A stretch of 64,000 nucleotides of DNA from Microbispora hainanensis (GCF_036186745.1 NZ_CP108086.1:6758001-6822000), one strand, 5' to 3'; counted from the first letter of the stretch, positions 1 to 64,000 are shown. Notes: generated by a model from the letters alone, not told the origin. Made by a program: numbers and translations.

Positions 1-1114
1 GCGACACCGGTTCGCGCGGCTGGAAGTCGATCGGGCCGTGCTTCACCTGGAGGATCACGTTGTCGCGGAACCGCCCGTCGAGCGGCGCGAAGTGGTCGTA
101 GGCGGCGCGGGCCCGGTCGGTGGAGCGGTCGCGCCAGTCCTGCCGGTGGTTGTAGACGAAGGCCCGCCAGTGCACGACCCCGCCGTACGGCGCCAGCGCC
201 TCGGCCAGCAGGTTCGCGCCGTCGGCGTGGTCGCGCCCGTACGCGAACGGGCCGGGCTGCCCCTCCGAATCTGCTTTCACGACATATCCGCCGAAGTCGG
301 GGATCGTGTCGTAGACCCGGCCGGTGACGTCCGCCCACCACTTGCGCACGTCCTCGTCCAGCGGGTCGGAGGTCGGCAACCCTCCGACGACGACCGGCGA
401 GGCGAAGCTCACCGACAGGTGCACCCTGATCCCGTACGGCCGGAACACGTCCGCGAGCGCGGCGACGTCGCCGAGCCGGTCCGTCAGCAGGTGGGCCTCG
501 GTGGCGTGCACGTTCACGTTGTTCACGGAGATCGCGTTGATGCCGCACGCGGCCAGCAGCCGGGCGTAGGCGCGCACCCGCGCCAGGTCGCCGCGCGGGG
601 CGCCGTCGCGCCAGAAGACGGACCCGCCCGCGTAGCCGCGTTCGACCTGGCCCATCACGGGATGCACGTCGACGTTGTCCCAGTGGTCGAGCATGCGCCG
701 CCGCACCGCCGGCCGGTGATGCTCGGCCGGCCGCTCCCCCGCGAACGCCCGCTCCCCGAGCCGTACGACGTGGAACAGGCCGTAGAGCAGCCCGGCGGGC
801 TCGTCGGCGAGCACCACGGTGACGCCGTCCCTGCGGGCGAGCACATAGCCCTCGTCGCCGATCGCGGAATCGGGGCGGACCTCGCCCGCGACGCCCGGCA
901 GGGCCTCGGCGGTCGTGAGCGCGAGCACGAGGTCGTACGGCCCGTCACCGGCCCGGCGGACGCTTCCGCCGTACCGGGCGGACGCCTGGGCCACCTCGTC
1001 GTGCACGGTCTCGGCGAGGAGCCCGTCGCCGAGCACGAGCGTGCGGCGCGAGCCGATCGCCCGGAACGCCTCCGGCGGCAGCCAGGCGGGATGGACGCGA
1101 TCAGGAGTCGTCAC
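1..1114 (-). CDS. aguA: alpha-glucuronidase, GH67 (N-terminal part, cut by left edge)
   Basis: Removes 4-O-methylglucuronic acid from the end of aldouronic acids released from glucuronoxylan, probably in the cytoplasm because no signal peptide is visible. The first ~371 residues are present; the family is usually 670-720 residues, so about half lies beyond the left edge. Family blocks visible in the reverse complement are [16 protein letters not shown], the [10 protein letters not shown] stretch and, at the edge, [20 protein letters not shown], which is nearly diagnostic of GH67. The GTG start at 1114 is chosen because GGAGG lies six bases upstream; it overlaps the end of the DUF624 gene by 14 bases, implying translational coupling. 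It is the last visible gene of the xylan operon. Confidence 0.92.
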
Positions 1115-1835
1115 GTGGCCCCTCCGGGGAATCGCCCTGAGCGGTCGCGCCTTGAACGGTGAACTTCTCCGTGACCTCGGCGATCAGCGGCCTGCTGTTC
1201 AGCAGCAGCGCCGCCGCGAACACCGAGCCGAGCAGCGTCAGCGCGGCCTCGGTGGCGACCAGCGTGACCCCGGCCGCGACGACGGCGAGGCAGGCGTTGC
1301 CGAGCGCGACGCGGGGCGTGGAGAACAGGAAGTAGACGGCCAGGCGGGCGACGTCCCTCGCGCGGAACGCGAACAGCGACGTGATCACGAGCGCGTTCGC
1401 GCCCCACAGGGCCGTCGCGAGCGCCACGACGGCGAGCAGGACCGCCCACCAGCCCGGCACGCCCGCCGCGCCGAAGTTGGCGAACGTCGTCCCGAGGACG
1501 GTCAGCCCCGCCAGCCACGGAACGTACAGCTTCAGCACGCCGCCGATGTTCATCCGGTAGCCGCGCCAGAACGCGGACGCCGGGTGGAGGTCGGCCAGGT
1601 CCAGCCTCCGCCGGTGCAGCGCGTACAGTGCGGCGGACAGCGCCGGACCGGCCGGAAGCGCGCACGCCACGGCCAGCGGGACGTTGGCGGCGTCGCGGTC
1701 GAGCAGGACGAGCCCGGCCAGGCCGGGCAGGGTGGTGGCCACGATCAGGAACTCGACCGTGAGCAGCGTGTAGACCAGCGCGGAGACACGGGAGAGCGGT
1801 CCCTGGCCGAACCGCCGGATCGTCGTCTCGGTCAT
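1101..1835 (-). CDS. DUF624 (YesL-like) integral membrane protein
   Basis: A 244-residue protein with about six hydrophobic helices, e.g. around residues 16-45, 53-74, 104-125, 130-158 and 168-205. DUF624/YesL proteins are common passengers in carbohydrate ABC operons of Firmicutes and actinobacteria; their biochemical role is not established. Here it lies between the GH39 and GH67 genes, with ATGA overlap to the former (start at 1835 inside the GH39 stop) and 14-base overlap with the latter, so the three are surely one transcript. A GGGAG ribosome site precedes the ATG. An accessory role in uptake or sensing of xylan oligosaccharides is inference from position only. Confidence 0.8.
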
Positions 1836-3394
1836 CGGGGGTCTCCCTGGTCGTCCAGGCCCAGCAGGCGGCGGTGGTCCTGCCCTGCCGCCCAGGGCGG
1901 GGTCTCGTCGATCACCGGGGTGATCTCCAGCAGGGTGACCTCGTGGCGGTCGAGGATGACGTCCAGGTGGACGTGCCCGTCCTCGATGGGCAGCCCGCGG
2001 TGAGTGCGGACCGGCTCGGCCGCCTCCCTGAGCGCGTCGAGCTGCCGGGGCCGGGGCGAGGCCGGGCGGCCCATCTCGCACCACGCCCGCCAGGCGTTGC
2101 CCTTCTCCTCGCTCACCGACGAGCGCAGCAGGAAGGCCGAGCCCGCCGGGGAGCCGGACGGGGAGCCGATCGGGACCGACAGCCGCACCCTGTGGCCGTC
2201 CACGGGCGGGCCCCCGGTGACGTCCACCGGCGCCCAGGCCAGCACGGCGACCCGGCCGGTGTCGTCGCGGGTGACCAGGTGGTCCGGCCCGCGCGCCAGG
2301 ATCTCCTCGCCCATGCGGGCCATGAAGGCGTACAGGTGATAGGTCGGCTTCTTGATCTGGCGGTGGGTCAGCAGGCCGAAGCCGCCGTGGAACAGCGACG
2401 TCGGCACGCCCACCTCCTCGAACACGTCGCTGAAGGTCCAGTAGGAGAAGGAGTCGGCCAGGTCTCCCCCGGTGGCCAGCACCGGCGCGAGGTACGCGGC
2501 GTTGAAGGCCGTGTCGTGGATCGGGTTGTCGGGCCGGTAGGAGGAGTTGAACTCGGTGATGTGCACGGGCAGGTCCGCCAGCGGGCCACCCTTGAGCTGC
2601 TGCCGGGGCAGGGCGAACTGCTCCAGCAGCCGCGACGGCGGGCCCAGCGTCTGGTGCACGCCGAACGGCACATGCCGCGCCGGGCCGGAAGTGTAGGCGT
2701 GCCTGCTGACGAAGTCGATCGGCAGCGACCGTTCCACGACGAAGTCGGCGAAGCGCACCAGCCAGTCGTCGGAGCCGGGCGAGATGGCCGGCCCGCCCAC
2801 CTGGAGCGAGGCGTCGACGTCCTTGATCGTGTTGACGGTCACCTCGTAGAGCCGCTGGTAGGCCGCCTCGTCGGCGTCGAGCCAGAACTCCTTGAGGTTG
2901 GGCTCGTTCCACACCTCGATCGGCCAGGTGCGCACCTGGTCGAGCCCGTACCGGTCGATGAGGTGCGTCACCGTGGCCCGCACCAGCGCGGCCCACTCGT
3001 GCCAGTCGCGGGGCGGGGTGATGTTGCCGTGCCACCAGAACACGGTCTGCTCTCCGGACGCGAGCCCGGAGGGCATGAAGCCCAGTTCGAGGAAGGGCGC
3101 GATCCCGAGGCCGAGGTAGGCGTCGATCACCTGGTCGACGTAGGTGAACACGTGCCGCACGTGCCGCCGGCCGCCGTGCTCGTACGGCCGATGGACGCCC
3201 ACCCCGTCGCTCAGCAACCCGTGCCCCCGGATGTGCCGGAAGCCGATCTCCCGCTGCACCAGCGCCAGAGATTCCTGGTAGTCCCGGCGCAGGGCCAGGT
3301 CGAAGCGTCCGGTGCCGACGCAGAACCGCCAGGCGTCCGGCAGCCTGCTCGGGATCTCGTGGACATCAGGGACATCGGGGGCAGGGTCGCGCAT
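1832..3394 (-). CDS. beta-xylosidase, glycoside hydrolase family 39
   Basis: Retaining exo-xylosidase of about 520 residues, cytosolic (no signal peptide), that would cut imported xylo-oligosaccharides to xylose. The acid/base Glu is E164 in EVWNEPN and the nucleophile is E281 in HITEFNSSY; the 117-residue separation equals that of the characterised GH39 xylosidase from Thermoanaerobacterium (E160/E277, recalled). Two ATGs are adjacent (3397 and 3394); 3394 is preferred because AAGGA is then five bases away. The stop overlaps the next gene as ATGA. A 12-bp hairpin separates it from the binding-protein gene upstream. GH39 alpha-L-iduronidase is the alternative activity, unlikely beside GH67. 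Confidence 0.9.
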   Translation of the reverse strand: MRDPAPDVPDVHEIPSRLPDAWRFCVGTGRFDLALRRDYQESLALVQREIGFRHIRGHGLLSDGVGVHRPYEHGGRRHVRHVFTYVDQVIDAYLGLGIAPFLELGFMPSGLASGEQTVFWWHGNITPPRDWHEWAALVRATVTHLIDRYGLDQVRTWPIEVWNEPNLKEFWLDADEAAYQRLYEVTVNTIKDVDASLQVGGPAISPGSDDWLVRFADFVVERSLPIDFVSRHAYTSGPARHVPFGVHQTLGPPSRLLEQFALPRQQLKGGPLADLPVHITEFNSSYRPDNPIHDTAFNAAYLAPVLATGGDLADSFSYWTFSDVFEEVGVPTSLFHGGFGLLTHRQIKKPTYHLYAFMARMGEEILARGPDHLVTRDDTGRVAVLAWAPVDVTGGPPVDGHRVRLSVPIGSPSGSPAGSAFLLRSSVSEEKGNAWRAWCEMGRPASPRPRQLDALREAAEPVRTHRGLPIEDGHVHLDVILDRHEVTLLEITPVIDETPPWAAGQDHRRLLGLDDQGDPR

Positions 3395-3426
3395 CATCGT
3401 CCTTCGCTCGCCGTTCCGGAAAACAC

Positions 3427-3457
3427 GTGCCGGCCGTGGGTCAGGCACGGCCGGCAC
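3427..3457. terminator. intra-operon hairpin after the binding-protein gene
   Basis: Arms GTGCCGGCCGTG (3427-3438) and CACGGCCGGCAC (3446-3457) form a perfect 12-bp stem with a 7-base loop, seven bases past the stop of the solute-binding-protein gene. No T-run follows. Hairpins here commonly stabilise the abundant binding-protein message and attenuate downstream enzyme genes; that role is inferred. Confidence 0.7.
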
Positions 3458-3464
3458 GGGCCGG

Positions 3465-5135
3465 TCAGCCGTGCTCCTTCTTGTAGCGCTCGTACGCGCT
3501 GTTGACGAGGTTGACGTAGGACGTCATGTTCTTCGCCTCGAGTTCCTTGACGTAGGCGTCCCACTCGTCGAAGCTCCGCTTGCCGAGGATGAACTCGAGC
3601 GTGTTCTGGGTGGCGTGGTCCTTCAGCGGGGTCTGCCACAGCGCGGCCTGCTCGCGCTCCTCGTCGTTGAGCGGGCTCGGCGGCTTCGGCGGCAGCGCCT
3701 GCCTGGCGTTCATCGTCTTCTGCCATTCGATCTCCTCCTCGGAGAAGGTCGACTGGAGCAGTTCGGTGCTGCCGCCGTAGGCGAACACGCCGTTGGAGAA
3801 GCCGAAGTCCTTCTGCAGGTGCTTGGGCGCGCCGGGGTTGAGGCCGACGAAGTCGACGTCCTTCGCCAGCTGGTACTTGCCGGAGGCGTCCTTGGTGTAG
3901 GTGGTCCCCTCGATGCCCCACTTGGCGAACACCTGGCCCTCGTCGGAGTACCAGAGCCAGTCGATGAACTGCATCATCGCGACGAAGTTCTTGCTGTCGC
4001 GGGCCTTCTTGGAGATCATGATGCCGTTCTCCAGCCGGCTGTCGTTGGCGTCGGCCTTGACCGGCCCCTGCGGCCCGATGGGCACCGGGATCTTGATGAG
4101 CTTCGCCTTCGGGTTGGCCTTCTTCAGGGGCGGGCGATACTCGTTCACCAGCGTCTGGGCGTTGCCGCTGATCACGAAGGACTTGCCGGACGCCAGCTTC
4201 TGGATCGCCTGGTCGTCCTGCTGCGTGAAGCTCTCCGGGTCGAGCAGCTTCTCCTCCACCAGCGTGTGGAGGAACTGCAGCATCTGCTTGTACTGCTCCA
4301 TGGCGCCGGTGAAGGCGAACTTCTGCGCGTTGGGGTCCCACGTGATGCCGGTCGTGAAGCCCCAGCCGCCGCGTGCGCCGCTGCCCAGACCGAAGACCTG
4401 GTTCAGCATGGCGCCGCCCGGCGTGGGGATGCCCCAACGGTCCGAGTAGGGATAGGAGTCGGGATACTCCGCCTTCATCGCCTTCAGCATGTTGTGCACG
4501 TCGTCCCAGGTCTGCGGGATCTCCAGCCCGAGCTTGTCGAGGATGTCGCTGCGCACCACGAGCGTGTAGTCCGTCCAGTAGTCCTCGTGGAGACCGGGGA
4601 GCAGGTAGAAACGGCCGTCCGCCTGCCGGAGCGTGTCAAGGTCGGCCTGCAGGTTCCACTTGGCGACCTTCTCCTTGAAGTTCGGCATCAGGTCGAGATA
4701 GTCGCTGACCGGCAGGACGCTGCCCGAGGCGACGAAGGGGGTCTCCTGGCCCGGGTAGGTCTTCGGGATGATCAGGGGAGCGTCGCCCGCGCCGATCATC
4801 AGGCTGCGCTTGTTCTCGTAGTCGCTCAGCGGCACCACGTTCGGCTCCAGCGTCACGTTGGTGCGCTTGGTCAGCTCCGACCAGAACAGCCAGTCGTTCT
4901 TGATCGGATAGAACGGGTGATTGTTGTAGAGGATGCTGAACGTGAGCGGGGCAGCGGCCTTGAACGTCTTGCCGACGCCGTAGTCGGCCATCGCGCCGTC
5001 CCGGTTCGCCGCGAAGTCGTCACCGCTCTGCTTGGCGCCGCCGGAGTCGCCGCCGTCGCCGTCGGTGCTGCAGGCGGCGAGAGCGAGGAAGGCTCCCACG
5101 GCGACCATCGCCTGACGCCGGTTGATCTCGTACAT
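3465..5135 (-). CDS. extracellular sugar-binding lipoprotein (LplA/YtcQ-type)
   Basis: Substrate-binding component of a carbohydrate ABC importer, 556 residues, anchored to the outer face of the membrane. The N-terminus MYEINRRQAMVAVGAFLALA is a basic/hydrophobic signal ending in the lipobox LAAC (Cys 22), followed by a flexible D/G/S linker. The length is well above the ~420-450 residues of typical family-1 binding proteins and fits the LplA/YtcQ group, which pairs with LplB/LplC-type permeases such as the two genes upstream. Neighbouring GH39 and GH67 genes point to (methylglucurono)xylo-oligosaccharides as ligand. No ATPase gene is linked, so a shared MsiK-type ATPase is expected. Confidence 0.9.
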   Translation of the reverse strand: MYEINRRQAMVAVGAFLALAACSTDGDGGDSGGAKQSGDDFAANRDGAMADYGVGKTFKAAAPLTFSILYNNHPFYPIKNDWLFWSELTKRTNVTLEPNVVPLSDYENKRSLMIGAGDAPLIIPKTYPGQETPFVASGSVLPVSDYLDLMPNFKEKVAKWNLQADLDTLRQADGRFYLLPGLHEDYWTDYTLVVRSDILDKLGLEIPQTWDDVHNMLKAMKAEYPDSYPYSDRWGIPTPGGAMLNQVFGLGSGARGGWGFTTGITWDPNAQKFAFTGAMEQYKQMLQFLHTLVEEKLLDPESFTQQDDQAIQKLASGKSFVISGNAQTLVNEYRPPLKKANPKAKLIKIPVPIGPQGPVKADANDSRLENGIMISKKARDSKNFVAMMQFIDWLWYSDEGQVFAKWGIEGTTYTKDASGKYQLAKDVDFVGLNPGAPKHLQKDFGFSNGVFAYGGSTELLQSTFSEEEIEWQKTMNARQALPPKPPSPLNDEEREQAALWQTPLKDHATQNTLEFILGKRSFDEWDAYVKELEAKNMTSYVNLVNSAYERYKKEHG

Positions 5136-5211
5136 GAAAGGGGGGTCCTCTCCCTGGTGAAATGAGCTGGGGAAACGGGCTGAGTGAATGCGGAATGAGA
5201 GGTCCGGCGTG

Positions 5212-6087
5212 TTATCCCTTCACCGCGCCGAGCATGACGCCCTTGACGAAGTAGCGCTGGACGAACGGGTAGACCACCAGGATCGGGATGACCGTGAGCA
5301 CCATCGTCACGGACTTGATGTTGGTGGCCACGGTCATGTCGGTGGCGTCGGCGCCGACGGACGTGCCCGTGGTGGCGCCGGCGATGAGGTTGCGCAGGTA
5401 GACGGTCACCGGGAACAGGTCGTTCTGGCTCATGTAGAGGAAGGCCGCGAACCACGAGTTCCAGAACGACACGGCGTAGAACAGCACCATCGTCGCGAGG
5501 ACCGCCTTCGACAGCGGCAGCACGATCCGGAACAGGATGCCGTAGGTGCTCATGCCGTCGATCGCGGCGGCCTCCTCCAGCTCGACCGGCAGGCCCTCGA
5601 AGAACGCCTTCATCACCAGGAGGTTGAAGACGCTGATCGCGTTCGGCAGGACGATGGCCCAGATGCTGTCCTTCAGCCCGAGGCTGGAGATGAGGATGTA
5701 GTTGGGGATGAGCCCGCCGGTGAAGAACATCGTGAAGACCGCGATCCCGATGAGGACCGTGCGGCCCTTCAGGTGCTTCTTCGACAGCACGTACGCGTAG
5801 CACGTGGTCATCACCATCGCGATGGCCGTGGCGACGACCGTGTAGACCACCGTGTTGCGGTAGTTGGTCCAGAACGTGGGGTCGGAGGCCACGAACTCGT
5901 ACGTACGGAAGGTGAACCCGACGGGAACGAGGTTGACCTTGCCGGCCCGGATGGCGAACTCGTCGCTGAACGACCGGGCGACGATGTTGACGAACGGATA
6001 CAGGGTGACGAGCACGACCACGGTCAGGATGATCGTGTTCACGACCCGGAACACCCGGTAGCCCCGGGTCCTGTCGACGGTTACCAC
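5212..6087 (-). CDS. carbohydrate ABC permease, LplC/YtcP type
   Basis: Inner-membrane subunit of the xylo-oligosaccharide importer, 291 residues with about six helices, beginning VVTVDRTRGYRVFRVVN and ending in the conserved GVMLGAVKG tail of YtcP-like permeases. The ATPase-docking EAA loop reads EAAAIDGMS. The GTG at 6087 is taken as start because it fits the protein's natural N-terminus and overlaps the stop of the upstream permease by seven bases, consistent with coupled translation. Seventy-six bases separate it from the binding-protein gene. Substrate is inferred from the operon. Confidence 0.9.
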   Translation of the reverse strand: MVTVDRTRGYRVFRVVNTIILTVVVLVTLYPFVNIVARSFSDEFAIRAGKVNLVPVGFTFRTYEFVASDPTFWTNYRNTVVYTVVATAIAMVMTTCYAYVLSKKHLKGRTVLIGIAVFTMFFTGGLIPNYILISSLGLKDSIWAIVLPNAISVFNLLVMKAFFEGLPVELEEAAAIDGMSTYGILFRIVLPLSKAVLATMVLFYAVSFWNSWFAAFLYMSQNDLFPVTVYLRNLIAGATTGTSVGADATDMTVATNIKSVTMVLTVIPILVVYPFVQRYFVKGVMLGAVKG

Positions 6088-7073
6088 AGGCTCGTCCCCA
6101 CCGTGCGCCGGGAGATCAGGTTCGCCGACATGACCAGGGCCAGCCCGATCACGGCCTCGAACAGGCCGATCGCCGCGGCGTAGCTGAAGCTGTTGGAGAC
6201 GATGCCCATCCGGTAGAGGTACGTGGAGATCACATCGGCGGTGGGATACGTCAGCGGGTTGTAGAGCAGCAGGATCTTCTCGAAGCCCACGGCCATGAAC
6301 GTGCCGATGTTGAGGATCAGCAGGGTCATCGCGGTCGGCCGGATGCCGGGGAGGGTCACGTGCCAGACCTGCCGCCAGCGGCTCGCGCCGTCGATCCTGG
6401 CGGCCTCGTACAACTGCTCGTCGATGGTCGTGAGCGCGGCGAGGTAGATGATCGTCCCCCAGCCGACCGTCTGCCACATCTCGGAGGAGACGTAGATCGT
6501 CCGGAACCACCCCGCCTCCTGCAGGAAAGCGATGGGCTCGCTGCCGGCCGCGCGCAGGAGCTGGTTGACCGGGCCGTCCACCGACAGCATCTCCATGACC
6601 AGCCCGGCCACGATCACCATCGACAGGAAGTGCGGCAGGTAGGACACCGACTGGACGAAGCGCTTGATCTTGCGGCCGCGCAGCTCGTTGATCAGCAGGG
6701 CGAGCACGATCGGCGTGGGGAAGCAGAACAGCAGGGTCAGCGCGCCGATGACCACGGTGTTGGTGAACACCTGCCAGAACGACGGGTCGTTCAGGAACAT
6801 CTTCACGTAGCGAAGGCCGACCCATTCCTCGCCGAGCACGCTGCCGCCGGGCTGGAACTTCCGGAAGGCGATGACGTTCCCGATCATCGGCAGATACCGG
6901 AAGATCACGAAGAACAGCAGCGGAAGGATCGCCAGCGAGTAGAGCTGCCAATCACGGCGTAACGCCTGGCGCCAGGTGCGGCGCGGCGGGCGCCGCGCAC
7001 GGGCGGGATCGGGCCTCGCCCGCCGGCGATCCCCGGTGTCCGGCGACGCGTCGATCGCCCTGGTGGTACTCAT
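6081..7073 (-). CDS. carbohydrate ABC permease, LplB/YtcO type
   Basis: First gene of the xylan operon, 330 residues. After an Arg/Pro-rich cytoplasmic lead (~45 residues) there are about six helices, starting WQLYSLAILPLLFFVIFRYL; the EAA loop is EAARIDGAS. The start MSTTRAID at 7073 is supported by GGAGG six bases upstream; an in-frame upstream extension has no comparable site. It forms the permease pair with the next gene. Expression is probably controlled by the divergent LacI regulator through the palindromes in the 291-bp gap on its 5' side. Confidence 0.9.
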   Translation of the reverse strand: MSTTRAIDASPDTGDRRRARPDPARARRPPRRTWRQALRRDWQLYSLAILPLLFFVIFRYLPMIGNVIAFRKFQPGGSVLGEEWVGLRYVKMFLNDPSFWQVFTNTVVIGALTLLFCFPTPIVLALLINELRGRKIKRFVQSVSYLPHFLSMVIVAGLVMEMLSVDGPVNQLLRAAGSEPIAFLQEAGWFRTIYVSSEMWQTVGWGTIIYLAALTTIDEQLYEAARIDGASRWRQVWHVTLPGIRPTAMTLLILNIGTFMAVGFEKILLLYNPLTYPTADVISTYLYRMGIVSNSFSYAAAIGLFEAVIGLALVMSANLISRRTVGTSLW

Positions 7074-7178
7074 CCCGTGCCTCCGATGCCATCGGAACGG
7101 ATCCACGGCGGCGCGTGCGGCCGCCGATTGGGGCGGCTTCGCGCACCCCGCCCCGAAAAGCGGCATGGCAGCGCGAAC

Positions 7179-7195
7179 CGAAAGTTTCGAAAGTT
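7179..7195. promoter_or_regulatory. operator candidate near the xylan operon start
   Basis: CGAAA-G-TTTCG (7179-7189) overlaps TTTCGAAA (7185-7192) and a further AAAGTT, giving a CGAAAGTTTCGAAAGTT block about 105 bases before the permease start. From memory, the Streptomyces xylan repressor BxlR recognises CGAA-N-TTCG, which both half-sites here match. It lies in the 291-bp gap between the operon and the LacI gene, so it probably controls the operon. Confidence 0.6.
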
Positions 7196-7326
7196 GCCAT
7201 TAATATTGCGGAAATATAGGACCCGGGCATGGGTGCGTCAAGAGGGCAGTCAATCCTCGGGATTCTGCCCATACCACCCCCAATGCCGCCTGGATCTCGG
7301 TGTATCCCAGCGCCTTCCGGTGGTAG

Positions 7327-7340
7327 AGTTTCGCGAAACT
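7327..7340. promoter_or_regulatory. operator candidate upstream of the LacI gene
   Basis: AGTTTCGCGAAACT is a perfect 14-bp palindrome with a central CG, the usual form of LacI-family operators, centred about 31 bases before the LacI start. It shares the TTTCG/CGAAA half-sites with the element at 7179-7195, so one repressor may bind both and also control itself. Between the two sites (7196-7326) the DNA is locally AT-richer (TTAATATTGCGGAAATATA) and is where promoters are expected. Confidence 0.65.
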
Positions 7341-7364
7341 TTCGGATAAACGACGAGCGGACAG

Positions 7365-8426
7365 ATGACCAGCGCCTCCCCCGCCCGCGATCCACGCCCT
7401 GCCACGATCGCGTCCATCGCCGAAGAGCTCGGCGTCTCGGTGACCACGGTCTCCAAGGTCCTCAACGGCCGGCCCGACGTCGCGCCCGACACCCGGGAAC
7501 GCGTCGAGGCCGGCCTCGCGCGGCACCAGTACCGCCGCCGTTCGAAGCGGCGCACGCTCAAGGGGCAGATCGACCTCGTCTTCCACGAGTTGAACTCCAT
7601 GTGGTCGATGGAGATCATCCAAGGCGTCGACGCCGTCGCCGCCGCCACGCGGATCGAGGTCGTCCTGTCCCAGCTCAACGGGGCGCACCTGCCACCGGAT
7701 GAGTGGCTGGACGGCGTGCTCGACCATCGGCCTCTCGGCGTGCTGTTCGTCATGTCCCGGCCGTCCCAGTCGCAGCAGCGGAAGCTGCGGCGGGCGCAGG
7801 TCCCGTTCGTCGTCGTCGACACCGACGGTGAGATCGCCGAGTCCGTGCCCGTGGTCGGCTCGAACAACTGGGACGGCGGCCTGCTCGCCACCCGTCATCT
7901 GCTGGAGCTGGGCCACCGCCGCATCGCGGTCGTCTCCGGCCCGAAGGACGTGATGTGCAGCAGGGCCCGGGTCGCCGGCTTCCGGGTCGCCCACGACGAG
8001 GCGGGGCTCACCATCGACCCCGACCTCGTCAGGTATGGCAACTTCTACGTCGACGCCGGATATGAGCACGCGATGGACCTGCTGTCGCGCCCCGACCGGC
8101 CGACCGCGATCTTCGCCGGGTCGGACCTGCAGGCGCTCGGCGTCCTGCGCGCGGCCCGGCGGCTCGGCCTCGACGTCCCCGGGGACCTGTCGGTGGTCGG
8201 CTACGACAACGTGCCCGTCGCCGGCTGGGTCGAGCCCGCCCTGACCACCGTGGGCCAGCCGCTGCGCGACATGGCGACGGTCGCCACCCAGATGCTGCTC
8301 GACCTGGCCCGCGGCGTGGAGCCGGCCACGAGCCGGATCGACCTCGCGAACGAGCTCGTGGTCCGCGAGAGCACCGCGCCGCCGGGGAGCCGGGCCGGGG
8401 TCAGGGCCGCCGCGCCCGGCGCATGA
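7365..8426 (+). CDS. LacI-family repressor of the xylan operon
   Basis: 353 residues: an N-terminal LacI helix-turn-helix (about residues 14-60, with TIASIAEELGVSVTTVSKVL and the hinge region following) and a periplasmic-binding-protein-like sensor domain (about 65-340, including GYDNVPVAGWVEPALTTV). It is transcribed away from the xylan operon, sharing the 291-bp operator region, and its recognition helix VTTVSKVLNG is of the kind found in XylR/BxlR-like regulators. The likely inducer is xylose or a xylo-oligosaccharide, by context only. The 3' end overlaps the convergent GH42 gene by 26 bases. The ribosome site is weak (GAGCGG). Confidence 0.88.
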   Translation: MTSASPARDPRPATIASIAEELGVSVTTVSKVLNGRPDVAPDTRERVEAGLARHQYRRRSKRRTLKGQIDLVFHELNSMWSMEIIQGVDAVAAATRIEVVLSQLNGAHLPPDEWLDGVLDHRPLGVLFVMSRPSQSQQRKLRRAQVPFVVVDTDGEIAESVPVVGSNNWDGGLLATRHLLELGHRRIAVVSGPKDVMCSRARVAGFRVAHDEAGLTIDPDLVRYGNFYVDAGYEHAMDLLSRPDRPTAIFAGSDLQALGVLRAARRLGLDVPGDLSVVGYDNVPVAGWVEPALTTVGQPLRDMATVATQMLLDLARGVEPATSRIDLANELVVRESTAPPGSRAGVRAAAPGA

Positions 8427-10431
8427 CCACCGCTCCGAGGGGAGGCACGGTGACCTCCCCCGACGCCGGGAGGCCGGTGAGCAGGTCGGTGCCGTCGCCG
8501 TCCACCGGGACGGCGACGGACGCCTGCGCGTCGTGGTTGAGCAGGAAGAGGTATTCGTGCCGGTCGTCCTCGCGGACCGCGCACTCCAGGTGGGCGGGCA
8601 GGCCGTCGAAGCGGTTCTCCACGCCCGCCGCCCTCAGCTCGCCGAGCAGCACCCGGTCGAAGGCGTCCTGCTCCAGGAGGGTGGCGAAGTAGACGACCCG
8701 GCCGGCGCCGAAGTCGTTGGCGACGACCGCGGCGCGTCCCCTGAGCAGCCCGTCGGCGTACGTCGCCAGCGCCGTGCCGCCCTCCAGGTGGATGTCCTCG
8801 CGCCACCAGTCGGCCGTCGCCGTACGTCCGTCGGCGAAGTCGACGGTGAACCGTTCGCCGGGGCGCGCGGGCCAGTATTCGTCGATCTTCGCGCCGATGA
8901 GGCGGCGGAACGCGCCCGGGTAGCCGTCCGGGCGGACGCGGTTGCACGCGTCCACCACGCCCGAGAAGAACGACATGACGACGGTGCCGCCGCTCCGGGC
9001 GAACTCGGTGACGGCCGCGACGCCCTCGTCGTCCATCAGGTACGCGTTGGGCACGACCAGCACCTTGTATGACGACAGGTCGCTCCGGGTGGACACGACG
9101 TCGACCGCGTAGTGGTGCTCCCACAGCGGCCGGTAGTGCCGCATGACGGTGTCCACGTAGCTGAAGTCGTTGCGGGGCAGGCCCCACACCTCCTCCAGCC
9201 CCCACCAGCCGTTCCAGTCGAACAGCACGGCGACCTCGGCCCGCGTGGTCGTCCCCGCCACGGGCGCGAGCCGCCCGACCTCCCGGCCGAGCGCGGTGAC
9301 CTCGCGGAACGTGCGCGAGTCCGGTCCGGAGTGCGGCAGCATCGCGGAGTGGAAGCGCTCGTGCCCGCCGCGACTGGCGCGCCACTGGAAGAACATGACC
9401 GAGTCGGCCCCGCGCGAGACCGCCTGGAGCGAGCCGAGCCGCATCCGGCCGGGCTCCTTGACCACGTTGAGCCTCCACTGGCTGACCGCGCTCGCCGCCT
9501 GCTCCATCAGCAGCCACGGCCGCCCGCCCTTGAGCGACCGGAACAGGTCGAACTGGAAGGCCGCCGACACGTGCGCATCCGGGTCGGCGGGGTCGGGGTA
9601 GATGTCCAGGGCCGCCGCGTCCTCCTCCGGGGCCCAGCGCCAGTAGTCGGCGTGCCGGTAGAAGCGCATGAAGTTGGTGACGACCGGGATGTCGTCGCGG
9701 AAGGAGCGGACGATGTCGCGCTCGGCGACGAAGCATTCGAGCAGGGCGTCGGAGGTGAAGCGCTTGAAGTCCAGGATGCGGCTGGGGTTCATCCAGGTGT
9801 GCGGGACGCCCGGCGCATCGACCTGCTCCCAGTCGGTGTAGACCTGCCCCCAGAAGCGGGTGGTCCACGCCTCGTTGAGGGTCGCCAGGTCGCCGTACCT
9901 GCGCTGGAGCCAGCGGCGGAACCCGGCCGAGGCGGCCTCGTTGTACGCCGTGGGGCCGTACTCGTTGCTGATGTGCCACATCGCCAAGGCCGGGTGGAAG
10001 GAGTAGCGCTCGGCCAGACGAGTGGTGATGTTCGCCGCGTACTCCCGGTAGACCGGCGACGAGGGGTCGTAGTGCAGACGGTTGCCGAAGCCGAACCGCT
10101 CGCCGTCGGCCATGACCGGGAGCACCTCGGGATGCCGCTGCGACAGCCAGGCCGGCGGCGCGGCGGTGGGGGTGGCCAGGTTGACCGCGATGCCGTTGTC
10201 GTGCAGCAGGTCCATGACCTCGTCGAGCCAGCCGAATTCGTACTTGCCCGGCTCGGGTTCGAGCGAGGCCCACGCGAAGACGCCGAGCGAGACGATGTTG
10301 ACCCCCGCCTCGCGCATGAGCCGGACGTCCTCCCGCCACACACTCGGGTCCCACTGCTCGGGGTTGTAGTCCCCGCCGTACGCCAGTCCGCCGACACGGT
10401 CTCGGAAGGCGCGCATGCGAGGGTCTGTCAT
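8401..10431 (-). CDS. beta-galactosidase, glycoside hydrolase family 42 (copy 1)
   Basis: 676 residues, no signal peptide, so a cytosolic beta-galactosidase acting on imported galactosides. GH42 signatures are GGDYNPEQWDPSVW near residue 18, the acid/base E157 in ISNEYGP and nucleophile E310 in LLMEQAAS; a Rossmann-like trimerisation domain (about 390-600) and a C-terminal beta domain follow. The ATG at 10431 has GGAG eight bases upstream; an in-frame open stretch upstream is low-complexity and unlikely to be coding. It is the last gene of a ROK-headed run (ROK, deacetylase, symporter), separated from the symporter by 256 bases of repeats. A second GH42 gene at 40171 resembles it but belongs to another locus. 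Confidence 0.93.
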   Translation of the reverse strand: MTDPRMRAFRDRVGGLAYGGDYNPEQWDPSVWREDVRLMREAGVNIVSLGVFAWASLEPEPGKYEFGWLDEVMDLLHDNGIAVNLATPTAAPPAWLSQRHPEVLPVMADGERFGFGNRLHYDPSSPVYREYAANITTRLAERYSFHPALAMWHISNEYGPTAYNEAASAGFRRWLQRRYGDLATLNEAWTTRFWGQVYTDWEQVDAPGVPHTWMNPSRILDFKRFTSDALLECFVAERDIVRSFRDDIPVVTNFMRFYRHADYWRWAPEEDAAALDIYPDPADPDAHVSAAFQFDLFRSLKGGRPWLLMEQAASAVSQWRLNVVKEPGRMRLGSLQAVSRGADSVMFFQWRASRGGHERFHSAMLPHSGPDSRTFREVTALGREVGRLAPVAGTTTRAEVAVLFDWNGWWGLEEVWGLPRNDFSYVDTVMRHYRPLWEHHYAVDVVSTRSDLSSYKVLVVPNAYLMDDEGVAAVTEFARSGGTVVMSFFSGVVDACNRVRPDGYPGAFRRLIGAKIDEYWPARPGERFTVDFADGRTATADWWREDIHLEGGTALATYADGLLRGRAAVVANDFGAGRVVYFATLLEQDAFDRVLLGELRAAGVENRFDGLPAHLECAVREDDRHEYLFLLNHDAQASVAVPVDGDGTDLLTGLPASGEVTVPPLGAVVMRRARRP

Positions 10432-10447
10432 CGAGGAGCTCCCGGGG

Positions 10448-10494
10448 GTGTGGCGGAGGGTGTGGCGGAGGGTGTGGCGGAGGGTGTGGCGGAG
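10448..10494. repeat. 12-bp tandem repeat, four copies, upstream of GH42
   Basis: GTGTGGCGGAGG is repeated four times (the last copy one base degenerate) directly before the GH42 ribosome site, within the 256-bp gap to the symporter gene. The rest of the gap is also repetitive: GGATCAG recurs around 10514-10545 and a GTTGCCGTCGCAG motif around 10625-10660. No clear promoter is visible. Copy number could vary between strains by slippage. Confidence 0.9.
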
Positions 10495-10687
10495 TGCGCG
10501 GGTCTCGCCGGCGGGATCAGGAGGCTGGATCAGGGGTTGGATCAGCTTACGCCGCCGGGTGTGGCCGCGCCGTCCCCGTTGGCGACGCACCCGGACGTCG
10601 TCGTGCCGCCGGCCGCGACGGTGCCGTCGCAGGGGGCGTTGCCGTCGCAGAGGGCGTTGCGGACGCTGACGGCGCCGCCGGTGCCGG

Positions 10688-12115
10688 TCAGTGCGCCACC
10701 GGGGCGGGGGCGCTCTCGTCGCGCGGGCGGACACCCGAGCGCAGCGGATAGAGGAGGAAGCAGCCGAAGGCCAGCGCCAGCACCACCAGGGGCACCGCGC
10801 CCATCATCAGCCGGACGCCGGTCTCGACGGAGGGCGGCTGCACCGCGGCCCCGTTGTGGTAGTTCGACCGTGCCAGCACGACGGTGATGACCACGGCCTG
10901 GAGGGACACCGCCCAGCGGACGATGAACCCGTTCATGCCGAAGTACATCCCCTCGCGACGGGTGCCCGTCCTGCGCTCGTCGTCGTCGATCACCTCGGCG
11001 AGCAGGATCTCAAGGAGCACCAGCATGCCCGCGATCCCGACGCCGATCGCGGCCCCGGTCACCGCCGTCAGGGCGAGGTTCCCGACGAGCAGGAACGGCA
11101 CCTGTGCCGCGCCGTACACGACGATCGCGACGAGGACGGCGCGGCGCGGCCCGATCCGCGTGGTGACGCGGCTCCACACGTAGACCATCGGGATCGCGAC
11201 GACGAACACCGCGCCCAGGATGACGCTGTTGGCGGAGTCGGCCTCGCCGAGGGCGTACTTGGTGAAGAACGGGATCCCCGCCTGCAGCAGGGCGAAGGTG
11301 AGCTGCAGCAGGAAGCTGCCCGTGACGTACGTGACGAACGCGCGGTTGGCGAGCGTGTAGCGGAGCGCGGCGAGGAACCCGAAGCGCTCGCGCTCCGCGT
11401 GCACCCGCTCGGCCGATCCGCGCAGCGACACCGCGAAGAAGGCCAGCGCCACGACGCCGAAGGACACGCCCATGGCCGCCCACCCGATCGCGCCGTACAG
11501 CAGGGGCGCGGCGGCGACGCCGACGATCATGCCGACGATGGCGAACATCTGCCGCCACGACGCGGCGGCGGCACGCTCGGCGATGGTCGTGAACATCTCG
11601 GGGAACAGCGACACGTAGTTCAGCACCACGACGACGAACAGCACGTCGTAGACGAGGACGACGACCAGGAAGTACCAGAACCGCGCGGTCCCGCCGTCCA
11701 CGAGCGGGATCCAGATCATGGTGAAGGCCGCGGCCAGCGGCACCATGCCGATAGCGATGTACGGCACCCGCCTGCCCCAGCGCGTGCGGGTCCGGTCGGA
11801 CAGGTGCCCCACGAGCGGGTTGAGCACCGCGTTGACGATGCCGTGGATCACCATGGCGACGCCGATGAGCGACGGATCGACGCCCAGGTGGTCGACGTAG
11901 TAGAAGGTGGCGAAGGTCGCGAACGCCTGGCTGAGCAGGTTGACCGACAGGTTTCCCGAACCATAGGCCAGCATCTGCCCGCGCCGCACCGGGCTCACCG
12001 AGCCGGGCTCCCCCGGACCGTGCGTCACCGCGCTTTCCGGGCCGGGCTCCACCGGGCCCGCGGAGCCGGGGCCCTCCTGACGGCGCTTCATCCGGCCCTC
12101 CGGGCGGCGCTTCAT
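10688..12115 (-). CDS. sugar symporter of the GPH (MelB-like) MFS family
   Basis: Up to 475 residues with about 12 helices. After a Pro/Gly-rich leader comes MLAYGSGNLSVNLLSQAFAT, then the GPH-type loop LVGHLSDRTRTRWGRRVPYI, typical of cation-coupled glycoside-pentoside-hexuronide symporters. It would import the disaccharide used by the downstream GH42 enzyme. The ATG at 12115 overlaps the stop of the deacetylase gene (ATGA). The first 16 residues are a near-duplicate, MKRRPEGR then MKRRQEGP, from a 24-bp duplication, so a start nine codons later is equally possible. Substrate unknown; a beta-galactoside is inferred. Confidence 0.87.
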   Translation of the reverse strand: MKRRPEGRMKRRQEGPGSAGPVEPGPESAVTHGPGEPGSVSPVRRGQMLAYGSGNLSVNLLSQAFATFATFYYVDHLGVDPSLIGVAMVIHGIVNAVLNPLVGHLSDRTRTRWGRRVPYIAIGMVPLAAAFTMIWIPLVDGGTARFWYFLVVVLVYDVLFVVVVLNYVSLFPEMFTTIAERAAAASWRQMFAIVGMIVGVAAAPLLYGAIGWAAMGVSFGVVALAFFAVSLRGSAERVHAERERFGFLAALRYTLANRAFVTYVTGSFLLQLTFALLQAGIPFFTKYALGEADSANSVILGAVFVVAIPMVYVWSRVTTRIGPRRAVLVAIVVYGAAQVPFLLVGNLALTAVTGAAIGVGIAGMLVLLEILLAEVIDDDERRTGTRREGMYFGMNGFIVRWAVSLQAVVITVVLARSNYHNGAAVQPPSVETGVRLMMGAVPLVVLALAFGCFLLYPLRSGVRPRDESAPAPVAH

Positions 12116-13008
12116 CGGGCCCTCTGGGCCGTGCGCAGGTCCGACCAGCCGATGAGGCGGACGCCCTCTTCCGCGATGGCGCGGCGGACCTCCGGATCGG
12201 TGAACAGCCGCAGCTCCATGCCGCGTTTGGCGTGCTGCGGCATGATCTGCCGGAGCTCGCCGTCGTCAACGAACGGATGGATGTAGATCTCGGTCACGCC
12301 GGGCCGCAGCGCCCGGATCAGCCCGATCATGTCGCTTCTGACGCTCTCGTACGTCTCCCCTTCGGCCAGCTCGAAGGGCAGCGTCCACAGCCGGTCGAGG
12401 ATCACCACGCCCGCCGCGTCCGCGGCCTCCGCCCTCGCCTGCGCGAACGGCTCCAGCTCCGCCGGCAGGCCCATGCCGTCGAGCGTCCTGGGCAGCCGGA
12501 ACGGCAGGCCGTGCTCCGCGCACGCCTTGAAGACGACGTCGAGGAAGTCACGGCCGGTCTCCAGGCCGTACAGGCTGCCCATGTGGTTGTCGGCGTGCGA
12601 CGGGTCGAGACCGAGGGCGACGGCCCTGCGGATCTGCGCGTCGATCTCCGCGCCGACCTCCTCGGGGTCGGCCCGCTCCTCCACCGTGCGCGAGTCGGCG
12701 GGGAAATAACCGGCCTCGTCCACGAGCGAGGACACCGCGCGGTCGCGGGTCACCGGCCCCCAGCGGTATCCCTCCCACTCGCTGGTGAACGTCAGATGGA
12801 CGCCCACGTCGTAGCCGCCCGCGACGGCCGTACGGACCGCGTCGGGGGCCCACGGGCACGGCGTCATGACGGTCGCCGAGCTGATCGCGCCCGCCGCGAG
12901 CAGTGAGGTGATTCCGGTGTTGGCCGCCCGGCACATGCCGTAGTCGTCGGCGTTCACGATCAGCAGCCGGTCGTCCGGCCCGGCGCCGAGCCGTCTCGCG
13001 AGGTTCAC
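12112..13008 (-). CDS. ChbG/HpnK-like (YdjC family) carbohydrate deacetylase
   Basis: 298 residues with a TIM-barrel-like fold in which a metal ion hydrolyses N-acetyl groups from sugars. Visible motifs are the start of the active site LLIVNADDYGMC (Asp pair), a His in DVGVHLTFTSEW, and the metal-binding SHADNHMGSLYG. The chitooligosaccharide deacetylase ChbG of E. coli is the best-studied relative. Here it sits between a ROK regulator and a GPH symporter followed by GH42, so an N-acetylated galactoside or an O-acetyl sugar is a reasonable but unproven substrate. The GTG start at 13008 has AAGGGA at suitable distance. Confidence 0.85.
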   Translation of the reverse strand: MNLARRLGAGPDDRLLIVNADDYGMCRAANTGITSLLAAGAISSATVMTPCPWAPDAVRTAVAGGYDVGVHLTFTSEWEGYRWGPVTRDRAVSSLVDEAGYFPADSRTVEERADPEEVGAEIDAQIRRAVALGLDPSHADNHMGSLYGLETGRDFLDVVFKACAEHGLPFRLPRTLDGMGLPAELEPFAQARAEAADAAGVVILDRLWTLPFELAEGETYESVRSDMIGLIRALRPGVTEIYIHPFVDDGELRQIMPQHAKRGMELRLFTDPEVRRAIAEEGVRLIGWSDLRTAQRAR

Positions 13009-13063
13009 GTGATGTTCCCTTTCCCTGACCCGGCGGGGTCCGTGCCGTACGGCCCTCCGGTGG

Positions 13064-14227
13064 TCATGTCGTGCGGCCGCCCACGACGGCGGCGAAGGCG
13101 CGTTCGCGCGCGCGATGGCGGGCGAGCCAGGACGCGCCGCGCAGCACCGCGTCCCCTTGGACGCCGCTCGCGATGATCCTGATCGGGAGCGGCGCGGCGT
13201 CCCTCGCCAGATGGCGGCGGATGCGGCCGAGCAGCAGGTCGGCGCTGGCGCCGAACGCGCCGCCGAGCACGAACAGCTCCGGCTCGATCACGAGGGCGAC
13301 GGACGCCGCGACGTGGGCGATCCTGCGGGCGGTCGCATCGACCACGGCGAGCGCCCTCTCGTCGCCGCCCCTGGCGCTCTCGAAGATCTCGCGCGGGGAC
13401 GGGCTGCCCTCGATGCCGGCCTGCCTGGCCTGTTCGGCGATGCGGCGCGCGCCGAGCACCTCGGTGCCGGGCTCGGTCGCGGGGTGGGGCAGGAACGCGA
13501 CCTCGCCCGCTCCCCCGGCGAAGCCCCGGTGCAGCCGGCCGCCCAGCACGATCCCCGCGCCGATGCCGACACCGACGCCGAGCAGGACGAAGTCGGCGAC
13601 GTCGGCGCACGCGCCGAACCGCTGCTCGGCGACGGCGGCGAGGTTGACGTCGTTCTCCAGCAGCAGGGGCACGGGCAGGTGGCTCTCGATCGCCTCGGCC
13701 AGGCCGCGGCCCCCCTGCGGCAGCCCGTACGCCCGCCTGACGGTGTGGCCGTCGCCCGCCACGATCGCGGGGACGCCGACGACGGCCTGGCCGATGGCGC
13801 CCGGCTCGGTCCCGGCATGTCCGGCGCACTCGGCGGCGAGCGCGGCCACCGCCGCCGCCGTGTCGGCCACCCTGCGGCGTGGCGCCCGGGTCTCCGCCTG
13901 GGCGAGCGTCTCCCCCATCGCGTCCACGAGGACGGCGCGGATGCGCAGGTGACCGATGTCGACGCCGAGCGCGAGCGCGCAGCGGGGCGCGATCCGATAG
14001 AGGGTCGCGGCGGGCCCGCGACGCGTGGTGTCGGCGCCCGCCTCCTCCACGGCCCCGCGGGCGATGAGCTCGCGCAGCGCCTGGGCGACGGTGGTCTTGG
14101 ACAGGCCGGTGGCCCTGGTGATCTCCGGCCGGCCCAGCGGCCCCTCACGGTCGATGACGTCGAGCACCGCGCGGGCGTTGATCGACCAGAGCAGGCCCTG
14201 CGGCCCGGCCAGATAGTCGCCGCTCAC
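13064..14227 (-). CDS. ROK-family transcriptional repressor
   Basis: 387 residues: a winged helix-turn-helix at about 18-70 (GRPEITRATGLSKTTVAQAL) and a ROK sensor domain from about 85 with LALGVDIGHLRIRAVL, the ENDVNLAAVAEQ block and a GVGVGIGAGIVLGG loop. The usual ROK zinc signature (CxCGxxGC) is absent: the equivalent stretch FLPHPATEPGTEV has no Cys, which is common in some actinobacterial repressors and argues against a functional sugar kinase. It heads the run with deacetylase, symporter and GH42, and probably autoregulates through the inverted repeats at 14249-14275. GTG start, AGG at good spacing. Confidence 0.88.
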   Translation of the reverse strand: MSGDYLAGPQGLLWSINARAVLDVIDREGPLGRPEITRATGLSKTTVAQALRELIARGAVEEAGADTTRRGPAATLYRIAPRCALALGVDIGHLRIRAVLVDAMGETLAQAETRAPRRRVADTAAAVAALAAECAGHAGTEPGAIGQAVVGVPAIVAGDGHTVRRAYGLPQGGRGLAEAIESHLPVPLLLENDVNLAAVAEQRFGACADVADFVLLGVGVGIGAGIVLGGRLHRGFAGGAGEVAFLPHPATEPGTEVLGARRIAEQARQAGIEGSPSPREIFESARGGDERALAVVDATARRIAHVAASVALVIEPELFVLGGAFGASADLLLGRIRRHLARDAAPLPIRIIASGVQGDAVLRGASWLARHRARERAFAAVVGGRTT

Positions 14228-14248
14228 GCTTCACCTCGCGTCCCGGCC

Positions 14249-14275
14249 CGAGTAGGTCGGAAACTTTCCTACTCG
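14249..14275. promoter_or_regulatory. nested inverted repeat, likely ROK operator
   Basis: Outer arms CGAGTAGG (14249-14256) and CCTACTCG (14268-14275) are perfect; inside lies GGAAA-C-TTTCC (14259-14269) on an axis two bases off. It is centred in the 127-bp gap between the divergent ROK and ADP-ribosylglycohydrolase genes. AGGAAA/TTTCCT-type sites are what I recall for actinobacterial ROK repressors. Confidence 0.7.
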
Positions 14276-14354
14276 AGGTGAGCCGTTTCTATCCGATCGG
14301 CGGGCCCCGCCACAAGACCGCTACGGTTCATTGGAAGCAGGAAAGGGGATCATC

Positions 14355-15449
14355 GTGAGCAATGCCGAAACGGGTGACGTCCCGTTCGGGGCACGGGTGC
14401 GCGGCTGCCTGCTCGGCGGGGCCGTCGGCGACGCCCTCGGCGCGCCCGTGGAGTTCGACTCGATCGCCGCCATCCGCCGCGACCACGGCGAGGCGGGGCT
14501 GACCGACCTCGCGCCCGACTGGAGCGGCAGGACCGGCCTGGTCACCGACGACACGCAGATGACGCTGTTCACGGTCGAAGGGCTGATCCGCGCCGACGTA
14601 CGCGTCAGGGAGAAGGGCATCGGCGGCGGTGAGGTGCACGTGGTGCGCCACGCCTACCTGCGCTGGCTCGACACCCAGGAGCACCGCCAGCCGCCGCCCG
14701 CCGACGGCCTCGTCCGCACCGGCCGGCTCCGCGAGCAGACCTGGCTCTACTCCCGCCGCGCCCCCGGCAACGCCTGCGTGTCCGGGCTGCGCGCCGGCCT
14801 CGGTTCACTCGCCGCCCCCGGCATGCCCGGTCCGGTCAACCCCGGCTCGAAGGGCTGCGGCACCGTCATGCGCTCCGCCCCCTTCGGGCTGGCCGTACGC
14901 GATCCCCGGGCCGCCTTCACGCTCGCGGCCGGCTGCGCCCAGATCACGCACGGGCACCCCACCGGTTATCTCGCGGCCGGCGCCTTCGCCGCGCTGATCC
15001 GCCTCCTGGCCCAGGGCGCGCCGCTGCCTGCGGCCGTACGGGACACGCTCGGCCTGCTCGCCGAGCAGCCCGCGCACGAGGAGACCACCGCCGCGATCGA
15101 GGCGGCGGTCGCCCTGGCCGGTGCGGCGGAGCCGACGCCCGAGGCGGTGGAGACGCTCGGCGGTGGGTGGGTGGCCGAGGAGGCGCTCGCCATCGCGGTC
15201 TACTGCGCACTGGTGAGCGGCGACGACATCGAGCGGGCCCTGCTGCGGGCGGTCAACCACTCCGGCGACAGCGACTCCACCGGCTCCCTCTGCGGCAACC
15301 TCCTCGGCACCGTGTACGGCGACACCGCCCTTCCCGAGCGCTGGGTGTCGCGGCTGGAGGGCAGGGACACCATCGTCGAACTCGCCGACGACTTCACCAC
15401 CCAGTTCACCGGCGGCCGTCTCGACCACGGCAAGTACCCCGGCTGCTGA
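14355..15449 (+). CDS. ADP-ribosylglycohydrolase (DraG/ARH family)
   Basis: 364 residues, all-alpha di-metal hydrolase that removes ADP-ribose from proteins or small molecules. Metal and substrate motifs are GAVGDALGAPVEF (about residue 21), LVTDDTQMTLFT (about 56) and the C-terminal NHSGDSDSTGSLCGNLLG (about 297). The GTG at 14355 is preferred over a TTG eight codons earlier because AAAGGGG lies six bases before it. The gene diverges from the ROK regulator and shares its operator region, which suggests co-regulation with a sugar locus, but the substrate cannot be read from the sequence. No ADP-ribosyltransferase partner is visible. Confidence 0.88.
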   Translation: MSNAETGDVPFGARVRGCLLGGAVGDALGAPVEFDSIAAIRRDHGEAGLTDLAPDWSGRTGLVTDDTQMTLFTVEGLIRADVRVREKGIGGGEVHVVRHAYLRWLDTQEHRQPPPADGLVRTGRLREQTWLYSRRAPGNACVSGLRAGLGSLAAPGMPGPVNPGSKGCGTVMRSAPFGLAVRDPRAAFTLAAGCAQITHGHPTGYLAAGAFAALIRLLAQGAPLPAAVRDTLGLLAEQPAHEETTAAIEAAVALAGAAEPTPEAVETLGGGWVAEEALAIAVYCALVSGDDIERALLRAVNHSGDSDSTGSLCGNLLGTVYGDTALPERWVSRLEGRDTIVELADDFTTQFTGGRLDHGKYPGC

Positions 15450-15595
15450 CCCCGTGACCACTCACCGTCGGTCTCCCGAGTCGTTCCGTTCCGTTACGAG
15501 CCGCGTGTCATGAAGACATAAGTCCCTTACGGGAGTGTTGACAGATGAACAGGGGCGTTCATGGTGAATAGAGAGCCCTGACCCCCCGGGAGCAC

Positions 15596-18500
15596 ATGAC
15601 GATGCGCAATCCGTTGCGGACGGGAGAATCTCCCGAGAGCACGGCCAGGTCTTCTGAGCGCGACACGTTGCCACATATCGTGGCGGACTTCCGCCGTCAG
15701 GTCGCGCGCAAACTCGGACGAGGCGGCAATCCCGAGGACCAGCTTCGAGCACCGCTCGAGGTAATCCTTCAGCGGCTCGGTACACGGATGGGCCTGCGGG
15801 TCACCCCTTACGGCGAGGTGCCACTGCACGATATCGGGTCACGCCCTGATTATGCCGTTGATGTGGAGCGCTCCAGAGTTGGCTACATAGAGCTGAAAGC
15901 TCCCGGACGCAGCGTTCCCGAATCTCCTACTTGGCGCGCGAGCGAGCGGGAGCGCCGGCAATGCGAGCGACTGCGCGAGCTCCCCAATCTGATTTACAGC
16001 GACGGCACTGACTGGATTCGGTATCAGAACGGCGTCCCCGGCAAGGTCGTCCGGCTGAACGGATCCGATGCGAGCTTGACCGCGTTCGACGCGTTGATCA
16101 GAGAATTTCTACTCTGGGCTCCCGACCCTCCGCGATCGGTTCGCGACCTCATTCGCGTCACCTCAGGACTCTGCCGCCTTCTGCGGGACACCGTCGCGGA
16201 GCTGCTCGAAGCGGAGAGGACTGGCCCGGAGATCGGGCCGTTCACCCACCTCGCGCAGGACTGGCGCGCTCTGCTGTTTCCCGCGCTCTCCAACAACGAA
16301 TTCGCCGACGCATACGCCCAGACAGTCACTTTCAGTCTGCTTCTGGCGCGCGAGGCGGGGATCGACTTCACTGACCACGATCTCGTGCAGATCGCGAAGC
16401 AACTCGGCAAGCAGCACCCATTGCTGGGGAGTGCGCTCAGTCACCTCGCCGAGCCACTCATCGCACAGCAGCTGACGATCCTGGACACGCTCCGTGTCGT
16501 AATCGGCGCCGCCGACTGGAATCGCTTGCCGAAGACAGATCGCACATCGTACTGGGATCTGTACGAGCTCTTTCTGCAGGAGTACGACCCGGAGCTGCGG
16601 AAGAAGAGCGGCGCCTATTACACGCCGGAGCCGGTCGCCCGCTTTATGGTCGACTTCGTCGACCATATTCTGAAGACCCGGATGCGCACGAACGGTTTCG
16701 CGGACAAGAACGTCGTCGCTCTGGACCCTGCGATGGGGACGGGCACGTTCCTCATGGAGATCATCCGATCCGTCGCGGACACGATCGCCGCCGAGGACAA
16801 TGCCCTCGCCGTGCGGGATCATCTCGGCGACCTTTGCCGTTACAGGCTCATCGGCTTCGAGCGCTCAGCTGGCCCTTTCGCCGTGGCGGAACTGCGCCTG
16901 CATCAGACCCTACGGGAGACGTACCGCACTGATATTCCCGAAGATGGCCTTCGGTTCCTCATCGACACTCTGGACGACCCGAACGGCCGCTTCATCGACC
17001 GCGGCCTGGCTTACAACGAGCTCCAGCGAGCGCGGGACCGGGCCAACAAAATCAAACGCGAGACGCCGATCGTGGTAGTCATCGGGAACCCGCCTTATCT
17101 CGAGCGGGCCCGGCAGCAGGACCCCGCCCCTTGGATCGAAAGGCGCCGCGATCCCGGCTACCTCACCGACCTCCGGTTCCGCCCGTCGCTCGACGAGTTC
17201 CGCTTGCCCGAGCACAGCAGGCTCGCCTACAAGCTGGCCAACACCGCGACGTATTTCTGGCGTTGGGCGACGTGGAAGGTCTTCGACGCCAACCCCGAGC
17301 ACCCCGCGGGCATCGTAGCCTTCATCACCACCTCGGCGTATCTGAGCACAGAAGCCTTCGCCGGGATGCGCAAGTACCTGCGGGAGACAACGGACGAAGG
17401 GTGGATCATCGATCTCTCACCCGAACATCATCAGCCGCCGCAATCGACCCGTGTGTTCCGCGGCGTACAACAGCCCATTTGCATCGGCATCTTCGCACGA
17501 TACGGCAGCCCCGACCGGAAGCGACCGGCAACGGTCCATTACACGGCCCTACACGGCAAGCGTGAGGAGAAGTTCGAGGCAATGGCCGCGGGCATCCCCC
17601 TCGACGCGGCCGAACAATGGCAGGAGTGTCCCGCATATCTGACCGCGCCTTTCATGCCAGTCGCCGAAAACTGGCTCTCCCTTCCACCGCTGCTCGAACT
17701 GATGCCCTGGCATGAGCCCGGCGTCAAGGCCAACCGCACATGGGTGTGCGCCCCCTCACCCGAGGTTCTCGAGCGGCGCTGGCGCCGTCTGGTGGCCGAA
17801 GGATTCCCCGACGATCTCTTCAAGCGCACTCGAGATCTGGCGCCGACCTCCCTCGTCGCGGGACTGCCGCCCCTGGCCGACGCGACCGCCCTGCCCAGGA
17901 TCACCCCGTATGCCTTTCGCAGCTTCGACCGTCAGTTCCTTTTCGAGGATCCCAGGGTGATCGACTATCCGCGTCAGCCATTGTGGGACGTCAGGGGAGC
18001 CCGGCAGATCTACGTCAGCACCCAGCACGGACAGCCCTTGTCCTCCGGACCCGGCCTGACCTTCACCGAGAACGTCCCCGATCAGCACCATTTCAACGGC
18101 CGGGGCGGCCGGGTCGTCCCGCTGTATCGGGACCAGCCGGGCGTGAAGCCGAATGTGGCTCCGGGGCTCCTGCAGTACCTCGGCGAGAGACTTGATCGCC
18201 GGCTCACCGCCGAGGACCTGCTCGCCTACATCGCCGGCACCGTTGCGCATCCCGCATACACCGCGCGCTTCCGTGACCAGCTCGCCGCTCTTCATGGAAT
18301 CCGCGTTCCCCTCACGGCTGACGCCCGCCTCTGGGATGCGGCAGCAGAGCTGGGACGAGAGGTGATATGGCTCCACACCTCAGGAACGCGTTTCCAGGAC
18401 GGCGATTCGCCCGGACGACCTCGGCTGTCTGCGGACCGCAGGCCACGACGAGTCTCCTGGATACCGGATGGCGTGGACGATATGCCCGATGAAATCTCTT

Positions 18501-18895
18501 ACGACCCGGCTACGCGAATGCTGCGTCTTGGGAACGGCGTCATCGCGCCGGTCGACCCCCGCGCGTACGCCTACGACGTCGGGGGCAGACCCGTCATCAA
18601 ATCGTGGTTCTCCTATCGGCAGCGAACGCGCCCACGTACGCGCACCGCCTCATCGCCACTGGACGACATACGGAATGAGCGTTGGACCACGCAGTTCACC
18701 GAGGAGCTTCTCGACCTCATTCAGGTCCTGACGCTCCTTGCCGACCTTCATCCGTTACAGGAGGCCCTCCTCGATCGGATCCTCGACGGTCCTCTGATCA
18801 CGACGGCGGATCTCACCGCCGCCCGCCTCCTGCCCGTACCGTCACAGGCGACGAAGGCGCCCCTGCGCTCCGGCCGCGACGACACCCTCTTCTGA
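15596..18895 (+). CDS. single-polypeptide restriction-modification enzyme (type ISP/IIG-like N6-adenine methylase with nuclease)
   Basis: 1099 residues acting on DNA. Residues 25-110 look like a PD-(D/E)xK nuclease: PDYAVDVERSRVGYIELKAP places D85, E99 and K101. A helical spacer follows, then an N6-adenine methyltransferase with motif X/I region GAYYTPEPVARFMVDF and LDPAMGTGTFLMEI (about 378-391) and catalytic motif IV NPPY (about 497-500). From about residue 640 comes a long specificity region like those of type ISP enzymes. It lacks the helicase of classical type ISP enzymes; the next gene codes for one. Starts at 15596 or 15602 are possible (GGGAG upstream). A/T-ending codons are commoner than in neighbours, suggesting transfer. 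Confidence 0.83.
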   Translation: MTMRNPLRTGESPESTARSSERDTLPHIVADFRRQVARKLGRGGNPEDQLRAPLEVILQRLGTRMGLRVTPYGEVPLHDIGSRPDYAVDVERSRVGYIELKAPGRSVPESPTWRASERERRQCERLRELPNLIYSDGTDWIRYQNGVPGKVVRLNGSDASLTAFDALIREFLLWAPDPPRSVRDLIRVTSGLCRLLRDTVAELLEAERTGPEIGPFTHLAQDWRALLFPALSNNEFADAYAQTVTFSLLLAREAGIDFTDHDLVQIAKQLGKQHPLLGSALSHLAEPLIAQQLTILDTLRVVIGAADWNRLPKTDRTSYWDLYELFLQEYDPELRKKSGAYYTPEPVARFMVDFVDHILKTRMRTNGFADKNVVALDPAMGTGTFLMEIIRSVADTIAAEDNALAVRDHLGDLCRYRLIGFERSAGPFAVAELRLHQTLRETYRTDIPEDGLRFLIDTLDDPNGRFIDRGLAYNELQRARDRANKIKRETPIVVVIGNPPYLERARQQDPAPWIERRRDPGYLTDLRFRPSLDEFRLPEHSRLAYKLANTATYFWRWATWKVFDANPEHPAGIVAFITTSAYLSTEAFAGMRKYLRETTDEGWIIDLSPEHHQPPQSTRVFRGVQQPICIGIFARYGSPDRKRPATVHYTALHGKREEKFEAMAAGIPLDAAEQWQECPAYLTAPFMPVAENWLSLPPLLELMPWHEPGVKANRTWVCAPSPEVLERRWRRLVAEGFPDDLFKRTRDLAPTSLVAGLPPLADATALPRITPYAFRSFDRQFLFEDPRVIDYPRQPLWDVRGARQIYVSTQHGQPLSSGPGLTFTENVPDQHHFNGRGGRVVPLYRDQPGVKPNVAPGLLQYLGERLDRRLTAEDLLAYIAGTVAHPAYTARFRDQLAALHGIRVPLTADARLWDAAAELGREVIWLHTSGTRFQDGDSPGRPRLSADRRPRRVSWIPDGVDDMPDEISYDPATRMLRLGNGVIAPVDPRAYAYDVGGRPVIKSWFSYRQRTRPRTRTASSPLDDIRNERWTTQFTEELLDLIQVLTLLADLHPLQEALLDRILDGPLITTADLTAARLLPVPSQATKAPLRSGRDDTLF

Positions 18896-19364
18896 TCAGC
18901 GGAGACAGACGGCGCTGTTACCTGCCGAGGCTCCGATACTCGCGAGGCTTCTGGCGTACATGTTCGACGGTCGGCGGACAGGTCCGCGTCGACGAGGCCG
19001 GGCAACTGGAGTCGGCTCGCACAAACGTGAACAGTGTCTCAAACACTGACAATACGCCGTCCGGCCGATCGCCCGACGACGACCATGCGAGCATGAGCAC
19101 GATCGCCAAGTGTGTGTCAATGGACTCGCGTTTGTGGTGGTAGATCGGCCGTGCTTGAGGCTGTGCCTGCTCATTCGGAAGGCCTGTCATCGATCGGGGC
19201 ACCGGGGTAGTCGCGCCGCCACTGTTTGACCTCATACGAACGATTGACATTTACAGCAGCAAACCGGAATGATCTCGCGGGTTAATAACTCTGGACCGTG
19301 CCATAAGCCAGAGCTCCGAGCGAATCTCCCGCTCCTCCCCGCCGTCGAAGGAGGACGACCTTAC
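18896..19364. other. 469-bp spacer between the methylase and helicase genes
   Basis: No convincing gene is seen on either strand: short open frames here lack ribosome sites and domain-like sequence. The DNA is less GC-rich than the flanks. It contains a small hairpin CAGTGT-CTCAA-ACACTG (19032-19048) and, near its right end, a promoter candidate for the helicase gene. It could be a degenerated coding stretch or a spacer for a small RNA; nothing in it decides. Confidence 0.6.
19244..19273 (+). promoter_or_regulatory. sigma-70-like promoter candidate of the helicase gene
   Basis: TTGACA (19244-19249) is followed after 18 bases by AATGAT (19268-19273, four of six matches to the -10 consensus). 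Transcription would begin near 19280, giving a leader of about 85 bases to the start at 19365. This also argues against the upstream in-frame ATG at 19269. Confidence 0.5.
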
Positions 19365-22300
19365 ATGAGCGTGGCGTCGCGAGCCCGCGATCCCCACCTG
19401 ATCGGCTCCACGACCCGTCTTGTGGAGTTCCTCCACAACCTGGCCTCCGCACGTCGCACCCCGATACGCGAGGTCGACAAGCACGTGCGGGTCCTCTGGC
19501 TGGCGGATCTGCCCGAGGAGATCACGCCCCAGGTCGGGGCAGGACTCGGGGAAGTAGTCCTCTCCTTCGACTACGTGCGGGGCACCCCGCCGCCCCAGGC
19601 TCCCGACGTGCTGGAGGGGTGGCTGAAGCCCCGGGATGTGGCGGATCCCGAGCTGGACGCCCCTGAACTCGCCGAAACCGGACCGAAGCCCGTCCTAGAG
19701 ACTCGCGAGGACGGATCGACGTACTGGCGGCTGGAGACTACGGACGACCGACCCGACGTCTGTGAGGCGTACGACGGGTGGCTGCCCCGCTGGCAGGCTT
19801 GGGCGGAGGAGGAGCGTGAGCGGGCCCGGCGGCAACGCTGGCACCGTGACCTCTACTCGATTGCCAACCAGCTCTCCCAACTCGACGACGAATGGGAGCT
19901 GGTGCTGGCCACCGGCCTGCTGTGCTGGAGGGCGCCGGATGGGACGGGGGTGCGCAACCACCTCCTCGCCACCCGTGCTCATCTGCGGGTCGACCCGGAC
20001 ACCGAACGCGTAGATGTCGTGCTCGGCGAGACCTCGCCGACGCTTCAGGACCGTGAGTTTCTAGCCGACCTGCCCGGGTTCACCCCACAGCGCGTCGACC
20101 GGCTGCGGGAGCGGACCCGGGAGGGCGAAGGCGTCGCCCTGCAGGACTCCGTCGAGGAACTTCTGCAGGCCTGGTGCGACCGGGGACTGGATACGCAGGC
20201 TCATTACCGGCCCGGCTGGGTTCCCGTGACGGCAAAGCCCGGCGATGTCCCAGAGGTACGGCTCGCCCCCGCCCTGGTCCTCCGCAAGCGGGACCAGGGC
20301 GCGCTGATCGCCTACTACGACCGGATGATCGCCACGTTGACCGCCCCGGACGCTCAGGCGCCCCTTGGGCTCGCCCAGCTCGTGCAGCCACTCGAGCAGG
20401 ACGAGCGCATGGCGTTCCTCACGGAACGGGACGGTGACCGTGGAGACGCCCTCGGGCGCGACCCGCTCTTCCCGCTGCCCGCCAACCCCGAACAGCGTCT
20501 CATCATGACCCGGCTGGGCAACGACAACGGCGTCGTCGTGCAGGGCCCGCCGGGGACCGGCAAGACCCACAGCATCGCGAACCTGCTGGCGGCGCTTCTC
20601 GCGCAGGGGCAGCGCGTCCTGGTGACGAGTCAGAAGGCACAGGCACTGCGGGTGCTGCGCGACAAGCTGCCCGAAGAGATCGCCGGCCTCTGCGTGTCCA
20701 TGACCGACCTCGGCCGTGGTGGTTCCGCCGAACTGGAGGGCGGCGTGAAAGCGCTGTCGGCCAGGTTCTCCTCTTACGACCCAGGGCGGCAGGCCAAACG
20801 CATCGCCGCCAAGCGCCAGGAACTCGACGCAGCGCGCCGTACCACCGCCGAATTGGCCGAGCGGGTTCGTGCACTTCGCGAATCAGAGACCTACTCCCAT
20901 CCCGAGATCGCTTCCGGGTATCGGGGTTCCCTCGCCGCGATCGCCCGCCGTCTCAGGAACGAGGAGCCGGGCTGCTCATGGATGCCGGTGCCAATGCCGG
21001 CCACGGCCCCGTTCACGCCGCCGATCAACGTGGGCGAGGCGGCGGAGCTCGTCGAGCTGCTGGCAGGTGAGACATCGCAGCGCAGGGCCAGACCGACCCA
21101 GCGCATCCCCGGCGTCGGCATGCTGCCTACCGCCGAACAGGTGAAAGCCCTGATCGCTGACGAGGCCGCCGCACAGTCCCTGGCCCGGCAGGCGCAGACA
21201 CAGGTCTCCGCCCGGCTCGATTACCTCGACCCGGAGCTGGTCACGCAGCTACAGAAGATCGCGGCCGACGTCGCCGCAGACTTACACCAACTCGGCCTGC
21301 CCGAGGATGCTGCCACGTGGAACCCCGGCGACTGGACGATCCGGGCCCTGTCCGACATGCTCGCGGGCCGCGATGCCATGCTGTGGGAGCAGCTCGCGAC
21401 CTACGCCGAACGGCTCGCCGCGCTGGAGGAGACGACCCGGCGCATCGCGTTGCGTGAGGTCGTCCACCCGCCACTCGACGGCCCCACCAACGCCGCGGCG
21501 TACCTGCAGGCGATGCGCGGGTTGCGCGACCACCTCGCCGCGGGGAACCGGCTCAAGCAGGGCCTGTTCCGGCCCGCCGTACAGAAGGTCGCGGAGCCCT
21601 TCCTCGCCTCCGTATCCGTCGACGGCGTCTCGCCGACGAACGCCGAACTGCTGTCGATCGTCCTCGACGACCTGGAAGGGCGGCAGATCGCCGATCAGTT
21701 GCGGCGCGGCTGGCGCCTCGTGGGCGTGGAGTTTTCGTCGGACCTGGCGCTGCAAGCCATACAGTCGCAGCTCCGCGACGCCTTCAGCAGGCTTTCCGTC
21801 GTGCGCCGGATCGCGGAAGCCGTCTCGGAGACGATCCGCCTTCTTGCCGGGGCAGGCGTGCACCTCGGTCTGCGTACCCCCGCCGAGTGGCTCTCCTACG
21901 CCTCCGCCCTGCACGCCGTGCGGCTGCGGCTGGACGCGGAGCGGGCTACCGCGAAGCTGGAGGAGCTGCACAGCACTCTGGACCACCAGGTGCGGCTCGG
22001 CACCCCCGCCCCGGAGCTGACTGAAGCCGTCCGAGCGGTCGCCGCCCGCGATGGCGTCACCTATCAGCTGTGCCTGGCCGCCCTCGGCACTGCTCACCGG
22101 GAGCTGGCCGACCAGCGACGCTGCGACGAGCTGACGGCACGGGTGCGGGCCGCCCACCCCGCTCTCCTGGCCATGCTGGCGGAGGCGAAGACGTGGCGGT
22201 CCCGCTTCTCGAACTGGGAGCGCGCCTGGGCCTGGGCTAAGGCCCAGACCTTCTTCACCGAGCAGCGGCAGCCGGGTCTCGAACAGCGGCTGGACGCCGA

Positions 22301-24098
22301 GCTCGAAGCCGCGACCGTCCGCGAGATGCGTCTCACCGGCGAGCTGGCCGCCGAGCAAGCGTGGGACGCGGCCCTGGGACGGATGAACTCACGGCAGACG
22401 ACCGCGCTGCGCGCCTACCAGGACCACATTTCCAAGCTCGGCAAGGGGACCGGCAGGTACGCCGCGAGATACCAGATGCTCGCCCGGGAGGCCATGGCGC
22501 ACGCTCGTGACGCCGTACCGGCCTGGATCATGCCGATTCAGCAGGTGCTGGAGACGATTCCGCCGGCGCGCGACTCTTTTGACGTCGTCATCGTGGACGA
22601 GGCCAGCCAGGCGAGCATCGAGGCGTTGTTCCTCCTGTGGCTGGCTCCCCGCGTCATCGTGGTCGGTGACGACAAGCAGTGCGCTCCCTCCACGGTGAGC
22701 CACGGAGAGCTGGAGCCGATCTTCGCCAAGCTGGCCACCTACCTGCCGGACATGCCCGCCTATCTGCGGGACGCCTTCACTCCGAAGTCGAGCCTGTTCG
22801 ACTTGCTGCGGACGCGTTTTGGCGGGCTCGTGCGTCTCAAGGAGCACTTCCGGTGCATGCCCGAAATCATCCAGTTCTCGTCCCGCCAGTTCTACTCGGA
22901 TGAGCCGCTGGTTCCGCTCCGGCAGTTCGGCGCCGACCGGCTGCCGCCGCTTCGGGTCCAGCGCGTCACCGGCGCGCGCACAGAGGGGACAACGACACGG
23001 CTCCGCAACGTAGTGGAGGCCGAGGCGATCGTTGAGCGGATCATTCAGTGCGCCGAGGACCCGGCGTACGAAGACAGGACCTTCGGTGTCGTCGTCCTGC
23101 AGGGCAACGGCCAGGTCCATCTGATCCACAACCTGCTGCTCGATCAACTCGATCCCAAGGAGTGGGAGAAGCGGCGGCTGCGGGTCGGCACGCCGCCCGA
23201 CTTCCAGGGCGATGAGCGCGACGTCGTCTTCCTCTCGATGGTGATCGCGGAACGGCGGTCGGCGGTGACCAGCACCGAGTGGCAGCGGCGGTTCAACGTG
23301 GCGGCCTCCCGCGCGAAGGACCAGATGTGGCTGTTCCACTCCGTCAGCCCTGACCTGCTGTCCCCTGTCTGTTTGCGGCGGTCCCTGCTCGCCTACATGC
23401 TGAACCCGCCGCCGGCCCTCGGACGGGAGCCGCTCTCCGACGTGACCCCCGACGAGCCTCACCGCGATTTCGACTCGCTCTTTGAGCAGCGGGTGTTCCT
23501 GCGCATACGGGAACGCGGCTATCACGTGGTCCCGCAGTACGAGGTCAACGGACGGCGAATCGACCTGGTCGTCAGCGGAGCCCAAGGACGCCTGGCAGTC
23601 GAGTGCGACGGCGACCGCTGGCACGGCACGCCCGAGCAGCTCGAGAACGACCTCGACCGGGAACGGGAACTGAAGCGAGCGGGCTGGCAGTTCTGGCGGG
23701 TGCGCGAGAGCGAGTTTTACTTCGACCAGGAGGCGGCGCTCGCGCCCCTCTGGGCCGAACTTGACCGGCGCGGCATTCGGCCGGGTGAGGTCGATGCCGA
23801 CGACGAGGCACAGCAGGACGAGAGCTGGAGTGCCGTGACCCTTTCGGCGCAGGACGGCTGGGACGGCCTCGACGACGGCGACTCACCTGACCTTGAAGAG
23901 ATCACCCTCGCCGTGCCGCCCAAGACTCATCCTGGCATCATGAACCCCGGACCGATGACTGCACGCATGACGGCCACTACCCCGTCAAGTTCCCATATCC
24001 GCGCCTGGGCTCGTCAGCATGGCTACGCGGTCGGCGATCGCGGGCGCCTTCCGGAGGACGTGCAGGAGGCGTACCACCGGGCGCACCAGCCCGAGTAA
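19365..24098 (+). CDS. SF1 helicase-nuclease with C-terminal Lsr2-like DNA-binding domain
   Basis: 1577 residues, predicted defence protein. Residues 1-380 are an uncharacterised N-terminal region; Walker A GPPGTGKTHS is at about 393-402; a helical/coiled insert (480-1040) precedes Walker B VIVDEASQAS (about 1075) and the UvrD-like block TEWQRRFNVAASRAKDQMWL (about 1310). A Vsr/DUF559-like nuclease follows (about 1370-1465) with RIDLVV, LAVECDGDRWH and RERELKRAGWQFWRV. After an acidic linker the last residues, IRAWARQHGYAVGDRGRLP and on to the end, match the Lsr2 C-terminal domain including its RGR minor-groove motif. Start 19365 has GAAGGAGG upstream. It follows a restriction-modification gene and precedes a tightly linked kinase-like gene. 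The Lsr2 fusion is not one I know from described systems. Confidence 0.88.
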   Translation: MSVASRARDPHLIGSTTRLVEFLHNLASARRTPIREVDKHVRVLWLADLPEEITPQVGAGLGEVVLSFDYVRGTPPPQAPDVLEGWLKPRDVADPELDAPELAETGPKPVLETREDGSTYWRLETTDDRPDVCEAYDGWLPRWQAWAEEERERARRQRWHRDLYSIANQLSQLDDEWELVLATGLLCWRAPDGTGVRNHLLATRAHLRVDPDTERVDVVLGETSPTLQDREFLADLPGFTPQRVDRLRERTREGEGVALQDSVEELLQAWCDRGLDTQAHYRPGWVPVTAKPGDVPEVRLAPALVLRKRDQGALIAYYDRMIATLTAPDAQAPLGLAQLVQPLEQDERMAFLTERDGDRGDALGRDPLFPLPANPEQRLIMTRLGNDNGVVVQGPPGTGKTHSIANLLAALLAQGQRVLVTSQKAQALRVLRDKLPEEIAGLCVSMTDLGRGGSAELEGGVKALSARFSSYDPGRQAKRIAAKRQELDAARRTTAELAERVRALRESETYSHPEIASGYRGSLAAIARRLRNEEPGCSWMPVPMPATAPFTPPINVGEAAELVELLAGETSQRRARPTQRIPGVGMLPTAEQVKALIADEAAAQSLARQAQTQVSARLDYLDPELVTQLQKIAADVAADLHQLGLPEDAATWNPGDWTIRALSDMLAGRDAMLWEQLATYAERLAALEETTRRIALREVVHPPLDGPTNAAAYLQAMRGLRDHLAAGNRLKQGLFRPAVQKVAEPFLASVSVDGVSPTNAELLSIVLDDLEGRQIADQLRRGWRLVGVEFSSDLALQAIQSQLRDAFSRLSVVRRIAEAVSETIRLLAGAGVHLGLRTPAEWLSYASALHAVRLRLDAERATAKLEELHSTLDHQVRLGTPAPELTEAVRAVAARDGVTYQLCLAALGTAHRELADQRRCDELTARVRAAHPALLAMLAEAKTWRSRFSNWERAWAWAKAQTFFTEQRQPGLEQRLDAELEAATVREMRLTGELAAEQAWDAALGRMNSRQTTALRAYQDHISKLGKGTGRYAARYQMLAREAMAHARDAVPAWIMPIQQVLETIPPARDSFDVVIVDEASQASIEALFLLWLAPRVIVVGDDKQCAPSTVSHGELEPIFAKLATYLPDMPAYLRDAFTPKSSLFDLLRTRFGGLVRLKEHFRCMPEIIQFSSRQFYSDEPLVPLRQFGADRLPPLRVQRVTGARTEGTTTRLRNVVEAEAIVERIIQCAEDPAYEDRTFGVVVLQGNGQVHLIHNLLLDQLDPKEWEKRRLRVGTPPDFQGDERDVVFLSMVIAERRSAVTSTEWQRRFNVAASRAKDQMWLFHSVSPDLLSPVCLRRSLLAYMLNPPPALGREPLSDVTPDEPHRDFDSLFEQRVFLRIRERGYHVVPQYEVNGRRIDLVVSGAQGRLAVECDGDRWHGTPEQLENDLDRERELKRAGWQFWRVRESEFYFDQEAALAPLWAELDRRGIRPGEVDADDEAQQDESWSAVTLSAQDGWDGLDDGDSPDLEEITLAVPPKTHPGIMNPGPMTARMTATTPSSSHIRAWARQHGYAVGDRGRLPEDVQEAYHRAHQPE

Positions 24099-24105
24099 GG
24101 ACCAC

Positions 24106-24876
24106 ATGAGCGAGGAGCGGCGTCTTCCCGGCGGGAACACGAACGGCGCGGTCCGGGCCGGTGACACGGTGCGCCGTGCTCCCGGTCCGTGGACGCCTGC
24201 CGTGCACGCGCTGCTCCGGCATCTGGAGGAGGCCGGCTTCGACAGTGCCCCGCGTGCCCGGGGGTTCGACGACCAGGGCCGGGAGGTCCTCTCGTACCTG
24301 CCGGGAGAGGTGGTGGGGACGGCGCGGCCGTGGCCCGCGTGGGTGCACAGTGACGACGCGCTCCGTCAGGTGGCCGGCTGGCTGCGTGACTTCCACGCCG
24401 CGGTCGCGGACTTCGTCCCCCCGCCGGACGCGGTCTGGCGCGGGGGCGGGACCTGGCGGCCCGGCCTGGTCGTCGGCCACAACGACGCGGCGCCGTACAA
24501 CGCGGCGTGGGCCGGCGGGCGCCTCACCGGGTTCTTCGACTGGGACTTCGCCGGTCCGGTCACCCGCGAGTGGGACCTCGCCTTCGCCGCGTTCTCCTGG
24601 GTGCCGCTCCACGCCCGCCACGTCGCCGCCGCGGATGGGTTCACCGCGTTCGCCGACCGGCCCCGGCGGCTGCGGCTGTTCCTCGATGAGTACGGCTGGG
24701 ACGGCCCGGCCGGCCGTTTCGTCGAGACCGTCCGGCAGCGGATCGGCGCCTCGGCCGACGGCATCCGGCGGCTCGCGGCGGCCGGCGACCCGGCGTACCG
24801 GAAGCTGGTCGACCAGGGGGCCGACAGGTCATTGGACACGGCGGTCGAGGAGCTGGCCGGCTTCGCCGCGGGGTGA
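24106..24876 (+). CDS. aminoglycoside-phosphotransferase-like kinase
   Basis: 256 residues of the APH/choline-kinase fold. The catalytic loop reads GHNDAAPYNAAW (Brenner HxDxxxxN form) and the metal-binding motif FFDWDFAGP; the N-lobe is short and its nucleotide loop hard to place. The start lies seven bases beyond the helicase stop and its AAGGA ribosome site overlaps that stop, so the two are co-translated. Such proteins phosphorylate antibiotics, sugars or other small molecules; no substrate is evident. It may be an unrelated passenger or a third member of the defence operon. Confidence 0.82.
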   Translation: MSEERRLPGGNTNGAVRAGDTVRRAPGPWTPAVHALLRHLEEAGFDSAPRARGFDDQGREVLSYLPGEVVGTARPWPAWVHSDDALRQVAGWLRDFHAAVADFVPPPDAVWRGGGTWRPGLVVGHNDAAPYNAAWAGGRLTGFFDWDFAGPVTREWDLAFAAFSWVPLHARHVAAADGFTAFADRPRRLRLFLDEYGWDGPAGRFVETVRQRIGASADGIRRLAAAGDPAYRKLVDQGADRSLDTAVEELAGFAAG

Positions 24877-25047
24877 GGCCGCCGCCTGCGGGGCGGCTGG
24901 TCAGGGACGGGGCCAGGGCCGGCCGGCGAGGCGTTCGACGTCGGTGGTGAAGCGTCGCCCGCCCTCCCGGCCAGGCGGTGATTGCCGGGCGATGCCCGAT
25001 GTGTAAGGTGCACAGCGTTTTGTCCCGTTGACCTTAGGGAGACCCAC

Positions 25048-26493
25048 GTGGGAGGCTCCGCGCCCACCGCCCGCTCCGGCGGCATCGTCAGCGTGATGGC
25101 GGTGGCCGGCATCGTCGCCTCACTGATGCAGACCCTGGTGGTGCCGCTGATCGGCGAGCTGCCGAACCTGCTGCACACCAGCGCGTCGAACGCCTCGTGG
25201 GTGATCACCGTCACGCTGCTCGCGGGAGCGGTCACGACCCCGGTCACCGGGCGGCTCGGCGACCTGTACGGCAAGCGCCGCATGATGCTGGTCTGCGCGG
25301 CGCCGTTGATCGCGGGCTCTGCCGTCTGCGCGATGGCCGGCTCCCTGACCCCGATGATCATCGGGAGGGGCCTGCAGGGCATGGGCATGGGCATGATCCC
25401 GCTGGGCATCAGCGCCCTGCGCGACCTGCTGCCGCCCGAGCGGCTCGGACCCTCCATCGCGCTGCTGAGCTCGTCGATGGGGATCGGCGGCGCGCTCGGC
25501 CTGCCGGTCGCGGCGGCGGTCGCCGAGTATGCGAGCTGGCGGATGCTGTTCTGGGGCTCGGCGGTGCTGAGCGTGCTGGTCGCGGTGCTGATCTGGCTCC
25601 TGGTGCCGGCCGCGGCCACGCGGACGTCCGGCAGGATCGACGTCGCCGGCGTGCTCGGTCTGGGCACCGGGCTGACGTGCCTGCTGCTGGGCGTCTCCAA
25701 GGGCGCCGACTGGGGCTGGGCGAGCGGCACCACGCTCGGCCTGCTCGCCGCCGCGCTGGTCGTGTTGCTGCTGTGGGGCTGGTGGGAGCTGCGCGTCAGC
25801 GCCCCGCTGGTCGATCTGCGCGTCACCGCGCGGCGGCAGGTGCTGCTGACCAACCTGGCCTCGATCGTGGTCGGGTTCTCGATGTACGCCCAGGCGCTGA
25901 TCGTCATGCAGATCCTGCAGCTCCCCGCGGCCACCGGCTACGGCCTGGGCCAGTCGATGCTGGCGGCCGGCCTGTGGAGCGCCCCGTCCGGACTGGTGAT
26001 GATGGCCGTCTCGCCGCTGGGCGCGCGCCTGTCGGCCGCCCGCGGCCCCAAGGTCACCCTGATCGCCGGCAGCCTGGTCATGGCGCTCGGGTACGGCTCG
26101 TCGACGGTCCTGCTGGGCTCCACCTGGGGCCTGCTGGTCGTCACCTGCGTGTGCAGCATGGGCGTCGGCCTGGCCTACGGGGCGATGCCCGCCCTGATCA
26201 TGGGCGCGGTCCCCCGTTCCGAGACCGCCGCCGCCAACAGCTTCAACACGCTGATGCGCTCCATCGGCACCACGGTCTGCGCCGCGGTGGTCGGCGTGGT
26301 CCTGTCGCAGATGACCATCCGGCTGGGCGGGCACCTCCTGCCGTCGGAGGGCGGTTTCCGCGCCGGAATGCTGATCGGCTGCGCCGCCGCCCTCGTCGCC
26401 GCCGCCGTGACCATGGCGCTCCCCGCACGAGCGGCGGGCCGTACGGCCGGGCAGGACGTCCCCGCCGAGCCCGTCACCGTCACGAAGCCCTGA
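25048..26493 (+). CDS. MFS exporter, DHA2 (14-helix) type
   Basis: 481 residues with about 14 hydrophobic segments. The motif-A loop GRLGDLYGKRRMMLVCAAPL follows helix 2, and a long central pair of extra helices around GVSKGADWGWASGTTLG fits the DHA2 drug:H+ antiporter family (EmrB/QacA-like). The GTG at 25048 is preceded by AGGGAG six bases upstream. It converges on the methyltransferase gene with a four-base gap. No linked regulator or biosynthetic cluster is visible, so its substrate is unknown; drug or toxic metabolite efflux is the usual role. Confidence 0.87.
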   Translation: MGGSAPTARSGGIVSVMAVAGIVASLMQTLVVPLIGELPNLLHTSASNASWVITVTLLAGAVTTPVTGRLGDLYGKRRMMLVCAAPLIAGSAVCAMAGSLTPMIIGRGLQGMGMGMIPLGISALRDLLPPERLGPSIALLSSSMGIGGALGLPVAAAVAEYASWRMLFWGSAVLSVLVAVLIWLLVPAAATRTSGRIDVAGVLGLGTGLTCLLLGVSKGADWGWASGTTLGLLAAALVVLLLWGWWELRVSAPLVDLRVTARRQVLLTNLASIVVGFSMYAQALIVMQILQLPAATGYGLGQSMLAAGLWSAPSGLVMMAVSPLGARLSAARGPKVTLIAGSLVMALGYGSSTVLLGSTWGLLVVTCVCSMGVGLAYGAMPALIMGAVPRSETAAANSFNTLMRSIGTTVCAAVVGVVLSQMTIRLGGHLLPSEGGFRAGMLIGCAAALVAAAVTMALPARAAGRTAGQDVPAEPVTVTKP

Positions 26494-26497
26494 CCCG

Positions 26498-27121
26498 TCA
26501 CCGATCGGCCGTGCCGGGCGTTTCGCCGAAACGGCGCGTCGCCACGAGCGCGGCCAGGTCCGGCGCGAGGCGGAGCTCGGCCGCGTCCAGCCCCGGGTGG
26601 CCGAGCCAGTGCATCCGCGTCTGGTCGACGGCGCCGCCGAACCGCGGCGGCCAGTGCCGGGCCGGGGTCAGGTCGTCGATGACCAGTGTGCCTCCCGGCG
26701 TCAGCAGCCGGTGCGGGTCGGCCGGCCGCTCGCCGCTCTTGCCCTGGCCGCCGCCGTCGAGCACGAGCAGGTCGTACGGCCCGTCGCGACAGATCTCCCG
26801 CCAGTCACCGTGGATCACCGAGACCTGCGGGTGATCGGCGAAGACCTGGGCGGCCAGGGACGCCAGGCGTTCGTCCCGTTCGACGCTGACCAGCCGGGCC
26901 CCGGGCCCGGCGCCCGAGGCCAGCCATGCCAGGCCCACTCCGCATCCGGTGCCGGTCTCCCCGATCGTCTCGGCACCGCCCGCCAGGGCGTACAGCAGCC
27001 GCCCCTGCTCCGGGCGGCAGGAAGGCGCGAAGCCCGCCTGCCGGGCCACCCGGACCGCGCGCTCCACCAGCGGAGGCAACCCCGTGAGGCCGGCGTACGC
27101 CGCCGTACCGTCGATCGACAT
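26498..27121 (-). CDS. SAM-dependent O-methyltransferase-like protein
   Basis: 207 residues with a class I methyltransferase core: glycine-rich motif I ETGTGCGVGLAWLAS (about 55), an acidic end of strand 2 VSVERDERL, and YDLLVLDGGGQGK as motif III. The layout is like small class I O-methyltransferases of the caffeoyl-CoA type (methyltransferase family 24). It diverges from the pca genes across 105 bases containing their operator and converges on the exporter gene. No pathway partner is evident. Confidence 0.75.
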   Translation of the reverse strand: MSIDGTAAYAGLTGLPPLVERAVRVARQAGFAPSCRPEQGRLLYALAGGAETIGETGTGCGVGLAWLASGAGPGARLVSVERDERLASLAAQVFADHPQVSVIHGDWREICRDGPYDLLVLDGGGQGKSGERPADPHRLLTPGGTLVIDDLTPARHWPPRFGGAVDQTRMHWLGHPGLDAAELRLAPDLAALVATRRFGETPGTADR

Positions 27122-27177
27122 CTCCCAAGCCTAGTGACGCGCCTGCCAGGTCTCGGCGGCATCGACTATGCTCATCG

Positions 27178-27212
27178 TGTTCGCAAAATGAACCGATGTT
27201 CGCATAGCGAAC
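27178..27212. promoter_or_regulatory. IclR-type operator upstream of pcaF
   Basis: TGTTCGCA occurs twice (27178-27185 and 27197-27204), 19 bases apart, and the second copy is the left half of GTTCGC-ATA-GCGAAC (27198-27212). Repeated GTTCGC half-sites are typical of PcaU/PcaR-type IclR regulators of protocatechuate genes. No iclR gene is in the window, so the regulator acts from elsewhere. Confidence 0.7.
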
Positions 27213-27226
27213 AAGAAGGGAACGTC

Positions 27227-28414
27227 ATGGGTTCGGCCTTCCTCTATGCCGCGGCGCGCACGCCGTTCGGCAGGTTCAACGGCGCGCTCGCGGACGTCCG
27301 CCCGGACGACCTGGCGGCCACCGCGTTGCGCGGCGTCCTGGCGAAGCTCCCCCGGCTGGATCCGGCGGAGATCGGTGACGTGGTGTGGGGCAACGCCAAC
27401 GGCGCGGGTGAGGACAACCGCAACGTGGGCCGGATGGCCGTGTTGCTGGCCGGGCTGCCGGTGACCGTCCCGGCCACCACGGTGAACCGGCTGTGCGGAT
27501 CGAGCCTGGACGCCGCCATGATCGGCTCGCGGACCGTCGAGAGCGGCGACGCCGACGTCGTCGTCATCGGCGGCGTGGAGTCGATGACCCGGGCGCCGTG
27601 GGTGCTCCCCAAGCCCTCCCGGGCCTTCCCCGCCGGGGACGTGACCGCGGTCTCCACCACGCTCGGCTGGCGGCTGGTGAACCCGCGCATGCCCAAGGAG
27701 TGGACGGTCTCCCTCGGCGAGGCCAATGAGCAGCTCGGCGAGAGGTTCGGCGTCTCCCGCGAGCGGCAGGACGCCTTCGCCGCGCGATCCCACGCGCTGG
27801 CCGACGCGGCCTGGAACGACGGCTTCTACGACGACCTGGTCGTCCCGGTCGAGGGCGCGGACCTCACCCGCGACGAGGGCATCCGGCCCGGCACGACGCC
27901 GGAGATCCTCGCCGGGCTGAAGCCGGCCTTCCGCCCCGGCGGCGCCATCACGGCCGGCAACGCCTCGCCGCTGAACGACGGCGCGTCCGCGGTCGTGCTC
28001 GGCTCGCAGGCCGCCGCCGACCGGATCGGCGCCGACCCGATCGCCCGCGTCGCCGGTCGCGGAGCCTGCGCGCTCGAACCCCAGATGTTCGGGTACGCGC
28101 CGGTCGAGGCGGCCAATCAGGCGCTGCGCCGGGCCGGCATAGGCTGGGACGACGTCGGCGCCATCGAGCTGAACGAGGCGTTCGCCGTGCAGTCGCTCGT
28201 CTGCCTCGACGCGTGGAAGGTCGATCCCGCGATCGTCAACACCAGGGGCGGCGCCATCGCCATCGGCCACCCGCTGGGCGCCTCGGGCGGGCGCGTCCTC
28301 GGCACGCTCGCCCACGTGCTGCGCGAACGGCGGCAGCGGTGGGGTGTGGCCGCGATCTGCATCGGCGTCGGCCAGGGCCTGGCCGTCGTGCTCGAGAACG
28401 TGAGCGCGGCATGA
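27227..28414 (+). CDS. pcaF: 3-oxoadipyl-CoA/acetyl-CoA thiolase
   Basis: 395 residues. Splits 3-oxoadipyl-CoA to succinyl-CoA and acetyl-CoA, the last step of the beta-ketoadipate pathway. The nucleophilic Cys is C90 in NRLCGSSLDA; GHPLGASGGRVLG and ICIGVGQG are the C-terminal thiolase signatures with the catalytic His and second Cys. Immediately followed (ATGA overlap) by both subunits of a 3-oxoacid CoA-transferase, which supports PcaF over a general acetyl-CoA acetyltransferase. Start chosen at the ATG with GAAGGG upstream, just after the IclR-like sites. Ring-cleavage genes are not in the window. Confidence 0.9.
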   Translation: MGSAFLYAAARTPFGRFNGALADVRPDDLAATALRGVLAKLPRLDPAEIGDVVWGNANGAGEDNRNVGRMAVLLAGLPVTVPATTVNRLCGSSLDAAMIGSRTVESGDADVVVIGGVESMTRAPWVLPKPSRAFPAGDVTAVSTTLGWRLVNPRMPKEWTVSLGEANEQLGERFGVSRERQDAFAARSHALADAAWNDGFYDDLVVPVEGADLTRDEGIRPGTTPEILAGLKPAFRPGGAITAGNASPLNDGASAVVLGSQAAADRIGADPIARVAGRGACALEPQMFGYAPVEAANQALRRAGIGWDDVGAIELNEAFAVQSLVCLDAWKVDPAIVNTRGGAIAIGHPLGASGGRVLGTLAHVLRERRQRWGVAAICIGVGQGLAVVLENVSAA

Positions 28415-29088
28415 CCGCCGTCTTCACCGACCCCGAAGAGGCGGTCGCCGGCATCGCGGACGGCTCCACCGTCCTGATCGGCGGCTTCGGGATGGCCGGC
28501 ATGCCCGTACAGCTCATCGACGCGCTGATCCGGCAGGGCGCGACCGATCTGACCGTGGTCAGCAACAACGCGGGCAACGGCGACACCGGCCTGGCGGCGC
28601 TGCTCGCCGCCGGGCGGGTACGCAAGATGATCTGCTCGTTCCCGCGCCAGAGCGACTCGTGGGTCTTCGACGGCCTCTACCGTGCGGGGAAGATCGAGCT
28701 GGAGGTCGTCCCGCAGGGCACCCTCGCCGAGCGGATGCGCGCGGCCGGGGCCGGCATCGGCGCGTTCTACTGCCCCACCGGGGTCGGCACGCCGCTGGCC
28801 GAGGGCAAGGAGACCCGCACCATCGACGGCCGCGACCACGTGCTGGAATATCCGATCAAGGGTGATGTCGCCCTCATCGGCGCACACGTCGGCGACCGGA
28901 TGGGCAACCTCGTCTACCGCAAGACCGCGCGCAACTTCGGGCCCGTCATGGCGACCGCCGCGAAGCTGACGATCGCGCAGGTGCACCATGTCGTCGAGAC
29001 CGGCGAGCTGGACCCCGAGACCGTGGTCACCCCCTGCATCTACGTCGACCGCATCCTGGACCTGAGCGCGGCGGAGGGAAGCCTGTGA
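28411..29088 (+). CDS. pcaI: 3-oxoadipate CoA-transferase, alpha subunit
   Basis: 225 residues, class I CoA-transferase subunit A. The CoA-binding loop is LIGGFGMAGMPVQLI (about 22-36) and the family block TVVSNNAGNGDTGL follows. Together with the next gene it transfers CoA from succinyl-CoA to 3-oxoadipate, giving the substrate of the thiolase upstream. Its ATG overlaps the thiolase stop, and its own stop overlaps the GTG start of the beta subunit. A succinyl-CoA:acetoacetate transferase (ScoA) is the close alternative; the thiolase neighbour and IclR-type operator favour PcaI. Confidence 0.87.
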   Translation: MTAVFTDPEEAVAGIADGSTVLIGGFGMAGMPVQLIDALIRQGATDLTVVSNNAGNGDTGLAALLAAGRVRKMICSFPRQSDSWVFDGLYRAGKIELEVVPQGTLAERMRAAGAGIGAFYCPTGVGTPLAEGKETRTIDGRDHVLEYPIKGDVALIGAHVGDRMGNLVYRKTARNFGPVMATAAKLTIAQVHHVVETGELDPETVVTPCIYVDRILDLSAAEGSL

Positions 29089-29759
29089 CCAGCACCGTGG
29101 AGCATCTCGACCGGGGCCCGCTCGGCCGCGACGAACTCGCCGCCCTCGTCGCCCGAGACATCCCGCCCGGGTCCTTCGTCAACCTCGGCATCGGCCAGCC
29201 GACGACGGTCGCCGACCATCTCCCGGCCGGCTCCGGGGTCGTCCTGCACACCGAGAACGGCATGCTCGGCATGGGGCCCGCCGCGCACGGCGACGAGATC
29301 GACCCCGACCTGATCAACGCCGGCAAGATCCCCGTCACCGAGCTGCCGGGCGCCTCCTACTTCCACCACGCCGACTCCTTCGCGATGATGCGCGGCGGTC
29401 ACCTCGACGTGTGCGTGCTCGGCGCCTTCCAGGTCTCCGAACGCGGCGACCTGGCCAACTGGCACACCGGCGCCCCCGACGCCATCCCCGCCGTCGGCGG
29501 CGCGATGGACCTGGCCACCGGCGCCAAGCAGGTGTTCGTCATGATGACGCTGTTCACCAAGGACGGCACGCCCAAGCTCGTCCCCGAATGCACCTACCCC
29601 CTCACCGGGCTGGCCTGTGTGAGCCGCGTCTACACCGACCTCGCCGTCTTCCACATCGGCCCCGGAGGCGTCACCGTGGCCGAGACGTACGGCACCAGCG
29701 TGGCCGACCTCGCCTCCCGCCTGGAGGTCGCCGTACGCCCCCTGGGCCGGGAGCCATGA
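29085..29759 (+). CDS. pcaJ: 3-oxoadipate CoA-transferase, beta subunit
   Basis: 224 residues, class I CoA-transferase subunit B. The catalytic glutamate that forms the acyl-CoA thioester is E57 in LHTENGMLGMGP; the early VNLGIGQPTTVAD block is also typical. The GTG start overlaps the alpha-subunit stop. The stop codon lies in the first copy of a 26-bp direct duplication, so the original 3' end may have been altered by the repeat. It closes the three-gene operon. Confidence 0.88.
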   Translation: MTSTVEHLDRGPLGRDELAALVARDIPPGSFVNLGIGQPTTVADHLPAGSGVVLHTENGMLGMGPAAHGDEIDPDLINAGKIPVTELPGASYFHHADSFAMMRGGHLDVCVLGAFQVSERGDLANWHTGAPDAIPAVGGAMDLATGAKQVFVMMTLFTKDGTPKLVPECTYPLTGLACVSRVYTDLAVFHIGPGGVTVAETYGTSVADLASRLEVAVRPLGREP

Positions 29760-29798
29760 TGGGACGTACGCTCCTGGGCCGGGAGCCATGATGGGACG
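29741..29798. repeat. 26-bp direct duplication spanning the pcaJ stop
   Basis: The sequence beginning CCTGGGCCGGGAGCCATGAT at 29741-29766 recurs exactly at 29773-29798, a period of 32 bases. The first copy contains the last codons and stop of pcaJ. The duplicated ATGATG is preceded by GGGAG and so resembles a start region, but no gene follows in frame. Confidence 0.95.
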
Positions 29799-29820
29799 AA
29801 AGGGACGATAGTCTCACCCC

Positions 29821-30567
29821 GTGAGTAAGCGAGCAGTCCTTGTCACCGGCGCCTCGCGCGGGATCGGACGGGCGATCGCGATGGCCTTCGCCGCCGCCGG
29901 CGACCGCGTCGCGATCCACCACCGCGGCTCTCCCGACCTGGCAGAACGGCTCCGGGCCGAGCTGCCGGGAGAGGGTCACGCCGTCGTCCAGGCCGACGTC
30001 TCCGATCCCGCCGAGGCGCGGCGCATGGTCGAGGAGGCCGCCGACTCCCTCGGGACCATCGACGTGCTGGTCAACAACGCGGGGGTCTTCCTGCACCACC
30101 CGGTCACGGAGACCTCCTACGAGGAGTGGCAGGCGGCATGGCGCGAGACGCTGGCCGTCAACCTCGTCGGACCGGCCAACGTCATCTGGAACGCCGTACG
30201 GCACATGGGTCAGGGCGGCAGGATCGTCAACGTCTCGTCGCGCGGCGCCTTCCGCGGGGAGCCGAACAGCCCCGCCTACGGCGCCAGCAAGGCGGGCCTG
30301 AACGCCCTGGGCCAGTCGCTCGCCATCGCCCTCGCGCCGCTCGGCATCGCCGTGGCGACGGTGGCGCCCGGCTTCGTCGAGACCGACATGACCAACGAGC
30401 ATCTCAAGCCGCCGCGAGGCGACGAGATCCGCGCCCAGAGCCCGTTCGGGAGAGTGGCGCGGACCGAGGAGATCGCGGCCGCCGTCCTCTATCTGGCGTC
30501 GCCGGACGCCGAGTGGGCCAGCGGCGCGATCGTCGACCTGAACGGCGCCTCCTACCTGCGCAGCTGA
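29821..30567 (+). CDS. short-chain dehydrogenase/reductase
   Basis: 248 residues, classical SDR. NAD(P) motif VTGASRGIGRAIAMAF at the N-terminus, NNAG at about residue 82, catalytic Ser in NVSSRGAF and the Tyr/Lys pair in YGASKAGL are all present, and the C-terminus LNGASYLRS is typical. An Arg after the first glycine pair and a His-Arg at the end of strand 2 (IHHRGS) suggest NADP(H). GTG start at 29821. It follows the pca genes by 61 bases on the same strand and could be read from them, but its substrate is unknown. Confidence 0.87.
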   Translation: MSKRAVLVTGASRGIGRAIAMAFAAAGDRVAIHHRGSPDLAERLRAELPGEGHAVVQADVSDPAEARRMVEEAADSLGTIDVLVNNAGVFLHHPVTETSYEEWQAAWRETLAVNLVGPANVIWNAVRHMGQGGRIVNVSSRGAFRGEPNSPAYGASKAGLNALGQSLAIALAPLGIAVATVAPGFVETDMTNEHLKPPRGDEIRAQSPFGRVARTEEIAAAVLYLASPDAEWASGAIVDLNGASYLRS

Positions 30568-30577
30568 GCCGCGATGC

Positions 30578-31042
30578 TCAGTTGGGCGTCCCGTGCTTGA
30601 CCAGGACCTTCTCCAGCCTGCTCACGACCGGTCGCCAGGTCTGAGGCAGGCTGTAGCGGGTCGCCCGGTGACCCTTGTAGGCCAGCCGGTAGGCGATGAA
30701 GTCGGCCCCCGGCGGCCGGGCCTGCGAGCGCCCGAGCCGCAGGTGCTTCAGCGAGCCGCGCAGGCCGCGCCATTCCGCCGCGGTCAGGCACTTGCGGACC
30801 GTGGGGCCGGTGCGGCGGCTCAGCACCGCGCAACCGTCCGTGTAGACGGCGACCCGGTTGCGCAGCCCGGCGAATCCGCCCTCCTCCCGCAACTCCACGA
30901 GCAGCTTCCTGTGCGCCGTGTCTGTGTGCGCCGTGTCTCTGTGCGCCGTGTCTCTGTGCGCCGTGGCCGCCTCGGCGGGAGCGGTGACGGCCAGCACGGA
31001 CAGGGCCGCCAGCGGCAGCAGCACGGTACGCGACATCCTCAT
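30578..31042 (-). CDS. secreted emfourin-like small protein
   Basis: 154 residues. Signal peptide MRMSRTVLLPLAALSVLAVT ending near APAEA, then a TAHRD-type pentapeptide repeated four times, then a domain of about 105 residues. The domain opens with KLLVELREEGGFAGLRNRV and has a later DFIAYRLAYKGHRATRYSLP strand pair ending in a helix. This GGFAG-then-YRL pattern resembles emfourin inhibitors of M4 metalloproteases, though I judged it by eye only. Two ATGs (31042 and 31036) fit the ribosome site. It converges on the SDR gene with a ten-base gap. No protease gene is adjacent. Confidence 0.68.
   Translation of the reverse strand: MRMSRTVLLPLAALSVLAVTAPAEAATAHRDTAHRDTAHTDTAHRKLLVELREEGGFAGLRNRVAVYTDGCAVLSRRTGPTVRKCLTAAEWRGLRGSLKHLRLGRSQARPPGADFIAYRLAYKGHRATRYSLPQTWRPVVSRLEKVLVKHGTPN
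30911..30970. repeat. 15-bp tandem repeat inside the emfourin-like gene
   Basis: TGTGCGCCGTGTCTC occurs four times in phase (30911, 30926, 30941, 30956; first and last copies degenerate). On the minus strand it codes the TAHRD repeats between signal peptide and domain. As a multiple of three, slippage changes the linker length without breaking the frame. Confidence 0.95.
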
Positions 31043-31136
31043 GCCCTCTATGACGGATCACGGCGCCCTCCGGCTCACCGAACACGCCGGCGTGCAGCGC
31101 GGCCGATGCCGGGCGGACGGAATGGTGGACAGCGCA

Positions 31137-31703
31137 CTACACGCGCTGGAGGCGGCGGACTCCCTGGCCGGGGCGCCAGAGGTCCATGACCATGACGGAC
31201 CCCTCTATCCGCGTCAGCACGACCTCCCGGATGTCGGCGATGAAGAAATGCGACTCGCTGAAGGCGTCGGGACCGAGGCCGCGCGCGGCCAGCATGGGCG
31301 CGATCCGGTCTCGATCGGCGACCTCGACCGCATAGCCGGACAGCTTCGTGTCCCCGCCCGGCGAACCGGCGGAACCGGCGGAACCGGCGGAACCGGTGGC
31401 ATCGGCGGCATCGGCGGCATCGGCGGCATCGGTGGCATCGGTGGCATCGGCGCCGTCGAGGAGCACCGGAGGGCCGTGCAGTGCGAAGCGCGGATCACGC
31501 CGCAGGTCGCGCGCCTTCAGCGCACCGGGCATCGACCCGAACCACAGCTCGTCGCCGACGATGTACGCCTCGATGCCGCTGACCCGTGGCGAGCCGTCCT
31601 TGCGCAGTGTCGCGATGGTCTTGTGCTTGTGCGACTCGAACGACTCCCGGACCCGGGCGGCGAACTCCGGCGCGGATTCGGCGACTTCACGCCATCTGGC
31701 CAT
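31137..31703 (-). CDS. pyridoxamine 5'-phosphate oxidase-like (PPOX-fold) protein
   Basis: 188 residues, split-barrel flavin/F420-binding fold: KTIATLRKDGSPRVSGIEAY, then LWFGSMPGALKARDLRRDPR, the usual beta strands with a cofactor-contacting Arg-Asp stretch. In mid-protein there is a low-complexity loop of about 30 residues made of A/D/T repeats then G/S/A repeats, coded by GGCATC and GGAACC hexamer/nonamer runs (31363-31455). The start at 31703 has GGAGG upstream; an ATG six codons earlier (31721) has none. Such proteins bind FMN, F420 or haem; function here is unknown. Confidence 0.75.
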   Translation of the reverse strand: MARWREVAESAPEFAARVRESFESHKHKTIATLRKDGSPRVSGIEAYIVGDELWFGSMPGALKARDLRRDPRFALHGPPVLLDGADATDATDAADAADAADATGSAGSAGSAGSPGGDTKLSGYAVEVADRDRIAPMLAARGLGPDAFSESHFFIADIREVVLTRIEGSVMVMDLWRPGQGVRRLQRV

Positions 31704-31899
31704 GTGGTGCGGCACCTCCATGCGATCGCGGATCAGCGATCAGCCTGCCAGGCGGCACCGACAAAACCGCCAGGGGAGTTTGCGTACAAACGGGCTTCGG
31801 CGCGACCGGCCTTCACACTTGCCGGGGCATACGTGATGAACGCCGTCCTTCCGTTCCGGAGAGTGCACGACGGCGACCATCGCTAAGAGGAGATGCCGG

Positions 31900-33111
31900 A
31901 TGAGTGTGAACGAGCAGGTCCTGAGCTACCCGATCCCCAGCGACGCGGCGCTGGATCCGCCCGCGGAGTGGGCCGAGCTGCGCGGCAAGTGCCCGGTGGC
32001 CCATGTCACGCTGCCCAGCGGCGACCGGGCGACGCTGCTGACCCGCTACGAGGACGTCAAGCGGGTGCTGGCCGACCCGCGCTTCACCCGTCAGCTCAAC
32101 GCGCCCGACGCGGCCCGGCTATCGGCGGACGGCGGCGGGGTGTTCAGCAGCGAGATGGCGGCGATCATCCCCGACAGCGGCGAGGAGCACCAGCGCTGGC
32201 GGCGCCTGGTCGGCAGGTGGTTCACCGCCAAGCGCATGAACGCCATGCGGCCCGCCATGGTCCAGATCGCCGAGGATCTCATCGACGACATGGTCAAGCG
32301 CGGCTCGCCGGGCGACCTCAGGGCGGGCCTCGGCTTCCCGCTGCCGGTCTACGTGATCTGCGACATGCTCGGCGTGCCGGCCGCCGACCGCGACCGGTTC
32401 TCCTACTGGTCCGACACGCTGCTCAACCTGACCCGGTATGGCAAGGCCGAGACCGATGCCGCCCAGGGCGAGTTCTTCCAGTACATGTCCGGCCTCGTCG
32501 CCGCCAAGCGCGCCGCCCTCGGCGACGACATGCTGAGCGAGCTCATCACGGCCGGCGGCCCCGAGGACGGCGGGCTGTCCGACATCCAGATCCTGGTCAC
32601 CGGAATGGCGCTGCTGGTCGCAGGGCACGAGACCACCGCCAACATGATCGGCAAGATGATCGCCATGCTGCTGACCGACCGCTCCCGGTGGGAGCGGCTG
32701 CTGGCCGATCCGTCGCTGGTCCGCACCGCGGTGGAGGAGTCGCTGCGCTTCGACGCCAACGCCGGGGTCGGCCTGCCCCGCTATCTCAACGCGGAGACCG
32801 AGGTCGGCGGCACGATCCTGCCGCGCGGCACGACCGTGGTGTGCAGCATGGCCGCCGCCAACCGCGACGAGACCGCGTTCGAGAACGCCGGCGAGATGGA
32901 CCTGACCCGCAGCCCGAACCCCCACCTGGCCTTCGGCTCCGGCGCGCACTCCTGCCTGGGGCAGGCGCTGGCCCGCACCGAGCTGCAGGTCGCCCTGGAG
33001 GTGCTGCTGCGCAGGCTGCCGACGCTGGAGCTGGCCGTACGGGTGGAGGAGCTGGAACGCGTGGAGGGGCTGGCCGTCGGCGGCCTGCGCGAGGTCCCGG
33101 TCCGCTGGTGA
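31900..33111 (+). CDS. cytochrome P450
   Basis: 403 residues, soluble bacterial class I P450. The I-helix oxygen-activation motif is AGHETT (241-246), the ExxR motif is EESLR, and the haem-ligand loop is FGSGAHSCLGQALAR with the thiolate C352. Ribosome site GAGGAG lies seven bases before the ATG. The next gene is a small ferredoxin that can supply electrons, a standard actinobacterial pair; the ferredoxin reductase must come from elsewhere. A TetR regulator follows. The GQAL after the haem Cys and general sequence fit CYP105/107-like groups, but the substrate cannot be inferred. Confidence 0.93.
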   Translation: MSVNEQVLSYPIPSDAALDPPAEWAELRGKCPVAHVTLPSGDRATLLTRYEDVKRVLADPRFTRQLNAPDAARLSADGGGVFSSEMAAIIPDSGEEHQRWRRLVGRWFTAKRMNAMRPAMVQIAEDLIDDMVKRGSPGDLRAGLGFPLPVYVICDMLGVPAADRDRFSYWSDTLLNLTRYGKAETDAAQGEFFQYMSGLVAAKRAALGDDMLSELITAGGPEDGGLSDIQILVTGMALLVAGHETTANMIGKMIAMLLTDRSRWERLLADPSLVRTAVEESLRFDANAGVGLPRYLNAETEVGGTILPRGTTVVCSMAAANRDETAFENAGEMDLTRSPNPHLAFGSGAHSCLGQALARTELQVALEVLLRRLPTLELAVRVEELERVEGLAVGGLREVPVRW

Positions 33112-33149
33112 CCCCGGTCACGGCACTCGATCGCCATGGAGGAATGGAC

Positions 33150-33350
33150 ATGAAGGTCATCGTCGACGAGGCGAAGTGCTGCGGCGCCGGGCAGTGCGCG
33201 CTGATCGCCCCGGAGGTGTTCGACCAGCGCGACGAGGACGGCATCGTCGTCCTGCTGGAGCCCGAGCCCGCCGAGGACCGGCACACCGCGGTCCGCGAGG
33301 CCGCCGCCGTCTGCCCCGCCGGGGCCGTTCACGTGGACGAGGATGCCTGA
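33150..33350 (+). CDS. [3Fe-4S] ferredoxin partner of the P450
   Basis: 66 residues, MKVIVDEAKCCGAGQCALIA then VCPAGAV near the C-terminus. Three conserved cysteines (the second of the CC pair or its neighbour, that in GQC, and that in VCP) with Ala/Gly in place of the fourth ligand indicate a 3Fe-4S cluster, as in P450-linked Fdx of streptomycetes. GGAGG sits seven bases before the ATG at 33150; an ATG two codons earlier is too close to that site. Same operon as the P450, 38 bases downstream. Confidence 0.92.
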   Translation: MKVIVDEAKCCGAGQCALIAPEVFDQRDEDGIVVLLEPEPAEDRHTAVREAAAVCPAGAVHVDEDA

Positions 33351-33362
33351 GCCGTACGTCAC

Positions 33363-33396
33363 GGGGCGTGCCCGCCGGGAGACGGGCACGCTCCCC
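33363..33396 (+). terminator. terminator hairpin after the P450-ferredoxin pair
   Basis: GCGTGCCCG (33366-33374) and CGGGCACGC (33383-33391) form a perfect 9-bp stem with an 8-base loop, extended by GGG/CCC after a bulge. It starts 12 bases past the ferredoxin stop. No T-run, as usual in high-GC actinobacteria. Confidence 0.8.
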
Positions 33397-33543
33397 TGTG
33401 GTGGCCGGCCGGGAAGTCCGCACGCCGTCGGCGCAAGAACCGCATATATCCGAACATTTCGATATTCAGACTTGTTACTTCGTAGTAGGCACGTACGGCG
33501 TCCGCCATGAGGCCAAAATGCATGCATCACGGATGCGGAGGAC

Positions 33544-34200
33544 ATGGTGGCGGGCAGGATCACCCCGGCGGCGGGCCGGTATGGCGGAAGGTCGGCGGCC
33601 GAACGGCAGGCCGAACGCCGCGGGCGTTTCTTGAAAGCGGGCCTGGACCTGTTCGGCGCCGGCCCCGGCTACCGCGCCACGAGGATCGCCGACGTGTGCC
33701 GCGCCGCGGGCCTGTCCAGCCGCCAGTTCTACGAGGAGTTCCGCAGCCTGGAGGACCTGCTGGCCGAGCTGCACCTGTACATCAACGACGTCGCGCAGCG
33801 GGCCGTCCTCGACGCCCTCCCCCAGGTGCGCCACCTGGAGCCCATCGACCGCTGCACCCGGCTGTTCCGCGCGTACGCCACGGGGGCCACCGCCGACCCC
33901 CGCCACACCCGCATCGCCTTCGTGGAGGTCATCGGGGTCAGCCCCCGGCTCGACCGCCAGCGCCTGGACCGCCGCGCCCGCTGGATCGACTTCATGTGCG
34001 AGCAGCTCGACGACGCCGCCGCCCGCGGCGAGATTCCCCCGCGCGACTTCCGCGTCACTGCCGCCGCGTTCGTCGGGGCGGTCAACGGGCTCATGCACGA
34101 CTGGGCCGTCGGCTGGGTCGACGCCACCCGCGACCAGATCGTGGACGAGCTCCTGCTCATGCTCCTGGGCCGCCTCCAAGCCCCCGACGAGCACATCTGA
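33544..34200 (+). CDS. TetR-family regulator
   Basis: 218 residues. The helix-turn-helix covers about residues 26-72: RFLKAGLDLFGAGPGYRATR then IADVCRAAGLSSRQFYEEF, followed by an all-helical ligand domain. GGAGG is only three bases from the ATG at 33544; the GTG next to it (33547) is an alternative. A short inverted repeat GCATC-ACG-GATGC (33524-33536) just before the ribosome site could be its own operator. It lies downstream of the P450 pair on the same strand but beyond the terminator, so control of the P450 is plausible yet unproven. Confidence 0.87.
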   Translation: MVAGRITPAAGRYGGRSAAERQAERRGRFLKAGLDLFGAGPGYRATRIADVCRAAGLSSRQFYEEFRSLEDLLAELHLYINDVAQRAVLDALPQVRHLEPIDRCTRLFRAYATGATADPRHTRIAFVEVIGVSPRLDRQRLDRRARWIDFMCEQLDDAAARGEIPPRDFRVTAAAFVGAVNGLMHDWAVGWVDATRDQIVDELLLMLLGRLQAPDEHI

Positions 34201-34276
34201 AAAGGGCCGGCCTCGGGATAAACGGTGGCGGCCACTCCCCCGTGGCGTGAGATCCTGCATCACCCACCGCACCCCC

Positions 34277-34312
34277 CGGACGACCACGCGGACGACCACG
34301 CGGACGACCACG
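34277..34312. repeat. 12-bp tandem repeat, three copies
   Basis: CGGACGACCACG repeated exactly three times, in the 138-bp gap between the TetR gene and the broken Thg1 gene, ending 26 bases before the latter's ATG. A fourth copy begins and decays. Confidence 0.93.
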
Positions 34313-34338
34313 CGGCGGGAGTCTGAGGAGAGACCGGC

Positions 34339-34738
34339 ATGAGCGACAGGACCGCGCTCGGCGACCGCATGAAGGCGTACGAGCGGGCCACCAGGAGTGT
34401 GCTGCCGCGCCGGGCGTACACGATCCTGCGGGTGGACGGGCGGGCGTTCCACACCTTCCTCCGGGACGCCCGGCGGCCGTTCGACCCCGCGGTCATGGAC
34501 GCCATGAACGAGGTGGGCAGGGCGCTGTGCGAGGAGATCACCGGCAGTGTGTTCGCCTACGTGCAGTCCGACGAGTGCAGCGTCCTCGCGACCCCGGACG
34601 GGAAAGGCGGAGACCGTCCTCGCCGAGCGGTCGTGGTGGGAGGCGCGGGCGGCGCCCCACTTCACCGCGGACCCCGCCGGATGGCTCGCCGCCGTCATCC
34701 CCGTCATGCCGTCGCCGACCGCGGGAAGGACCTCATGA
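34339..34738 (+). pseudogene. Thg1-like tRNA(His) guanylyltransferase remnant, internally deleted and frameshifted
   Basis: The first ~88 codons read as an intact Thg1 N-terminus: MSDRTALGDRMKAYERATRS, then LRVDGRAFHTFLRD with the catalytic Asp and YVQSDECSVLA with the second acidic site. After about 34600 this frame turns into Arg-rich nonsense. In another frame the DNA from about 34603 to the stop at 34736-34738 reads KAETVLAERSWWEARAAPHF and AGWLAAVIPVMPSP, which is the normal C-terminus of actinobacterial Thg1-like proteins. About 120-130 middle codons are missing. A good ribosome site (GAGGAGA) and ATG remain, so a truncated product could still be made. The end lies in a 20-bp repeat array. 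Confidence 0.8.
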
Positions 34739-34782
34739 CCGCGGGGAGGCGCTCATGAGCGCCGGAAGGACCTCATGACGCG
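34723..34782. repeat. 20-bp tandem repeat at converging gene ends
   Basis: Three units of 20 bases (34723, 34743, 34763) share a GGAAGGACCTCATGA core; the first and third keep a 16-base identical block GGAAGGACCTCATGAC (34724-34739 and 34764-34779). They contain the stop of the Thg1 remnant and the stop of the convergent LacI gene. Confidence 0.88.
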
Positions 34783-35885
34783 GCGTCTCGTCCGCCGGCG
34801 CGCGGCGGCGCCGTGCTCTCGCGGACGACCAGCCGGGTGGGGACCAGCTCGGTGCCGGGCCGGGACGTGCCGCCCTCGCGGATCTGCCGCAGGACCCCCT
34901 GGACGCACCGCCGCCCCACCTCGGCGAAGTCCTGGTGGACGGTCGTCAGCGGAGGCACGAAGCAGGAGGCGTCGGGGATGTCGTCGAAGCCGACCACGCT
35001 GACGTCGGCGGGCACCGCCAGCCCCCGCTCGTGGAAGGCGCGCAGCAGGCCGAGGGCCATCTGGTCGTTGGAGGCGAACACCGCCGTGCAGCTCGGCTCG
35101 GCGGCCAGCTCCAGCCCGGCCTCGTAGCCCGACTCCGCCGACCAGTCGCCGTGCAGCGGCGGGGGCACGGGCCGCCCGGCCTCCCGCAGGGCCACGCGCC
35201 AGGCCTGCTCGCGGCGCTGGCTGGCGAAGGACGTCTGGGGGCCGGTGACGTGCCAGACCGTCTCATGCCCCAGGTCGAGGAGGTGGCGTACGGCGAGCCG
35301 GGCGCCTTCCGCCTGGTCGGTGTCGACGACGCTGTAGCGGTCTCCGGCGTCGGAGTCCACGACGACGACGTGGACTCCGGGAGGAAGCGTCACCGTGCCG
35401 GCGTCGAGCAGGTGGATCTCGATGATGACGATGACGGCGTCGACCGCCAGCTCGCCCATCCTGGTGAACGCGCCCAGCACGTTGTCCTGGGTGGGGATGC
35501 CGATGGGGATCAGCGTGATCGCGTAGCCCTCGGCCGCGGCGTGGGTGGCGATGGCCTCCACGGTGCGGCTGTTGCCGGTCGAGGCCAGCCCGAAAAGGAT
35601 CACGCCGATCGTGTTGAACTGGCCGTAGCGCAGCGCCCGGGCGGCGCTGTTGGGGCGGTATCCCAGCTCCCGCATCGCCGCGAGCACCTGTTCGCGGGTC
35701 GCGCCGACGACGCCGGGGTGGCCGTTGGCGACCCGCGAGACCGTCTGGGACGAGACGCCCGCGAGCTTGGCCACGTCGGCCATGGAGACCCGCTGCTTGC
35801 GGCGCCCGCCCGGGATGCCCGAGCCGCCCCGCTGTGCGCCGCCGACCGCCGCCGGCGCCTGCCGGGCCGGGCCGTCCGGATTCAT
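34773..35885 (-). CDS. LacI-family repressor of the galactoside uptake operon
   Basis: 370 residues. After a variable 33-residue lead, the helix-turn-helix reads SMADVAKLAGVSSQTVSRVA with the hinge RPNSAARALR, followed by a ribose-binding-protein-like sensor (about 95-355; VVGFDDIPDASCFVPPLTTV). The QTVSRV recognition helix is that of GalR/LacI proteins, which bind palindromes with a central CG. Three such palindromes, ACGT-centred, occupy the 278-bp gap to the divergent ABC genes. Control of those genes and of the GH42 gene behind them is therefore very likely. Its stop lies in the 20-bp repeat array. Confidence 0.9.
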   Translation of the reverse strand: MNPDGPARQAPAAVGGAQRGGSGIPGGRRKQRVSMADVAKLAGVSSQTVSRVANGHPGVVGATREQVLAAMRELGYRPNSAARALRYGQFNTIGVILFGLASTGNSRTVEAIATHAAAEGYAITLIPIGIPTQDNVLGAFTRMGELAVDAVIVIIEIHLLDAGTVTLPPGVHVVVVDSDAGDRYSVVDTDQAEGARLAVRHLLDLGHETVWHVTGPQTSFASQRREQAWRVALREAGRPVPPPLHGDWSAESGYEAGLELAAEPSCTAVFASNDQMALGLLRAFHERGLAVPADVSVVGFDDIPDASCFVPPLTTVHQDFAEVGRRCVQGVLRQIREGGTSRPGTELVPTRLVVRESTAPPRAGGRDAAS

Positions 35886-36007
35886 TCCTGTGTCGCTCCC
35901 GCCTGCTCGCCCTCGTCGCCGGAGATCGTACGCCGTGATCCACCGGGGTGTGACCTGGGGAGCCTCTTGACCTCTCGTGGGACGAGTGCCACCATACCGC
36001 AGCAGAA

Positions 36008-36019
36008 GTTTACGTAAAC
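36008..36019. promoter_or_regulatory. LacI operator 1
   Basis: GTTTACGTAAAC, a perfect 12-bp palindrome, about 120 bases upstream of the LacI start. It is identical in its core to the site at 36082 and probably serves LacI autoregulation. Confidence 0.75.
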
Positions 36020-36081
36020 ATAACCTCGGCGACTCAGGAAATCACCCTCTGTCACAACTGGGCGGGACTCGTTCGATCATG

Positions 36082-36097
36082 ATGTTTACGTAAACAT
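36082..36097. promoter_or_regulatory. LacI operator 2
   Basis: ATGTTTACGTAAACAT is a perfect 16-bp palindrome, 66 bases before the GTG start of the first permease gene. Operators 1 and 2 are 76 bases apart centre to centre, close to seven helical turns, allowing loop formation. Confidence 0.82.
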
Positions 36098-36105
36098 GCT
36101 CGCGA

Positions 36106-36119
36106 TGTTCACGTAAACA
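36106..36119. promoter_or_regulatory. LacI operator 3 (one mismatch)
   Basis: TGTTCACGTAAACA differs from the perfect palindrome by one base. Its centre is 23 bases from operator 2, about two helical turns, on the same face. It probably overlaps the promoter or early transcript of the ABC operon. Confidence 0.75.
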
Positions 36120-36163
36120 GGAGAGTCACGGCCGGTAACCACGCCGCGGAGAGGAGCGAGCCG

Positions 36164-37072
36164 GTGGTCTCGGAAGGGTATTCGAACGTCCGGGGAGGGT
36201 TGGCCGGCAGAGGCCGATCATGGATCGGCTGGCAGTTCGTCGGGCCGTTCATGGCGGTCTTCGCGCTGGTGTTCCTGGCTCCGATCGCCTACTCGATCTA
36301 CCTGAGCCTGTTCCGCACCCGGCTGATCGGCGGGACGTCCTTCGTCGGGGCCGACAACTACCTCGACGTCCTGCAGGACCCGCAGTTCTGGTCGGCGTTC
36401 GGGCGCGTCGCGCTCTTCCTGGTCGTCCAGGTGCCGATCATGCTGTTCCTCGCGCTGCTGGTCGCGCTCGCGATCGACAGCGGCAGGCTGTACGGCACGG
36501 CGTTCTTCCGGATCTCGGTGTTCCTGCCGTACGCGGTGCCCGCGGTCGTCGCCACGCTGATGTGGGGCTTCATGTACGGCGCCAGGTTCGGCCTGATCGG
36601 CAACATCAACGAGGCGTTCGGGCTCTCACTGCCCGACCCGCTGTCGCCCGACCTGGTCCTGGCGTCCATCGGCAACATCGTGACCTGGGAGTTCGTGGGT
36701 TACAACATGCTGATCCTCTATTCGGCGCTCAAGGTGGTGAACCCCTCGCTGTACGAGGCCGCCGCGCTCGACGGGGCGGGCCAGCTCCGGATCATCTGGG
36801 CGATCAAGCTGCCCGCGCTGCGCGGCGCGCTGGTGATCGCCACGATCTTCTCGATCATCGGCAGCTTCCAGCTGTTCAACGAGCCGAGCATCCTCAAGAC
36901 GATCGCGCCGAACTCGGTCACCACCTACTTCACGCCGAACTTCTACGCCTACTCGCTGTCCTTCGCGGGCCAGCAGTTCAACTACTCGGCGACGGTCGCC
37001 ATCGTCATGGGGATCATCACGATGATCGTCGCCTACATCGTCCAGCTGCGCGGCATGCGGAAGGCGGTCTGA
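36164..37072 (+). CDS. carbohydrate ABC permease, MalF-like
   Basis: 302 residues, about six helices, beginning WIGWQFVGPFMAVFALVFLA. The EAA loop is EAAALDGAG. The GTG at 36164 has GAGGAG seven bases upstream. First gene of a three-component importer lacking its own ATPase; it is followed after three bases by the second permease. The GH42 gene at the end of the locus and the LacI regulator point to a beta-galactoside such as galactobiose or lactose as substrate. Confidence 0.92.
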   Translation: MVSEGYSNVRGGLAGRGRSWIGWQFVGPFMAVFALVFLAPIAYSIYLSLFRTRLIGGTSFVGADNYLDVLQDPQFWSAFGRVALFLVVQVPIMLFLALLVALAIDSGRLYGTAFFRISVFLPYAVPAVVATLMWGFMYGARFGLIGNINEAFGLSLPDPLSPDLVLASIGNIVTWEFVGYNMLILYSALKVVNPSLYEAAALDGAGQLRIIWAIKLPALRGALVIATIFSIIGSFQLFNEPSILKTIAPNSVTTYFTPNFYAYSLSFAGQQFNYSATVAIVMGIITMIVAYIVQLRGMRKAV

Positions 37073-37075
37073 GCC

Positions 37076-38011
37076 ATGGCGACCTCCACTCCCAGGGCAG
37101 GCCGGGCGTCCCGGCCGGCGGCGGCCACGGGCCGCGGCCCTCTGGTCATCCGGCGGCGCCGATCCTCGCAGGGCCGCCGCAGCGCGACGCTGACCGTGCT
37201 GACCGCGCTCATGCTCGTCTACACGCTGCTCCCCCTGGCGTGGCTGGTGATCAACGCCACCAAGACCCAGGAAAAGCTGCTGGGCTCCTTCGGCCTGTGG
37301 TTCAGCGGCGACTTCGCCCTGTTCGACAACATCCGCACGACCTTCACGTACAACGACGGGATCTTCGTCCGCTGGCTGCTCAACACCCTGCTGTACGTGG
37401 TCGCCGGGGCGGGCGGCGCGACCCTGCTGGCGACGCTTGCGGGCTACGGGCTGGCAAAGTTCGACTTCCCCGGCAAGAAGGCGGTGTTCGCCGTGGTCAT
37501 CGGGGCGGTGGCGGTGCCCGGCACCGCGCTCGCCGTGCCCACGTTCCTGATGTTCGCGAAGATGGGCCTGACCGACACCCCGTGGTCGATCATCATCCCG
37601 TCGCTGGTCTCGCCGTTCGGCCTCTATCTGATGTGGACCTTCGCCAACGACGCCGTACCCAAGGAGATCCTGGAGTCGGCGCGGGTGGACGGCTCGGGCG
37701 AGTTCCGCACCTTCTTCCGCATCAGCCTGCCGCTGCTGGCGCCCGGCCTGGTCACGGTCCTGCTGTTCAACGTGGTCGCGACCTGGAACAACTACTTCCT
37801 GCCACTGATCATGCTGAAGAACCCCGACTGGTATCCGCTCACGGTCGGCCTGAAGGAATGGAACCAGCAGGCCCTCACGGCGGGCGGCGAGGCCGTCTTC
37901 AACCTCGTGATCACCGGTTCGCTGATCACCATCATCCCGCTGATCGCGGCGTTCCTGCTGCTGCAGCGCTACTGGCAGTCGGGCCTGGCCGCCGGAAGCG
38001 TCAAGGAATGA
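37076..38011 (+). CDS. carbohydrate ABC permease, MalG-like
   Basis: 311 residues. A basic N-terminal tail of about 35 residues precedes six helices; the EAA loop reads ESARVDGSG. The RYWQSGLAAGSVKE end is the standard tail of MalG-like permeases. Starts three bases after the stop of its partner and lies 65 bases before the binding-protein gene. Confidence 0.92.
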   Translation: MATSTPRAGRASRPAAATGRGPLVIRRRRSSQGRRSATLTVLTALMLVYTLLPLAWLVINATKTQEKLLGSFGLWFSGDFALFDNIRTTFTYNDGIFVRWLLNTLLYVVAGAGGATLLATLAGYGLAKFDFPGKKAVFAVVIGAVAVPGTALAVPTFLMFAKMGLTDTPWSIIIPSLVSPFGLYLMWTFANDAVPKEILESARVDGSGEFRTFFRISLPLLAPGLVTVLLFNVVATWNNYFLPLIMLKNPDWYPLTVGLKEWNQQALTAGGEAVFNLVITGSLITIIPLIAAFLLLQRYWQSGLAAGSVKE

Positions 38012-38076
38012 CGGGCGGCGCACGGCACCGCCCCTTCGACGTCTGTCTCCTCGGATAACCCAGAAAGGCACATCCC

Positions 38077-39438
38077 ATGGCGATGAACCGCCGTCACGCC
38101 CTGCTGCTGGGCGCGGCCCTGACCGTGTCGCTCACCGCCGCCGCCTGCGGCTCCGGCGACGACGGCTCCTCCTCGGGCGCCGGCGCGGCCGCCCCCGCGG
38201 CGTCCGCGGCCGTCTCCGACGCCGACATCCAGAAGGCCCTCGACACCGGCGGCTCCATCACCGTCTGGGCGTGGGAGCCGACGCTCAAGCAGGTCGTCGC
38301 GGACTTCCAGGCCAAGTATCCGAAGGTCAAGGTCAACCTCGTCAACGCGGGCACCGGCAACGATCAGTACACCGCCCTCCAGAACGCGATCAAGGCCGGC
38401 TCGGGAGTCCCGGACGTCGCCCAGGTGGAGTACTACGCCCTGCCGCAGTTCGCCCTCGCCAAGTCGGTCACCGACCTCGCCACCCTGGGCGCGGGCAAGC
38501 TCGACGGCACCTTCACCCCCGGCCCGTGGAGCTCCGTCCACGTCGGCAACGGCATCTACGGCCTGCCCATGGACTCCGGCCCGATGGCGCTGTTCTACAA
38601 CAAGGACGTCTTCGACAAGTACGACCTCAAGGTGCCCACCACCTGGGACGAGTACCTGGCGGACGCCGAGAAGCTGCACCAGGCCAACCCGAAGGCGTAC
38701 ATCACCAACGACACCGGTGACGCGGGCTTCGCCACCAGCATGATCTGGCAGGCGGGCGGCAAGCCGTACACGGTCGACGGCACCACGGTCGGGATCGACT
38801 TCGCCGAGCCGGGCACGCAGAAGTTCACCGGCCTCTGGCAGAAGCTGATCGACGGCAAGCTGGTCGCGCCGACCAGCAGCTGGAGCGACGCCTGGTATCA
38901 GGGCCTGGGCGACGGCACCATCGCCACCCTGGTCATCGGCGCCTGGATGCCCGCCAACCTCGAGTCCGGCGTCAAGGCCGGGGCAGGCAAGTGGCGGGTC
39001 GCGCCCATGCCGCAGTGGGAGGCCGGTGGCAGGGCCACCTCCGAGAACGGCGGCAGCTCGCTCGCGATCCCCGAGGCCAGCGCCAACAAGAACCTCGCCT
39101 ACGCCTTCCTCAAGTACGCGAACGTCGACGAAGGGGTGCAGACCCGGGTGGACGGCGGCGCCTTCCCCGCCACCACCGCCCAGCTCCAGGACCAGAAGTT
39201 CCAGGACAAGGAGTTCCCCTACTTCGGCGGCCAGAAGGTCAACCAGGTGCTCGCCGAGTCGGCCTCCCAGGTCGTGAGCGGCTGGTCCTACCTGCCGTTC
39301 CAGGTCTACGCCAACAGCATCTTCAACGACACGGTCGGCAAGGCGTACACCTCCTCCACCCCGCTGCAGGACGGCCTGAAGGCCTGGCAGGACGCCTCGC
39401 TGAAGTACGGCGAGGAGCAGGGCTTCACCATCAAGTAG
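38077..39438 (+). CDS. extracellular sugar-binding lipoprotein, family 1
   Basis: 453 residues. Signal MAMNRRHALLLGAALTVSLT with lipobox AAAC (Cys 24), then a G/S/A linker, then a type I binding-protein fold: ITVWAWEPTLKQVVADFQAK at the start and AYAFLKYANVDEGVQTRVDG near the end. It delivers the sugar to the two permeases encoded upstream. Likely the most abundant product of the operon. Substrate inferred from the GH42 neighbour. Confidence 0.93.
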   Translation: MAMNRRHALLLGAALTVSLTAAACGSGDDGSSSGAGAAAPAASAAVSDADIQKALDTGGSITVWAWEPTLKQVVADFQAKYPKVKVNLVNAGTGNDQYTALQNAIKAGSGVPDVAQVEYYALPQFALAKSVTDLATLGAGKLDGTFTPGPWSSVHVGNGIYGLPMDSGPMALFYNKDVFDKYDLKVPTTWDEYLADAEKLHQANPKAYITNDTGDAGFATSMIWQAGGKPYTVDGTTVGIDFAEPGTQKFTGLWQKLIDGKLVAPTSSWSDAWYQGLGDGTIATLVIGAWMPANLESGVKAGAGKWRVAPMPQWEAGGRATSENGGSSLAIPEASANKNLAYAFLKYANVDEGVQTRVDGGAFPATTAQLQDQKFQDKEFPYFGGQKVNQVLAESASQVVSGWSYLPFQVYANSIFNDTVGKAYTSSTPLQDGLKAWQDASLKYGEEQGFTIK

Positions 39439-39552
39439 CGGTCGCCGAGGTCACCGGCCCGTCGCCGCCGCCGTTCCGCGGGGGAGCACAGCGACAGCGA
39501 CGGGCCGGGGCGAGCTTCAAGGCGGTGCCCTCACGGCGGTGCCCCCAACGTC

Positions 39553-39792
39553 ATGGTCCCGGAGGCATGGCCCCCGCAGCCATGGCCCCGCAGCCATGGG
39601 CCCGGAGTCATGAGCCCGGAGTCATGGCCCGAGGCCGCTCCCGGCCGACGCGTCCCTCGCACCGCCCACCGCCCGCGCCCACCGCCCGCGCCCACCCTCG
39701 CAACCTCACAACGCGCCATCGCGACCGAAGCGTCGCAACCGCAAGGCCGCGACCGCAAGGCCGCGACCGCAAGGCCACAACCGCAAGGGCGC
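39553..39792. repeat. two 14-bp-period repeat arrays in the gap after the binding protein
   Basis: From 39553 about six units of 14-15 bases begin ATGGCCC or similar (e.g. ATGGCCCCGCAGCC, ATGGGCCCGGAGTC). From 39737 to 39792 four units of exactly 14 bases follow (GACCGCAAGGCCGC and variants). The 486-bp stretch 39439-39924 holds these arrays and CCGCCC-rich sequence; long open frames across it are compositional and I see no other gene. Confidence 0.85.
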
Positions 39793-39924
39793 AGTCGCAC
39801 GCCACCACCACACGACCGCATCACCGCATATGTACTTCCGCGGCGCCGCCGACCGGCGGCACCGTCCCGGCCACCGGCAGCCGATCCCCGGGCCGCCGGT
39901 CCTCCCCCCGCGAAAGGAAGCACC

Positions 39925-40149
39925 ATGCACGCCCACCCCCGCAACAACCTCGGAACGCGCTCCCATCGCCGTCCACTCCCCTGCGCGCTCACAGCACTGG
40001 CCGTCGTCTCCGCGGGCGTACTCGCCGATGCGACGCCGGCCCGGTCCGGCATGCGCCTGGACGCCGGCCAGGCCCGCACCTCCGACGGCACCCCGGCCGT
40101 CCTGTGGGCCCGCGACGGCGGCGCCGACCGGCAATGGAAGACCACGTAA
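39925..40149 (+). pseudogene. remnant of a secreted, ricin-lectin-like enzyme
   Basis: 74 codons with a proper ribosome site (GAAAGGAAG). The product starts MHAHPRNN and has a signal-peptide-like stretch, RPLPCALTALAVVSAGVLAD. It then runs directly into MRLDAGQARTSDGTPAVLWA and GGADRQWKTT. The second half imitates a ricin-B beta-trefoil repeat ending in the QxW motif, which normally forms the last tens of residues of a secreted glycosidase. The catalytic part that should lie between is missing. Given the galactoside operon around it, a GH53 endo-galactanase or similar secreted enzyme is a likely ancestor, but nothing of the catalytic domain remains to confirm this. Confidence 0.6.
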
Positions 40150-40170
40150 CCATCATTCGAAGGAGTCGCT

Positions 40171-42210
40171 GTGAACGCTGACCGGCACCGTTGGGTGCGC
40201 TGGCCGTCCGACCCCGGACGGGCCCGCCTGGGGTTCGGGGCCGACTACAACCCCGAGCAGTGGCCCCGGGAGGTCTGGGACGAGGACATGCGCGCGATGC
40301 GGGCGGCCGGGGTGAACATCGTCTCCTTGGCGATCTTCTCGTGGGCGCGGATCCAGCCGAGCGAGGACGTCTGGGACTTCGACTGGCTCGACGACGCGAT
40401 GGACCTGCTGCACGCCCACGGCATCGCCGTCGACCTGGCCACCGCGACGGCCTCGCCGCCGCCGTGGCTGACGGCCAAGCATCCGGAGATCCTCCCCGTG
40501 GACCGGCACGGCCGCACGCTGTGGCCGGGTGCGCGGCAGCACTGGCGGCCGACCTCCCCCGTCTTCCGGGAGCACGCGCTGCGGCTGACCCGGGCCCTCG
40601 CGGAGCGCTACGCCGGTCACCCCACCCTCGCCGCCTGGCACGTCTCCAACGAGCTCGGCTGCCACAACGTCTACGACTTCTCCGACGACGCCGCGGCCGC
40701 CTTCCGCGCGTGGCTGCGGGCCCGGTACGGCACGCTCGACGAGCTGAACCGCGCCTGGGCGACCTCGTTCTGGTCCCAGCGCTACAGCGACTGGTCGCAG
40801 ATCCTGCCGCCGCGCCTGGCCGCCTCCTACCCCAACCCCACCCAGCAGCTCGACTTCGCGCGGTTCTCCTCCGACGCGCTGAAAGACCACCTGCGCGCGG
40901 AGCGGGACATCCTGCGCGAGCTGACCCCGGACGTCCCCGTGACCACGAACTTCATGGTCATGGGCGAGACCAAGGGCATGGACTACGCCGACTGGGCCCG
41001 GGAGGTCGACTTCGTCTCCAACGACCACTACGTGCTGACCGGCCCCCAGGCTCAGGACGAGCTGTCCTTCTCGGCCAACCTCACCGGCTCGCTCGCCGGC
41101 GGCCGGCCGTGGTTCCTGATGGAGCACTCCACCAGCGCGGTCAACTGGCAGCCGGTCAACCTGGCGAAGCGGCCCGGCGGCATGGCCCGCGACTCGCTCA
41201 CCCACGTCGGCTACGGCGCCGACGCGGTCTGCTTCTTCCAGTGGCGGCAGTCGGCGGGCGGGGCCGAGAAGTACCACTCGGCGATGGTGCCCCACGCCGG
41301 CACCGACAGCGAGGTGTTCCGTTCGGTCGCCGACCTGGGCGCCACGCTGGCCGCCCTCGCGCCGGTCGCGGGCACCCGGCGGCGGCGCGCCCCCGTGGCG
41401 ATCGCGTTCGACTGGGACTCGTGGTGGGCCAGCGAGCTGGACTCCCACCCCACCTCGCTGCTGCGCTACCGCCAGGAGGCCCTCGACTGGTACACCGCGT
41501 TCCTCGACGCGGGCGTCCGCGCGGACGTGGTCGGCGTGGACGACGACCTCAGCGGCTATCGGCTGCTCGTGGCCCCGATCCTGCACGTCGTGCCCGCCGC
41601 CCTGGCCCGGCGGCTGGAGGGCTACGTCGCCTCCGGCGGCCACCTCGTCACCACGTACTTCTCCGGCATCGTCGACGAGAACGACCACGTGTGGCTCGGC
41701 GGCTACCCCGGCGCCCTGCGCGACCTGCTCGGCATCAGGATCGAGGAGTTCGGCCCCCTGCTGGACGGCGAGTCCGTCGAGCTCGACCTCGGCGTGTCCG
41801 GCACGCTGTGGACCGACCGGATCGACATCACCGACCCGGACGCCGAGGTCGTGGCGACGTACAAGACCGGCGACCACGCGGGCCGCCCCGCCGTCACGAC
41901 GCGCCGTACGGGAGCGGGCTCGGCGTCGTACGTCTCCACCCGCCTGGGCCCGGAGGGCCTGGGGGTCGTCCTTCCTCACCTGCTGGACGTCGCGGGGGTC
42001 TCCTCGGAGCTGCCGCCCGAGGCCCGCGGGCTCGTGGACGTCGCCGTCCGCACCGACGGGACGGACGACTACTGGTTCGTGATCAACCGCACCGACCGGC
42101 ACGTCGACGTGTCCGCGATCCCCGGCGACCCCCTCCGCGGCCCGGCCCTGGCTCAGGACGCGACCCTGGCTCCCCGGCAGGTCCGCATCCTGCGGCGGCC
42201 CCGCGCGTAG
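40171..42210 (+). CDS. beta-galactosidase, glycoside hydrolase family 42 (copy 2)
   Basis: 679 residues, cytosolic. GH42 hallmarks: GFGADYNPEQWPREVWDED (about residue 22), acid/base E161 in VSNELGC, nucleophile E318 in LMEHSTSA, then the trimerisation domain (YVASGGHLVTTYFSGIVDEN) and a small C-terminal beta domain. The GTG at 40171 follows AAGGAG by five bases. It closes the LacI-controlled ABC operon and hydrolyses the imported galactoside. It differs substantially from copy 1 at 8401, e.g. SNELGC against SNEYGP, so the two probably have different linkage preference rather than being recent duplicates. Confidence 0.94.
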   Translation: MNADRHRWVRWPSDPGRARLGFGADYNPEQWPREVWDEDMRAMRAAGVNIVSLAIFSWARIQPSEDVWDFDWLDDAMDLLHAHGIAVDLATATASPPPWLTAKHPEILPVDRHGRTLWPGARQHWRPTSPVFREHALRLTRALAERYAGHPTLAAWHVSNELGCHNVYDFSDDAAAAFRAWLRARYGTLDELNRAWATSFWSQRYSDWSQILPPRLAASYPNPTQQLDFARFSSDALKDHLRAERDILRELTPDVPVTTNFMVMGETKGMDYADWAREVDFVSNDHYVLTGPQAQDELSFSANLTGSLAGGRPWFLMEHSTSAVNWQPVNLAKRPGGMARDSLTHVGYGADAVCFFQWRQSAGGAEKYHSAMVPHAGTDSEVFRSVADLGATLAALAPVAGTRRRRAPVAIAFDWDSWWASELDSHPTSLLRYRQEALDWYTAFLDAGVRADVVGVDDDLSGYRLLVAPILHVVPAALARRLEGYVASGGHLVTTYFSGIVDENDHVWLGGYPGALRDLLGIRIEEFGPLLDGESVELDLGVSGTLWTDRIDITDPDAEVVATYKTGDHAGRPAVTTRRTGAGSASYVSTRLGPEGLGVVLPHLLDVAGVSSELPPEARGLVDVAVRTDGTDDYWFVINRTDRHVDVSAIPGDPLRGPALAQDATLAPRQVRILRRPRA

Positions 42211-42220
42211 CCACCGGCCT

Positions 42221-42246
42221 CCCCCGGCGAGGCGGCTCGCCGGGGG
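42221..42246. terminator. terminator hairpin after GH42 copy 2
   Basis: CCCCCGGCGAG (42221-42231) and CTCGCCGGGGG (42236-42246) pair perfectly over 11 bp with a 4-base loop, ten bases beyond the stop. Being symmetrical it can also serve the convergent gene. Confidence 0.85.
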
Positions 42247-42326
42247 CGCGATCAGCGGGGCGCGATCAGCAGGGCACGATCAGTGGGGGGCGATCAGCAG
42301 GGGGCGATCAGCGGGACGGGATCAGC
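42243..42326. repeat. 14-bp tandem repeat, six copies, between convergent genes
   Basis: Units of exactly 14 bases with consensus GGGGCGCGATCAGC start at 42243, 42257, 42271, 42285, 42299 and 42313. The first overlaps the right arm of the terminator and the last contains the stop codon of the minus-strand gene at 42322. Confidence 0.93.
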
Positions 42327-42981
42327 GGGGCGCGTCGAGGACGACGACGTACACGCCGCGGGCCTCGGTCTCGTCGTGCAGCCGCCAGCCGGCCGTGACG
42401 TGACCCCGGGTTCTCCCGGCGTCCGCTTCGCCGGGCCGCATGACGCGGGTGAAGCGCAGGGTCAGCCGTCCGCCGCCGTCGCCGTCCACGACGATGTCGG
42501 TGGCGTGCGGCCCGTCGGCCACGCCGGTCAGCCGGACAGGGCCCGGCACCGGGGCTCCCGTGAGGCTCGCGACGACCGAGGGGTCGGGGGTGTCGCTCAC
42601 GCTCTGGTGCTGCGGCTCGGCGTCGCCGTGGAGCAGGGCGTGGAGCTGCGCGACGAGGACCGGGTCGTGGGTGCCGTCGTAGACCCACCGCGGTCCCAGC
42701 ACGCCGTGCTCCGCCGTACCGATGAGGGCGTGGGCGGTGTCCTCCAGCGGCGCCCCTCGATAGGTGAGCGGCACGTGATAGGAGACCGGCCGGTCGCCGG
42801 ACACGTCGGTGACCACCATGAAGTCGATGCCGACCTCGCCCTTCGGGTCGTCGAGCCGGAAGCCGCCGCCCTTCAGCAGCTCCGGCCGCCCCTCGCCTTC
42901 GTACCAGGGCCGGGTGGGAAGCCAGGACGTGAGCAGCTCCAGCTTGGTGGGCGTCAAGGTGGTGCGATGGATGACTGCCAT
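42322..42981 (-). CDS. maltokinase N-terminal cap-domain-like protein
   Basis: 219 residues. The opening MAVIHRTTLTPTKLELLTSW then LPTRPWYEGEG, followed by a beta-rich domain with GVLGPRWVYDGTHDPVLV, resembles the stand-alone form of the cap domain that precedes actinobacterial maltokinases (Mak N-cap, CG0192-like). No kinase domain follows. ATG at 42981 with AAGGGG upstream. The role of stand-alone cap proteins is not known to me. The stop codon lies in the 14-bp repeat array. Confidence 0.7.
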   Translation of the reverse strand: MAVIHRTTLTPTKLELLTSWLPTRPWYEGEGRPELLKGGGFRLDDPKGEVGIDFMVVTDVSGDRPVSYHVPLTYRGAPLEDTAHALIGTAEHGVLGPRWVYDGTHDPVLVAQLHALLHGDAEPQHQSVSDTPDPSVVASLTGAPVPGPVRLTGVADGPHATDIVVDGDGGGRLTLRFTRVMRPGEADAGRTRGHVTAGWRLHDETEARGVYVVVLDAPR

Positions 42982-43155
42982 AGCGTGAAGCCCCTTCGTC
43001 GACGTCCTGTGTCTCGTGCTCCCCGGCGTCACGGCCGGGGCGGATCATCGTCTCACACGCCCCCTCGGCGGCTCTCCGTGTGCTTCCCCGACCAGTACGG
43101 ACCCGCGCGGGGGCGGGGTCGGGTGACCCACGCCCCCAGGCGGCCTTGCATGGTG

Positions 43156-43992
43156 CTATCCGGCGAAGTCCGCGACGTGGTCGCGGACCCAGGTGGCGAA
43201 GGTGCGGGGAGCGCGGCCGGTGACCTGTTCGACGGTGCCGGTCAGGTGTACGGGCCTGCCGTCTTTGGCCTGCCAGTAGTCCAGCAGGGCGTCCGCGTAG
43301 GGAGCGGGGATGTAGTCGGCCATCTCCCGCTTCCAGTCCTCCCGGGTGACGTGGCGGACGGCGATCGGCCGGCCGGTGATCTCGGCGAGCCGCTCGATCT
43401 GTTCGGTGAACGTGAGGCTCTCCGGGCCGGTCAGGTGGAGATGCCGGCCCCGGTGGCGTGGGTCGGCGAGCACGGTGAAGGCCACTTCGGCGAGATCCCG
43501 TTCGTGGATGGGGTCGGTGTGGGCGCCCGGGTAGGGCAGGCTCACCGGGCGTCCGGCCCTGATGGGCCAGGCCCAGGCGCCCGCGTTCCCGGCGAAGGAG
43601 CCGGGGCGCAGGATCGTGGTGGTGAGCGGTGCCGCGAGCAGCGCGGTCTCGACGTCGAGATGCGACGTGGCCAGCGGGTCGCCGGCCGCGCCGGGCTCCA
43701 GCACGCCGGAGGACGACAGCAGCACGACATGCTCGACCCCCGCCGTGACGGCGATGTCGGCGAACTCCGCGATGTGCGAGGGCTCGGCGTACAGGAAGAC
43801 CTCGGTGACGCCGTCGAGAGCGGCCGGGAAGGTCGCGGGATCGCGGAGGTCGCAGGTGACGGCCGTGACGCCGTCGGGGACCCGCAGCCGCTCGGGGTCG
43901 CGGGAGGCCACCCGCACGGGGCGGCCGGCCTCGACCAGCAGGGTCAGCAGGTGGGTGGCGACCGCGCCGCGGCCTCCGGTGACGAGAATCAT
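43156..43992 (-). CDS. NAD(P)-binding NmrA-type reductase
   Basis: 278 residues, atypical SDR of the NmrA/QOR2 type: MILVTGGRGAVATHLLTLLV at the N-terminus, a SSSGVLEPG strand in place of the classical Ser-Tyr-Lys site, and PIRAGRPVSLPYPGAHTDPI in the substrate part. Such proteins either reduce quinones or sense NADP. ATG at 43992 has GGAG seven bases upstream. About 175 bases separate it from the next gene on the same strand, with a CCCCGGC/GCCGGGG hairpin near 43021-43040. Confidence 0.85.
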   Translation of the reverse strand: MILVTGGRGAVATHLLTLLVEAGRPVRVASRDPERLRVPDGVTAVTCDLRDPATFPAALDGVTEVFLYAEPSHIAEFADIAVTAGVEHVVLLSSSGVLEPGAAGDPLATSHLDVETALLAAPLTTTILRPGSFAGNAGAWAWPIRAGRPVSLPYPGAHTDPIHERDLAEVAFTVLADPRHRGRHLHLTGPESLTFTEQIERLAEITGRPIAVRHVTREDWKREMADYIPAPYADALLDYWQAKDGRPVHLTGTVEQVTGRAPRTFATWVRDHVADFAG

Positions 43993-44325
43993 GGAAATAC
44001 TCCGGTGATCGGTACGGATTCGACTGCGGCCGCCTTCCGGAAGCGTGGAAGGCGCGGTGGGCCTGCGGTCATGCCGGTCGTCGCCGAGGGCGGGATGCCG
44101 CTCGGCCTCGCCGCGAGCCTCGACCGGACCGATCTCCAGACGGCCGCCGACGGTCACGAGGTCCGATGCGCGTGAGGACAAGGACGCGGGCATGGCAGGG
44201 CACACTCTCCGCTGAGAGATCCAGACAGCCCGTGCTGAGGCTGTCGTGCCGGCCGGATGTCCCGACACGCTCGCGAACGAGCGCTGCACCTTACGATCAG
44301 GAAATTAGCACGAATCGCCGCATGA
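43993..44325. other. 333-bp spacer upstream of the NmrA-type gene
   Basis: No gene is visible on either strand. A hairpin GACAGCC-N8-GGCTGTC (44224-44245) about 80 bases past the tautomerase stop may be its terminator. An AT-rich patch (AGGAAATTAGCACGAATC) lies at about 44298-44316. Confidence 0.5.
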
Positions 44326-44517
44326 TCAGTCCGCGCGTTCGCTGATGGTGACGTCTCCGGCGGCCCAGTGGGTGGCCGGGACCTCGCGGACGATGACGCG
44401 TACGGAGGCCGGTGGAACGTCGAGGGCGCGGACGGCGGCCTCGTGGAGTTCGTGGATGAGGGCCCGGATGGTCTCGGGCGAGCGGCCCTCGACCAGGGAT
44501 ATCTCGATCAGCGGCAT
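44326..44517 (-). CDS. 4-oxalocrotonate tautomerase-like protein
   Basis: 63 residues. After removal of Met the N-terminus is Pro-1 (MPLIEISLVEGRSPETIRAL), the catalytic base of this superfamily, and the length is exactly that of 4-OT subunits. An Arg in the second half (VRVIVREV) sits where the substrate-binding Arg is expected. In meta-cleavage operons the enzyme isomerises 2-hydroxymuconate, next to a decarboxylase and a hydratase; here the immediately upstream sequence is just the remnant of such a hydratase/decarboxylase gene. Confidence 0.85.
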   Translation of the reverse strand: MPLIEISLVEGRSPETIRALIHELHEAAVRALDVPPASVRVIVREVPATHWAAGDVTISERAD

Positions 44518-44518
44518 G

Positions 44519-44644
44519 TCAGGGCTCCGTCGTGAGGCAGACGGTGCCGAGGGTAGTGAAGGCGGCTCGGACGCGGGTGCCGGGCGTCAGCCGGACGGCG
44601 TCCAGCAGCCCGCCGGGGCCAAGGCGGCCTCCGGCGTGCCGCTG
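44519..44644 (-). pseudogene. C-terminal remnant of a hydratase/decarboxylase of the 2-keto-4-pentenoate hydratase family
   Basis: One base before the tautomerase ATG is the stop of a broken frame whose last residues read LLDAVRLTPGTRVRAAFTTL and on to GTVCLTTEP. This matches the C-terminal strand pair of MhpD/DmpE/DmpH-type enzymes (compare a generic 'VPVKAGDRFTADFGPLGTV'). Further upstream the frame is Gly/Arg-rich and unrelated, and the dihydrofolate-reductase-like gene begins within about 75 bases. So most of the gene has been lost, leaving its tail coupled to the tautomerase. Upstream limit approximate. Confidence 0.55.
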
Positions 44645-44720
44645 CCCGCCCAGACCGTGCTCCGGGCCGCGTACGAGCCGGCCAGAGGGCAGATCTGGGG
44701 AAACCAGCCGGCGACGCGGC

Positions 44721-45323
44721 TCAGTCGCCGTCGCGGACCTTGTCGTACAGCAGGCACAGCGCCCCGCTCGCGGCCTGCGTGGCGGAGACGAGCCGCCAGC
44801 CGGTGGCGGGAAGGCCGTCGGCGAACAGGCGGGGCCCGTTGCCGACCAGCTCGGGCGCGAGCGTGATGCTCAGCCGGTCGAGCTCTCCGGCCCGCAGCAG
44901 GGCCTGCATGACGCTGGTGCTGGCCGGCACGACGATGTCGCCGCCGTCCTGCTGCCGCAGCTCCTTCACGACCTCGGCGGGGCCGGCGGCGGCGATGCGG
45001 GAGTTCTGCCATGGCGCCTCGGTGAGCGTGGTGGAGAAGACGATCTTCTCGACGGTGTTCAGCCACCGGGAGAAGGCCCGGTCGCGGGGGTCGGCCGACT
45101 CGTCGTCGGCCACGGCGGGCCAGAAGCCGCCGAAGCCCTGGTAGTTCCTGCGGCCCAGCAGCGCGGTGGTGGCCCCGGAGGTCACCTTCACCATGTGGTC
45201 GCGGGCCGCGTCGCTGACGGCGTGGGGGACGATCCAGCCCATGTCGTACTCGCCGCCGGGGCCGTGGATCCGGCCGTCGAGCGAGAGGGTGATGTTGCCG
45301 ATTACGGTGCGGTTCGCTGTCAT
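44721..45323 (-). CDS. dihydrofolate reductase/RibD-C-like oxidoreductase
   Basis: 200 residues of the RibD C-terminal/DHFR fold: TVIGNITLSLDGRIHGPGGE at the N-terminus, LLGRRNYQGFGGFWPAV, a nucleotide-binding GGDIVVPASTSVMQALL and LVGNGPRLFADGLP near the end. These stand-alone proteins reduce unknown substrates with NADPH and are common in actinobacteria. It diverges from the AfsR-like regulator across 42 bases, so the two may share regulation. Confidence 0.87.
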   Translation of the reverse strand: MTANRTVIGNITLSLDGRIHGPGGEYDMGWIVPHAVSDAARDHMVKVTSGATTALLGRRNYQGFGGFWPAVADDESADPRDRAFSRWLNTVEKIVFSTTLTEAPWQNSRIAAAGPAEVVKELRQQDGGDIVVPASTSVMQALLRAGELDRLSITLAPELVGNGPRLFADGLPATGWRLVSATQAASGALCLLYDKVRDGD

Positions 45324-45356
45324 GAGGCGAGTCTCGCCGGGGGGGCAGTGGCTAAC

Positions 45357-45374
45357 ATCGGCCAGATGGCCGAT
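45357..45374. promoter_or_regulatory. palindrome over the start of the LuxR-type regulator
   Basis: ATCGGCC-AGAT-GGCCGAT, perfect 7-bp arms. The first candidate ATG (45366) is inside it and the second (45375) immediately follows. It could be an operator for autoregulation or, in RNA, a hairpin masking the start. Confidence 0.45.
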
Positions 45375-48011
45375 ATGCCCGACGCGAACCTGGCCGACGA
45401 CGGCGCTCCGCCGCCGGAGCTGACCTCGTTCGTCGGCCGCCGGGCCGAGCTGCACATGATCGGGAAGGCCCTGGGCGAGTCGCGGCTGGTCACCCTGACC
45501 GGCGCGGGCGGCTGCGGCAAGACCCGGCTGGCGGCCCGGCTCGCCGCGCGGCCGGCGCGCCCGCCGCGCGACGGCGTGTGGTGGGCGGACCTCGCGCAGG
45601 AGACCGACCCGGCGGCGGTGCCGCGCCTCGTCGCGACGGTCCTGCGGGTGCTCCTGGCCGGCGACTCCGACGAGACCGCCGCCCTGTCCAGGCAGCTGCG
45701 CGAGCGCGAGCTGCTCCTGGTGCTCGACAACTGCGAGCACCTGCTGGACGGCGTCGCCGGGGTGGTGGCGGGCCTGCTGCACCACTGCCCGCACGTCACC
45801 GTCCTGGCGACCAGCCGGGAGCCGCTCGGCCTGCCCGGCGAGCTGGTCTGGCGGGTCCCGCCCCTGGACGCCCACGACGCGGTCGCCCTCTTCCTCGACC
45901 GCGGCCACGACGTTCCGCGCACCGAGGAGGCCCTTGCCGCGGTGCGCGACATCTGCGCCCGCTTGGACGGCATCCCTCTCGCGCTGGAGCTGGCCGCCGC
46001 CTGGACCGGCACGCTGACGCCCCAGGAGATTCACGCCGAGCTGGACGACCGGTTCTCGATCCTGGTCGCCGCTCACCAGGGGGCGCCGCCGCGGCACCGT
46101 ACGCTGGCGGCGTCCATGGCCTGGAGCCACGACCTGCTTGAGGAGCGCGACCAGGTGCTGTTCCGGCGGCTGGGCGTGTTCGAGCCGGGCTTCACCCTCG
46201 CCGCCGCCGAGGGCGTGCTGGACGGCCATGGCCGAGTGGAGGTGCTCACCGGACTGCGCCGGCTGATCGACAAGTCGCTGCTGCTGGCCGAGACCCGCAT
46301 GGGCGTCACCCGCTATCGGATGCTGTCCTCGGTCAGACGGTACGCGTGGGAGCGGCTCGCCGAGGCGGGCGAGCTCGACGCCGTACGCGACCGGCACGTG
46401 ACCGTCTGCCTGGCCCTGGTGCGGGAGGCCGCCCCGCTGCTGGACGGCGACAAGGACACCTGGCGGGCCAGGATGCGCGAGGACTATCCCAACCTGCGCG
46501 CGGCGATCGAATGGGGCCTGTCCGGCGACCGTCCCGAGCAGGCTCGTCATCTGGCGGCCGGGCTGGCCTGGCTGTGGCACCTGGAAGGGCGGCTCGTGGA
46601 GGGCCTGGGGCTGCTCCGGCTGGCGGCCGAGCGGAGCGCCGGCGAGCACAGCGCACTGCAGGCCCGCGTGCTCACCGGCCTGGCGCTCGTCGCCGACACC
46701 ACGCACCCGGCCGGGCTGGAGTTCGACGCGGCCGACGCCGCCCGGGCCATGGCGCTCGACCACGGCGACCTGCGGACCGCCTGCCTGGCGGGGTCCCTCG
46801 GCGCCATCGGCATGCTGTTCACCTCTCCGGACGAGGCGCGGGTGCGGGCCGCCGCCGTACGCGAGGAGGCCGTCGCGGCCGGCGACGCCTTCGTGGCCGA
46901 CGCCGCGCAGGTCCTCGCCGGGCTGGTCCACCACATGAGGGAGGAGCATCGCCAGGCGCTGGCGGCGATGGAAACGCCGGTCCGCGGCCTGCTGCGGCGC
47001 GGCGACCGCGGCGTGGCGGCGCTGGCGCTCGGCCTGATGGCCCTCGGCAGCGCCTTTCTCGGCGAGCTGCACCGGGCCAGGGCGCTGGCGGAGCGGGCGG
47101 TCGAGGTCGCCGCCCCGCTCGCCGACTACCACCGCGCCGGTACGGCTCGCGCGATCCTCGCCCGCGTGTGCCACCTGCAGGGGGACGACAAGGCAGCCGG
47201 GCTCGCCCTCGACCCGGTCATCCGGCTGGTGGACCAGGCGCCCTCGGCGCCCTTCGTGCCGGGGCTCGCGTTGACGATCGGGCGGCTCTGCCTGAGCAGG
47301 GGCGAACCGGTGCGGGCGGCCGAGTGGTTCAGGAGCGAGACGGCCTGGCGCGGCGCCGAGCAGCCCGACGAGCTGCTGACCCCGGAGACCCGCATCGCCC
47401 TGGCGGCGGCGCTGCGTCAGGCCGGCGACCCGGAGGGCGCAGCCCGTGCCTGCGCGGCCGGCCTCGACGCCGCCGAGGCCCTGGGGATGCCGCGCCTGAT
47501 CGCCGACGCCCTGGAGCAGCAGGCGTTCCTCAATGAGGCGCGCGCCGTCGCGCTGCATCTGGAGGCCCTGCGCCTGCGCGCCGCCAACGACCTCCGGCCG
47601 GCCTGCATCGACAGCCTGGAGGCCCTGGCGGCGCTGGCCGACGCCACCACCGGGGCCCGGATCATGGGCGCGTGCGACCGGGCCAGGGAGGAGCTCGGCT
47701 ACCCCCGGCCGCACCGGCCGGGCGTCGTGTCCGATCCGGAGGGCCGCCGGATGGAGCTGGAGGAGGCCGTCGCCTTCACCCGCCGCGCGCACGGCGGACG
47801 CCGCCGTCCGGCCACCGGCTGGGCCGCCCTCACCCCCGCGGAGCAGGAGGTCGTACGGCTGGCCGCGGCGGGCCTGTCCAACCCCGAGATCGGCGGCCGG
47901 TTGTTCATGAGCCGCAGCACGGTCAAGACCCACCTGGCGCACGTTTACGCGAAGCTCGGCGTGGCCAACCGCACCGAGCTGGCCGCGCTGCACCGCGAGC
48001 ACGACCGCTGA
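45366..48011 (+). CDS. AfsR/LAL-like ATPase regulator with C-terminal LuxR domain
   Basis: 881 residues. NB-ARC-like ATPase at the N-terminus: Walker A TLTGAGGCGKTRLAARLAAR (about 44-63), Walker B LLLVLDNCEHLLDGVAG and the TSREPL sensor. A long TPR-rich helical part (about 330-790) and a LuxR/GerE helix-turn-helix close the protein: LTPAEQEVVRLAAAGLSNPE then STVKTHLAHVYAKLGVANRT. Such multidomain proteins integrate a metabolite or protein signal. Starts 45366 and 45375 are both possible; no strong ribosome site is seen, and a TAACAT box eight bases earlier would suit a near-leaderless transcript. The target is unknown; the divergent reductase gene is the nearest candidate. Confidence 0.88.
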   Translation: MADMPDANLADDGAPPPELTSFVGRRAELHMIGKALGESRLVTLTGAGGCGKTRLAARLAARPARPPRDGVWWADLAQETDPAAVPRLVATVLRVLLAGDSDETAALSRQLRERELLLVLDNCEHLLDGVAGVVAGLLHHCPHVTVLATSREPLGLPGELVWRVPPLDAHDAVALFLDRGHDVPRTEEALAAVRDICARLDGIPLALELAAAWTGTLTPQEIHAELDDRFSILVAAHQGAPPRHRTLAASMAWSHDLLEERDQVLFRRLGVFEPGFTLAAAEGVLDGHGRVEVLTGLRRLIDKSLLLAETRMGVTRYRMLSSVRRYAWERLAEAGELDAVRDRHVTVCLALVREAAPLLDGDKDTWRARMREDYPNLRAAIEWGLSGDRPEQARHLAAGLAWLWHLEGRLVEGLGLLRLAAERSAGEHSALQARVLTGLALVADTTHPAGLEFDAADAARAMALDHGDLRTACLAGSLGAIGMLFTSPDEARVRAAAVREEAVAAGDAFVADAAQVLAGLVHHMREEHRQALAAMETPVRGLLRRGDRGVAALALGLMALGSAFLGELHRARALAERAVEVAAPLADYHRAGTARAILARVCHLQGDDKAAGLALDPVIRLVDQAPSAPFVPGLALTIGRLCLSRGEPVRAAEWFRSETAWRGAEQPDELLTPETRIALAAALRQAGDPEGAARACAAGLDAAEALGMPRLIADALEQQAFLNEARAVALHLEALRLRAANDLRPACIDSLEALAALADATTGARIMGACDRAREELGYPRPHRPGVVSDPEGRRMELEEAVAFTRRAHGGRRRPATGWAALTPAEQEVVRLAAAGLSNPEIGGRLFMSRSTVKTHLAHVYAKLGVANRTELAALHREHDR

Positions 48012-48067
48012 GACACCGGACCACCGAGACACCGGACCACCGAGACACCGGACCACCGAGACACCGG
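48010..48067. repeat. 16-bp tandem repeat at the LuxR-type gene end
   Basis: GAGACACCGGACCACC is repeated exactly at 48010, 48026 and 48042, with a partial fourth unit at 48058. The first unit includes two bases of the TGA stop. Confidence 0.95.
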
Positions 48068-48490
48068 CCGGCGCGGGCCCGGGAAACGGCGGCACAGCGA
48101 TCCGGCGACGCGGGGGCGCGGGATGCCGGGGTACAGAGGCGCGGAGGCGCAAGGGTGCGGGGGCCGCAGAGCGCGGGGGTGCCGGGGGCCGCGGGGCGTG
48201 AAGCGCGGAGGCGCGACCACAGCGGTCCCGGCGGGGCCGCTCCCCGGTGACCCAACGTGAGTGCCCGCTTGCCGTGACAGGAACTCCGCGGCGGAGGTCT
48301 GGTACGCCGACGCACATTGTGTGCACCAAAGTGTCAATTTGTCTGATCTGCTGCTCGCATATTACTTATGTGCGCTTTATGTCGAGAAGATGACTAGACC
48401 TCCTTATTGGGCGAAAAGATTTCGTTGACAGGGGTGGACTGTAAACGTTTAATGTTGGCGATCTTGCGGATTTCGTACGGGAGATAACTC
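48068..48490. other. GC-rich then AT-rich spacer before the secreted LamG/RHS genes
   Basis: 48068-48240 is a strongly purine-biased, G-run-rich stretch (many GCGGGGGC/GGCGCGGAGG blocks) in which G-quadruplexes are conceivable. From about 48300 the composition changes sharply to AT-rich for the region (CATATTACTTATGTGCGCTT). No gene is visible. The AT-rich part carries a near-consensus promoter. Confidence 0.7.
48425..48453 (+). promoter_or_regulatory. near-consensus sigma-70 promoter of the LamG/RHS operon
   Basis: TTGACA (48425-48430), a 17-base spacer, then TTTAAT (48448-48453; five of six matches). Transcription would start near 48460, about 30 bases before the ATG at 48491. It is the closest match to consensus I noticed in the window. 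Confidence 0.7.
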
Positions 48491-51400
48491 ATGTTTAGGC
48501 TTCCCGGACTGCGGAGGTGGCGTGCGCTCACCGCCGTGGTGGTGGCGGGTGTACTGGTGGGAACCGGGGCGCCCCCGGCCGCGATGGCGGCACAGGAGGA
48601 AGGTCGGACGGGATCCGACGCGGCCCCGCTCGACGGCTGGCAGCAGGCGCTGAAACGCGCGGCCGAGATCCGGGAGCCGGTCGAGGTGACCGAGGCCAGG
48701 ACCGAGTTCACCACCACGTATGCCAATCCGGACGGCGAGTCGTTCCGGCTGGAGCAGTCGACCACCCCCGTCCGGGTCAAGGGGCCGGACGGCGCGTGGG
48801 TGTCCCCCGACGCGACGCTCGCCCGGCGCGCCGACGGAAGCGTGGGGCCGGTCGCCGCCGCCGTGGGCATCTCCTTCTCCGGAGGCGGCGACGGCGGGAA
48901 CCTCGTCACGATGCACCGGGACGGCCGCACCCTCACGCTGGGCTGGCCGGGAACCCTGCCCGAACCGGTGCTGGACGGCCCGAACGCCACCTATCCGAAC
49001 GTGCTGCCCGACGTCGACCTCAGGATGACCGCGACGACAGAGGGCTTCCGCCAGGTCCTGATCGTGAAGACTCCGCAGGCCGCGGCCAACCCCGCGCTCG
49101 CGAAGATCCGGTATGCCGTGAAGTCGTCCGGGCTCAAGGTGGAGGAGACCGCGGACGGCGGCATGTCCGCGACCGACGGCAACGCCACCGAGGTCTTCAC
49201 CTCGCCTCCCGCCGCGATGTGGGACTCCACCGGGGACCCCACCGCCGGGAAGGCCGGGGCGGGCGAGGCCGCCCCGGCCGACGCCAACCCCTCCGACGCA
49301 GGCCCCTCCGACGCCGCACCCTCCGGCTCCCCACCCTCCGACGCCGCACCCTCCGGCTCCGCACCCTCCGCAAAGGGCGCCACGCCCCAGACCGCGCCCC
49401 AGACCGCGCCCCAGAGCGCTCCCCAGGGCGCGCCCGCGGACGGCTCGCCCGAGCCGGCCTCACCGGCCACATCACCGGCGACATCACCGGCGACATCACC
49501 GGCGACGCCGCAGCCCGCGGAAGGCGCTCCGGACGAGGGGCCGGCCGCCGACGGCCCCGCTCCCGGGGCGGGGCACGCCGAGCTGCCGATCGAGGTCGGC
49601 GAGGACTCGATCACCCTCGTGCCCGACGCCGACCTGCTGCGGCAGAAGGACGAGTCGGCCTACCCCGTCTACATCGACCCGACCGTGACCTGGGGAGAGA
49701 CCGACAGGACGCTGCTGCGCTCGGACGGCTACAAGTCGTACAACTGGGGCAACGGCGACGACAACGAGGGTAAGGGCGTCGGCCACTGCGGCACCTGGAG
49801 CGGCTACTACTGCGGGCCCGGATACACCCAGCGGCTGTACTTCCAGTTCTCCCCCGCGAGCCTCAAGGGCAAGCAGGTGCTGAGCGCCGCGTTCCGCGTC
49901 ACCGAGTCGTGGTCGTTCCAGTGCAGCCCCCGATGGGTCGACCTGGAGCGGACCAACAACTTCACCTCGTCAACCACCTGGTCGAGCCGGCCCAAGGAGC
50001 TCGACCTGATGGTCGACCGGAACGTGTCGGCGGGCCGCGGCTCGGCCTGCAGCCCCAGCCAGCCGGCCGCGGTGATCCAGTTCAAGGACAACCCGGACGA
50101 GACCAACGAGAACCTGACCCCGACCGTGAAGGACTTCGCGGCGGGCAAGTTCTCCAAGCTCACGCTGGAGCTGCGGGCGCACGACGAGGGCGACACCTCC
50201 GCCTGGAAGCGGTTCAGGAACGACGCCGTGCTCGTCGTCGACTACGTCGGATTGCCGGCGCTGCCGACCGGCATCGGCATCGTCACCGGATCGGGCACCG
50301 TGTGCGAGACGAAGGAGTCGGCGCCCGCGATCGTCTCCAGCCCCACGCCCACTCTCGCGTCCACGCCGCAGACCGAGCCGGGCGGCGAGTCGGGCGCGAT
50401 GCTCCGGGCGGCGATGGACGTCGACAAGAAGAACTCCGACGGCACCTGGACCGACGCCTTCGCCACGATGGAGCGGCCCACGACCGGGCACGTCGGCGAT
50501 AACGTGAAGGTCACCGCCACCACACCGACGCTGTCGGAAGGGGTGCTGTACCGCTACCGCTCGTGGACACGCTCCTACTACAGCAACTACACCAAGCAGC
50601 TGCCGGGGCCGTCCAACGGCTCGACCACCGGATGGTGCTACTTCAAGGTCGACCCGACCGCGCCCAAGGCGCCCGTGGTCGCGCTCGGCGCGCCCTATAC
50701 GCCGTGCACGACCACGAGCTGCACGCCGGCCGGCGGACCCGGGCAGAGCACCACCGTCACCTTCGGCCCGGCGTCCGGCGACACCAACAACGTCGCCTAC
50801 CAATACCGCGCGTCCACCAGCTCGGCCTGGTCGTCCGACATCACCGGGGCCACCGCCAAGGTGGTGATCACCCCACCGGCCGCCGGGACGTACAGCCTGT
50901 ACGTGCGGGCCAAGGACAACGTCGGCAGATACGGCGCGACCACGGTCGTCGACTTCCTGGTCGCCGCGGGCGCGGGCCCGGTCGGCAGGTGGCACTTCGA
51001 CGAGGACTCCGGCGTCGCCGTCGACAAGGGCAGCGGGCACCACGACGCCACGCTCTACGGCGGCGCCGTACGGGACGCCCGGGGACGCCGCGGCGAGGTC
51101 TGGTATGACGACGCCGGCAACGCACTGGCCACCCCCAAGGTCGACAAGGGGCTGGGCCTGAACGGCACGTCGGCGTACGCCGCGACGTCCGGGCCCGTGC
51201 TGGAGACCAGGTCGGCCTACACGGTCGCCGCCTGGGTGCGGCTCGACAAGGTGAGCGACGACGGCATCGTCCTGTCGCAGGACGGCTCGGGCTACAGCCC
51301 CTTCCTGCTCTTCCACGAGAAGGACTACGGCGCCTTCTGCTTCGGCGTGAAGGAGAAGGACGAGGCGACGGGTGGGGCCTACCCCTCGGTCTGTGGCAAG

Positions 51401-52387
51401 AACGGCACCTCCCGGGTGAACGTCTGGACCCACCTCGCCGGCACCTACGACCCGGCGACGCAGCAGCTGAGCTTCTACATCAACGGCGTGCCGCAGGGCA
51501 GCAAGACCGCGCCGGCCCTGTGGTCGGCCCCCGGACCGTTCGAGATCGGCCGCTACAAGTGGGCCAACATCTTCCAGCACTACTTCCCCGGTTCGATCGA
51601 CGAGGTCGCCGCCTGGCAGCGCGTCCTGACCCCGGAGGAGGTGGCGGCGGAGGCGCGGTCGGAGTCGCCGGCGTCCGGCCGCAACGACGTGGAGCTGGTG
51701 GCCGACTGGGACCCGGCGGGCGCCGCCGGGACGCAGCTGCCCGACTCGCTGTCGGGGTACGGCCGGGCGCTGGCGCTGGCCGGCGGGGCGTCGCTGGACG
51801 GCGAGGGCCTGGTGCTCGACGGCGTGGACGACGCCGCCACCACCGCGGGCCCGGTCGTGGACGACACCGGGTCGTTCACGGTCACCGTGAAGGTCGAGCT
51901 CGACCGAGACAAGATCGTGTCGAAGCCGATCGGGACCATCGGCCAGGTGGCCGGGCAGCGCACCGCCGACGGATCGTCGTGGGGCCTGTGGTTCGAGCTG
52001 ACCGGCAAGGAGACGCAGCTCGACGACGACGGCAACGAGGTCAGCGTGCCGGTCGGCTACTGGCGCTTCGGCCGGGTCAACAAGGACGGCACGAAGACCT
52101 GGGTGAGCTCCGACACCACGGCCAGCCTGGACAGCCCGGTGCGCCTGACCGGCGTGTACGACGCCCTGGCGGCGAACGGGCGCGTGGTGCGGCTCTACGT
52201 GGGCCACGAGCAGAACGACCTCGACATGGCCTACACCGCCGTGCCCGGGTCGGGCGACTTCGCCGCAGGCAAGGGCTTCAGCGCGACCTCCTGGGGTCAC
52301 TTCCTCCCCGCGAGGATCACCGATCTGCGGCTGTGGGCGGGCGCCATGGCCGATTCCGACCAGTTGGACGCCGTCATCGGCGACTGA
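48491..52387 (+). CDS. secreted DNRLRE/LamG-domain protein (RHS partner)
   Basis: 1298 residues, exported. Signal peptide up to about residue 34 (ALTAVVVAGVLVGTGAPPAA), a wall-like N-terminal region, then a Pro/Ser/Ala low-complexity linker with PSDAAPSGS and SPATSPATSPAT repeats (about 250-345). A DNRLRE-type domain follows (about 390-580; ESAYPVYIDPTVTWGETDRT) as in WapA-like toxins. Fibronectin-like segments lead to two laminin-G/concanavalin-like domains (about 825-1050 and 1066-1298; VGRWHFDEDSGVAV). GGAG seven bases before the ATG. The RHS gene follows after 101 bases. In Bacillus WapA the DNRLRE and RHS parts are one chain; here they are split. Confidence 0.85.
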   Translation: MFRLPGLRRWRALTAVVVAGVLVGTGAPPAAMAAQEEGRTGSDAAPLDGWQQALKRAAEIREPVEVTEARTEFTTTYANPDGESFRLEQSTTPVRVKGPDGAWVSPDATLARRADGSVGPVAAAVGISFSGGGDGGNLVTMHRDGRTLTLGWPGTLPEPVLDGPNATYPNVLPDVDLRMTATTEGFRQVLIVKTPQAAANPALAKIRYAVKSSGLKVEETADGGMSATDGNATEVFTSPPAAMWDSTGDPTAGKAGAGEAAPADANPSDAGPSDAAPSGSPPSDAAPSGSAPSAKGATPQTAPQTAPQSAPQGAPADGSPEPASPATSPATSPATSPATPQPAEGAPDEGPAADGPAPGAGHAELPIEVGEDSITLVPDADLLRQKDESAYPVYIDPTVTWGETDRTLLRSDGYKSYNWGNGDDNEGKGVGHCGTWSGYYCGPGYTQRLYFQFSPASLKGKQVLSAAFRVTESWSFQCSPRWVDLERTNNFTSSTTWSSRPKELDLMVDRNVSAGRGSACSPSQPAAVIQFKDNPDETNENLTPTVKDFAAGKFSKLTLELRAHDEGDTSAWKRFRNDAVLVVDYVGLPALPTGIGIVTGSGTVCETKESAPAIVSSPTPTLASTPQTEPGGESGAMLRAAMDVDKKNSDGTWTDAFATMERPTTGHVGDNVKVTATTPTLSEGVLYRYRSWTRSYYSNYTKQLPGPSNGSTTGWCYFKVDPTAPKAPVVALGAPYTPCTTTSCTPAGGPGQSTTVTFGPASGDTNNVAYQYRASTSSAWSSDITGATAKVVITPPAAGTYSLYVRAKDNVGRYGATTVVDFLVAAGAGPVGRWHFDEDSGVAVDKGSGHHDATLYGGAVRDARGRRGEVWYDDAGNALATPKVDKGLGLNGTSAYAATSGPVLETRSAYTVAAWVRLDKVSDDGIVLSQDGSGYSPFLLFHEKDYGAFCFGVKEKDEATGGAYPSVCGKNGTSRVNVWTHLAGTYDPATQQLSFYINGVPQGSKTAPALWSAPGPFEIGRYKWANIFQHYFPGSIDEVAAWQRVLTPEEVAAEARSESPASGRNDVELVADWDPAGAAGTQLPDSLSGYGRALALAGGASLDGEGLVLDGVDDAATTAGPVVDDTGSFTVTVKVELDRDKIVSKPIGTIGQVAGQRTADGSSWGLWFELTGKETQLDDDGNEVSVPVGYWRFGRVNKDGTKTWVSSDTTASLDSPVRLTGVYDALAANGRVVRLYVGHEQNDLDMAYTAVPGSGDFAAGKGFSATSWGHFLPARITDLRLWAGAMADSDQLDAVIGD

Positions 52388-52391
52388 CGAA

Positions 52392-52428
52392 AGCCGCGGG
52401 GACCGGCCGGCCGCCGGTCCCCGCGGCT
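52392..52428. terminator. strong hairpin between the LamG and RHS genes
   Basis: AGCCGCGGGGACCGG (52392-52406) and CCGGTCCCCGCGGCT (52414-52428) form a perfect 15-bp stem with a 7-base loop, four bases past the stop. No promoter is obvious in the remaining 60 bases, so it may attenuate rather than end transcription into the RHS gene. Confidence 0.82.
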
Positions 52429-52488
52429 CCCGCATCTTCCCCCGGTTGGTCCGCGGGTTCTCTCGTTTCCTCTTGAGGAGGTTGGGTC

Positions 52489-55400
52489 ATGCGACGGCCC
52501 TCAATTCGTGCTGCCCTGGTGGCCGCGTTGACGGTGGTGATCTCGTTACCCGTCGGGGTGACGACGGCCTCGGCGGCCGTCGTCTCCGCGGAACACGGCC
52601 CGCCCGGCGCCCCTCCCGTGCAGAAGCAACGGTCCAGCAAGGTCAGGGCCATGGACGCGAGCGGGGCGAAGGAGGCCAGGGAGCTGGTCGCCGCGTCCCG
52701 GGCGCGCAACGACGCCGCCGCCGACCGGGCCGCCAAGGAGCGCGAGGCCGCCCGGTGGCCGGGCGCGGGCGAGGCCGACGTGCCGATCGGCGGCGGGCAG
52801 ACCGTCAGCGTGGGCGGGCTCCCGGTGAGCCTGGACAGCGCCCCCACTGACAGCGCCCCCACTGACAGCGCCGCCCCCGGCAGCGCCCCCACTGACAGCG
52901 CCGCCACTGACAGTGCTGCCCCCGGCAGCGCCGCCCCCGAAAGCGCCACCACCGGCAGCGCCGCCCCCGCTCCGGACGCGCAGGCCGCGGGTGCGCGGAC
53001 GGCCCGGGTGCGGGTGCTCGACCGCGCCGCCGCCGAGGCCGCCGGTGTGGACGGCGTGCTGCTGACCGCGGAGGCGCAGGCCCCGGGCACCGCGACGCTG
53101 CGCGTCGGCTACGCCGCCTTCGCCTCCGCGTACGGCGGCGGGTGGAGCGGCCGGCTGCGCCTGGTGCGGCTGCCCGCCTGCGCCGCCACCACCCCGGAGC
53201 GGGAGGAGTGCCGCACCCGGACCCCGCTCGACACCGGCAACTCGGCCACGGCGCAGACCCTCTCGGCGCAGGTCGCGTTCGACGCGGCCCCGGCCGTGCT
53301 GGCCGTGACCGCCGACGCCCCCGGTGAGGGCGGCGAGGCGGCCGACGGCAGCGGCAACTACGCCGCCACCCCGCTCTCCGCGTCGTCCACCTGGCAGGCG
53401 GGCGGCAACTCCGGCTCCTTCTCCTGGTCCTATCCGATCGCCCCGGTGGAGCCTGCGGCGGGTCCGGCGCCCGCGCTCGACCTGTCGTACGACTCGGGCA
53501 GCGTGGACGGGCGCACCTCGACCAGCAACAACCAGGGCACCTCGCTCGGGGAGGGCTTCGAGACCGCGGCGACCTCCTACATCGACCGTCAGTTCGGCAC
53601 CTGCGACGAGGACGGCCACGACAAGCAGTACGACCTGTGCTGGAAGTACGACAACGCCTCGCTCGTGCTCAACGGCAAGTCCACCGAGCTGGTCAAGGAC
53701 GACACCAGCGGCAAGTGGCGGCTGAAGAACGACGACGCCTCCACGGTCATCCACTCCACGGGCGCCGACAACGGCGACGACGACGGCGAATACTGGACCG
53801 TCATCACCGGCGACGGCACCAGGTACGTCTTCGGCCTCAACAAGCTGAGCGGCGCGGGCAGCCAGCGGACCAACTCGGTCTTCACCGTCCCGGTGTACGG
53901 CGACGACTCCGGCGAGCCCGGCTACAGCAAGGGCGGCTCCTTCGCCGACCGCTGGGTCACCCAGGCATGGCGGTGGAACCTCGACTACGTCGAGGACACC
54001 CACGGCAACGCCATGACGTACTGGTACACGGCGGAGACCAACTACTACCGGAAGAACAAGTCGAACACCGCGACCACCTCCTACGTCCGCGGCGGCTACC
54101 TCGACAAGATCCTCTACGGGCAGCGGTCCGACACGCTGTTCACGGTGGACGCGCCCTACAAGGTGGCCTTCTCCTACGCCGAGCGCTGCACGGCGTCCGA
54201 CTGCGGCAGCCTCACCAAGGACACCGCCGAGAACTGGCCGGACGTCCCCTTCGACGCCATCTGCAAGAAGGACGCCGACAAGGACGACTGCCACGCCGAG
54301 AGCCCGGCCTTCTTCAGCCGCAAGCGCCTGGTGAAGATCGAGACGAGCGTCCTGTCCGGCACCGCGTACAAGCCGGTCGACTCGTGGGCGTTCACCCAGA
54401 AGTACCTGGACGGCGGCGACATCGGCAGCTCCGTCGACCAGACGCTGTCGCTGATGTCGATCGTCCGGACCGGCTCCACCGCCGACACGCCGCTGACGCT
54501 GGACCCCGTCTCGTTCACCTACACCATGCGGCCCAACCGGGTCGACGGCGGCACCCAGCCGGGCGGCGGCAACATCCTGCCGCTGACCAGGCCGCGCATC
54601 GAGACGATCACCTCGGAGACCGGCGCGATCACCACGGTCAGCTACAACGAGCCCGAGTGCGTGCGCGGCTCGAAGATGCCGAAGGCCGAGGACGACAACT
54701 CCCTGTCGTGCTATCCGCAGTTCTGGCACATCAACGGCGCCACCGAGGCCTCCATCGACTGGTTCAACAAATACCGCGTGCTCGCGGTGAACATCGCCGA
54801 CCCGGCCGGGCACAACCCGCTCGTCGAGTACGCCTACGAATACTCCACCCCCGGCTGGCGCTACAACGACAGCCCGTTCACCCCGAGCGACGAGCGCACC
54901 TGGTCGCTGTGGCGCGGCTACCAGAAGGTCACGACGTACGTCGGCGACGCCGACGGCACCCGCACCAAGACGGTGTCGGTCTACCTGCAGGGCATGAACG
55001 GCGACCGGCTGCTGAAGTCGGCCAGCCCGCGGACGGTCGACCCCGACAAGCGGCGCTCCGCCACCGTGCCGGGCCTCGACGTCGCCGGACTCGACGTGCC
55101 CGACATCACCGACTCCGAGCAGTACGCCGGATTCACCCGTGAGGAGATCAGCTACGACGGGTCCACTCCGGTCGACGTGACGGTCAACGACCCCTGGTCG
55201 GCGAAGACCGCCACCCAGCACAAGTCGTACGCCGACACCGAGGCCTACTACGTGCGCACGGGCAAGACCTCCGAGCACACCTACCTGACCATCCCCAAGA
55301 CCTGGCGCACCGTCACCACCTCCACGACGTACGACTCGTACGGCATGGCGGTCACGCAGGACAGCACGGGCGACATCGCCAAGAGCGGCGACGAGACCTG

Positions 55401-58400
55401 CACCCGCACCTGGTATGCCCGCGACGACGCCAAGGGCCTGAACTCGCTCGTCTCCCGCACCCGGGTGGTCGGCCGCGCCTGCTCGGTGAAGGAGGCCGAC
55501 CTGTCGCTGCCCGCCGACTCCGCCACCAGCGGCGACGTGCTGTCCGACACGGCCACCGTGTATGACGACACCGCCGCGACCGGGTGGTCGGCGAGCCAGA
55601 AGCCGGTGAAGGGCGACGCCACCTGGACGGGCCGGGCCACCGGCTATCCGTCGGCCGTCACCGGCGACGACCGCCCGCCGACCGGCTGGCAGCGCACCGA
55701 GTCGACGACCTACGACACGCTGGGCAGGCCGCTGGCCGTGACCGACGCGGGCGGCAACGCCACCACCACGGCGTACACGCCGGCCGGCGCCGGGGTCCTC
55801 ACCAAGACGGTGGAGACCAACGCCAAGCAGCAGAAGGTGACGACGTTCCTCGACGGCACGCGCGGCCTTCCGGTGCGCACCTACGACCCCAACAACGGCA
55901 AGACCGAGCAGACCTACGACGCCCTCGGGCGGCTGACCGGCGTGTGGCTGCCCGACCGCAGCAAGGACGGCGGGCAGACCCCCACCTACGCCTTCTCCTA
56001 CGTCTACCAGCGGGGCAAGGCGCCCGCCATCGGCACCTCGGTCGTCAAGTCGTCCACCACGGCGAGCTGGTCGTACGAGATCTTCGACTCGCTGTTGCGG
56101 CCGATGCAGACGCAGAGGCCGACGCCGAACGGCGGACGGCTGCTGACCGACACCCGTTATGACTCGCGTGGCCTCGCCTACGAGACCTACGCCGACATCT
56201 TCGACTCGAAGCAGACGCCGAACGCCACCTACACCCGGGAGGAGTACGGCGAGGCGCCCAAGCAGACGAACCTCGTCTTCGACGGCGCAGAACGGCAGAT
56301 CCGCAGCACGTTCCTGTCGTACGGCGTGGAGAAGTGGACGACCACCACGACCTACACCGGCGACTCCACCGCCGCGAGCACGGTGACCGGCGGCTCGGCG
56401 GTCCGCACCATCGCCGACGCCCTCGGCCGCACGGTGGAACGGCGCGAGTACAACTCGCCCTCCCCCGCCGACACCCAGTTCGGCGGGATGGCATCCAGCG
56501 GGTACACCTCCACGTCCTTCACCTACCGGCCCGACGGCAAGGAGCTGACCGTCACCGCCCCCGACGGCGCGAAGTGGTCCTACACCTACGACCTGTTCGG
56601 GCGGCAGACCGGCATCAGCGACCCCGACAAGGGCACGAGCACCCTCCGCTACACCCCGCTCGACCAGATCGACACGGTGACCGGTGCGAACGGCACGGTC
56701 CTGCTGTACGGCTACGACGAGCTCGGCCGTAAGACCGGGCTGTGGTCGGGGTCGCGGACCGACGCGAACAAGCTGGCCGCCTGGACCTACGACACCGTGG
56801 CCAAGGGCCAGCTCGCCTCGTCCACCAGCTACGACGGCGGCGTCTCCGGCAAGGCGTACACGAAGAAGATCCTCGCGTACGACGGCCAGTATCGGGCCAC
56901 AAGCACCGAGATCGACATCGACCCGAACGACCCGATGGTGCTGTCCGGAGCGGCGAAGACCCGCTACGTCTTCGGCAGCGACTACAACCTCGACGGCACG
57001 CTGAAGAGCTCCACCGAGCCCGCGGCGGGCGGCCTGGCCGAGGAGCGGATCAGCCTGAGCTACACCCCGACCGGACAGGTCAACGGGCTGACCGGCACCA
57101 CCGACTATCTGCAGAAGGCCGACTACAACGCGCTCGGCCAGCCCCTGCAGTTCACCCTCGGCCTGTCCGGGGCCTCGCAGGCCAAGAAGACGTTCCTCAA
57201 CAACACCTACGAGGAGGGCACCGACCGGCTGACGCGGTCCTTCGTCACCACCCAGTCCACACCGGTCAAGCCGCAGGACCTGACCTACCACTACGACGAC
57301 GCGGGCAACGTCACCGAGATCGCCGACACCCCCACGCAGGACGGCGCCGGGCAGAGCGACATCCAGTGCTTCGCCTACGACGGGCAGCGGCGGCTGACCG
57401 AGGCGTGGACGCCGGCCACCGACGACTGCACCAGCAAGACGCTGGGCGGCGCCGCGCCGTACCGGACCGCCTACACCTACAACACCTCGGGCCTGCGGGC
57501 GACGGAGACGCGCTACAACGGCTCCACCGCGACCACATCGGCGTACTGCTACGGCGACACCACCAAGCGGCACGCCCTGACCGCGGTCGTGACCGGCTCC
57601 TGCACGGGTGCGACCACCACCTACTCCTACGACAAGTCCGGCAACACCACCGGCCGCAACGGCCAGGTGCTGACCTGGGACGCACAGGGCCGCATCGCGA
57701 CCCTGACCCAGGGCACGCAGAAGACGGCCTACCTGTACGACGCCGACGGGGCGCTGCTGATCCGCCGCGCGGTGGGCGACGGGGAGAGCGTGCTCTACCT
57801 GGGCGCCACCGAGATCCACTCGAAGAAGACCGGCGGCACCGTCACGACCTGGGCCAGCCGCTTCTACGCCGCCGACACGCAGGTGATCGCGGTGCGGACG
57901 ACGGAGGACGGGAAGAACGCGGTCTCCTTCCTCGCCGGCGACCAGCACGGCACGTCCTCGCTGGCGGTCGACGCGGCCGGGCAGGCGATCAGCAAGCGGT
58001 TCACGACGCCGTTCGGCGCGCCGCGCGGGGACACGGTCGGCGGCGCGTGGCCCGACGACAAGGGGTTCCTCGGCAAGCCCGCCGACGCCGCCACCGGGCT
58101 CACCTACGTCGGGGCCCGCATGTACGACCCGGTCGTCGGCAGGTTCCTGAGCGTCGACCCGGTGCTGTCCACCGACCAGGCCCAGTCGCTCAACGGCTAC
58201 TCGTACGGCAACAACAACCCCGCCACGTTCAGCGACCCGACGGGCGAGGAGATCGGCTCGCGGCCCAACTCGTGCCAGTACGACCTCAAGTACTGCGACA
58301 AGGAGACGCAGAAGAGCGTCGGGTACAACCCGAAGACGGGCAAGGTCGACCCCGCCAAGGGCGCCGCGTACCGCAAGAAGAAGCAGTCCGGGAAGAAGAG

Positions 58401-58995
58401 CTACCCGACGCCGAGCCCGTCCCCGGGCCCGTCGCCCAAGCCGCCGGCCGGGGGCTGCCACTGCAAGCCGGTCAAGCACGACAACGGCGTCAACCTGCTG
58501 AAGGCGCTGCTCACCCACCCGTTCCACTGGAACAACAACTTCAACGGCGCGAACGCGCTGGCGGTGACGTACGAGACGTTCGCCAGCGAGGGATGCGAAC
58601 GGCGGGCCCGGCAGTACGTCTGCTACGGCGGCTCCCCGGGCGGCGACCAGCCGATGACGGTCGGCGACGTGCACTTCTTCCCATATTCGAAGAAGGAGTT
58701 CGAGAGCCGGCTGCGGGACGAGAAGCAGGCGCGGGAGGACATCGCGAAGGTCGCCGGGCGGGAGGCGGCGAAGAAGTACGGGCCCGACATCGAAAGACAC
58801 GAGGCCGTGCACTCCGCGCAGTGGGCGCGTTACAAGAACGCCACCGAGTTCATCGCGGCCTACGGGGCTGCCACCCTGTATTCGCGACACACCACCGGCA
58901 CCCCGTACGCCACCAACAGCTTCGAAGTCGAGGCCAACCTGTGGTGGGGCGGCTACGTCAGATGGCAACCGCTGCAATGGGGTCCGGTGAACTAG
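52489..58995 (+). CDS. secreted RHS-repeat protein with C-terminal zincin-like domain
   Basis: 2168 residues. Signal peptide (ALVAALTVVISLPVGVTTAS), a D/S/A/P/T repeat linker at about 118-165, an N-terminal beta domain (SFSWSYPIAPVEPAAGPAPA, then LDLSYDSGSVDG), then many YD/RHS repeats (e.g. YDALGRLTG, YDELGRKTG) to the core end GYSYGNNNPATFSDPTG near residue 1918. The unique tail (about 1920-2168) begins with a K- and P-rich linker and holds H2104-E2105-A-V-H2108 in ERHEAVHSAQWARYK, with E2148 in FEVEANLWWGGY as likely third ligand: a zinc metallopeptidase-type effector. GAGGAGG seven bases before the ATG. RHS proteins encapsulate such tails; a downstream lipoprotein may protect the cell. 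Confidence 0.88.
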   Translation: MRRPSIRAALVAALTVVISLPVGVTTASAAVVSAEHGPPGAPPVQKQRSSKVRAMDASGAKEARELVAASRARNDAAADRAAKEREAARWPGAGEADVPIGGGQTVSVGGLPVSLDSAPTDSAPTDSAAPGSAPTDSAATDSAAPGSAAPESATTGSAAPAPDAQAAGARTARVRVLDRAAAEAAGVDGVLLTAEAQAPGTATLRVGYAAFASAYGGGWSGRLRLVRLPACAATTPEREECRTRTPLDTGNSATAQTLSAQVAFDAAPAVLAVTADAPGEGGEAADGSGNYAATPLSASSTWQAGGNSGSFSWSYPIAPVEPAAGPAPALDLSYDSGSVDGRTSTSNNQGTSLGEGFETAATSYIDRQFGTCDEDGHDKQYDLCWKYDNASLVLNGKSTELVKDDTSGKWRLKNDDASTVIHSTGADNGDDDGEYWTVITGDGTRYVFGLNKLSGAGSQRTNSVFTVPVYGDDSGEPGYSKGGSFADRWVTQAWRWNLDYVEDTHGNAMTYWYTAETNYYRKNKSNTATTSYVRGGYLDKILYGQRSDTLFTVDAPYKVAFSYAERCTASDCGSLTKDTAENWPDVPFDAICKKDADKDDCHAESPAFFSRKRLVKIETSVLSGTAYKPVDSWAFTQKYLDGGDIGSSVDQTLSLMSIVRTGSTADTPLTLDPVSFTYTMRPNRVDGGTQPGGGNILPLTRPRIETITSETGAITTVSYNEPECVRGSKMPKAEDDNSLSCYPQFWHINGATEASIDWFNKYRVLAVNIADPAGHNPLVEYAYEYSTPGWRYNDSPFTPSDERTWSLWRGYQKVTTYVGDADGTRTKTVSVYLQGMNGDRLLKSASPRTVDPDKRRSATVPGLDVAGLDVPDITDSEQYAGFTREEISYDGSTPVDVTVNDPWSAKTATQHKSYADTEAYYVRTGKTSEHTYLTIPKTWRTVTTSTTYDSYGMAVTQDSTGDIAKSGDETCTRTWYARDDAKGLNSLVSRTRVVGRACSVKEADLSLPADSATSGDVLSDTATVYDDTAATGWSASQKPVKGDATWTGRATGYPSAVTGDDRPPTGWQRTESTTYDTLGRPLAVTDAGGNATTTAYTPAGAGVLTKTVETNAKQQKVTTFLDGTRGLPVRTYDPNNGKTEQTYDALGRLTGVWLPDRSKDGGQTPTYAFSYVYQRGKAPAIGTSVVKSSTTASWSYEIFDSLLRPMQTQRPTPNGGRLLTDTRYDSRGLAYETYADIFDSKQTPNATYTREEYGEAPKQTNLVFDGAERQIRSTFLSYGVEKWTTTTTYTGDSTAASTVTGGSAVRTIADALGRTVERREYNSPSPADTQFGGMASSGYTSTSFTYRPDGKELTVTAPDGAKWSYTYDLFGRQTGISDPDKGTSTLRYTPLDQIDTVTGANGTVLLYGYDELGRKTGLWSGSRTDANKLAAWTYDTVAKGQLASSTSYDGGVSGKAYTKKILAYDGQYRATSTEIDIDPNDPMVLSGAAKTRYVFGSDYNLDGTLKSSTEPAAGGLAEERISLSYTPTGQVNGLTGTTDYLQKADYNALGQPLQFTLGLSGASQAKKTFLNNTYEEGTDRLTRSFVTTQSTPVKPQDLTYHYDDAGNVTEIADTPTQDGAGQSDIQCFAYDGQRRLTEAWTPATDDCTSKTLGGAAPYRTAYTYNTSGLRATETRYNGSTATTSAYCYGDTTKRHALTAVVTGSCTGATTTYSYDKSGNTTGRNGQVLTWDAQGRIATLTQGTQKTAYLYDADGALLIRRAVGDGESVLYLGATEIHSKKTGGTVTTWASRFYAADTQVIAVRTTEDGKNAVSFLAGDQHGTSSLAVDAAGQAISKRFTTPFGAPRGDTVGGAWPDDKGFLGKPADAATGLTYVGARMYDPVVGRFLSVDPVLSTDQAQSLNGYSYGNNNPATFSDPTGEEIGSRPNSCQYDLKYCDKETQKSVGYNPKTGKVDPAKGAAYRKKKQSGKKSYPTPSPSPGPSPKPPAGGCHCKPVKHDNGVNLLKALLTHPFHWNNNFNGANALAVTYETFASEGCERRARQYVCYGGSPGGDQPMTVGDVHFFPYSKKEFESRLRDEKQAREDIAKVAGREAAKKYGPDIERHEAVHSAQWARYKNATEFIAAYGAATLYSRHTTGTPYATNSFEVEANLWWGGYVRWQPLQWGPVN

Positions 58996-59044
58996 AGACC
59001 ACCCGAGCCCGGTGACTCCGGGACGACAGGAGGGAAGGACGACG

Positions 59045-59569
59045 ATGACACGCAGAAGAAGGCCGGGGCCGGGGTACGCGGCCGCCGCCCTGACCGCCCT
59101 GGCCTTCTTCGCCGCGGCCTGCGACGGCACCCCCCAGCCCAAGGGCGTCCTCGCCGTCGAACGCGCCGAGGACGGCGGCGTCAGGCTGCTGCTCGCCGAC
59201 TGCCCCGGCTACGCTGCCCAGGACTTCACGGTCCTGGAGGACACCCAGGGCGGCCGGACGCTCGCCTGGAGCGTGCACAACGGCGGCACCGGCGCGGCGG
59301 TGCGGGACATCCGGGCGTTCCAGGCACCGCCCGAGGGCTGGCGGCGTACCGACGACAGCCTCACCGCGCTGCGGGAGGGCGTGCCCTATGTCGCGACCGT
59401 CAACGGCTACGCGGACGGCGTGAACCTGCGGGGCAGGGTGCCGTTCACCACGGCCGACCTGTCCGGTCTCGGCGACGGGCAGGTGCTGGCCTGGGCGGGC
59501 GGCGACGAAACCGTGCGGACGGGCCGGGACGCCTTCCTGCGCACCGACCCCGACCGCTGCCGTCCGTGA
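59045..59569 (+). CDS. small lipoprotein, candidate immunity or accessory protein of the RHS system
   Basis: 174 residues. Signal AALTALAFFAAAC with lipobox FAAAC (Cys 24), a short linker, then a domain of about 140 residues that I do not recognise (VERAEDGGVRLLLADCPGYA; FTTADLSGLGDGQVLAWAGG). It starts 49 bases after the RHS stop with AGGGAAGGA before the ATG, and a 15-bp terminator follows. Position directly after a toxin gene and surface anchoring suit an immunity protein against an extracellular peptidase toxin, but no sequence evidence proves that. Confidence 0.72.
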   Translation: MTRRRRPGPGYAAAALTALAFFAAACDGTPQPKGVLAVERAEDGGVRLLLADCPGYAAQDFTVLEDTQGGRTLAWSVHNGGTGAAVRDIRAFQAPPEGWRRTDDSLTALREGVPYVATVNGYADGVNLRGRVPFTTADLSGLGDGQVLAWAGGDETVRTGRDAFLRTDPDRCRP

Positions 59570-59585
59570 CCATGCCCTCGTGACT

Positions 59586-59620
59586 GCCGCCCGCGCCCGG
59601 CGAGACCGGGCGCGGGCGGC
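59586..59620 (+). terminator. strong terminator after the RHS lipoprotein
   Basis: GCCGCCCGCGCCCGG (59586-59600) and CCGGGCGCGGGCGGC (59606-59620) pair perfectly over 15 bp with loop CGAGA, followed by TTCC. It ends the LamG-RHS-lipoprotein unit. Confidence 0.92.
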
Positions 59621-59814
59621 TTCCGTCAGCTCATGCGGAAGACCGGGCAGCGTGTGGCGAACGGCAGGAACGCGCCGGGGCGACGTCCTCCACCGGCAGA
59701 TATCCCGCGTCGTAGGCGACGGCGTCGCAGAACACGACCCGGGTGCGCGGCACGTCGCGCGCGGTCGCGTACGACGCGATGGCCCCCACGGATACGTGGC
59801 ACCGGCAAGGGCGG

Positions 59815-60057
59815 TCAGACAGGAAAGCGATCCACTCGCAGTACGGCCACCTCACCCTGCTCGGCGAGCAGGATGTAGGTCACCGAGATCCCCTTGTAGT
59901 CCCACACGTACATGTTGCCTCTGGGGCTGAGCATGCGGCCGTTGCCGGGAGTCAGCCGTAGAACCTCGTAGATCTCCAGCAGGACATCGACTTCGGGATC
60001 GGAGAGGTCATCGATCTGGGCTTCAGCGACCTCGCTGCCCACGTGGACGGCGTACAC
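59815..60057 (-). CDS. RelE/ParE-like toxin of a toxin-antitoxin-like pair
   Basis: 80 residues, GTG start (60057) directly after the TAG of the upstream partner. VYAVHVGSEVAEAQIDDLSD, then a helix LLEIYEVLRLTPGNG, then MYVWDYKGISVTYILLAEQG and VLRVDRFPV: one helical hairpin followed by a four-strand sheet, the layout and length of RelE/HigB-type mRNA interferases. Recognition is by overall pattern, not by catalytic residues. Downstream, 59621-59814 holds only a degenerate minus-strand frame (VVFCDAVAYDAGYLPVEDVA) that may be a gene scrap. Confidence 0.68.
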   Translation of the reverse strand: MYAVHVGSEVAEAQIDDLSDPEVDVLLEIYEVLRLTPGNGRMLSPRGNMYVWDYKGISVTYILLAEQGEVAVLRVDRFPV

Positions 60058-60369
60058 CTACAGTTGGACTCCGCGTCGGGCCAAGACCTCGGCCAGGGTG
60101 GGGCCCGACGATCGTCTTCCGGATCGGATCTGGTCGGCTTCGTCGTTCATCCGCTGCCAGTCCTGGGGATTGCGAGCGGCGCGCGTGGCGATGCGCCACC
60201 ACCCGCTCAGGAAGTCATCCAGCGCGGCCAGGTCGACGACGGGTGCGTGGGTGATCGCTTCGAGCTCGGCGTCGAACGCGGCGACGTTGACGGCAGGCAG
60301 GGCCGCCCGCACGGCGGTGAAGGTCCGCTCGATCTCCTGACCGAATGCGTCGTCTCGCTGAACGGTCAT
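60058..60369 (-). CDS. DUF6247-like antitoxin candidate
   Basis: 103 residues, mostly helical: RTFTAVRAALPAVNVAAFDA, ALDDFLSGWWRIATRAARNP and a C-terminal TLAEVLARRGVQL. The AAFDAEL...LDDFLxxWW arrangement is what I remember of DUF6247 proteins, small actinobacterial proteins often found beside RelE-like genes. Its stop codon abuts the GTG of the toxin-like gene, so both are co-translated with antitoxin first, the usual order. ATG at 60369 with AGGAGG upstream at rather long spacing. Confidence 0.68.
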   Translation of the reverse strand: MTVQRDDAFGQEIERTFTAVRAALPAVNVAAFDAELEAITHAPVVDLAALDDFLSGWWRIATRAARNPQDWQRMNDEADQIRSGRRSSGPTLAEVLARRGVQL

Positions 60370-60533
60370 GACGACGCCTCACCTCCTGCCGATCCACCGG
60401 GTGCACCCCAGCTTAGACGAGCGGGCGGGCCCTGGCGTGGCCCGCGTGCAGCGTCGATCCGGCCAGGCCGGCTGACCACACCACCGGTCGAACGCGGGGC
60501 GGCCCGGCCGGTGGGGGGAAGGCGGGGGCCGGG

Positions 60534-61001
60534 TCAGGCGTTGCTCGCCACGTTCTGGATCGCACGGGCGAGGCGGGCGAGATCGACGCCTTCGAGATGG
60601 TCGAGGAAGTGCCGGCGCACGCTGGCCAGGTTGCTCGGCCACACCTCTTCCAGGCGGGCGAGGCCGGCGTCGGTGAGGACGGCGTTGAACCCGCGGGCGT
60701 CGTCGTCGCACCTGACCCGTTCGACCAGGCCCTGCCGTTCCAGGACGGTGACGATGCGTGTCATGCCGCTCAGGGAGAGCTCGCAGGCGACGGCGAGCTC
60801 CCCCATCCGCATCCGCCGCCGCGGCGCCTCCGACAACCGCATCAGGGCGATCCACTCGATGAGCGGCATCCGGTGTTCCCGCACCATGTCGGCGTCGATC
60901 GCGCGGGGCAGCGCGTAGATCAGGCGAGGCAACGCCCGGATCAACGCCTCCTCCTCGGAGGTCAGCGACTGCACCGGCGGCACTGGCTGCGATGTGGTCA
61001 T
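60534..61001 (-). CDS. MarR-family regulator
   Basis: 155 residues. Winged helix at about 55-125: RMRMGELAVACELSLSGMTR then IVTVLERQGLVERVRCDDDA, and the ARGFNAVLTDAG wing, with dimerisation helices at both ends (EEEALIRALPRLIYALPRAI). The ATG at 61001 is preferred to a GTG two codons earlier. It diverges from a flavin reductase gene across 85 bases that contain CTTC/GAAG-type inverted repeats, so repression of that gene and itself is likely; oxidants or phenolic compounds are the usual inducers. Confidence 0.88.
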   Translation of the reverse strand: MTTSQPVPPVQSLTSEEEALIRALPRLIYALPRAIDADMVREHRMPLIEWIALMRLSEAPRRRMRMGELAVACELSLSGMTRIVTVLERQGLVERVRCDDDARGFNAVLTDAGLARLEEVWPSNLASVRRHFLDHLEGVDLARLARAIQNVASNA

Positions 61002-61011
61002 GGCCACATTC

Positions 61012-61059
61012 TACTTGCTTCACGAACGAAGTACCCCATATGTTTTCTTCGCGAAGCAA
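61012..61059. promoter_or_regulatory. operator region between MarR and flavin reductase genes
   Basis: TTGCTTC (61015-61021) and its inverse GAAGCAA (61053-61059) flank the region; the right part contains the perfect palindrome CTTCGCGAAG (61047-61056) and the left TACTT...AAGTA (61012-61033). Repeated CTTC/GAAG halves suit a MarR dimer. Confidence 0.6.
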
Positions 61060-61086
61060 TCATCTCTCGCAGAAGTGGAGATCGTC

Positions 61087-61647
61087 ATGACCAGGATCGG
61101 GATCATCCTCGGCAGCACCCGCCCCGGACGGAACGGCGAGGCCGTCGCCCGCTGGGTGCACCAGGTCGCGGGACAGCGGGCCGACGCGGAGTTCGAGCTC
61201 GTCGACCTGCTCGATTACAAGCTCCCCCACCTCGACGAGACCCTGCCGCCGTCGCTGGGCCAGTACACTCAGCCGCACACCATGGCGTGGGCCGACAAGG
61301 TCGCCTCGTTCGACGGGTTCGTCATGGTGACGCCCGAATACAACCACTCGACATCGGGCGCGCTGAAGAACGCCATCGACTTCCTGTACAGCGAGTGGAA
61401 CAACAAGGCCGTCGGTTTCGTCAGCTACGGCTCGGTCGGCGGCACCCGTGCGGTGGAGCACCTCCGCCTGATCGCCGCGGAGCTCCAGATGGCCGACGTG
61501 CGGGCTCAGGTGGCGCTGTCGCTCTTCACCGACTTCAAGGACTTCAGCGTGTTCACGCCCAACGATTTCCAGCGTGACTCGCTCACCGCGATGTTGGACC
61601 AGGTCGTGGCGTGGAGCAGGGCGCTCGCGCCGCTGCGCGCCAGCTGA
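61087..61647 (+). CDS. NAD(P)H-dependent FMN reductase / quinone reductase
   Basis: 186 residues, flavodoxin-like. The phosphate loop IILGSTRPGRNGEAVARWV binds FMN and VTPEYNHSTSGALKNAIDFL is the family's second signature. Such proteins (SsuE/ChrR/ArsH-like) reduce flavin, quinones or chromate. The ATG at 61087 has GGAG six bases upstream. It diverges from the MarR gene and is followed after 32 bases by an SDR gene on the same strand, suggesting a small MarR-controlled operon for redox stress or aromatic compounds. Confidence 0.88.
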   Translation: MTRIGIILGSTRPGRNGEAVARWVHQVAGQRADAEFELVDLLDYKLPHLDETLPPSLGQYTQPHTMAWADKVASFDGFVMVTPEYNHSTSGALKNAIDFLYSEWNNKAVGFVSYGSVGGTRAVEHLRLIAAELQMADVRAQVALSLFTDFKDFSVFTPNDFQRDSLTAMLDQVVAWSRALAPLRAS

Positions 61648-61679
61648 GTTCGCACTGACTCGGGGATCAGGAGGAACTC

Positions 61680-62444
61680 ATGGGAACGCTTGACGGCAAG
61701 GTGGTGCTGATCACCGGCACCGCCGGAGGTCAGGGCCGGACCGCGTCGCTGGTCTTCGCACGAGAGGGCGCGAAGATCGTCGGGTGCGACATCCAGGTCG
61801 AGGCCAACGACGAGACGGTGGAACTCGTCCGCCGTGCCGGAGGTGACATGACGGGCATCGCGCCCGTCGACCTCACCGACCCGGAACAGGCGCGGCGGCT
61901 GGTGCAGGACGCCGTGGCTGCGTACGGCGGGCTCGACATCGTCTACAACAACGCGGCCAGGCCCCGCTTCGGGCCGGTGCCGGACTTCTCGGTGGAGGAC
62001 TGGCGGGCGACCATCGCCAGCGAACTCGACAATCCCTTCTTCGTGTCGAAGTTCGCGTGGCCGCATCTGGTGCGGCGGGGCGGCGGCGTCATCATCAACG
62101 TCGCCTCCATGGCCGGCATGATCGCCGGTGAGGTCCCCCCGATGGTCGCGCACAGCGCGGCGAACGCCGGAGTCATCGGCATGACCCGGCAGTTCGCGCT
62201 CGAAGGCGCGCGCCACGGGATCCGCGCGGTGGCGATCAGCCCGGGGCCGATCCTCACCCCGGCCAGCGACCGCGATCTCGGCAACAACAAGGCGGCCAGG
62301 GACGCGATCACGCGCAAGACGCTCCTCAAGCGTTTCGGCCGGCCTGAGGAGATCGTCGAGCTGGCGGCCTTCCTCGCCTCCGACCGGGCGGCGTACATCA
62401 CGGGCGCCAACTACGCGGTCGACGGCGGCGCGACCGCCTGGTAA
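61680..62444 (+). CDS. SDR-family protein lacking the catalytic Tyr and Lys
   Basis: 254 residues with a classical SDR frame: LITGTAGGQGRTASLVFARE (nucleotide loop with the GGQGR form seen in mycofactocin-linked SDRs), a CDIQ acidic end of strand 2 favouring NAD, YNNAA and Ser143 in NVASMAG. At the active-site position MVAHSAANAGVIGMTRQFAL reads H158-x3-N162 instead of Y-x3-K. Both residues are changed with spacing kept. It may be inactive, use other residues, or act only with a bound cofactor. Starts 32 bases after the flavin reductase; AGGAGG precedes the ATG. Confidence 0.87.
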   Translation: MGTLDGKVVLITGTAGGQGRTASLVFAREGAKIVGCDIQVEANDETVELVRRAGGDMTGIAPVDLTDPEQARRLVQDAVAAYGGLDIVYNNAARPRFGPVPDFSVEDWRATIASELDNPFFVSKFAWPHLVRRGGGVIINVASMAGMIAGEVPPMVAHSAANAGVIGMTRQFALEGARHGIRAVAISPGPILTPASDRDLGNNKAARDAITRKTLLKRFGRPEEIVELAAFLASDRAAYITGANYAVDGGATAW

Positions 62445-62452
62445 CGCCACTC

Positions 62453-62491
62453 GATCCCCCTGACGTCCGCGCGCCGGGCGTCAGGGGGATC
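62453..62491. terminator. bidirectional terminator between SDR and GST-like genes
   Basis: GATCCCCCTGACG (62453-62465) and CGTCAGGGGGATC (62479-62491), a perfect 13-bp stem, between two converging genes. Confidence 0.88.
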
Positions 62492-62511
62492 AGCCGCGCA
62501 TGAAGGTCCAC

Positions 62512-63510
62512 TCACTTTCCAGGCGCGCTGAGCGCGCCGGTGGAACGCCCGGCGAGCGCCTCGCGTCCGTGCGCCTCGTCCCAGTCGGCCTGGTGCGGCT
62601 CGACCGCGATCCGCACCGGCCCGTCGCCCGGGTGAGCGGGCCCGGCGGTGAGCCGCAACGCGGCGAAGTCGGTGGTCTCGCGGAACGCGGGGATCCGGTA
62701 GAGGTCGCGGGCGTACGCCCAGAGGTGGGGGTAGGAGGTCAGCGGACGCCTGGTGATCCGGGCGAGCGGATTGTGCAGCAGGTCGTATCTGACCAGGAAC
62801 ACCCACAGCTGCACGTCGGACTCGGTGAGGCGCTCCCCGAACAGGTATCGCCGTCCGGCCAGGCGGGCGTCGTAGCGGTCCAGCGCCGCGGCCACCGCGG
62901 CGCGCCGCCGCTCGTACTCCTCCTGGGTGGCCGCTCCGGCGACCTGCCGTACGCCCTGGGCGAGGTCGCGCGCGATCTCCTCGTCCAGGGACTCGATCTC
63001 GTCGCGCAGGTCCGGGGGGTAGAGGTCCGTGGTGGCCCATTCGGCGAACGCGGTGCCGAGGTCGAAGGGGATCCGCGCGAAGTCGTTGCTGACGATCCGG
63101 CTCGTCCGCCGGTCCCACAGCACCGGCACCGAGATGTGGCCGGGATATCCGGGCTCGGTGGCGTCGTACGCCTCGCTGAGGAGCGTGAAGCCGTTGACCG
63201 GGTCGGGCCCGCGACGTTCGCGGAAGGCCCAGCCGCGGCCGTCCCGGTCGTCGTCCACGTAGGACACCGACACGACGTCACGCAGCCCGGCGAGGTCGCG
63301 CACGATGACGGCGCGCTGCGCCCACGGACAGGTGAAGGAGGCGTAGAGGTGATAGCGGCCGGGCTCGGCGGGGTGGCCGCTGGAGCCGTCGGCGGTGATC
63401 CTGCCCTGGAAGGGATACAGAGGTCCCGGACGGTCGGTCCTGCCCGGCCCGTACGGGCCGTAGGCGGCGACGTCCGCGGGACTGGCGTACGCGGGCGCCT
63501 GGGTGGTCAT
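62512..63510 (-). CDS. glutathionyl-hydroquinone reductase-like GST (omega/Xi class)
   Basis: 332 residues. The thioredoxin-like N-terminal half contains the catalytic Cys in LYASFTCPWAQRAVIVRDL, the signature of YqjG/PcpF-type enzymes, and the C-terminal helical half has YLFGERLTESDVQLWVFLVR followed by RYDLLHNPL. Homologues reduce glutathionyl-(hydro)quinones; in actinobacteria lacking glutathione, mycothiol is the likely thiol. ATG at 63510 has AGGAG upstream. Near a quinone/flavin reductase and a MarR regulator, it fits an aromatic/quinone detoxification group. Confidence 0.9.
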   Translation of the reverse strand: MTTQAPAYASPADVAAYGPYGPGRTDRPGPLYPFQGRITADGSSGHPAEPGRYHLYASFTCPWAQRAVIVRDLAGLRDVVSVSYVDDDRDGRGWAFRERRGPDPVNGFTLLSEAYDATEPGYPGHISVPVLWDRRTSRIVSNDFARIPFDLGTAFAEWATTDLYPPDLRDEIESLDEEIARDLAQGVRQVAGAATQEEYERRRAAVAAALDRYDARLAGRRYLFGERLTESDVQLWVFLVRYDLLHNPLARITRRPLTSYPHLWAYARDLYRIPAFRETTDFAALRLTAGPAHPGDGPVRIAVEPHQADWDEAHGREALAGRSTGALSAPGK

Positions 63511-63547
63511 GAAGTCTCCTTGCGGTGGGCCGATGGTTGTCGAAGGG

Positions 63548-64000
63548 TCAGGTCGGCTCGACGAGACGACCGTGCGGCTGCCCCAGTGCCGACCCCAATG
63601 CCGACCCCAGTGCCGCGGTCACCTGCGGGACGACGCGCTCCGTCCAGTCGGCGAGGACCCGGTCGAGGTCGGGGATCTCGGCCTCCAGCAGGGCCAGGCC
63701 GGGAGTGGGCACGAGCGCGCCCAGCTCGACCAGCACGGGACGCAGGTGCAGCTCGACGGCCAGGGCGTGCCGGGGGGATCCCATGACCAGCAGCGGCAGG
63801 GCCACCGTCCCGGTCAGCGCGCCGCCGGGCAGGCGGTCGAGGAACGCCTTGAGCAGGCCGGTGTAGGTGGCCTTGTAGGTGGGGCTCGCCACCAGGAGCA
63901 CCTGCGCTCCGGCGACCAGTTCCAGCGCCACCTCGACGGTCGGCGAGGGCCCGGGGGCGAACAGGTGCGGCCCGATCGCGGACAGGTCCACGACCTCGGG
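63548..64000 (-). CDS. NADPH-dependent FMN reductase, SsuE-like (N-terminus beyond right edge)
   Basis: At least 150 residues of a flavodoxin-like reductase. Visible are VVDLSAIGPHLFAPGPSPTV, the central VLLVASPTYKATYTGLLKAF and a PGGALTGTVALPLLVMGSPR strand, as in SsuE/MsuE enzymes that supply FMNH2 to two-component monooxygenases. The 5' end lies past position 64000. The last residues carry a short repeat, ALGSALGSALGQPHG, coded by AGTGCCGACCCC-type repeats. It follows in the same direction as the GST-like gene (37 bases upstream of it), so they are probably one operon. Confidence 0.85.
   Translation of the reverse strand, partial: PEVVDLSAIGPHLFAPGPSPTVEVALELVAGAQVLLVASPTYKATYTGLLKAFLDRLPGGALTGTVALPLLVMGSPRHALAVELHLRPVLVELGALVPTPGLALLEAEIPDLDRVLADWTERVVPQVTAALGSALGSALGQPHGRLVEPT

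Follow-up and report, generated by a model that had tools for sequence, protein, structure and literature searches.

The question raised by this locus, on the 8.8 Mb chromosome of a soil-dwelling Microbispora with a 71% GC genome, is whether three consecutive genes constitute one defense system or separate units that lie side by side. The sequence-only reading of the window (the 64,000-nucleotide stretch analyzed here) had proposed a multi-gene defense system composed of a single-chain restriction-modification enzyme (gene 1), a helicase-nuclease with an Lsr2 tail (gene 2) and an APH-like kinase. All three open reading frames were found at or near the positions it gave (Table 1), and both large genes do carry defense-type domains; what did not stand was their union into one multi-gene system. 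We consider it likely that the locus instead holds two independent, horizontally acquired defense-type genes at a small exchange site, with gene 1 a stand-alone enzyme, gene 2 separately transcribed, and the APH-like gene a bystander.

Table 1. Features of the locus, in window coordinates.
Feature	Position	Strand	Evidence
ADP-ribosylglycohydrolase gene, resident left flank	14331..15449	+	Pfam PF03747, E 2e-77; syntenic in relatives without the segment
Acquired segment, inserted or replaced between ADP-ribosylglycohydrolase and APH genes	15455..24106	.	blastn synteny
Gene 1, putative single-chain type IIG R-M enzyme, TaqII/TaqIII-like, 1099 aa, ISP-like specificity domain	15596..18895	+	PADLOC, Pfam, identity to TaqIII
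PD-(D/E)xK nuclease motif, PD84-85 ... E99-L-K101	15845..15898	+	Alignment of homologues including TaqII/TaqIII
Methyltransferase motif I, DPAMGTG (377-383)	16724..16744	+	Near-invariant in 39 rows
Methyltransferase motif IV, NPPY (498-501)	17087..17098	+	39-row alignment
Target-recognition domain Type_ISP_C, residues 701-1041	17696..18718	+	Pfam PF18135
Promoter-like site of gene 2, TTGACA-18-AATGAT	19244..19273	+	1 found vs 0.2 expected
Gene 2, SF1 helicase, MTES_1575 nuclease and Lsr2 tail, 1577 aa	19365..24098	+	Pfam/PADLOC/NCBIfam profiles, alignment
N-terminal domain, ~360 residues, fold without PDB match	19365..20513	+	AlphaFold2 mean pLDDT 89
Walker A, GPPGTGK	20544..20564	+	Invariant in 38 homologues
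MTES_1575 (Vsr-like) nuclease domain	23481..23762	+	Pfam PF18741, E 3e-31
Lsr2 DNA-binding tail	23982..24083	+	Pfam PF23359, E 2e-13; RGR motif at 24039-24047
APH-family gene, resident neighbor outside the acquired unit	24109..24876	+	APH match, E 4e-11; orthologues in relatives

The ends of the acquired DNA were located by blastn comparison with three Microbispora genomes (G002, G003 and G008) that share the left flank of the window. These are collinear with it up to position 15454, just past the ADP-ribosylglycohydrolase stop codon, and again from 24107, in the region of the APH start. The intervening segment is therefore taken as the acquired or replaced unit. Between the equivalent points the three relatives carry 1.2–2.2 kb of unrelated DNA: G002 and G008 encode a 629-aa SLFN-g3 (Schlafen-type) helicase that is PDC-S41-like (Pfam E 7e-85), and G003 has remnants of an SLFN-g3 helicase along with other sequence. 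GC3 is 0.77 in gene 1 and 0.85 in gene 2, as against 0.92–0.97 in the five neighboring genes measured; because these values fall below those of the neighbors, both large genes appear to have come from outside, a signal that is stronger for gene 1. The earlier suggestion that reduced GC bias reflects transfer thus gains support from the GC3 values and from replacement at a syntenic site, which together argue for horizontal acquisition of both genes. The locus is most likely a small site of exchange flanked by resident metabolic genes and, holding a type IIG gene plus a helicase in two species and a Schlafen-type helicase in others, offers a small defense hotspot to mine.

The best PADLOC model for gene 1 is REase_MTase_IIG (PDLC03631, E 9e-274). 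Pfam profiles identified N6_Mtase and Type_ISP_C (E 3e-69) domains and no helicase domain in the 1099-aa protein, in agreement with its initial description as a nuclease-methylase-specificity chain without a helicase. The PD..ELK (residues 84–101), DPAMGTG and NPPY motifs are conserved across 39 aligned sequences that include TaqII (1105 aa, plasmid p61) and TaqIII, with E99 invariant in every row. Gene 1 thus shows the features of a type IIG enzyme, namely nuclease, N6-adenine methylase and specificity functions in one helicase-less chain of ~1000–1150 aa, and its homology to a characterized enzyme is full-length: its alignment with the 1101-aa protein encoded on Thermus aquaticus YT-1 plasmid p11 covers 1092 aa at 36.5% identity. 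We equate this protein with TaqIII because a 1101-aa TaqIII has been placed on an 11-kb plasmid; TaqIII is helicase-less, has an ISP-like specificity domain, produces m6A on one strand and cleaves 11/9 downstream (PMC5587805). Gene 1 shares with TaqII and TaqIII a single chain of ~1100 aa, the nuclease-methylase-specificity order, the PD-ExK, DPAMGTG and NPPY motifs, the ISP-like target-recognition domain and the absence of a helicase. It differs from them in its mesophilic host and chromosomal location.

These comparisons contradict the proposal that the functions of a type ISP enzyme have been split between genes here. The TaqII/TaqIII group never had a helicase, so none was split off from gene 1, and the helicase motor that type ISP enzymes carry in the same polypeptide is lacking. 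The type ISP enzymes LlaGI and LlaBIII resemble gene 1 in specificity domain and methylase fold, but they are 1406–1578 aa long and contain a helicase. Homologues of gene 1 on many plasmids are nevertheless annotated as 'type ISP restriction/modification enzyme'. Such homologues are common, occurring in 45 of 299 genomes of the family, while phage records yielded only distant methylase-domain matches. Between the window and M. hainanensis, a sister species, dN/dS is 0.21 for gene 1 and 0.18 for gene 2, indicating purifying selection on both.

Gene 1 is, on this evidence, an additional member of the known TaqII/TaqIII-type enzymes, and its activity can be predicted from theirs. Acting alone, it would recognize a short asymmetric site, methylate an adenine on one strand and so protect host DNA, and cut unmodified DNA at a fixed distance downstream with no need for a helicase. 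It probably reads a different recognition sequence from TaqII and TaqIII (Thermus-family, type IIC/IIG/IIL), because residues differ at most base-contact positions. Among the position-specifying residues, His831, which indicates C at position 3, is a clear match and alone reads clearly; most other contact positions hold residues for which the TaqII/TaqIII paper gives no interpretation. Prediction of a full recognition site from the TaqII contact residues was dropped, since only position 3 was readable.

The description of gene 2 as a 1577-residue helicase-nuclease-Lsr2 protein was also accurate, including its start at the ATG at 19365. A longer frame beginning at 19269 (1609 aa) was ruled out by M. 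hainanensis, in which a 1-bp deletion directly before the ATG shifts the 31 codons that precede it into another frame. The helicase core is an SF1 core of the UPF1/DNA2 type. Its Walker A and DEAS motifs and the nuclease residues D1432, E1445, D1447 and H1452 (numbered on the 1609-aa frame, P0002; conserved in 36–38 of 38 rows) are kept in relatives from actinobacteria to planctomycetes. SF1 motifs joined to an MTES_1575 nuclease with conserved catalytic residues are what gene 2 shares with the giant SF-I helicase plus Vsr proteins, PDC-S37, Hhe and ProA. Its scores of 184 bits for ProA and 131 bits for Hhe lie far below the NCBIfam equivalog cut-offs of 1500 and 2000 bits, respectively. Unlike those giants, gene 2 has no detected HEPN or transglutaminase domain, and the Lsr2 tail replaces wHTH/DUF3320. 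The AlphaFold2 model of its N-terminal ~360 residues gave no match at E ≤ 0.001 in a PDB fold search. Gene 2 is therefore best described as a variant form of an established type of helicase-nuclease, distinguished by its xenogeneic-silencer tail, and it is, with that tail, the only unusual part of the locus.

Whether these genes work together was examined by comparing loci. Under the broadest alternative, the APH-like gene would be the kinase partner, of the Pgl/BREX kind, in a three-gene system; of the Pgl/BREX components, a search of the three genes returned a marginal PglX methylase-domain match and no PglZ. Its reading as a kinase-like gene is upheld by the APH match, and its start lies ~10 nt past the gene 2 stop, making co-transcription in the window's strain likely. 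This abutment at 24109 arises because the acquired segment ends at ~24106, and is a by-product rather than operon design. Orthologues of the APH-like gene, at 88–89%, are present in four Microbispora (G002, G003, G008 and G009) that have neither gene 1 nor gene 2. Moreover, apart from the M. hainanensis locus, tblastn detected no APH relative at any locus with a gene 2 homologue, and PADLOC gave no match for the APH-like gene. As a conserved unit the three-gene system is refuted, and any version of it is highly improbable; the APH-like gene is an ordinary resident bystander. When the conservation of the three-gene neighborhood was checked across genomes, as had been recommended, co-occurrence was not seen. 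A false system is thereby removed and the boundaries of the true units are fixed. A narrower alternative pairs the two large genes in a methylation-dependent system, in which gene 1 would mark self DNA (and cut) and gene 2 would degrade unmodified or gene 1-cleaved DNA. The two genes are adjacent and on the same strand in two species, with the spacer conserved too. Nevertheless, gene 2 has a promoter-like site of its own within the 469-bp spacer, and both hexamers are identical in the window, in M. hainanensis and in G013, another Microbispora, which carries gene 2 at another locus and lacks any homologue of gene 1. DNA homology between G013 and the window spans 19241–24093, beginning 3 bp before the promoter-like site and stopping at the end of gene 2, although the G013 copy is degenerate (a 75-codon deletion and a TAG). 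Together, the promoter-like site and the transfer of the same block without gene 1 argue that gene 2 is its own transcription unit. Across the genome collection, gene 1 is missing from 33 of the 34 gene 2 loci, a count that covers the flanking DNA present (~10 kb on both sides for 13 others, little flank for some); the exception is M. hainanensis. Gene 2 homologues are also equally frequent in genomes with and without a gene 1 homologue (9 of 42 in each set).

The pairing of genes 1 and 2 draws further support from two of the gene 1 homologue loci. In these two, out of 37 such loci (L081 in G184 and L082 in G154), a tail-less cousin of gene 2 lies within ~10 kb, and a PDC-S48 DEDDh exonuclease is encoded between the two genes or next to them; a third (L080 in G169) has the exonuclease and a weak helicase match. 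Given that a full-length cousin occurs in ~15% of genomes, finding two linked cases in 37 loci exceeds chance by our estimate. Loose clustering of type IIG genes with tail-less gene 2 cousins therefore exists, and it is the exception to what is otherwise nearly the complete lack of co-occurrence that the sequence-only reading had named as fatal to its proposal. Gene order and orientation vary among these loci, however, so clustering in islands fits better than an operon; defense islands gather unrelated systems, and TaqII-type enzymes act alone. We regard the two-gene system as unlikely. A different objection is that gene 2, having a UPF1/DNA2-type core, might serve the host in DNA repair or replication, as a helicase-nuclease of the DNA2/Smubp-2-like sort with no role in defense. 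This appears quite improbable given its sporadic occurrence (in 3 of 15 Microbispora species, with one of the copies degenerate), its position within a replaced segment, its low GC3, homologues that adjoin GmrSD, PglZ and SNF2 genes, and the resemblance of its core to PDC-S37, ProA and Hhe. Two independently acquired genes remain the preferred reading. Two observations touch on that independence. M. hainanensis (locus L039, 93% at gene 2, the nearest named relative) alone keeps the gene 1–gene 2 pair, which may reflect a single inheritance, and the tail-less cousins near two of the 37 gene 1 loci leave room for some functional link.

As a separately transcribed, independent gene, gene 2 would encode an ATP-driven SF1 helicase with a Vsr-like nuclease that most likely attacks invading DNA regardless of methylation, and both large genes would be expected to act against phage. 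In Lsr2 itself, the RGR motif enters the minor groove of AT-rich DNA and is suited to genomes low in AT (PMC4466236). By this precedent, the tail probably brings gene 2 onto AT-rich DNA, which is foreign-looking in a 71% GC genome, and after docking the enzyme would unwind and cut the invading DNA. The tail shares the domain and the RGR motif with the C-terminal DNA-binding domain of Lsr2, a xenogeneic silencer, but an oligomerization domain is undetected in gene 2 and the tail is fused to a helicase-nuclease. A literature search found no paper on Lsr2-tailed helicases.

It is possible, and we put it forward tentatively, that gene 2 works as a one-protein restriction factor and distinguishes foreign from self DNA by base composition and not by methylation, its RGR tail docking the helicase-nuclease on AT-rich DNA and its C-terminal recognition module being exchangeable within the family. 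Such a fusion of helicase-nuclease and xenogeneic-silencer domain could then destroy DNA according to composition. Self would be told from non-self by a different rule from that of restriction-modification, and the protection of a high-GC actinobacterium by one protein would be accounted for. RGR is invariant in seven aligned tailed copies (the window's and those of six relatives), which are joined to the core by a hypervariable linker. Close relatives at L049 and L043 have no tail, which argues that it is not essential to the gene 2 family; L041/L128 also end without one, though near a contig end. Degenerate Lsr2-like tails without RGR occur at L141, L047 and L050, and cousins outside the tailed group end in other tails or are followed by a gene for a conserved 271-aa partner. 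Between the window and M. hainanensis, dN/dS for the C-terminal 71 residues of gene 2, a stretch that includes the hypervariable linker, is 0.65.

Relatives of the helicase-nuclease that lack its Lsr2 DNA-binding tail are directly followed by a gene for a conserved protein of ~271 aa. A search with one copy of this protein found no Pfam or PADLOC match, and its C-terminus contains an RN(L/F)VHP sequence that is reminiscent of HEPN domains. Together, the tail-less relative and the ~271-aa protein look like an undescribed two-gene unit.

Homologues of the helicase-nuclease have other neighbours elsewhere. In a deltaproteobacterial MAG the homologue has an SNF2-helicase-cluster gene on one side and a PglZ gene on the other, with a large NPPY-motif protein encoded upstream, a BREX-like setting. 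A GmrSD-RAMA type IV gene lies directly after the homologue in Actinopolymorpha, and in Gordonia (five loci) the homologue overlaps a ResIII-type helicase gene.

A type IIG gene is linked with a PDC-S48 DEDDh exonuclease in three genomes (loci L080, L081 and L082), two of which also carry a full-length cousin of the helicase-nuclease; the remaining one has a weak helicase match only.

The N-terminal domain of the helicase-nuclease was modelled confidently by AlphaFold (pLDDT 89), and comparison of the model with the PDB found no similar fold.

Within Microbispora, the content of the interval that separates the ADP-ribosylglycohydrolase gene from the APH gene varies between species. This interval is occupied by the type IIG and helicase-nuclease genes in two species, by a Schlafen-group-3 helicase (629 aa) in two others, and by remnants of that helicase plus other sequence in a fifth.

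Coordinates of features in the window and at loci of other genomes (L-numbers)
Feature	Coordinates	Basis
Variable interval	window 15455-24106; L123:7762-9860; L124:7036-9204; L122:9877-11080	
Helicase-nuclease N-terminal domain	window 19365-20513	AlphaFold model
~271-aa protein gene	L152:12611-13426; L153:12575-13417; L154:12616-13431; L129:684-1490; L142:5895-6698	
Homologue neighbourhood, deltaproteobacterial MAG	L061:1497-16848	
Homologue neighbourhood, Actinopolymorpha	L046:10010-17421	
Homologue neighbourhood, Gordonia	L051:2506-9773
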